Shown here piece by piece: positions 1 through 64,000 of a stretch of 64,000 nucleotides of DNA (within the stretch, counting starts at the first letter, position 1; the number at the start of each line of letters is the position of its first letter). Under the pieces are notes generated by a model. The model did no database searches and was not told where the DNA came from. It saw only the letters and a program-made list of their open reading frames with translations. The DNA is taken from contig NC_053118.1 in assembly GCF_010015445.1 (NCBI RefSeq), forward strand, positions 10,958,407 through 11,022,406. Reading direction: 5' to 3'. A program made the position numbers and the translations under genes. This DNA comes from Perca fluviatilis (Eukaryota; Chordata; Actinopteri; Perciformes; Percidae).

Positions 1-502
1 AAAGATGTCCGCATCCCAGGCGCTAAAGAAAGGCTGGTTGTATTATGAGGCTGGGCAGCGTTTCCTTGAGGTCCAATATTTGACTGGTGGACTTATTGAG
101 CCTGATGTCGAGAGCAGAGTGTCACTAGATGAATCTATCAAGAAGGGCACAATCGATGCCCGCACTGCCCAGAAACTGAGAGACGTCGGTTCTTATTCTA
201 AATACATAACATGTCCTAAAACCAAACTCAAAATCTCCTATAAAGATGTCATGGACAAAAGCATGGTCGAGGAAGGATCTGGCCTAAGGCTTCTGGAGGC
301 CTCCTCACAATCCAGCAAAGGCCTCTACAGTCCCTACAATGTCAGTAACCCTGGATCTGCCTATGGCTCCCGGACTGGCTCAAGGACCGGATCCCGAACA
401 GGCTCCAGGAGAGGCAGCATTGATGCTGGCTCTGGCTTCAGCATGAACTTCTCATCCTCCTCCTTCACATCCTCTTCAACTGGCTACAGCCGCAGATTCT
501 GA
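1..502 (+). CDS. plec: Plectin, last coding exon (C-terminal end, partial)
   Basis: This is the C-terminal end of a plakin cytolinker that binds intermediate filaments. The frame is open through the left edge of the window, so the ATG at position 5 is an internal Met and the exon starts upstream. Visible in order: the end of a plakin-repeat module (LTGGLIEPD, then DARTAQKLRD), a linker with CPKTKLKISYKD, the plectin-type stretch SMVEEGSGLRLLEA, then SKGLYSPYNVS, three GSRT units, GSRRGSIDAGSGFSM, a Ser-rich tail and a final GYSRRF. From memory, the order GSRT-GSRRGS-GSGFSM with a YSRRF-like end matches plectin better than desmoplakin, whose tail is GSRSGSR with an SSIGH end. The SRRGS serine is in a typical basophilic-kinase context. 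The stop is TGA at 500-502. No calponin-homology, plakin or rod parts are in the window. An epithelial dystonin C-terminus is the main alternative. Confidence 0.82.
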   Translation, partial: KMSASQALKKGWLYYEAGQRFLEVQYLTGGLIEPDVESRVSLDESIKKGTIDARTAQKLRDVGSYSKYITCPKTKLKISYKDVMDKSMVEEGSGLRLLEASSQSSKGLYSPYNVSNPGSAYGSRTGSRTGSRTGSRRGSIDAGSGFSMNFSSSSFTSSSTGYSRRF

Positions 503-2730
503 TTAGCTAGTTCTGTTCCTAACAAAAGCCCAAGTGTCTAAGAACCAACAGTAATAGTGCACTTTACAGTTGCATTTCTCAAAGGAAAAATAGTTACAGT
601 AACAGAGAAAATATAATTTATTCATTCTGCCCTGCATGTGGTAACATCAAGAATTGCCTAGGCTATTGATTTTTTTCCCCTATATAACAGGTGTCTAAAC
701 ATGTGCCTCATATATGGAGACATAACCAAGGATTGCTAGATATTACATTATTTTCCTTACTACTAATTACCGAGTCCGATTATATTTTTCAAAGCAAAGC
801 ATGACATTTCTGCTGTTTTTTTAAGTGACTTTATAGTTTTCATTTTACACAAAGTTGTACACTTGTGCTTTCTGAAACTAATATATACTGTATGTATGTC
901 AAAGAGATATTTTTTCAATATTCCTTTGAAATTCAAGGATAGTTGTCTATTTTTTATCTTTTTTCGACAGTACTTAATGAGATATCTACTGTATGTCAAC
1001 TTAGTTGTAACGTTTTTAACAGATTCTAAAATACATAGATGCCTTCACATTTCTGAAAATTTGTATAGAGTATGGACAGATTTTGTTATGTTTGTATGTT
1101 AAATGTTGCCTGGGTAACTATATAACACCCAATAAGAATACACCTGTTAGACACTACAAAATGAGACACTACAGGAATACAACACTGAGATGTGCCAGAA
1201 TTAAAATTACGCAGACCATTCTGAAACCAGTTTCACATCTGTCATTATTTTGTACTTAATGCCCATTTATATTTAGTGGACTTTTACTTCCTTTGGGTTT
1301 ACCATTGTTTTACACACTCCCAAGTTGTAGATTCTTTATATTCACCATCATTCAAGTGTTCCTGGTTAATCCCAAGATGATGTCAGAGTTGATCCTGCTC
1401 ACCCATACGGAACTGCGTCCTGTTATTTTGGTTCTTGTAAGTTGAAATAAGTTTTTTCTATTTTGTTTTGCTGTCTGTTTTCTTCAGTTGACATTGGTCA
1501 CATCTCAGGGCTTGGATTATGCCATTTTGCCCTACCCCACACACTACCATGATGATATCACTAGTAAACTATTTCTATAAAAAAAAAAAAATCTAATTTC
1601 TGCTGATTGACAGTTTTTATGTTTTTTTGCAGCAGCCCCTCAGAATCCAACATATCAGCAAAGATACTCAGATGGCCGGAGCATACGATCCCCTCAACTT
1701 GGATGGATTTGTGAGTCCATGTCATCCTCACGTAGTTTTACAGGTACAGTGTATAACTGTTTTTAAAAACATCATGTCATGATCATTTCATTTGCACAAA
1801 CATTAAGCTACTTTCCATCATGCATTTGCAGGTTTTATTTAAGTTGTATTTTTTTCTCGCTGCATGGTTTGGTTTATTTTGATTTTAATGCATAGTTATT
1901 TTTCTTTTATTTCTAGATCTACCATTGAGTATTTCCTTTCTTCCATTGCACATCACATTTGAAGAAAGCTGAGGCTGAGTCAACCTGACACCATCTTGGG
2001 ATACCTTTCTTGGAACACTCTTCATTCATTACTTTTTTTCATATATTTATTACTTGAACCCTAATAGTGTTGTAATGTTTTAGAGAACACTCCCCAATCA
2101 TACACACGTCTGCATTTGTATTCTTCCATTTAAATTGGCGTTAACTGTGGTGGTAGAGCAGCACATCTTCCTTTAGCTGCTCTTAAAAGTCCTCTCAGTA
2201 TATTTTTGTATTATCTCTCAGTAAATTCAGTCCTACCAAAGTGCTAAAACGATACATTTGGATAAGATATATTTGACACAGCACCACATTGCATGAATGT
2301 ATGTATTATATCAAATTAATTCATTTCAGTTGACATTTTGCCACATTTTCTTTTGCAAACTGAAAAAGAGCCTAACGATTTATTTTGCTTTATTTTTCCG
2401 CAGAAAGTATTTCTGTTATGTATCTCTAATGTGTTTTACCTCTGTAAATGTTTTTATTTTGTTTTCATCAAGTTTTTGATATATAATGAATTTGCCTTGC
2501 ATGTTTCACTAACTTTACAAACAAGTTTTTTTGGGGGGGGAAATGGTGATGTAAAATATAGACAACTGCAGATGTCACTGATTTTAAGTTTAAGAATATA
2601 TCAGTTCACAAACTAACTGGTTTGTTTTGCTTATGGGGCAGATTTTGCTTTGATGTGGTGAGTGGATTCTGTTGTATGTTCTGAACATTAACGCTATTTT
2701 GTAAATAAATATGCTCTGAAAAGGCCCTAT
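503..2730 (+). other. plec: 3' UTR of the plectin gene with poly(A) signal
   Basis: AT-rich non-coding sequence follows the stop codon. The first canonical AATAAA I find is at 2704-2709, so cleavage is expected near 2,725-2,730, giving a UTR of about 2.2 kb. A short purine-poor region with an A13 run at 1578-1590 precedes a possible splice acceptor at 1631-1632, described separately. No other gene is visible here. The 3' limit is inferred only from the poly(A) signal. Confidence 0.6.
1633..1972 (+). other. Candidate alternative C-terminal exon pair (1633-1743 and 1917-1972)
   Basis: Inside the presumed plectin 3' UTR there is a T-rich tract and AG at 1631-1632, an open stretch of 111 bases (phase 1 to phase 1), a donor GTACAG at 1744, and a second acceptor (T-rich, then CTAG) at 1915-1916. 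The second piece joins in frame and ends in TGA at 1970-1972. The joined peptide contains APQNPTYQQRYSDGRSIRS and ends in HITFEES. A weak donor (GTAACC) at 345-350 inside the plectin exon has the matching phase. Splicing there would remove the GSR tail and replace it with this peptide. I recognise no domain. It may be chance, because the open length is short and the upstream donor is poor. Confidence 0.25.
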
Positions 2731-3493
2731 TGTCATTCATACATCAATACACATACATCTGAAGCAAATTTAAGAGTGGAATGTTTTTTAGTGCTGCTTT
2801 CTTAAATTAAATAGGAACACTAATGACAATGAAAATAAGGCACTTCACATAATGCCTATTTTCCATCTCTCCATGTTAAAGCACAATGGAAGAACAGTTG
2901 TAGAGCTTGTTCTATATTTTAATATATGAGAAATATAGAAATATAAGTAATAGCTGAATGTCTTGCACATAGTGTATATGAAGGGTGATACCATTATTTT
3001 ACAATGTTTACCTTCTTTACCACTGCCTCTGTTGCTATTGATTAAATAGGTTTAATCATGCTTTGTGGTATTAATCTTCCCTCTGGAAAAAATCAGTAGT
3101 TGGCCACATGAGGGCAGTGTTATTCTGACGTACACTCACCCCCAAGAAAGCAAGTTAATCAGGTGAAACACAGCTACTTAGTCCAACACCTGCTCTACAA
3201 GTGATAATGTTATGAACCCACTGAGGTCTATGCCTGCTCTTATGATTCAGTATTTGTTGATCAATGAGGGTGTGGCTAGGTATTTGAAGGCTGATGATTA
3301 TAGAATACTATCTACTTAATACATGTTTTAGGTCCCCTTAAAAAATGGCCTGATGAGGGTGTAAAATACCCTGAATCACTATTTAAATCATTAGAAATCT
3401 CCTCTCCATTGAACATTACTTGTATGCTTGTGAATTGACACCCTGTTCCTTCGTACCAGAGATGCATATTTTTGCTCTTTGTGCCAACATTAG

Positions 3494-3631
3494 CCACTAG
3501 GTTTAATGGAGGAGCCTGCCAACAGAAGAAACGGGGCATTCACCTCCCAGAATTCTTCACTCAGCTCCCTTGACTACTCTGATCTGACCCTTTCCCTCCC
3601 AGCTCTCCCCGCAGAGGCTGTAAACAGGGAG
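3494..3631 (+). CDS. Candidate linker exon between plectin tail and spectrin rod
   Basis: Acceptor AG at 3492-3493 follows a T-rich tract, and a strong donor GTAAGA starts at 3632. The 138 bases are open in phase 0 and encode about 46 residues, including MEEPANRRNGAF and the Ser/Leu-rich NSSLSSLDYSDLTLSLPALP. The in-frame TAG at 3491-3493 lies just before the exon, so this frame is coding only if spliced. The end phase (0) fits the next candidate exon at 3803. No domain is recognised; it reads like a disordered Ser-rich linker of the kind found beside spectrin rods. It could also be an alternative first exon, since Met is the fifth codon. Confidence 0.5.
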
Positions 3632-3802
3632 GTAAGACCACAGAGAAGAGAGGTTACAAACACATCACCATATCCTGCAGTAATGAACTGTTGTTTAAAC
3701 ACTCTCAGCTCAAGCATCTGGAAATGCTAAATACAAGTCGGAAAAACACAAGAACAGATCTCTTTTTTTTTTTCTTCTTCTTCTTCCAATGGTCTATTGC
3801 AG

Positions 3803-3861
3803 GATCAAGGAAGTTCTTTGTTTGAATCACCAACACCTACATCACAGGATCAGAGATATGG
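3803..3861 (+). CDS. Candidate linker exon
   Basis: A long pyrimidine tract (T10 and CTT repeats) ends at AG 3801-3802, and the donor GTATGC starts at 3862. The 59 bases begin in phase 0 and encode DQGSSLFESPTPTSQDQRY plus two bases of a Gly codon. The single G at 4781 completes that codon. The peptide is acidic and Ser/Pro-rich with no domain. Support comes from the splice sites plus exact phase agreement on both sides, not from any recognised homologue. Confidence 0.5.
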
Positions 3862-4290
3862 GTATGCTAAAGTTTAAGATTATCATTCATTCTTCTTGAC
3901 TTAACTTGTGTATTTAAGTAAGTGCTAAATAAATAATAAAATTTAAATACTCAACCTTAAAGAAATATTAAGAGCAGTTTTGGATTATGACCAATGTAAG
4001 CACTAAACGTTCATCACACATGTAGATATTTTTGAATTGAACTTATTTTACATTTGAAGCAAATACTGTAATCCAAGTGAGACCTGTCTGATTGAAAGTG
4101 GCCACCAACGGTCAGATTAAAAGGAAACACGCAGCCTGTGACGGCAGTTGAATCAATTGTATCAGCTTTGTAGACCGGTGTGCCAGCAACACAAAGACAG
4201 AGCTATGAATTGTGAAGTGAGCACACAGTGTAAAACATCTAATTGAAACATACTGAAACAACAAAAACTAAGGTTTCAGCCCAGTGGCCA

Positions 4291-4308
4291 GAGAGAGAGA
4301 GAGAGAGA
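4291..4308. repeat. AG microsatellite
   Basis: A short run of AG units lies in the intron-like sequence between the 3,803 and 4,781 exons. Confidence 0.85.
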
Positions 4309-4780
4309 GCACATGCCTCCCTAATGAGATATTTGTCTATGCTCTGGTTATAGTGTCCTTTGATAAGAACAGTACTTATTGAAGGCTTTGTTTTACCTCT
4401 TCCTGCTGTTGTACATGTCATGACTTTGCTTTTGTGCCTGTTCCCACCATTATCTGCTTCCTGTCATCACAAGCATTCCAATTTCAACAGTATAGTAGGC
4501 ATTTGTATTCAGAGTCCTACAGTTATTTCACAAATGCACCGTATCACTATGAATGCAATGCCAATAATATAACTCAGCGCTATGCTGCCCATAATATGAC
4601 ACAACTAACCAAAAATATATGGATACATTACAGCAAAACATATTACCGATTTATCTCTATACAAACAAATTAATAATACGGCAGTAATTAACATTTCACT
4701 GACTAAACGTTTAGGATATTGGATTGTAAAATATGATTCCTATAACTCTTTACACTTCACATTGCTCCTCTCTGTTTTAG

Positions 4781-4892
4781 GAGGGATGTGGAGGACTTGA
4801 GTCAATGGCAGTGTGAGTTCAGGGGTCAAATCATAGCACTGAGACAGTGGCTGAAGAGCATGGAGATGCGGCTGCCTCCTCCGGACCCCAGG
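4781..4892 (+). CDS. Candidate exon: start of a spectrin-repeat-like helix
   Basis: Acceptor TTTTAG ends at 4780 and donor GTTAGT starts at 4893. The exon encodes RDVEDLSQWQCEFRGQ and then ALRQWLKSMEMRLPPPDPR. The pattern Q-W-L-x(3)-E-x(2)-L is the usual first-helix signature of spectrin repeats. The exon ends in phase 0, the same phase in which the exon at 19,172 begins. So a transcript skipping the 18.3 kb first exon could run 3494, 3803, 4781, 19172 without breaking frame. These exons may therefore be the 5' link of a long spectraplakin form. No further exon is visible between 4,893 and the promoter region at 14.5 kb. Confidence 0.55.
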
Positions 4893-5245
4893 GTTAGTTG
4901 GGTTTACTGTCTGTCTGCCTTCTGTTGTCTCTTTACCTTTTTCTGTTTCACTGTATCCCATGTTAAAGTTGTCATGTTAAAGTAGCATGTGTTTCATCAG
5001 ATCCTCCACCTGAGGTGACATTACTTTTTTTTTTTTCCCACAGCAAATGTTTAAGTTACTGAATATTATAAGGCATCAGTCACTTCAGTCTAAAAACATC
5101 AGAATTAGAAAAACAGAAGCTTGTTTTTATCATATTTTCTTATTATATTGTATTTTTTCTTGTACAATGTGTAGTATACAAAGGCAGTTTTACACTGTGC
5201 ATCCTGCCTATGTGAAAAGAAATCCATCTGTCATGTCACTGCTCT

Positions 5246-5247
<2 letters not shown>

Positions 5248-5294
<47 letters not shown>
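5248..5294. repeat. TC microsatellite
   Basis: A nearly perfect TC dinucleotide tract is followed by a degenerate continuation to about 5,305. Confidence 0.95.
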
Positions 5295-5301
<7 letters not shown>

Positions 5302-5399
5302 GTCCTTCAACCACAGTTGTTCTGAAGGCTACAAAGACACTTGTGGGGCCCTATGTTCTCATCACACTGAGAAACAATGCAACAATATTGCATCTAGGC

Positions 5400-6060
5400 C
5401 TCTAAAGCAAAGCTAGTGGCTCTCTACTTTGGCACAGCCGTGCTTAAAGCTGAATGCTAACGTCAGCATGCTAACATGTTCCCACTTACAATGCTAGCAT
5501 GCTGATGCTAAGCAGGTGTTATGTTTACTATGTTCACCATCTTAGTTTTGCGTGTTAGCATGCTAATATAAATATATATCAAGTAAAGTGTTAGAAAAAT
5601 CAAATATTGACTTGAAAATGGTGCTAGAAAAGTGTATCATGTGCAGAACATAAATGCCTACAACATTTCATGGCAATATAGTTGAAAGACATTGCACTCG
5701 AAAACTGCAAATGTCAACCTCATGGTAGCGCTATTTGATAAGTCAGGGGATCAATAAAATCAGTGTTCTACATCCTCTGGGGACCATGGGGCAAGTCATC
5801 TACTAGTTGTTGAGATATTCCCTTCTGGGCCAAAGTGGTAGACTAACGAAAGACACTTGCTAGCATGGCTAAAAAAAGGATTACAATGGCCCATTGTGAG
5901 GTAAGACAGTGAACAAACAGACTGAAAATGCTCCACTTGAAGATGGTTTAAATCTTGCACAGTGAAAAGAACGTGCACTACCACATGTCGGTTCAACTAT
6001 TGCGTGGGCAGTGAGGAACCTGAATGTGACTCCAAATGTAGTCAGTGAGTTGTGTTCAAT
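5400..6060. repeat. Dispersed fish repeat with GCTAGCATGCTAA motifs
   Basis: The palindromic GTTAGCATGCTAA-type words occur several times here. They recur with similar flanks (mention of a price-like GGGACCATGGGGCAAG block aside) at about 12,960-13,060 and 53,850-54,180. Orientation here appears opposite to the 53.85 kb copy. No coding capacity is seen. The family is not identified by name; boundaries are approximate. Confidence 0.55.
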
Positions 6061-8566
6061 GTCATTCATATAATCCACCGTTCCCATGGTGCAGGGCAAG
6101 CATGCGTAACAGAGATGCTTTAGAATCCATGTGCTGGGAGAAAAATGCTGTCTAATGCTTTATCTTACATATGATTTACTGTACCTGTGATGGAATTACT
6201 GCATTTATGAAAATGCGTATTAACCATAATCATTAGAATAGTTTTTTCTTCTAATGTTTTTCCTATGAAGTCTCTCTGTACCTATAGCATGTATGTATTG
6301 TATTAGCTACTGCAACATCCTACTTTCCCGGTGGAGATCAGTACAGATTGAGATCTTATGTCATTTTAACAGTAACTGGCACCTGTAAAGATTATCTGAC
6401 ATGTTCTGATAAAAGAGCAAATAGGAAAATTAACCAATGAGTCATGCTAGTGAGTATAAAAACACTGAAGTTAATTGAGCATTATGGAAAAGAGGAAAGG
6501 GATTGTGGAGTCCGACATACTCAGACGGATACTGAGGTGGTCCTCCTCCACTCCTGCCGAGAAACTTCTTTAGGCCACAGGGAGACAGAGGGGTTGGGGA
6601 ATCAGGCTCCATTGTGCCTGGCCTGGACAGCCAGGCTAGAGAAGTGCTTGGCACTGGAGGCCCTCTGCACACATGAGCACACACGCTGAAAAGACATTAG
6701 ACTCAGATGCGAGGAAGGGGCAAGGGGACAGAAAAAAAGAAAAGCAGGATCTTTATGGTAAGAGCACTCAGATCTGACTATGGAGGCATTTATTGAACAC
6801 CAACTGTAGATTTTGCCATACAACCATTTATACCAATATTTGTACAGTGATTTGTCAGTCAAAGCTGCAGCCAGAATTTTTTTTTTTTTACCAGTTGGGT
6901 TAAAAATCTCTGGGCAATTTTGTGCTGAGTACTTTGATGAATGACAAGCATGAATAGCAAATACAACTTTGATCAAAATAGTATTTTGATTTATGCAAAT
7001 TTGTGGTCACAGTAGGTCAGCTAACAAGCTAACCTTAGCACTAGCATTGCTAATGTCAACTACTTCATCTCCCCATGGCCCTTTTCCTATCAGTCTAATT
7101 AGTCATTAAACCTGTTGTGCTTACGTTCCTCCCATCATGTCTAACTCAACCAATCAGATTAATCTCCAAAGCAGCTCTGTCTGTGATACATGTTTGCGTT
7201 ACTAAAACTCTGATTTTGCTGATTGGATATTGTTAATTTATACAATGGACCAATTCAGCCTTTAGATAAGAAACATTTCCATTGAGCTTAATTACGTGAT
7301 GAAGCTCCGCAGTGCAGCGAGATGGTGAGGTAATAATTTATTTAAATATCCTTAGTGAAGGATGACTGCACCTTCTTCAATGAACTGTGAATCAATTACA
7401 CAAAGGGATTGAAAGGGTTTGTTGTTTGTATTGTTATAGTAAAAATAGTTTTTGGCTGATTTAGTTTTATGGTCTATTGAAGTAGATGTGTTCCATAGTC
7501 CTGACTGAATGTCTGAGCCACTAATTGATTGTATGGTCAAAAAGGCCAATGAGACAAAATACGATCTGTTTGAACCCGAATGACCCCTTTGCAGGAACTT
7601 ACTGACTACCATCTACCGTATTATTGAGAAAACATTCTTCAACGTAGGACGCTCTTAGTTAAAAAAAAAATTTCCCTGGGGACTGACGTGTGAGATGCAC
7701 AGGCATGTCTTATCACGTCATGAAAGCCCAAACGCTTTGGAGAGCTGTAGTGTGACCCCCAATGAAAGTGTGTAAAGTAAGGGGGTGTATTTTTTTTTAC
7801 CTCCGCAATGCCTTTATCATACTGCATCCGACCTTAGTCCTTTGTCATGGTAATGCTGTTAGTCTACTGCACTGCTGGTTTAAGTCTGGGCCTGAGGGAC
7901 TCGTTAGTTAGCTGGATGAATGCGGGCAGCCCCCCCACATACAGACCTTCTACAATACACAGGAGAGAGACACACACACACACCTGCTCCTTAACACAAG
8001 GCATGCACTGGCACATCTTAAACTGTTTTTCCCATAAATACTGGGATACACCTTACGGACCACGAAAGCCTAAATATGAAAAGAGATTAGACCAAGAACT
8101 CAAAGAACAAATCATCAGTTCACTAATGATCAAATTTGTGGGTTTGCATAATTTGCTACAAAACGTTGAAGTTAGCTAATACAAACAAATGTTAAAATAT
8201 ACTACATCAGATCAGGATACTTAGATTACACTTGACATTTCATCTGATATCACAGTAGCTCTTCCACAAGGTCTATTCAGTAGCTGCTCTGAAGCTTTCA
8301 ATCGTATCACACGATCTGCTTCCTCAGCAGATGGAGTTGCCCTTTAGGATTTATTTAACAAAGGACCAACTTACGGAAGATTGGGTGATACAATCGAAAG
8401 CTCCAAAAGAGCTCCAAAAGATTTTATTCAGCTATTTTTCTCAGACAAAGTCACATGAAATCACCTCGTCACTGTTTAATATTTGTAAGATAGAGATATT
8501 AAACAGACAGACGTAAAGGGTGACCAATAGCAATGATTTACTATAGCCACAACCAATTCACTACCC

Positions 8567-9124
8567 AACCCGTTCTCACTCCCAACTCGTAAAATACTGA
8601 TCAGCGTCAGATACCGGCGAAAAAAATCACCCTTTAGCGTCTGTATGGAGCGCACCGGGCATAACAGCAGCTCGACTGCGGCGCTGTAAGATGACGTAGT
8701 ATAAAGAGCGACAACGGTAGCGAGTAGTATGAAAGACCAAACATTTGTAAATGGAGGTTGGTTGGGGTGGTGGATGGGTCAAACAACACATGACTTTCAC
8801 ACAAAGGACCGGGTTTCATGTCTCGCACGTGTCCCGGGTGTCACCGAAACGTACATTTTGTAACGTCACCCACAAACTTTTCCTAACTCTTAGTGTCTCG
8901 TTCTTGTGCCGCATGTGAGTTTAACTTACGTCCTGAACCAGAGTGTCAAAAAGTGATGCTGACCCAGAGCGTCATGAAGTGACGCCAAGAGTCCCAAAAC
9001 GAGCGTGTCAAAAGTCGACGCCAAGGGGCTAGCTGCTACAGGAGCTGCTCTTTGCGTCAGCAACAAACGCCAAAGGCACCTGACCAAGCGTTGCTTTTTG
9101 ACGCGCTGGGAGTGAGAATGTGTT
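8567..9124. mobile_element. Inverted-repeat non-autonomous DNA transposon
   Basis: The left end carries CGTTCTCACTCCCAACTCGT. The right end at about 9,100-9,124 carries ACGCGCTGGGAGTGAGAATG, its imperfect reverse complement. The interior is CG-rich compared with the surroundings, has repeated GTGACGC/AGCGTC words, and has no transposase frame. This is a MITE-type element about 0.56 kb long. Confidence 0.7.
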
Positions 9125-11583
9125 GCACTACCAGCTACGATGAGCCAAGTGGTATTGACACAAATGCAAACTTGACCAGAGACCGGCAGTATTGTGCGCA
9201 TGAAATCCTTACACATCTGAGTAATAGGGAAATTAGGATGTCTTTTGATAGCAATTTTAACTTCCTTTTTACATTGTGTTAAAATAGTATGACAATGACA
9301 AGTCAAAATGACATCTCTTCGCTTTAGGTTAAGGTCAAAATATCTTTCTGCTTCCTTGCCCCCCTGCTAGTGAGGATCTTCTGGATAAAGGCTCTCTCTG
9401 TTGAGGTTTCTGCTGCATCCCAAATACGACTTGTATACACACGTTATAAACAGGCCCCAGGAAGAGGGGGGAGAGATCACAGCCTATTATCCTCTCCTCT
9501 CTGTTTCTGACAGCCAGCAAACACCATCCCTGCTCTCTGACGCTGTCATAACCTTAAAGGACAAAAAAAGTGGGGCTTGTTTTCGTTGCTGTGAATCACC
9601 TACAAGACAAATGAATAATGCCCAGATGGCGGTAAAGTAAACGCGTTTATTCTACAGAGTTGAGTTAAATGTTATATTCAGTTGAGTTTTCCTCTATCTT
9701 GGCCTGTCAAATTGATTTTCATCTTATAGCACTTTAGGTAATCTCTCCCATAAGAGATTCTTTAATTCACACACTTTATCAGGGTTAATGGCAATGTGGG
9801 GCCTCTTCCTTTATTGCCCCTGTTTTCCTGTGCTCAACGGAAAATGTGGACTCATGGCTGTAAATCCTCTCTTCCTGGGAGCCGTTGAATCGAATGCAGA
9901 GCTGATGATGAGTTGAGCTCTTCTATCCCAAAGTGGCTAAATCTTGTCTCACACATGGCTGTGATTTCCAGCATCCAGGCAGCCCAGCAGGGTCCAGGCA
10001 ACCCAGTGGGGAAGCCCTTCAGCCTTTCATCCACTTTTCTTGGAAGCAACCTCTGTTGGTGATAAATGACAGTGTGCATGCTGAATGGTGCTTCTGGTTT
10101 GACCCTTAAAAGGGACCCCCTCTTTTTTCATTTCTCATGAAGAAGGCTAATTACCATGTTCTGTAGAGGAGCCATTCAATTTGAAGGCAGCAGAGGTTGA
10201 GATAGCAGAGGAGGGGGAAAACAAGCCTGTAAAATTCATCAATTTCCATCCAAGATCAAATGTAGGCTCCCGTTGGACGCTAATTTGGAATTACATTAAT
10301 TTTGGAAACTCACTTTATTCCATCTCCCAACCGTTGTCTACTCCATTAACGCACGTATTTTGGAAGGATGAGGGCTGCTGACGGAAAGATTAGCTTTTTT
10401 TCTTGCAGCCAGTAGCAGCTTATTGCATCAGCGTGCCAGCTGCTCTTTAACCACATCAGCTCGTCTTTTTAAGAACTGTGTGCAAGGCTCTATGTGCACC
10501 TACCATGAAATGGAGAGGAGAGATTTTTGGCAAAATCATTTAATTAGTACAGAGGGGACTGGAGGATGCTGAAAGCTGGGATCAGGTGTCATGGTTTGAC
10601 AACAATGTCCTCCTGGAAAAAGTAGTGCCTCATCACTGCCAGCTCCTTTCAGACAAAGAAAGGGGGGTCGGAGAATGTGGGCCTTACTTGCTCATTAAAC
10701 AGCTAAAGACATTAGCTCTCCAAGTGACCCAAAGAAACAGCTATGTTTGTGTGTGTGCATTTTATTTTATTTTATTTTTTTTACAGTTTACCAGTCTGAG
10801 CTGTTTCTTTTCAGCTAACAGGGTTCATCATGTATGCCTGAATTGTTTTTTGTACTACTGTACATCTCCAAGGTTGTGAGATACAGGATATCTTTTGTAG
10901 CATAATCAAGGGGAGACTGGGAACTCTTACATCAGCACTATAGTACTCAGGGCTTAATAACTTGACCCCACAGGTGTCATTCTATTTAATTCACCCTCTC
11001 TCTCTCTCTCGACCACAGTGACAGGCATTTTCAGTTTTCGTTTTTCTTCTTTTTTATCGGTATTTGCATGAATTAAGGCTGGAGGAGGGTGGGGGTAAAA
11101 AATGGGACAGTAATGTAAGGAGCAGAGGATAGCTCTGAAAACCTGAATCAGCTTCAAAGCAACATTAATAGCCTATTTTCACCAGCAGCAGTATCCTTAG
11201 TGCCAATTCATTGAGGTTTTGAATGTTATTGAATGAACAGGGACACTAAAATTATACTGTTTTAAAATAGGTAATATTGATTGATTTTTTTTAATTATTA
11301 GTTGGGCGCTTTGTGTGACAACTGGTAGAAAATGTTCTCAACACCCACATGTAATTATTAAAATCTTAACTTTGACTAATCATAGCTAAGCCTCATCACA
11401 TCCACATTCAACTGACTAAGAAAAAGTGCCTTGTTTTATGATTGTTTTGTAACAATAGCAGCATGTTTGTAGGGTAGGCATTATGATCCAGACTGAAATA
11501 TCTAAATAACTATTGGATGGGTTGTCATACAAACTTTGTTCATACATTTGTGGTCCCCAGAGGATCAACCACTTTGCTCAGAC

Positions 11584-12802
11584 TGATATCATGAAGTGGC
11601 GTATGTATGACATGCCAATTCGTATATGCCATTATTGGCGTGTTATCAAGACGCATACTCGTTTTTAGCGTGTTTATCAAAGCCGTTTGGCCTCCATTGA
11701 CTTACATTACCTTGCGATTGCATGTGAATTGATGCCGTAGCAAGTAGTGTGAAAGGGTGACTTTTACCCAGGAGAGCAGGGATCAAGTCCTGCGTGTGAC
11801 TTTGTGTCCTGCGTGTGAGTTTTCCTTTCAATGTTTGTTGTTTTCCTAAACCCAACCAGTTCTTCTTTTCCTAAACCCAACCCGCGTGTGACGTTTCCTA
11901 AACCCAACCCCGTTCTTCTTTTCCGAAACCCAACCCGCGTGTGACGTTTCCTAAACCCAACCCCGTTCTTCTTTTCCTAATACCAACCAGTTCTCCTTTT
12001 CCTAAACCCAACCCACGTGTGACGTTCCTAAACCCAACCGTAGCTTCGTGATAACACGTGGCCTCGCGATAACACGCCACGTGGCTTTAGAAAGTGCTAC
12101 GTGGACGTTTCCTAAACCCAACCCCTTTTTTTTTTTCAATTTTTTTTTCCCCCCCCCCCCCTTAACCCCCCCCCCTTTTTTTTTAAACAAAAATTTTTTT
12201 TTTTAACCCCCCCCCCCCCCCAACTTTTTTTTTTATTTCTCCCCCCCCCCCCCCCTCTAATACCAACCAGTTCTTCTTTTCCTAAACCCAACCCGCGTGT
12301 GACGTTTCCTAAACCCAACCCTGTTCTTCTTTTCCTAATACCAACCAGTTCTTCTTTTCCTTAACCCAACCCGCGTGTGACGTTTCCTAAACCCAACCCC
12401 GTTCTTCTTTTCCTTAACCCAACCCGCGTGTGACGTTTCCTAAACCCAACCCCGTTCTTCTTTTCCTAAACCCAACCCGCGTGTGACGTTTCCTAAACCC
12501 AACCCCGTTCTTCTTTTCCTAAACCCAACCCGCGTGTGACGTTTCCTAAACCCAACCCCGTTCTTCTTTTCCTAATACCAACCAGTTCTTCTTTTCCTAA
12601 ACCCAACCCGCGTGTGACGTTCCTAAACCCAACCGTAGCCTCGCGATAACACGTGGCCTCGCGATAAGACGCCACGTGGCTTTAGAAAGTGCCACGTGGA
12701 GTGTATGCTTACGCTGTGACTTTGCAGACTGCTGTCCGCTGTATAACACGCCACTTTGCTTTAGGAAAGTGGTGTGTATGTTTACGCGGAGTCATGATAT
12801 CA
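11584..12802. mobile_element. Inverted-repeat element carrying a minisatellite
   Basis: The ends TGATATCATGA (11,584) and TCATGATATCA (to 12,802) are reverse complements. Next to each lies a GTGGCGTATGTATG-like word and its inverted counterpart. Flanking sequence on both sides resembles the GTTAGCATGCTAA repeat family (compare 53,880-54,080), so this unit seems inserted into an older repeat. The interior from about 11,840 to 12,690 is the tandem array annotated separately. No transposase frame is seen. Confidence 0.6.
11840..12690. repeat. Minisatellite with CCTAAACCCAACC core, interrupted by homopolymer tract
   Basis: Tandem units alternate between TTTCCTAAACCCAACCCCG plus TTCTTC, and TTTCCTAAACCCAACCCGCG plus TGTGACG. 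Together they form a higher-order unit of about 50 bases. A block with CTCGCGATAACACG and GCCACGTGGCTTTAGAAAGT occurs twice, at about 12,058-12,100 and 12,655-12,697. Between 12,124 and 12,256 the array decays into long runs of T and C. Those runs may be real slippage or a sequencing and assembly artefact. Confidence 0.85.
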
Positions 12803-14449
12803 CGTTGCTTTGCGACAGATGTTCAAGGTCCCTCAAGAAAATATTCTGACTATGGGCCTAAATTTGAATTTCCCCAATACCTTGATTTATGACCCAATGC
12901 AGTAGAGTACATGCGAATCGAATGACATTCCCATCAGCTGTACATTGTGTTTGATGCTAAATAACAAATGTTAGCATGCTAATTAAGGACTAAACTAAGA
13001 TGGTGAACATGGTAAATATCACTGCTAAAGATCTGCATGTTAGCATTTAGCTCAGATCACCACTGTGCCTAAGAACTAGCATGGCTGTCTTTGTGTTGTT
13101 TAGTGACACAACCTTCAAAATTCCATTGTCTTTACCAACAAAACTTAATTTAACTATTATTACTTATTGTTATATTACTTATTACTGTTATTTTCTGAAA
13201 GGCATAAACCCTGCATGGAGCTCTTGCAGAATATACTGGACTTAAGTCTTTGTTAATGGTTACATTGCCATACATGATCCTGTGGCCCAAACCAATTTAA
13301 TCAGGATTGTGCACACATCTTTTGCTGAATAAACCAAGTTTGCATTGACAGGTTCAAAGACATTTCCACTCACATGTAACACAGAAGGCACTTTACACTG
13401 GAGCGAGTGGTATTGATTATATATTTTCTGAGGTGATATACTACACATTGCACAGGGGAATGCAAGCAGAAAGGCACATGAACATATCTCCTCCTCATAG
13501 AAGATATTATCGTTTCTGACTGCACTGCTGAGAGATTAAATACAGGCACAGGATGTATTTGATGTAAAACGATATAGCATAAAAATGTGAACTATATGTG
13601 ATTGTTTATTGAAGAGTCAATGGTATGGTCCTTCAGATGCGTTCTCCTTTAACTCCTTTAAGTGACCTCATGGATTAGAGAGAAGGCTGAGTGGCAGCCT
13701 TGCATGCATGCAGATGCGTGTGTGCGTGCGCGTGTGTGTGTGTGTGTTTATTGGCGAGACTGTATGAGAGAGTGTGTGGGTGTGTGTACTGGACATGGAT
13801 GCACGCAGTTGGTGGATCAGTCAATTAGTTGATTATTTGGTTGGCTGGAGAAAGACAGAAGGAAATGACTAAAGAGGGCAGGATTTGGGGCATTAACACT
13901 CTTTGTGACACAGTCACCTGTATGCATGCTTCTGTTGGGTTTTGGTGCACCTGCACGCTACATCATTTCCAGAAAGATATTTCTGGTGTATTAAAACTAG
14001 TGTACACCAGTGAATGTTGCTCTAATGGTGTTTGCATGCAGTATGCTTGGTGTTCTGAATTTCTAAGGCAAATATTGTGACTTATTGAAATAGGGCATGA
14101 TAGAATTTCTCCATAGGGGTCCTTCCTTTGCTTTCCCATGCCAAAAGCAGAGAAAAGACTCTGTATTATCTTCCCATTGCGCTATTTTGTGTGTTTGCTT
14201 CCAGCCTCTTTGTTTATGGGCTGGGTTTGCAATGGCTGGAACTGAGTTGAAAAGTAATCTGAGATGTTTTACAGTAATTAGTCGTCTTTGTTGCTGCTGT
14301 GGAGACTGCTGCACTGACTCTGAATGGGGAAGGGGGGACTGCAATGGGGTTGGGGGTGAATGTGTGAGTGGGTGGGTAGCAGGGTGGGTGTGGGTCCCTT
14401 CTTTTGTAGCCTGCACTTCTCTCCCTCGCCATCCAGAGAGGGAATGGAC

Positions 14450-15272
14450 GGAGGCAGCTGTCACTTAACATGTGAATGTTCCGAGGGCGGCCCAGGGGTC
14501 TTTAGAAAACTCTCCTTTTTTTGCCCCCCACCCATTCCATTTTTCAAGCAGAAGCAGCATGGAGTTTCTGAGCCACAGTCAGACCCAGAGGAGGGGCTTT
14601 GTTGGATGAGAAGGGGGAGAGAGTGAGAGAAAAAGCCTGGAGAAGGTAAAGGGGGCACTTTGCCGCCTCGCTGCCTGGTACAGGAGCAACCTGAGCAGCA
14701 GCAGCGCTGGTGAGAATGCCATCGCCTTCCCGTTAAATGGAACCGGCTCAATCTGACCTCAATGTGAAAACTGCACTTGGCTGGGAACTGTGGGAGTTCA
14801 ACTGAGCCGTTGGAATACATTGTCTCCATCTGGGCGCACTATCCCATCGGCTATAACACAAGGAAGGAATTCCTCTATCACAGCTCCCACAACAAAGAAG
14901 AAAGGGAGAGGAGCAGAGCTGGTGGGAGGAGAAGTGAAGTAAGGGGAGGGGAGGGGTGCACTGTGAGGGGAGAGGAGGACATTGTTTGCCTGTGTCTGTG
15001 GGCAACGGAAAAGCAGGAGTTATCAGGGCATGTGTGAGTGTGTTTAGAAAGTGTGTTTGTATGTGTAAATGAGTGTACTAGATTGAGGTTTGTGGACGGA
15101 GTATGCATGTGTATGTGTGGAGTGTTCATTTTTGGGATGTTGGAGCCGGGAGGCCATTCAAAGGATGCTCAAACAAAGCCGGATTTTTTTTTTTTTCTCT
15201 CTCCTTTTTGAATGGTGATTGAGGACTTGCTGGATTCCTTTACTCAGGCTGTTTGGCTCAACTGTGCTTCAG
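14450..15272 (+). promoter_or_regulatory. Probable promoter and non-coding first exon of the short spectraplakin form
   Basis: This stretch is richer in G, GA tracts and CG than its surroundings, unlike the AT-rich flanks. It ends in a good donor, CTTCAGG followed by GTAAGT at 15,273. The next acceptor that reaches a credible start codon is the T-rich tract ending in TTTTAG at about 18,224. I infer transcription starts somewhere in 14.5-15.2 kb, with a 5' UTR exon ending at 15,272 and a first intron of about 2.95 kb. No clear TATA box is placed with confidence. The exact start site is unknown. Confidence 0.45.
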
Positions 15273-18224
15273 GGTAAGTGTGGTTAACGTAAGCTTCAAA
15301 CCGCCAAAACTGCCAGTAACCCAGGATTGGCTAACAGAGAGTTTGCTTTTGGACTTTGTTATTGAGGGAGCCATGTGACATTAAATTAGTTGTGACTGCA
15401 GGATTTTCTTCACTTATTCTAACCAAAGTGTGGCAGGCAATGAAATATTCCAGTAGAGACAACATCAGTGTGAATGGATCATTCTGGTGTAAGTATATTT
15501 TATTCAGTTCAACAGTTTGTTCTTTGTAAACAGTCTCTTAGCTGCCTGGATTTCATGAAAGGATGCAGAATACTGATCAACATTTTAACATATCTCAGTC
15601 GACTTGGCCACTTTCTATAACTATTGAATTTTTGCCAAAGCCATGCTGACATTAGATTACATACAGTAGCTTTGTGTTGCATGTTTAGAGGGCTGTCTTC
15701 GAGAGAAGCATGTGACCTTGTACAATATCCACCTTAAAATGTTATGAGTCTCATGGGTGAATGCACAGCTGCCATCCTTGATTAGGGACCACTACCATGA
15801 TTACTACTCCAGGACCTCCCTTAACAGAGGCAGACACATAACAGACACACAATATTATAGGGCTCTGCTGTTGTGATTGATGATTATTGTTCTGCTACTA
15901 ATTACAAATACACCCATACAATGCTTCTTGTGTCATGTAAATGGAACACTCGATGCAATACAAACAAAAAACAAACAAGACTTTCAATACATGCACATAC
16001 GCATCTCCCATATTGAGATTTAGATAAGAATTACACATGAAATGTAAAACCGAAGTATCTGGAAACGATAATATTAGGATTTATTTCTTTCATATTTTGT
16101 TTTGCATTGCGAAGCAGCTATACTATGTTTGTAATCAAATTCATTAGGAAATTGACTGCGGTCATGTATCATAAATCACTGTTGAGAGCAAAGAAAGGGC
16201 TGTCTGAATTAAGGGCCATTTCCAAATAGGTTAAGTAATGGGATGGGCAGGTCATCCGCAATATGAGTTAAATGGTGGAGTGGTTCTCTGGTTCCCTGGT
16301 TCTCCTTCTAGTATCAATAGTATAATGCTAGAAAGTGAAGTGCATATCAGATACCGGCTTAAGGCATTTTGAGAGGGTGTCTCTGGTTTGCTTTGATTGT
16401 AGAATAATGTAGATCATGGTATTATTAAAGTATATTATTATATGTGAGGGCTACAAAATGATTAAAATGCCTTTTATTAAAAAAGTATGTTGTATATCAG
16501 CGTGTTGCCCAGTCTAGTAGATATAGAAAAACAATATATTTGCATATTTATGTTTATAACATATCCCCGGTAGTCATTTCTGCTCACTCTAATGAGACTA
16601 CTCAGCATATCCTCACATACGTTGCTGCAAGATCACTGAACAGGCAACTGTGTAATTTAGCAAACGACCACACATGTGCTGCAGTAACCAGACACGGCAC
16701 ACCCTCTCTCTTGAATTGTTAACCCATATGAACACGGCAACAGACACTCTCTCTGCCCTCCTCAGGAGACCGCTGGGCAGTGATCTGAGCTAACTGGGTA
16801 ATCATTGATCTTGAGGCTGGGTCTTTGTCTGGGCACCACTCTCTGATCCGACTGTGTTCTCCCCCGTGGATCCATTGACTGCATCATCTGCTCTGCAGAG
16901 ACATACATGATGTAGGTAATTACTAGACTAATGCACATGGAGCCATCATATCCAACTAGGTCATTTTTAAGATTCTCATTTAGTTAAAAGCCGTGATGTA
17001 TCTTTATTATAATAAGATTCATGTTTGTGAGACGCACAAATGAGATTTGATTCAAACATGGGGTGGATCTCGACAGCAGCACAATGCAAAGTTCTACTTA
17101 GCGGCCGACTGTCTTTGTGTATATCCTCTGGCAAAGATAAGAGAGCTGCATATTCAGCATAGTTCTGTTTGCCTACTGTACCCATACGACATCCCAATTT
17201 CCCCTTTGTTGACCCATATTGGACCCCCCCCACAGATCTTTAGCATGACCTGAGGTGACCTGTATGATTCTGAGTGGAGCAGTCCAACCCCGCCTCAGAA
17301 GGAGGACCCGGCCTCGACAGGAACCCTCCCTGTGATCTCCTGATGGGCTCACCTCAGCTCCTCTAGACCAAGATAATTGCTTTCACCTTTAACCCTTCTG
17401 TCAAAACAATGAAGGCACTGAGCTGAGGGGGAAGCAGGCGGGCTGACACAGTTTGAAATTGTCACTGCCAATGAGTCTTTTCAGTAATGTACTAATTTTG
17501 GTCAAACAATATGTTGACATCTGACATCACGGTTGGATTCAAAAGCGTAATTCAGTGATGTAGTAGTGAGAGGAAAGCCCTGTATCCTACAAGCTCCCCT
17601 TGGTAATCATTATGGAATAGCATTCATTTGAGCTTTTCTCCATAAAAACACCATCACTTTATACTGCACACTAAGGTATACTGTTGATTGCTGCTGTTTT
17701 CCTATCTACCCCCCATTGCCTCCATGCCATCCCCCGTTATTGTCACCCCTGAGAAATGAGGCGATGTCTGCCTTTTTATGGCTGTCATATTTGATCAGAT
17801 CCTTAACGGGTTTCCCAGGGCTGGTCCAGGCCGAGTTAGGGAAAGAGCTGGCCGGTTGCCACTGGTTTAGCGTGCCAGGCTCAACAGTGGGATCCTCGAC
17901 AAGCCTGTCACATTGATTTCTAAGCCCAGAAAATTTCATTTGGTGATGTGAGATAGATGGGGAGCATGTGTGTATGTGGTCTAAAGGAAGACAAAGGGAC
18001 AGGGAATATCCAGGCCAAGTATCTCTGCTGTAGTTCCCGCTGGTCTTTCAGTGCCAAGAAAAGGGCAACATCACACAAAAATGTAGCAAATAAAGGATGT
18101 GAGAGACGATGTAAGCTGTGGCAAGCAATACTAAAAAAATCAGTGGTATAATTTTTATGTTGTTTTACACTATCAACACTTGTTCACTGCATGATGACCC
18201 AGAGCCCCCCTTGTCTTATTTTAG
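15273..18224. other. Putative first intron of the short form
   Basis: No coding signal is seen on either strand. The sequence is mixed and mostly unique, with no obvious transposon ends. It is bounded by donor GTAAGT (15,273) and acceptor TTTTAG (to 18,224), which makes it an intron if the non-coding exon is real. Confidence 0.45.
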
Positions 18225-18304
18225 GTAGCTGAAGGATCTTCCGCATGCATGGCCGAGGGGCCTTACCTCACCTATTACCTCACTAGCCTTGGGGCTGAAG
18301 GATT

Positions 18305-42127
<23,823 letters not shown>

Positions 42128-44062
42128 TTACCTCTGCCCTCTGAGAACCAATGCGTACACTGCAGCGCTGAACCCAAACACAGCCTTGGGGCCCCGAAAC
42201 AGAGCGATAAGCAGAAGTAACGTGAGAACAGGGCCCAAAAAACAATGCATCAGTCACATCTATAAAAAGCAGACCCTGACAGAAGAAGTACAGAGGGGAT
42301 GGTAAAGTGTCTTTGAAACTGGAAAATGTTTGTGCGTGCTCTGTGTGGACAATGAGGAGGTCAGTGCAGATGCGAGACAACGATTCTTTTTGTCCCCTGT
42401 TGCATTGCATACAGTAGTATCTGATTGCGTAGAGAGTAGGAATTGAAAAGTTCTGCATGGATGCTTATTGCATGATAGCCAGAGCCTTGCTTAAGTCAGA
42501 TTTAGTTGTTCCCCCCCCCCCCCCCCCCAGCTTGTTATTCTTTTTCGGTTGTAAAGATGAGCAGACGGTACCTGAACCCAAGAATAATGCTCTGTCGTGG
42601 GCAGTAATGTGGCGTAAGTGATTTTAAAAGTGACATACAGCCGGAACACATTTGTACATGGTATATAAGGGTGCTGTACTGTCCGTCTGACTGCCCCTAC
42701 TAGCATCCAAAAAACACATATACCAAAACCATAAGTATGTGAGGGGTACAGTATGCTGTCCTTCAACTTTGTGATATTAGTTTTGTTTTTATTTCATTCC
42801 ATAAAGATAACATTGTTGGCAGGGCCACGCTGTTTTTTTTTTTTGTCTTTTACCTTTTTTCGACACCATGTTTTCAAATAATGATGTATTTTTTTATTGT
42901 TTTTTACTGTAAGGATGTTTTAAACACTGGAGATTGCATACCGAACAATGTACTGAGGTACGACAGGTCATTGTTGATTTGTAGAGATTATTTTCTCAGG
43001 ATTGTTTTTTGCCGTCGGATGTATGTATTTCTATGGAACATTACTGTGAAAATGTAGATGTGTTGTTTTCTTTGTAACAGTGTACTTCCTGGGAAAGTTT
43101 TGTTTAGCACATTCTTTTCATAAAAAATGCACTTTTTTTTCCCCCTGTGTCCTACTACTTTAGATTTAGGTTATTTTACAAAGGGGGAAATCTGGCAGTT
43201 GTCGTGAGTAAGAGAATTCATTTTTCAAGAGAATGCACTGGAGGTGATATTTGTGGGTTAACAGTGTAGTTCTTTCAGTTAAATCGACCTTTTATTTTCC
43301 TTTTGTCCCCTTTTCCAGCCTGTTTTTCCAAAAGCAGTACATTTTAAATTGTCTGTATTTCTGTCTTGATGTTTTTTCTTCTCTGACCTCCAATCCATTC
43401 GGCAATTCTCACAACTGGCTGGATTTTATGACTCTACTTTTAAAGATGTTTAAGAACCATGTGAAACGCTGCATCTGTTTCCTTCAAGGTTTTATCACGA
43501 ACCCGAAGATACCAAAATGCATCGTTTCAGCAAAAAAAATAGTACTGGAGTATGTTATCCCTGAGAGAGAAGCAACTGCAGCACCACCATCAGTTTACAG
43601 CCGATGCTGTTCAGTGTTGCACTGTGCCTTGCTTCCACTCTGGTTCTATTATAGAGCAGTTGATGCTTACAATACGTTATCAGCAATGTAAAGCTACTGT
43701 ATTTGTATGTGTACCTTTGTACTAGATCTACCTGAGGTTGCATTTCGTCTATGCAGTTGTCAAAATGATTTTTTTAAAAGTCAAAAATGTTTTTACATGA
43801 TAAAGTACCTTTTCCTCTTGGCCTCAATGTGTTGATGTTGGAGAAGGGTTACAATTTGACTGTACTGTAAAAAAAAAATACATTAGCCAGATTTTACTTC
43901 TATTGCTATGCACCCTAATCTTTCTGTACTGTAAATGTTTCTATACCCAGCACTCATTCTAATGTCTAATTTAGGGAAACTGTAGATGAATGTCACTAAT
44001 AATTTTACGTCCACTTGTACAAAAAAAAAGCTTTTTGTAATAAAAATAAAAACATTTGCCAA
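42128..44062 (+). other. 3' UTR of the spectraplakin gene with poly(A) signal
   Basis: This is AT-rich sequence with no coding signal after the TGA. It includes a run of 18 C at 42,511-42,528 followed by AG. AATAAA at 44,039-44,044 is followed by AATAAAA at 44,045, so cleavage is expected near 44,060. The UTR would be about 1.9 kb. A long 3' UTR is usual for this family. Confidence 0.65.
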
Positions 44063-44180
44063 GATCATTCCCTCATTAATAATATACAGTTCTGCATTCA
44101 TGTGCTATTTTTCCTGAAATCAAGACAGACAGAAAATGATTGCATAAAAAGCAGGCTTTGCAGATGGACAAACCAAATGA

Positions 44181-44726
44181 TTTAAAGGAACACGCCGGCT
44201 TATTGAGACTTTAGCTTATTCACCGTTTCCGACGCAGCCGTCTGCTAACCATGTATAAACTGGTAACTATATTCTCAGAAGGCGAAGCAGTGCTACTTCT
44301 GCTACTTGGGCGGAGTGATTTGCTCGCAGCACCTGAGAAGCCCCGTGGTGAGGAGCATAGAGTAACAACGGTGCTTTTCAGGTGTTGCGCTTATCACTCT
44401 GCCCAAGCAGCAGAAGTAGCAGTGCTTCGCCTTCCGAGAATATAGTTCCCAGTATGTATACGGTTAGAAGATGGCTTTGTCTCATGTGACCTTGTTATTT
44501 GTGCACGCTGTGACTATACAAATCACAACATGTAAAGAGGAACATGTAGCAGTAGGCTAGATGAAGCCGGTTACCTCCAGGATCTATGCTAAGCTAGGCT
44601 AGCGGTGGGTGTGCCAGACAGAGTTATGACACGCACGGAGATGAGAAGGGTATGTATGGACTTATCTAACTCTGGGGGTTACTGTGACTAAGCTAAAGTC
44701 CCAATAAGTCGGCGTGTTCCTTTAAA
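44181..44726. mobile_element. Inverted-repeat transposon, ends TTTAAAGGAACACGCCGGC
   Basis: The left end TTTAAAGGAACACGCCGGCT and the right end AGTCGGCGTGTTCCTTTAAA are near-perfect inverted repeats, extending inward about 30 bases with mismatches (TTTAGCTTA / TAAGCTAAAG-like). It is about 545 bases with no transposase: a MITE. It has landed just past the poly(A) site. Confidence 0.88.
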
Positions 44727-44859
44727 ACAAAGTATGTTCATTTGTTCAGTTTGGCTAACTAATATGCGCATGTAAAAATTTCACGTGCATGTATTTTCTT
44801 ACCTCTGCAATAACCATAGTCTGTAAAAAACAATGGACAAATCTTCCAGGTCTGAAAAA

Positions 44860-45100
44860 GTGAAGCCAATGCGAAAGTGCCTTAAATCTGCATTCTGTCT
44901 AATTTCCAGCAGGGGGCGACTCCACTGGCACCAAAGAGAAGACTGTTTCTATAGAAGTCTATGAGGAAATAAACCCTACTTCTCACTTGATTTATTACCT
45001 CAATAAACATTTTCATGATGAGTTTATGGTCTCAATCGCTAGTTTTAAGTCTTCAATACAGCGTGATGTTCATTTTGTAAATTATGGTCCCATTTAAAAT
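44860..45100. repeat. Dispersed repeat, second copy of the 21.75 kb family
   Basis: It shares CCAGCAGGGGGCG, TCTATAGAAGTCTATGAG, CTTCTCACTTGATTTATTAC and GAGTTTATGGTCTCAATCGC with the copy at 21,745-22,010. Both copies are on the same strand. No coding signal is seen. Confidence 0.8.
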
Positions 45101-45281
45101 AGAAAATAAAGCAGGGTATGCTTTAGGGCGTGGCTACAAACCCACCTGTCAATCATTTTGACCCACTCACTCTGTGTTTTCACTTCATCAAACTTTATTG
45201 GAACATTTTGGTCACCAAAAAATGTCTTGTTCAGCATTATGCCAACCAGCTAGCTAGCCAGCGCTAGTGTTGGCTGATAAC

Positions 45282-45765
45282 TTAAAGGTCCCATGACATG
45301 GTGCTCTCTGGATGCTTTTATATAGACCTAAGTGGTCCCCTAATACTGTATCTCTTTCCCGAAATTCAGCCTTGGTGCAGAATTACAGACACTAGAGCCA
45401 GTCCCACAATGAGCTTTCTTTAGTATGTGCCATTTCTGAGAGGGGGGGCAAGGTGGAGAGTGGGGGTGTGTCCTTGACCAACTGCCACTTTGCTCATTTG
45501 AAAGCCATGATGTCTCTCTCTCATGGGTGGGCCAAATTCTCTGGGCGGGCAAAGCAGAGAAAGGGGAGGTAACCTTGCTCCTTATGACCTCATAAGGAGA
45601 AGATTCCAGATCGGCCCATCTGAGCTGAGGCAGAGCAGGATACCCAGGGCTCGGTTTACACCTATCACCATTTCTAGCCACTGGGGACCATAGGCAGGCT
45701 GGGAGAACTCTTATCAATGTTAAAAAACCTCATAAAGTGAAATTGTCATACCATGGGACCTTTAA
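45282..45765. mobile_element. Inverted-repeat transposon bounded by TTAA
   Basis: The left end TTAAAGGTCCCATGACATGG and the right end CATACCATGGGACCTTTAA are inverted repeats that start and end in TTAA, the target of piggyBac-type elements. It is about 480 bases with no transposase. The piggyBac assignment is inferred from the TTAA ends only. Confidence 0.85.
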
Positions 45766-46929
45766 GAAAAAAGCCTGCCGATCTTTACAGCCAGCTCTGT
45801 GTCGTACACGCTGATGATTCAGCAGATTTGAACATTGGAGTCTTATTTATTGCCCACCTGTACCTGGTGAATGTAAGTCCAATATTCACTCATTCTGTAG
45901 CTCAGTTTTTGGTCTCTACCAACTATGTAATATTAGCTGCTAAATTCTCTATTATGTTCACTAACTAGTCGAGCAGTTAGTGTACAGTGGGGTTTATCAG
46001 AGCTTTTTCATTAAAAACAGTGGTCTGCTGCTGCAGGAAATGATACTATGAGAGCAGTTAGACTGAACCAAAACAAATAGGCTAGACAAAAGAAGCTATA
46101 AAGCTCTTTAGACATTAGAGGAACTGCAGTGTCGAGTGATCATTCTCTGTGTGTTCATCACTGTGAGCAACCCTTTCCATATTACACATTGGCATTTGAT
46201 GCATTATTATAAAGATAATCATAATGCCAACTTTAAGGGAAAGATTACCATCCATATAACCTAATTATGTTCTAATATCACATCACATTGATGCATCTTT
46301 GCATTACTTACATTCTGTTTTAAGGAGAGGATACTGATGATAAATACGTTTTGTTTGATAGCATAATACAAAGTTTAATCTGTCACATCACCAGTCATCA
46401 TAACAGAATAAGGATAAAGGTCAGGTGTACATAGTCTTGTGTTTGATATCTTATTTATTGATGAATTCTCAATGGCACAAATTCAGTCTGTGGATCCCCA
46501 GCTCAGGTTGCTGCCCCCCTGTTGATGTCTAACAAGTGAATGTTTCAGACTCACTTGCTCCGTACATGCAGCACCAAAAACACAGTCATATTTGTTTAAA
46601 CACAGAGCCCAGCAGTTTTTGAGAAAGAAAGCAGAGTATTGTACTTCTACACAAATATTCACCGTGACTCCAGGCCACAGGAGTGCCCTGGTTTAACCAA
46701 ACATCCCTGTCCTGTGACTGGCCGTCAGTGTATTTTGCTCACAAAATACACACTTATGATAAGATATGCAATATTTTTGATTGTAGCAGAGCAAAGAGCT
46801 CATGCAATCGGACGTATTGCATTTACAGTATTATTCCATTTTGAGGATTGCATTCATTGCATCTTGCAGATCAAAACCTTGCCTTAAAAAAGATAAATAA
46901 ACAATTTAATTGGAGCCCAACCAAGAAGC

Positions 46930-47150
46930 AGACCTCTTTTTTTGCCCTGACTTTAAGTATTTTTTGTCTTGCACCTATTTCTTGGGGCTTTTCCGCCTTT
47001 ATTTGACAGGACAGCTAGGTGAGAAAGGGGAGAGAGAGTGGGAAGACATGCAGGAAATCGTCACAGGTCGGATTCCAACCCTGGCCCTTCGCGTCGAGGC
47101 ATAAAGTATACGTGTGCCTGCTCTACCCACTGAACCAACCCGGCCGCGGT
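46930..47150 (-). mobile_element. tRNA-derived SINE, minus strand
   Basis: The reverse complement carries a GTGGGTAGAGCAGGC A-box-like head, GCCTCGACGCGAAGGG, GGTTGGAATCCGACC (B-box-like) and CTGCATGTCTTCCCACTCTC, parallel to the SINEs at 37,175 and 38,585. The poly-A side is towards lower coordinates. Confidence 0.75.
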
Positions 47151-48059
47151 CCCTCTTCTTTTCTGACTAGGCTGCAGTATGCTACAGCCAGATATAAAAA
47201 TGCTCTGTACACTGTATCTTATGCACATTATATACTGTATTTCAAGATCAGTCTTCCTTCAATGGGTAATGCAAACTACCTATTAGAGTAGAGACTGTCT
47301 ATGTAGACCACTCAACTGAATGATCTCACACGGACACATTTGATGTATTTTAAACTAATAACTTTACTAAACATTATGTTTAACTCAAAACGTTTCAAAC
47401 GCCAATTTGCCAACAACAAAACAGAATGAGAGCAATAATTATTTTCATGAACGAATTACTTCAGTTGAACAATAATATTTCTTTTGGCATCTGGCAGCAT
47501 CAAACAGTCCACTTATTTCATTTGTTAGTAACGCAACAGTCACCTTAATCCCACATCCAGAAAAGCTCAAATCATTTGTATTTACTTCATCAAAAGTAAT
47601 TCACTTCACTGTCACGGGCCTGAAAAGAAATGCTTTTATTCAAGAAGGGAACATGTAGTACCAGTCAGTGCAGGGGTGGGAATGAAATACCATGAATTTA
47701 ATGCCCAACAGGGGTCATTTATTTGGGCTGGAATTTGTGTTGAACAAAAGCCAGGCTGTGCCCAACCAAACACCCACTGAGAAAGCACAGACAGCTGTCT
47801 AAAGTCATCTTCTGGTTGGCTAAGCTGTCCGCACTCGCTCGCTACAGAAATGGAGAGAACCTTCATGATAATGTAGACTTATCAGATTCAGTCTGTTCCT
47901 TTTCCCCTACTTTATTGCCAACAGTTTTTTAAGCTCCCTTTCCTCCATCCTACCATCCATCCTCTGACCCGCTTTTCATCTCTCTGTCCTCATTCCCTTC
48001 CTCCACCCACCCTTGCTGCTGAGGTCTTTGGTTCCCAAACTGGACCCCTGGCTCAGCCC

Positions 48060-48267
48060 TCTGCAGTCACATGACACAGATCCAGAGACCCAGAGTAGTA
48101 AAGTACAAAGCACTCAACTCGATGTGCATGCATGCTCTACACACAGAAACATCAGAAGGCCACTTTTGCTGTTACACCTCTGAACAGAGAAGCCCTCTGC
48201 TCACTTTACGCTGCACTTGTGTAACATCTCACCAGAACTGACTTTGCACATCCGTTCCCACAAGCAG
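48060..48267 (+). promoter_or_regulatory. Possible non-coding first exon or promoter upstream of the riboflavin transporter
   Basis: A pyrimidine-rich, locally GC-richer block (about 47,930-48,070) with TCACATGAC, an E-box-like word, precedes a strong donor, AAGCAG followed by GTAGGT at 48,268. It may be an alternative 5' exon of the downstream gene, whose first translated exon has an acceptor at about 54,434. No cap-site motif is identified. Confidence 0.25.
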
Positions 48268-50803
48268 GTAGGTGGTATCTTGTCTAATTTAGAATGACGA
48301 ATAGAGGTGATTTAAAATGTTGAAAGGAGTTCAGAAAGTTTATGGTGTTTTGTGTTAAGTTAGTCCAGTTTAGAGTTTTGTAAAGACAGAAAAAAAAAAT
48401 GTAACAACCAGGGCTGGCAGGTTTTCAACTCCACATTTTTAGCTAGTCCTTAGCAACTGTCCTCACCTAACACAACTTTGTGAGATCAGCATTGTATCAG
48501 CATTTCCCTCTGTTGTAAAAAATAGACAATTTGTCATTTTGATGCACCTTAACATTCCAAAATTTGATAAAAGCAGTTTTATATTACTTGACACATTTGA
48601 TTGCAAATATACACATTTTAATGTGCAGTGCTCTGTATCAATCTGCTATATAACATGGATCCTCCTATATCCTCAACCTTTTCCAGGCAACTCTCAATCC
48701 TCCTGTTTCTGACAACCTTGACAAAAGCTACTGCTTTGACTGTCAGAGGGAAATGTTATCACTTGCAGAAAGGCTGGTTTATTAGCGCTTTAGATTTCTG
48801 CAGGCTCCTTAAAGCTGCAGTTGGTAACTTTTATAAAAAATACGTTTTTGTCATATTTGCTGAAATATATCCTGACAATAGTACATGAGACAGATCATCC
48901 GTGAAAAAATGATGTTCCTCTGTCTCCTCCTGGTGCCCCAATGGCATTTGCAGGATTCCACCGTGCCCGTAGATTAACAACCAATCAGAGCCGAGGAGAC
49001 TCTAACGCAGTGCCAATGACCGCTTGTGAACTCTGATAAAACTAGGCAGCGCTGATAAAATATGAATTGAGATTCTGTCACTGAATTGCTTATATCTCAC
49101 TTCCAATGTTTTCAGGAAGTGTACTGTTTAGCTGTAAAATGAGAAAGTTTGCTCCGGTGGTTGATTTTGGCTCTTTCCGGGAGGGTATGTTGAAGGAAAT
49201 GCTTGGAGGAGGCAACCAGAAGCCCTGCAGAATGTTTGAAACCACCTTCATCACTGATTTCTTTGTGTGGAGGAGTTTAAAGGAGAATTTCCGGCCGATT
49301 TTTACCTGAATCTTGATTGAGATGTCTCTGAGTACTGTCGATAGGAAATAAAAACGACCAAAATCGGTGCTAGCAAACTGAAGTTGCTGCAGCTAATGGC
49401 CGGAGCTCCCAGTTAGCTAAAATGCCAGTTATGGGGGCATGATCTAAAGAGTGCCCTTGTGCCTCTTAACAGACACAAAATGCTATTAAAATTTCTGTGC
49501 AACATGAACAGGGCCCTTACGTGACAACAAGATGCGTTTTCAACTCAGACATTGTGAAGAAATCGTTTAAATTCAAAGTTTGTACTGTCACCTACCTTGT
49601 CTCGATCCTGCCGGTAGCTAGCTCGGCCTGCTAGTGGCACAGCGGCGTCTGGGATGAGGGGGTCAGCCAGGTTTAGGTGAAAAATCACGCAAAAATCAGG
49701 CTCCAGGGGTACTTCTGAGCAACACTGGTGGTTTAATGATATCTGTCGGTTACAATACTTTAAATCAGGGGTCTTCAACGTTTTTTAAGCCAAGGACCCC
49801 TTAACTGAGAGGGACAGATCACGGACCCCCTACTACATATATTGTATACAATTAAGTTGCATATTTAACTGGGCCTGCAATAACATGTGGGTGGCCTAAG
49901 CCTTTATAAATACATTTTTTGTCCATTGAATACTATGCTATTAAAATAATAATTGTTGACATGATTTTATAATCATGTTTTAATGATAAACATACATGTT
50001 GCACAGTGAATACTTGGGATTAACTGTATCTGTGGATGGCTATCTTAGTGACTACCTTCCCTATAGGCCAGTAAGCCTATCATCAATGTATTTTTTTCAA
50101 AAATAGGCAGAATTATATTTGCTAATAATATGTTGGACTCATGTTTAGACTTTAGATTTTAATTATTAAAAAAGACGTTCAAAACATTAACAATAATTTG
50201 GCGGACCTCCTGTTGAAGATCTCTGCCTTAACCTAGATGTTTAAAAACACTGCAGAATACCACTGAGACATTACAACCGCTGTACTTTACTTAATGTGTG
50301 TCAAATGTGACTGAAAAAGAGAAGTAAAGGCCTATTCAACTGGCGTATTCAGGAGGGTTGAAATAAACACCACACTGTGTGTTGTGTTTCGACTTGGCAG
50401 ACTGGTCTTTTCAGTTGAGTAATTGTATTCACACACTGGATAATGCAATGGAACTGCTGGCACAGTGAGAAGCCAATAGTGGCTCAGCAGGCCATAAGAA
50501 ATAGGACTGAGGCAGGAACAGAAGAATAGAAAGAAAGTCAGTGTAGTATTTCCAATAGACCTAATCACCGTGTTGTGGTGCTGACACAAAAAACACTTCC
50601 GGTTAGACAAATGGCAGTTGATTTGAAATGCGGAGATATATTAAATACATTTTTTTCTGTTGTCATTTTCAGCCATGACTGTAACATTTTAAGATATATA
50701 GTTAAACATGGTGGTCCGACCTATCTGTGTTTCTGCTGTGCTTATTTTCTGTATTTTGTTGCTTTGATAGCGTCTTTGATGAACCAAATCTAGTGTTACC
50801 AAC

Positions 50804-51710
50804 TAGAGCCCGACCGATAAAGGATTTTTAAGGCCGATATCGATACAAATATTCAGTGATTTAAAAATCCGATATTCCGATATATCGGCCAATATATATA
50901 TATATATTTATTTTTAAATCCAGAAACGCATAACAAAACATAAACAGATTTCCTTAACATTAGTTATTTGTAGTTATTCATGAGTCCTCACTAAAATAAT
51001 ATGATAATGCAGTTTAAAAATAAACTTCAACATCAAAATATATTAAAGTTCTAATAAATAAAATTTATAAAAATACAAAATGAACATATGAAACTTAAAG
51101 TCCTTTGAATAACAACACAATAACAACAACAAAAATCAAAGAGTGTTGCCAACAGGGACGTTGTAGAGCGCCCTCTGGTGGACAAACAATGCAACGCCAA
51201 CACTCATAACATGGTTGAAGGGTGTTTTGTCCGTATTTATTTAATTTTTTAAATATTCATTTATCATCATTTATTTGTCATTATAAATGATTCTGATAAA
51301 TGCATATAAAAAATAAATATATATACAGTACAGGCCAAAAGTTTGGACACACGTTCTCATTCAATGCATGGAATTATTTCCCCTATTAATAAAAAAGCAA
51401 AGGGTGGCTACTTTGAAGAATCTAAAATATAAGACATGTTTTCAGTTATTTCACACTTTTTTGTTAAGTACATAATTCCATATGTGTTCATTCATAGTTT
51501 TGATGCCTTCAGTGAGAATCTACAATGTAAATAGTCATGAAAATAAAAGGAAACGCATTTGAATGAGAACGTGTGTCCAAACTTTTGGCCTGTACTGTAT
51601 ATACTGTATATATTAATTTATCGGCCATTATAAATGCCGATACCTATAATTTGGAAAATGCATAAAATTGGCTGATAATATTGGCCCGCCGATATATCAG
51701 GCGGGCTCTA
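50804..51710. mobile_element. Inverted-repeat element with 8-base target duplication (hAT-like)
   Basis: Ends TAGAGCCCGACCGATA and TATCAGGCGGGCTCTA are inverted repeats. The 8 bases TTACCAAC occur on both sides (50,796-50,803 and 51,711-51,718), the duplication length of hAT transposons. The interior has GATATCGATA and CCGATATATCGG words and contains a second transposon at 51,326-51,597. Confidence 0.88.
51326..51597. mobile_element. Tc1/mariner-like MITE nested in the hAT-like element
   Basis: The left end CAGTACAGGCCAAAAGTTTG continues with GACACACGTTCTCATTCAA. The right end is its inverted copy (TTGAATGAGAACGTGTGTCC, then AACTTTTGGCCTGTACTG). TA lies at each border. The inverted repeats are about 45 bases and nearly perfect, so the element is probably young. 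There is no transposase. Confidence 0.92.
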
Positions 51711-52999
51711 TTACCAACACTGCTGGACTGGTTTCTAGTTTGAGTGGTGCCATTTTCTTAAGTCCGTGGCCCAACAGGTAAATTATGTCTACAAGCTAAT
51801 GTTAGTGAATGTGTTGACTTCAAACATTTTAGATGCATTTTAGATGACTGAGATTAGAGTACTGTATATCCAGTTGTTTCTTGCCCTTGTTTGCTTAGCT
51901 CTGTATCTCTGCTCTGTATCCCTGTGCATTAGAGTCCGGATCGGGACGAATTTTTCTGTCCGACCCGGCCCGAGCCCGACAGGCATTAAGAAATTTGTGT
52001 CTGAGCCCGACACAGTTAAAATCTAATTTTTTCTCATACTAATGACACATGTAGGCTACGTTTTTGTGTGGAAAGCCCGCTTTTATTAAGCAACTGTAGG
52101 AAGGCATTCGGAAATGTCAACAGATGAGCACACACGGGGCAACAAGCTAAGTTAATAAGCTGTTAAAACGTTCGGTGTGTTAACCTTTCCTGCTTGCTTC
52201 GCTTCCGACCGTGGTCAGAAAACCAGGAGAGACTCGTTACCTCCAGGGCCGACCTTATAAAATTAGTAACCTCAGGGTTAAAATCCCATTTCTGGTGAGC
52301 AAATGAATGAACTTGGCTTTCAGTCTGGGGTTTATTTCGGACACCGCACACACTATGTACAAAACTTAGACTTACTCCACCAACTCTGCTCTGGTTGCAT
52401 ACAACACGTCTGCTTCCTCTTTCTCTATCTCTCTTCTGCCCACACACACACACACACACACCCACACACACTGAGCTCTCTTAAAGGAACCGCGGCACCA
52501 TTTTACAACAAATGCCTTATCACGCTGATGTGACCGAGCCCGACCCGAACCCGACCATCATTTCTAAATATCTGTCCGAACCCAGCCCGGATCATCGGGC
52601 TCGGTTCGGGTATCCATGCCTTACTGTGTATATACGGAACACAGGGATTTTCTACCCAGAAGATATTGTAAATAAACATTGTGATTTGGTCTATATTTAG
52701 TACATGCGTGATGTGAAACCAAAAGCCGGTTCACTCGTCTCACCCACGCTGCAGCCTGTGTGTTTAAAGGAGGGCAGGCTACAAGGTCATATGCTGGTTG
52801 GGGGAAGAAAAACGGAAAAAGAGGAGCTATTCTCACTGAGACCTGCCCCTTCACTCTCTTTCCTCCTATCCCTGAGCTCCCAGGCTCACACAGAGCACAT
52901 GGCTGCATGATTTTGAAACCACCCTCCCATAGAAGGACAATCAAAGTGTCATGGTGGTGCTGGAAGCATGTGCGCCTGTGCAGCCACTCCCATGTCAAG

Positions 53000-53086
53000 T
53001 GCAGCAGAGACACGGAAGCAGATTGTAAGCCTAAGGATCAAGCTTGTGCTTAATGTCTGTGTGGAGGAGAAAAGGGGGAGGGAATG

Positions 53087-53154
<68 letters not shown>

Positions 53155-53252
53155 ACGCTGATGTAACAGAAACAAACTGTGGTCACAATGGACTGACAGT
53201 TTTTGAAAGGATAGAGGGAAGAAGAGGGCTTCCTGGTTATGTTCTGAACAAG
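53000..53252 (+). promoter_or_regulatory. Probable 5' UTR exon of the riboflavin transporter gene
   Basis: Sequence up to CTGAACAAG is followed by a strong donor GTAAGA at 53,253. The next acceptor is TGTCTGTATTCCAG at about 54,421-54,434, 39 bases before the translated ATG. The exon includes a CA microsatellite. The 5' end is unknown. Confidence 0.4.
53090..53149. repeat. CA microsatellite
   Basis: A CA tract of about 60 bases lies in or next to the proposed 5' UTR exon. Length variation could affect expression, but that is speculation. Confidence 0.95.
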
Positions 53253-53849
53253 GTAAGATGAGATATGCATACACCTGTTTCCAACTGTGGAAGATATATG
53301 TATGAAGGAAGTAAGGGTTATTGAATTTCCTGGTTATCCTAGAACCACAAGGCTTAACTATTGGTCCATTTGCTTCCCTTAAAGGGAAGAATAGGAACCA
53401 GGATCATTGTACAGCAAACGGTATAGTATAAATAAAAGTTTTAAAAGTTTTGTTTATGGTTTTAATTAGAGCAGGTCCTTCACAATTCCAGTAGTAATGT
53501 AGTTTTATTACACAGCTTTACAATCACTTCTGTTTAATGTGTCTGTTTATGTCACAACCACATGTGGCTTTTTTTTCTATGCGGGCAGTGTGTCAGTGTG
53601 TGAAAGGTCAGGCATACCCTTAGCATTTAGCACATGAGAGAGGGACTTGATAAGAAGCAGAGTACAGGGAGACTGGGAAGGTCAGTCCCAGCCACATGGG
53701 GACATGCTTTTGTTCTCAGTAACAAATACAGTATATGATGACATTCAGCTATGCTATTCTTATTTTATGAACCCATATTTAAATTTCTTTTTGCCATAAT
53801 GTAGTTAGCGAACATCATCCCAGAGATCCTTTTTTTTTTTTTAGCCAAT

Positions 53850-54180
53850 AGCCATGCTAGCATTGTGGCGTTAGGGATAGCAATGTCCAGACTGAAATGT
53901 ATCAACAACTATTGGATGTATGCTGTGAAAGTTGGTACAGACATTCATATTCCTCTCAGGATGTACAACTCATCTAGTGCCATCATTATGTCACAATTTT
54001 ATATGGTTTGGTTTCTCAATCCCTGCAAAACTATGACAATCCCATCAGCCTCAGCTCTACTTTGTGTTTAGTGTTGATAAGCAAATGTTAGCATGCTAAC
54101 ATGCTAAACTATGAGATGGTGACAGAAAAACACCACAACGTAATGATCATGTTAGCATGCTGACGCTAGCTAAAAGTGCC
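53850..54180. repeat. Dispersed fish repeat with GTTAGCATGCTAAC motifs
   Basis: It contains GCAATGTCCAGACTGAAATG, AACTATTGGATG and GTTAGCATGCTAACATGCTAA. The same words appear split around the minisatellite element at 11,460-11,583 and 12,880-13,060. It is non-coding and lies in the first intron of the transporter. Confidence 0.7.
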
Positions 54181-54473
54181 GCAATGCCCTTAAATACAGC
54201 CTCACAGAGGTGTCTACGGCTTGCATGGCTGCATAACAGACCAGACAATTGGCTTATTTCGAATCAATGTTGTAAAAAAATCTATTAGAGCTGGATAAAG
54301 CTAAAATGCTTATATTACACTTAATAAAATATCAAACTGAAACTTCCCCTTCAATTAATTGTCTTCATGTTTTTCTAGATTTTGGTGAAGTTTTGCATAC
54401 TAATTGAACTGTCCTATGTTGTGTCTGTATTCCAGATTGCATACTTCTACATTTCCTGATTCCTGCCTCCATC

Positions 54474-57400
54474 ATGTCGCTGCTGACTCACGTGCTGGCG
54501 TGCCTGTTCGGTATGGGCTCCTGGGTGGCCATCAACGGGATGTGGGTGGAGCTGCCCCTGGTCGTACCGCAGATCCCAGAGCACTGGTATCTGCCATCGT
54601 ACCTCACAGTCATTATCCAAATGGCCAACATAGGTCCTCTCTTCATCACTTTGATGCACCGCTTCCGCCCAGGGGTGCTAGATGAGCGGCCGGTCATCTA
54701 CTGCATTGTAGGGTTGGGGATCGTTGCTACAGTCCTGCTGGCTTTCTTCTGGAGGCACACGGTGACAATAGGGGGCTCTTTGCACAGTGTGCCCCTGCTG
54801 GTGTTAAGCTTCCTGCTGTCTGTGGTGGACTGCACCTCCTCTGTTACCTTTCTGCCTTTCATGATGCGGATGCGTCCACAGTACCTTACCACGTACTTTG
54901 CAGGTGAAGGCCTCAGTGGTCTGGTGCCCGCACTGGTGGCTCTGATTCAAGGTGTTGGTGTAGCCCACTGTCAGAATGACACTATGGCTGATGCAGCCAA
55001 CACAACAGCTGATAATACCACCATGGTTGGCAGTGGAGAGCTACAAGCCATCTACCAGCCAGCTAAATTCTCTGTCGAGGTATTCTTTATGTTCCTCAGT
55101 GCCATGATGGTTGTGTGCCTTGTAGCCTTCATCCTACTCAACCATCACCCAGCTGTGGCTCGAGAGAGAAACAACGACCTGTACTTCAGTGGTGATCTGG
55201 CCCCTGGGAAGCGAGAACAAGGTCTGTCCCTGCACACCCAGACACCAGAGCAGAGGCCTATGATCAGCCCTCTGCAAGCCGTCAGGAGGGAAGCAAGGAG
55301 CTCTTTTGGTACGGGGACGTATAGCAATCTGGAGGTGGTGTTCATCTTTGTTGTACTGGCTTGGGTCAATGCTCTGACCAATGCAGTGCTGCCCTCAGTC
55401 CAGTCCTACTCCTGTCTGCCCTACGGGAACAAGGCCTACCATCTAGCTGCCACCATGGCAGCTGTTGCTAACCCAGTGGCCTGCTTCATCGCCATGTTTG
55501 TGCCTATTAGGTAGGAATCATTACTGGAACCATCTCTTTACATGAAATTATCATCTTATATAAAAACTTTGTCTCCTACAATAACATAAAATTCAAATAA
55601 CTGCAACTCCTACAGGTCACTAGAATTTTTAGAGGTCACAGCTTAAAGCTATAGTGCGCGACTATTTTATATTAATGGATGTCCGTTACATTCAAGCCAT
55701 TGCCAAATGAGTCGCTACAAAGCTACTTAAGCCTATCAGCTCCACAACACACTCTCTGTATTTCTCAGTATAGATATGTTTACAAATCGGTGTAGTCCGG
55801 CGACATTCACGTGCAGAAGCTCAAGTGATGCGTTTTACGTCACCGCTGAGAAAGGACAACCGCAGCGTTCAGCTTTGGAGACGAAGAGGACTGCAGCCTC
55901 AGGTGACGTCTAAGACATGTCTAAAAACCCAAAGAAGCGCCGACGAGACATTTGTTGCACACAAGTTACAAGATAACTACCTCTTCTGAAGAGTCCATCA
56001 TGTTTTGTTTTTTTTGTCCTCCTTGATTTGACGGTATAAAGCTACTAGCACCTGTGTGGTGGAGGGGTAGGGGTGGTGCGATCACGGAAGGCTTGCGCCA
56101 TGTGGATGTGTCGGCAGTGTTGTTGTGTTTTCATTACTTAGAATTCCTCATGGGGGCAACAAAATCTACGCACTATAGCTTTAAAAGTGTTGAGTACTGA
56201 AATTGTTTAAACTCTCATATTAGTGTGTTTTACGAAGAAAAGTGTTTCAGTGTAACCGAAAATGCTCAGTTTTACCACATGCATCGACTTTTGTTTTCAG
56301 GTCTCTCATCTTCATGGGTTTCTTGGCCATAATTGGGACTGGATTTGGAGCCTACATCATGGCCATGGCTGCTCTTAGTCCATGCCCCCTGCTGGTCCAT
56401 AGTGCCTCCGGAACTGCAGTCATAGTAAGACTTTATCTTTAAAAATGATTTGGACATACAGATGTTTTATTTAGACTGTGAAAGCAGTGACAGCAGTTCA
56501 TTTTGGATCTTGTGTGCTGTCTTGTGCACGCTACACAATGTGCCTGTTATGGTCACGCGTATGTTCAGATTTCTTATGATTTGGGAGTGTTGTGTGATTG
56601 GCAGGTTTTGATATCAAATTGTGTCAACGCAATCTTGTCTGACCTGATTAAGACAATACCGTCAAACCATGTTTGTGTCATATTTGTGAACACTCATTAT
56701 CCGGAGGAAAGCTTTCACCGTCACAGACGTGTTTATTCAAATGTATATTAGCTGGTGCTCTTGTACAGGGTTGCTTTAGAGAATGCTGTCGCCCCCCCCC
56801 CCCCATATCTGCTAGTAATGCTGGCAAAATAAAACCTCATGCTGCTATGTAATTCCAATTTTAAAAAAAGTCAATGACTCACTTACTCTTTCAAAATAAA
56901 GACTTATAGTGCCGAAAAAGAAGCTTTAAAATATCTTGCTAATAGCAAGTGAGCAGGGTATACGTTAGCATGTGTTGTAGGAAAGGCATATGGCTATTTT
57001 CTCTATCACAGTGTACCAAAACTAGAATACTTGTTATGTCCAAGAAAATCCTTCCTTGAGCAGTGAAAACGAGGGAGAGAGACAGAGAGAGGTGTACTGT
57101 GAAGCTAAGAGTACTGACAACTGTGAGATTATCAAGAGAATCATCTCTTTGGGTTGGGCTTGTGGCCTAACAAATCAGATTTTTCCCATAATAATGTATT
57201 ATATTCTCTGTTTCTCCATTGTTAATGTGTGCAATTTTGTCCTACTTGTATCACAAATAATAACGCAATAATTTTAATTTGTATAGCTTCTCTAAAGAGT
57301 TACAAAGTGCTGAACAGTAAAACATAGATAAAATAAAAATGCTAAAATAATGACCAGAACATGTAAAAATGAGTAGCATACAGGGATTCCTACCAAACAG

Positions 57401-57994
57401 TTACACACTTAGTTGCAATAAGATGTTTTAAGCACAAGACAATAAATTGGTGTATCAGTAATCATGACCCGATAACTGCAGCACCTCCTCCAGTGAGGGT
57501 GAAGTAAATGGTGAACGGAGTTCGTTTTTGGAATAAAAAAAAACCTCTTGTCCAACCTGTTAATGATGGCAAGCCACTGAAAGCCACTGAGCAGGCTTAC
57601 ATGTTAAGTACAAACTAGGACACTTTGCAAATGTGTTTGGTACTGAATATATAAAGGTACGTTGGACAGCAATCCAATTAATACTTTTTTATTGGCAATA
57701 AAAAGTATTAGGGTGCTGTCCGAAGTACATTTAAATATTATTATCCACCCAGTCTTCAAAGTCTTCTAAGTTTCAATGTGAGTTGAACACGTTAAGTCTT
57801 ATATTTTTGGTACTGAATAACAAGGACTGGCTGTCAGATCATTGTAATGCATAATATTGACCTCTCCTGTGTTGCAGGTGCTGACCTGGGTCCTGTTTGT
57901 CCTGACTCTGTCCTACGTGAAGGTGATCATTGGGGTGATTCTGAGGGATGAGGGCCACGTTTTAATGGTTGGTTTTGGTCCGCGATTAGTTTAG
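54474..57994 (+). CDS. slc52a2/slc52a3: Riboflavin transporter, SLC52 family (3 coding exons)
   Basis: Exons are 54474-55510, 56301-56424 and 57878-57994, with joints in phase 2 and phase 0, giving 425 residues. Family signatures: an N-terminus with FGMGSWVAINGMWVELPLVV, LPSYLTVIIQMANIGPL, VDCTSSVTFLPFM, LTTYFAGEGLSGLVPALVAL, NALTNAVLPSVQSYSCLPYG, YHLAATMAAVANPVACF and AMAALSPCPLL. It is a plasma-membrane carrier importing vitamin B2. Hydrophobic segments fall near residues 3-25, 43-63, 73-92, 103-125 and 132-158, with more after an acceptor-rich loop (NDT, NTT, NTT glycosylation sites near 165-182). By eye the sequence is closer to SLC52A3, while linkage to plectin suggests SLC52A2, so the member is unresolved. 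The last exon departs from the family after ILRDEGH and stops 12 residues later, so the usual final membrane segment is missing. Confidence 0.92.
55642..56184. mobile_element. MITE in transporter intron, ends TTAAAGCTATAGTGCG
   Basis: The left end TTAAAGCTATAGTGCGCGAC and the right end CTACGCACTATAGCTTTAAA are inverted repeats. No transposase is present. It fills most of the 55,511-56,300 intron. Confidence 0.88.
56425..57877. other. Last intron of the transporter gene
   Basis: Bounded by donor GTAAGA (56,425) and acceptor TGTGTTGCAG (to 57,877). It contains a C-run at about 56,793-56,804 and AT-rich sequence with no coding or clear transposon signal. Confidence 0.75.
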
Positions 57995-58612
57995 TGTATA
58001 TGAACTGTTCAGGTCAGGTGATCCCTGCAACACCAAGTGTCCAATGTAGTAAATCCATTTAAGTTTAAGTTAAACACTGCTGTACCACACTGAAAAATAA
58101 TCTGCGCTTATTCTAGATGCACTGAACTCATTGCAGTCGTAGCTTTACATATTCCTGTTTGTGTCAACAGATCTAAGCTGTTTACCTACAACACAATCAC
58201 TGTTTAACAGATTTGTTCTCATCAGAGTCGGATGGTAAATTTATGTTTTATACAGATATCTGTATATTTATTGAATTATGGAGTGGTGCTCAGCACAAGG
58301 CTGCAATTACCCTGACATTATCAATGTGTCAGATCACACAAGAGCATTTTGTTGCTAGCACATTACAAGTCTTTCTCAATTCAGAGGTCAAAGCCAGTTT
58401 ACTTGAACTGTTAATATGATGTGAGAGTATTATTGATTGATGTTGCTTTTATAAGAACCTACAGCACTTTTGGCTTTAAAAGGTGCCTTCATTTGAGAAG
58501 ATTTGTGTTTGTTTTTGGTGTACCTGGTTGTACATTCTAACTTGCTTTGTATATGTTACTTATGTGGAGAAACTGTTCAACAATACCAAATAAAACACGT
58601 TTTATTGCTACC
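57995..58612 (+). other. slc52a2/slc52a3: 3' UTR of the transporter with poly(A) signal
   Basis: AT-rich sequence follows the TAG. AATAAA at 58,589-58,594 is followed by a TTTTATTG stretch, so cleavage is expected near 58,610. Confidence 0.6.
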
Positions 58613-60174
58613 AGAATATGTGCATTATACTGAATATCCCCCTTATCTTGAGCCTGCTGGGGAAGATGGCTTTATACCCAAGGGTAGTGGGGGTACAGGG
58701 GGCAAAAAGTACAAGAGAAGGGGCAATGGTAGAGCAATAGGGGGAGATACAAATCGCATGAGCCTGTCTTAAATATCTTCCGTTGTGTGTGTTTTGGTTC
58801 AAATGGTATAACCGAGCAAGAAGTTGAAAAGGGCACTTTTGAAGACAAAACAGATTTAATCAAAGTTGGTGATTGTAACTGTGCAAAGTCAAAGACCTAT
58901 TTTACTGTATCCTTTTCCAATTAGTAGTCTGTCCATACTCTAATAAATCTACATAAACTATATCTATATTATGCAATATCTTGCATTTTTATAGATACAT
59001 AGATGAAAGGTAAGATGAACTAAATTGAACTCAAAACTTCAGTAATGACTTTTGGTGATTCCGAGGTGTCATAGGTTGGCATGAAAGTGCACAGCTATGA
59101 ATAAGAATAAAAAGACGAGACAGGTAAATGATATGTAAGTTAGAAAAGCTCTTTATAATATATGAAAAGTAATGTATTACTCAGGTCTGCAATTGAGAGA
59201 AATGGATGACCTAATTTCCAATACATAACAATTTATCATGAAATAAACCACCTATTTACAGTAGTTTTCAACTTTTTTGCACACCATAATCAAACAAGCA
59301 ATTATCATCTCAAATGTGTTTATTGGACAATTCATTAGCATCAGCAGCCTGCACACCTTTAAAACCACCACTAGATGTCACTGTTTGATTAAAAGATCCG
59401 TAATACGAACCTGGATCTGACTGTACATCTTAATCTTCTAAATTCAAGTAGTGCTACAGTTTTAATCTGCAGGACTAAAGTATTAGAAAATACTCCAAAT
59501 GTGTTGGATCCAGTGGGGGTAGGGGAAAAATTGATTCAGCATAGTATCGCGATATTTTCCATGGCAATACTGTATCGATACATGGACGCCAAGTCTGCAT
59601 CTTTTATTATATAAATTGCACATGAGAATTTAACCTTTTGGTACTAGCATAATAGGATCAATGCTGTTTCATCCACCAGATGGAAAATTGAAGTGAGATG
59701 AACAAACCAGAGACATTTTCTTTTTTTTTTGACAAAACAGATGTTGACAAAGTTTTGCTTTGGTGACATAATTTGAAGTTGGAAAAAAAGGTAATGAATT
59801 GCAATATATAGCAGAATATCGCAATATGTTTAAAATCGTGACATAAGTATCGTAATAATATCGTACCGTGGGGTCTCTGGTGATTCCAACCAGCCTAGGA
59901 TCCAGTCACAGTTGCTAAATCTGCAATAAGAAAATTGTCCTCTGAATTATACAGAACTTCATACCCAATGCGGTTGAAAAACTAAGCATAAACATTAACT
60001 TGTCGGTCCTCTTTGCCTTCATAAGGTGTCTTTTTTCAAAAGCATATTGCTCAACCTCAGTTTGGATAGAGGAGTGATGCATGTCTCTGGAGAATTTGCC
60101 CAGCTCACCACGTCTGCATCATATCCTCCTAACACTAAATCAGAGATTGTCTTATCCATGTAGGTATGTTCATG

Positions 60175-60227
60175 TGTGTGTATGTGTGTGTGTGAGTGTG
60201 TGTGTGTGTGTGGGTGTGTGTGAGTGT

Positions 60228-60258
<31 letters not shown>

Positions 60259-60270
60259 CGTGCGTGTGTG
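60175..60270. repeat. GT microsatellite, imperfect
   Basis: A GT tract is interrupted by GA, GG and GC steps (GTGAGTGTG, GTGGGTG, GTGCGTGCG). Confidence 0.93.
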
Positions 60271-62479
60271 TTTATCCTTGTTCTTCCACTCTGCGGGGAC
60301 AAATAGGATTTAGGAACTCATGGCCAGTCAGAGTCTGATTCACATCCCAGTGGTTCCTCTCAGAGAACATCTGGGGTCATCATTTGGTGTCTCACACTTC
60401 ACTTTTTCGCCTTATCTCTTCCTGTAGTTTCTATGACTTATGGTGTGCTGAGTTTAAAAGCTGCAGACCTGTTTGGAATGATTTGGGCAATATCTTAAGT
60501 TTGGGGATACATTCAAGATTAGGTCAATTCTTAATATATGTTATTTTCTGAAACAGTCTGATCAAATTGAATGCACTGAGATCCAGACAGGTGGACAGTC
60601 TGGCCAATATGAATGCCAATGGCAGAATGACACAAGCAACATGAGAGAAAGTAAGAGTCTTCCTTATCTTTCTGCCTGCCTCTCTCTGTCTCTCCTTCAG
60701 TCCAACTATTTTGATATCACCTTTTCCCCAAGCTCCTCTGTCTTCCTCGATTCATGCATATGGCAGACTTTGTGACCGTAATTTCAATTTAAAACACATG
60801 AGGGGAAATCCTAGCCCCCGCTGCTCTTTAATGGGCCGTCATGGGATTGGAGTATGCTGAGAATGATTGAATTTTGTGAGAAGGCCAGGAATGATCACGT
60901 CTCGCCTTCCGTTATGCAATCGACCATTCCCCTCTCACAACGCGACGTCTGGTAAAACCTGGAGGAGGAGAGCGGGGGGGGGCTAAGGGCTGGAAACCTC
61001 AACGTCTAGGCCGAACGACAGAAAAATATTTGTTCTTCTAAATGACTTCAAGACTGTATAAAAGTGAAACTCAGCTATCATATATAAACAGAGCCGAAGG
61101 AGATGTGATCAAAGGCAGAGATGTTGAATTGGGCTGCTTTTAATGGTTGTAAATGAGTCTTTTTACGCTGTAATGCATGACATCCTATATTTCCTCACAG
61201 ACGGAGCCATATGGATCCCATACAAAGCCTGCCATACTGTTTTATTTATATGATTGTGTCATGTCTGTTTTTTCCCTTGACTCACTCCACCTGTTTGGCC
61301 CATTTGACAATGTCAAGATAAAACGTCTCACTCCAAGACACTGAAATTACCACTTTGTGCAAACTTTTTCACACCCGCTGTGTGGGATTACACCTCTGCG
61401 ATATATATCCTTTCAATGAAGCAGCAGAGACTACCTTTCCCGTTAAGTCCATTATATTCAAATGGGCTGGGTCTTTTTCTTTTTTTCTTCTTCGCAACAA
61501 GACGTAAAGTAATCAAAAGTTAAAAGCAAACACTCAAGGAGGCACTTAGCAAAAAAGAAAAGCTTTTATGATAAAACATTCATATACAGTGCAGGAGACA
61601 GGTAATCTTTGAGGATGATAGGGTTGTCTTGTGGTCAGTTTCAGTATAGTATGGCTTGGGGAGCCTTGTAGATGAATGCGCCTAATAACATCCCCGCCCA
61701 CCCATCATCCAGCGGAGGATCCAGGCAGAAGAACTAATACCTGAGTGTATTTCCGCAGTGGTGTGAAGTAGGCCTTAAAGAGCTGTTGGAGGCTGCAGTA
61801 AAGTAGAGTTCATTACCTTGACAGACTGATGACAGCTAAGACTGGCTGAGATGCGTACATATACATGCATTTACCCATACTAAGATAAAGGCTAAATAAT
61901 GTGCAATCAGTGCTCCTTGTATTATGCACACATAGGATCTTACATGAACCGAACATCTACACTTAAAAAATGTTTTTTTTCTGGAGCTCTAAGATGTAAG
62001 ATCACTTTCTTGCAAGTCCTTTGCCGAAGGCTTCCAAATCGATATGTGACAAACATGCTGTGGGTGCAGATAACATATCTGTATTTAAAAAAAAGTTTTT
62101 TTAAAGAATACCTCAACATTTTGGGAAATGCTTGACGCAAAGAACTACTGCTGTGGTTTAGGTGTTTGTGACGACATAGAGAGGCCACTGTTCGACCAAA
62201 ACAACAATAGCCGCTCCTAAAGAGGTCAGTGTAGATGCTGCAATAGCCTCAGCTATATCAGAACTGAAGAGAATTTTTTCATTAAAAGAAAAGAAAAGCA
62301 CTGAAGGATTTTCTCGTCGGAAAAGATGTTTGTCGCTCTTCTCCCGGCTGGCTTGGGCAAGAGTTTGATAGACAGGTATTTTTTGAAAGTGCCTGCCCTT
62401 TTCCAACAAAGTTTCTCAGATGGTTCTGTGTCGTCACCATTAGATTTGTCTATATCGACGACGTTCCAATGCTGGGATT

Positions 62480-62880
62480 GCCACCAGAAATTCGGCTGGA
62501 TGTCCCTCTTTTTAAGCCGAATGTCTCACACCTTCCGCTTTCTTTGTGTTGATGTTCTAAACGCCGGTGGATTTCTGAGGACTATGGTTAACTGCTCCTC
62601 AGATCTCTGCAGGGTAAATCCAGACAGCTAGCTGGACTATCTGTCCAATCTGAGTGTTCTGTTGCACGACTAAAACAACTTTTGAACAAGCACATTTTCC
62701 ACCAAAAAAAGTGCCTTCCCGAGGCTATTTTGCAGCGGCACCGTGGATCCGTCCGGCGCTTAGCACCGCTCAAGATGATTGTGATTGTTTTAAAGAAATG
62801 CCAATAAACCAGAGCACGTTTTTCTCCCATCCCGGAATGCTGGGTGGACTAGACAGACCCTCATCCGCAGCGCAGACATT
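62480..62880 (+). repeat. Dispersed repeat, copy B
   Basis: Same family and strand as 35,930-36,350. The terminal hairpin is lost here: after GACCCTCATCCGCAG the sequence diverges. Confidence 0.82.
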
Positions 62881-64000
62881 TAATAACAATTCCTCCTCCT
62901 ACTGGACAAATCATAACCAACCCACTAAAAAGAGAGAAATAACTAAAGCAGCGGACTCTCACTCCTTTATGTCGGGAAGTCAGTTCGCATTGGTTGCATG
63001 TGGGGTCAGCTTTAGGTCATTCTGGGCATCCATTAGTGGCCTTATTTAGAGTCTTATTCCTTTAAGAGGAGTGATTGGCCAGCAAAGACAAAGAATCATT
63101 ACCTTTGCCCGCCCCCTCCCTGCCAGCAGTCAATAATGAGGGATCATTAAAATGAATAGATGGACATTCCCCTTTTCTCCGGATCCTTATTGCAAAATCA
63201 GTGTCAGGGGAAATGAAGATTGAGCTTGGAGAAGGCGTCTAAAAGCCTCACAGTGATTGTCGTGAACTCATCTCCAGTGCCAGGCTCCTTTATCTACTGT
63301 AAGAGTCTGCACCTGCCTGAACTCTTGACTAGCAAGGGCTTTTACTGTAGCCCATTAAGAGCATCCCTAATGTGCGCTACAATGTACTTTAACATAAACA
63401 TTCTGCATACATACCGAAACATTTACAGCAAACAATGGAAGAATGATTGCTTGGGATGTCTTGGAGTATTTTTCAATGAAGAAAAAGAGCTCTTAGAGTG
63501 ACCTAGAAATGGGTATTGAATGCATCGTCTTTGATGTGGAGAATGGAGAACTCATGTTGTGATCATATAAACAGACTCTTAAAGATAATTCTCACTTTTC
63601 ACATTTCTTAAGGTCAAACATCTGTCCCGCCGCAATTTTTTTTTTTTATAAATCCTTGCACAACATTTCACGCATCACAAAAGAGAGAGCGAATCAAGCT
63701 GAATGATTGCAGATGGAGAATAAAAGAAGGCACAAGATTTTCCAGGCCCCATCTGGTTGCTTTTCAGAGTGTCTCTTAAAGTGTCTTTTAAAAAGGTGAT
63801 TTGTCTTTGGGTCCGCAACAATGTGACCGTGTCAGCGGGTCATCTGCTGGGTCCTGTCACATGTGAAACGGTCCCATGGAAGGGTTCCGTGTACACCTGT
63901 GGAGCCCTAAAAACCCCACCCTAAACAGATTTGAAAAACACATGTAAACACATGCTTGAATCCCCAAACATATGGTCCTCATCTTCTTTCTTTATCATCC

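What the first reader, a model, noticed from the sequence alone, without database searches (positions are those of the whole stretch)
1..42127. Plectin C-terminus followed directly by a complete spectraplakin tail: a possible third vertebrate spectraplakin
The sequence shows a plectin-type C-terminus with its own stop at 500-502. On the same strand, 18-42 kb in, lies a long spectrin rod, two EF-hands and a GAS2 domain. In mammals these belong to MACF1 and dystonin; plectin ends after its plakin repeats. The module differs at many positions from what I recall of both, for example DRDQDGRISQKE and RILDVFRSIDRDQ in the EF region and a short tail. The riboflavin transporter next door fits the human PLEC neighbourhood (SLC52A2 is also on 8q24.3) rather than MACF1 or DST. 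I infer that plectin was once a spectraplakin and that some fish retain its microtubule-binding end.
Basis: partly seen in the sequence, partly recalled or inferred. Interest (0 to 1): 0.93.

Follow-up and report, generated by a model that had tools for sequence, protein, structure and literature searches.

The report
Plectin's detached microtubule-binding tail gene
Directly behind plectin this fish carries an intact-looking gene for a spectrin, EF-hand and GAS2 protein that forms a third line beside MACF1 and dystonin, occurs from fish to marsupials, was first reported in 2022, and is likely the split-off tail of an ancestral plectin that would tie microtubules to membranes.

Summary
Bases 2-502 are the plectin C-terminus; 18,305-42,127 hold a 39-exon, stop-free 2,116-aa spectrin-rod/EF-hand/GAS2 gene. 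It is no MACF1 or dystonin duplicate: in an unrooted 31-row tree the 23 tail rows (percid to platypus and opossum) lie on one side of a 100/100 branch, MACF1 and DST on the other.

The gene is not new. It was reported in 2022 as MACF1CTL, beside PLEC in fish, amphibians, sauropsids, monotremes and marsupials and lost in placentals, with a gene-fission hypothesis (PMC8782857).

What I add: (1) four in-phase exons (1,633-4,892), starting 1.1 kb after plectin's stop, splice into exon 2 and skip the MGN exon, so two alternative N-termini exist, one with a predicted myristoylation site; (2) the EB-binding SxIP motif is in 111 of 115 DST/MACF1 rows but 1 of 173 tail rows, so lattice rather than plus-end binding is predicted; (3) plectin-named models of gar and bowfin contain the whole tail. 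Whether any mRNA joins plectin to the tail is untested.

The parts
2..502 (+). C-terminal coding part of the last plectin exon (plakin repeats, GSR tail, stop at 500-502)
1633..1743 (+). exon L1 of the alternative upstream N-terminus; open in frame throughout, with an ATG at 1672
   Evidence: tblastn of orthologue N-termini, splice sites and phase
3494..3631 (+). exon L2
3803..3861 (+). exon L3
4781..4892 (+). exon L4, SQWQCEFRGQIIALRQWLKSMEMRLPP segment, like the first helix of a spectrin repeat (weak match)
18305..18961 (+). exon 1, alternative first exon MGNLISRPSC..., in-frame stop three codons before the ATG
19172..37143 (+). exons 2-32: short linker and spectrin-repeat rod
37505..39020 (+). 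exons 33-34: two EF-hands (DRDQDGRISQKE, DMNSDGFIDYYE)
39114..39508 (+). exons 35-36: nearly all of the GAS2 domain
40942..42127 (+). exons 37-39: short serine-rich C-terminus without SxIP, stop codon
54408..55514 (+). neighbouring gene, riboflavin transporter of the SLC52 family (large open frame)

Best explanation
The module is this fish's copy of MACF1CTL, a spectrin-rod/EF-hand/GAS2 gene that groups apart from MACF1 and DST and sits directly behind plectin; it is likely the split-off 3' half of an ancestral plectin-type spectraplakin and is predicted to bind the microtubule lattice through GAS2 while one of two alternative N-termini would tether it. Shown here: the intact 39-exon model; four further in-phase exons starting 1.1 kb after plectin's stop; two kinds of N-terminus among orthologues; no CH or plakin domain in the tail protein; near-complete absence of SxIP; a separate group that spans ray-finned fish, lungfish and tetrapods. 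Inferred: that the MGN exon yields an acylated protein holding microtubules to membrane without its own actin-binding domain; that the L1-L4 N-terminus is the product of a second promoter or of splicing from plectin; that PLEC and the tail descend from one gene, as PMC8782857 proposed.
For: Stop-free 39-exon model with spectrin, EF-hand and GAS2. Orthologues of about 2,100 aa in ray-finned fish and in amphibians, lungfish, sauropsids, monotremes and marsupials. All 23 tail rows on one side of a 100/100 branch, DST 6 and MACF1 2 on the other. Plectin-named models with the tail in Amia and Lepisosteus, plus one unnamed model. MACF1 and DST are closer to each other than to plectin in the N-terminal part (58% against 49-51%) and than to the tail in the C-terminal part (69% against 41-42%). 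MGxxx[ST]RPxC in 111 of 183 tail proteins, at residue 1 in 104. Both EF loops canonical in 160 of 183, GAS2 core pattern in 173 of 183. SxIP after GAS2 in 1 of 173 tail rows against 111 of 115 DST/MACF1 rows. In Drosophila Pigs, Gas2 with mutated SxIP motifs shifts to the lattice (passages of PMC4732294).
Against: No transcript, protein or localisation data. No outgroup, so the order of the three lineages is unrooted, and only 2 MACF1 rows (both sharks) are in the tree. A looser Sx(I/L)P occurs in 28 of 173 tail rows. 8 further tail proteins have RPSC but not Ser/Thr at position 6, among them platypus, echidna and turtles, so the myristoylation motif is not uniform. 17 of 31 tree rows fail the composition test. 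The three joined models do not share one junction: gar and bowfin agree, P0122 differs.
Confidence: 0.7

Rival explanations
1. Plectin and the tail are still one spectraplakin gene: the tail is reached by alternative splicing past plectin's stop into L1-L4 or exon 2, and the MGN exon is an internal promoter, much as DST makes BPAG1e and BPAG1a/b (that analogy is recalled).
For: Three joined models. L1 lies 1.1 kb after the plectin stop and before the first AATAAA at 2,704. The best-scoring GT in the plectin exon (after base 340) is in phase 0, as L1 needs, and scores 0.9 against a median of 1.6 and a minimum of -2.7 for the tail's own donors on a crude matrix. Orthologue peptides aligning to L1 extend upstream of the window's ATG. 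PMC8782857 notes a joined zebra finch model.
Against: Gene prediction can chain neighbours: P0254 joins the tail to downstream plakin repeats. Junctions differ between models. An ATTAAA at 1,200 could end plectin before L1. No RNA was examined.
Confidence: 0.3
2. A later partial copy of MACF1 or another spectraplakin tail landed beside plectin by chance and was never part of plectin.
For: Plectin's coding frame ends before the tail, and an unrooted tree cannot exclude it.
Against: Same strand and same order as the domains of a spectraplakin. The tail predates the split of ray-finned fish from lungfish and tetrapods and is reported beside PLEC in elephant shark. Both halves show MACF1 and DST as the closer pair.
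Confidence: 0.15
3. An ordinary teleost duplicate of macf1 or dst.
For: Databases name the orthologues MACF1 isoforms 6/7, MACF1 isoforms 1/2/3/5 or dystonin-like.
Against: Polypterus, sturgeon, lungfish, frogs, birds, platypus and opossum have it, and it lies outside MACF1 and DST at 100/100.
Confidence: 0.02
4. A pseudogene or an assembly or gene-building artefact.
For: One GC-AG intron; no transcript data.
Against: 2,116 stop-free codons over 39 exons, 97% identity to Etheostoma with one small gap, and full-length orthologues across bony vertebrates.
Confidence: 0.01

Closest known systems
MACF1CTL (MACF1 carboxy-terminus-like), PMC8782857
   Same: Beside PLEC; spectrin repeats, EF hand and GAS2; in fish, amphibians, sauropsids, monotremes and marsupials (passages and discussion read)
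   Different: The passages read describe it as uncharacterised; the two N-termini, the MGN motif and the SxIP loss were not in them. In this window the next gene found is an SLC52 transporter; EPPK1 is not seen.
MACF1 and dystonin (DST) C-terminal half
   Same: Spectrin rod, EF-hands and GAS2; EF 67% and GAS2 78% identical to the MACF1 structures
   Different: About 40% identical over the rod to GAS2 region; no SxIP in the window's copy and in 172 of 173 tail rows; shorter C-terminus (median 103 against 234 aa); no CH or plakin domain
Plectin
   Same: Neighbour on the same strand; joined with the tail in three database models
   Different: Its own frame ends at 502 after the plakin repeats
GAS2-family +TIP Pigs (Drosophila)
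   Same: GAS2 domain binding microtubules (passages of PMC4732294)
   Different: Pigs tracks plus ends through SxIP and has a CH domain; the tail protein lacks both

Membership tests
MACF1CTL | Lies beside PLEC on the same strand | tested here: met
   plectin end at 2-502 and tail from 1,633 on, both + strand
MACF1CTL | Spectrin repeats, EF hand and GAS2 similar to the MACF1 C-terminus | tested here: met
MACF1CTL | Orthologous to the vertebrate tail group | tested here: met
   one side of a 100/100 branch with 22 other tail rows; the paper's own sequences were not fetched
MACF1CTL | EPPK1 on the far side (tetrapods) | tested here: inconclusive
   the next gene found is SLC52; the paper puts zebrafish EPPK1 beside the other plec; bird P0254 shows plakin repeats after the tail
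Spectraplakin (full protein) | CH actin-binding pair and plakin domain | tested here: not met
   absent from the 2,116-aa tail protein; present only in the joined models
Spectraplakin (full protein) | Spectrin rod, EF-hands and GAS2 | tested here: met
MACF1 or DST orthologue | Groups inside that clade | tested here: not met
EB-dependent plus-end tracker like MACF1/DST | SxIP motif after GAS2 | tested here: not met
   none in the window's protein; 1 of 173 tail rows, 111 of 115 DST/MACF1 rows
N-myristoylated protein | Initiator Met, Gly2, Ser/Thr6 at the N-terminus | tested here: met
   MGNLIS at 18,305 with an upstream in-frame stop; the meaning of the motif is recalled
N-myristoylated protein | Acyl group on Gly2 in cells | not testable with these tools
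   needs labelling or mass spectrometry

The most novel reading that the evidence does not exclude
Outside placental mammals plectin is still a full spectraplakin: one locus makes plectin, a membrane-anchored (MGN) microtubule-lattice tail without actin or EB binding, and, by splicing past plectin's stop into exons L1-L4, a protein of 6,000-7,000 residues that links intermediate filaments to microtubules; placentals lost that half.
Probability: 0.3. Interest if true: 0.8.

Novelty: new member of a known kind. Interest (0 to 1): 0.55.

Why it matters
Plectin is usually read as an intermediate-filament and actin linker (recalled). A conserved neighbour that encodes a microtubule-binding half, found here in zebrafish, frogs, birds and opossum and reported lost in placentals (PMC8782857), means that common model animals have a plectin locus with an extra arm that mice and people lack. 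It explains why databases call these genes MACF1 or dystonin. It also offers a natural test of what a spectraplakin tail does without actin or EB binding, and makes the question whether plectin began as a spectraplakin directly testable by RNA and rooted trees.

Tried and rejected
Teleost duplicate of macf1 or dst: rejected by the tree and by orthologues in non-teleosts. Left edge as a MACF1/DST epithelial exon, or as desmoplakin: plectin 2n03 is the best PDB match, about 17 bits above desmoplakin. The MGN exon as a DST/MACF1 exon: SRPxCLG and EVTEVTE occur in none of the 115 fetched DST/MACF1 rows, most of them bird DST. Papers on an acylated dystonin isoform: two searches showed nothing relevant in what they listed (2 of 2, 10 of 52). 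A plasmid search of one exon found nothing, as expected.

Left undone: GAS2 genes of the same genome (genome search, unanswered), so MACF1 and DST of this species were not located. No invertebrate outgroup, no structure prediction, no transcript. Placental absence rests on the paper: the 120 listed hits of 415 name no placental, but the list ends at 2069 bits and the marsupials scored 2125-2149. No shark tail is in those lists; the paper reports elephant shark. The donor scores are crude.

Full report
What is there. The window opens in the last exon of plectin (2-502; PDB 2n03 plectin, E 1.2e-60). From 18,305 to 42,127 on the same strand I built a 39-exon model by reading splice sites: 2,116 aa, no stop, 37 GT-AG introns and one GC-AG. 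Pfam finds spectrin repeats, EF-hands and GAS2, and lists neither a CH nor a plakin domain. A riboflavin transporter of the SLC52 family follows at 54,408.

Relatives. A protein search (352 hits, 120 listed) returned proteins of mostly about 2,000-2,100 aa from ray-finned fish, from Etheostoma cragini (97%) to zebrafish (73%), eel (71%), sturgeon (66%) and Polypterus (63%), named mostly MACF1 isoforms 6/7 or 1/2/3/5, some dystonin or dystonin-like, one plectin b. A second search admitting longer proteins (1,212 hits, 120 listed) put three plectin-like models first: unnamed P0122 (6,217 aa, 81% over the scored part), plectin of Amia ocellicauda (7,013 aa, 75%) and plectin of Lepisosteus oculatus (6,717 aa, 77%). 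Their precomputed Pfam lists hold PF00307 (CH) and PF00681 (plakin repeat; both names recalled) together with spectrin and GAS2. The same list held a bird protein, P0182, at 68%, while the dystonins and shark MACF1s in it are at 51-53%. A third search with that bird protein (415 hits, 120 listed) gave birds, alligator, turtles, lizards, frogs, axolotl, lungfish, platypus, echidna, opossum and Antechinus besides fish. No placental is named among the 120, but the list ends just below the marsupial scores. Sorted by best match, the 298 fetched proteins are 183 tail, 106 DST and 9 MACF1; the least clear is P0293, with a tail-to-other bit ratio of 1.08. The 106 DST rows are mostly birds and the 9 MACF1 rows are all from two sharks.

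Tree. 31 rows (the window, 22 of the other 183 tail proteins, 6 of 106 DST, 2 of 9 MACF1), 1,774 columns, LG+C20. All 23 tail rows lie on one side of a 100/100 branch, DST and MACF1 on the other; within the tail, ray-finned fish (100/100) stand apart from lungfish plus tetrapods (96/92). Three inner branches are weak (Polypterus against sturgeon, the place of Paramormyrops, Ambystoma with Xenopus), and 17 rows fail the composition test. So the gene was very likely present in the bony-vertebrate ancestor and is not a teleost duplicate. The shark MACF1 rows are closest to the MACF1 structures (97.6-98.8%; DST 86-94%), which bears out their label. MACF1 and DST resemble each other more than they resemble plectin (58% against 49-51%) or the tail (69% against 41-42%), which fits one ancestral gene. 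Without an outgroup the root stays open.

Two N-termini. MGxxx[ST]RPxC occurs in 111 of 183 tail proteins, at residue 1 in 104; eight more have RPSC without Ser/Thr at position 6. Other proteins start with a different sequence holding a WQxEFRxQIxxLxxWLK segment (19 of 299 proteins by pattern, none among the 115 DST/MACF1 rows). That second kind maps in the window to four exons, L1-L4, at 1,633-4,892, whose phases run into exon 2 at 19,172 without a stop. L1 begins 1.1 kb after plectin's stop and before the first AATAAA (2,704), although an ATTAAA stands at 1,200; it may lie inside plectin's 3' untranslated region. In this window the MGN exon has an in-frame stop three codons before its ATG, so that ATG is a true start. 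Gar and bowfin models share, by eye, a conserved stretch between plectin's GSR tail and the spectrin part, while P0122 joins elsewhere. The best-scoring GT in the window's plectin exon is in the phase that L1 needs, with a middling score on a crude matrix. Joining is possible, not shown.

How it probably works. Both EF loops are canonical in 160 of 183 tail proteins and the GAS2 core pattern is present in 173 of 183; DST/MACF1 have both in 115 of 115. GAS2 is described as sufficient for microtubule binding (passage of PMC9145010). The SxIP motif is in 111 of 115 DST/MACF1 rows and 1 of 173 tail rows; a looser Sx(I/L)P is in 28 of 173. In Drosophila Pigs, a Gas2-containing piece with all Sx(I/L)P motifs mutated shifted to the microtubule lattice (passages of PMC4732294). 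BPAG1a/b associate with EB1 and EB3 (title in the listing, PMC4171495). With no CH domain, the MGN form would not bind actin through that route and would hold microtubules to membrane through an acyl group. These steps are predictions; what the MGxxxS motif means is recalled.

What is known. PMC8782857 (passages; [quoted passage not shown] A search for MACF1CTL finds that paper only. A search on plectin, spectraplakin and gene fission from 2021 on listed 15 of 34 papers, and by title none of the others is on this idea. The two N-termini and the SxIP loss were not in the passages I read; its supplements could not be read.

Verdict. A real gene, rightly noticed and rightly set apart from MACF1 and DST, already in print in outline, with a split-or-still-joined question that RNA can settle. 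I file it as a MACF1CTL orthologue, not as a full spectraplakin protein, because the tail protein lacks the CH and plakin domains.

Noticed in passing
P0058: A 25.5-kb contig filed under the lamprey Lampetra planeri encodes a tail protein 89% identical to this percid's, which looks like fish DNA in a lamprey assembly.
   Followed up: no
P0254: A 4,546-aa bird model (Willisornis vidua) runs from the MGN start through GAS2 into plakin repeats (matches at 1,982-4,338), probably the tail joined to the epiplakin gene reported downstream.
   Followed up: partly
window 18305-18961, towards the end of exon 1: EVTEVTEVTETTVTEIVEVTEY: the repeat EVTEVTE is kept in 115 of 183 tail proteins and in 0 of 115 DST/MACF1 rows; function unknown.
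   Followed up: partly
P0272: A turtle (Platysternon) tail protein is named neural retina-specific leucine zipper protein, a plain misnaming.
   Followed up: no
P0289, P0292, P0298, P0299: The monotreme and marsupial copies share a long stem branch (0.43 changes per column) and odd composition: fast change in the mammals that keep the gene.
   Followed up: no
window 4781-4892: Exon L4 weakly resembles the first helix of a DST spectrin repeat (E 0.003), perhaps the remnant of a lost repeat upstream of the rod.
   Followed up: partly
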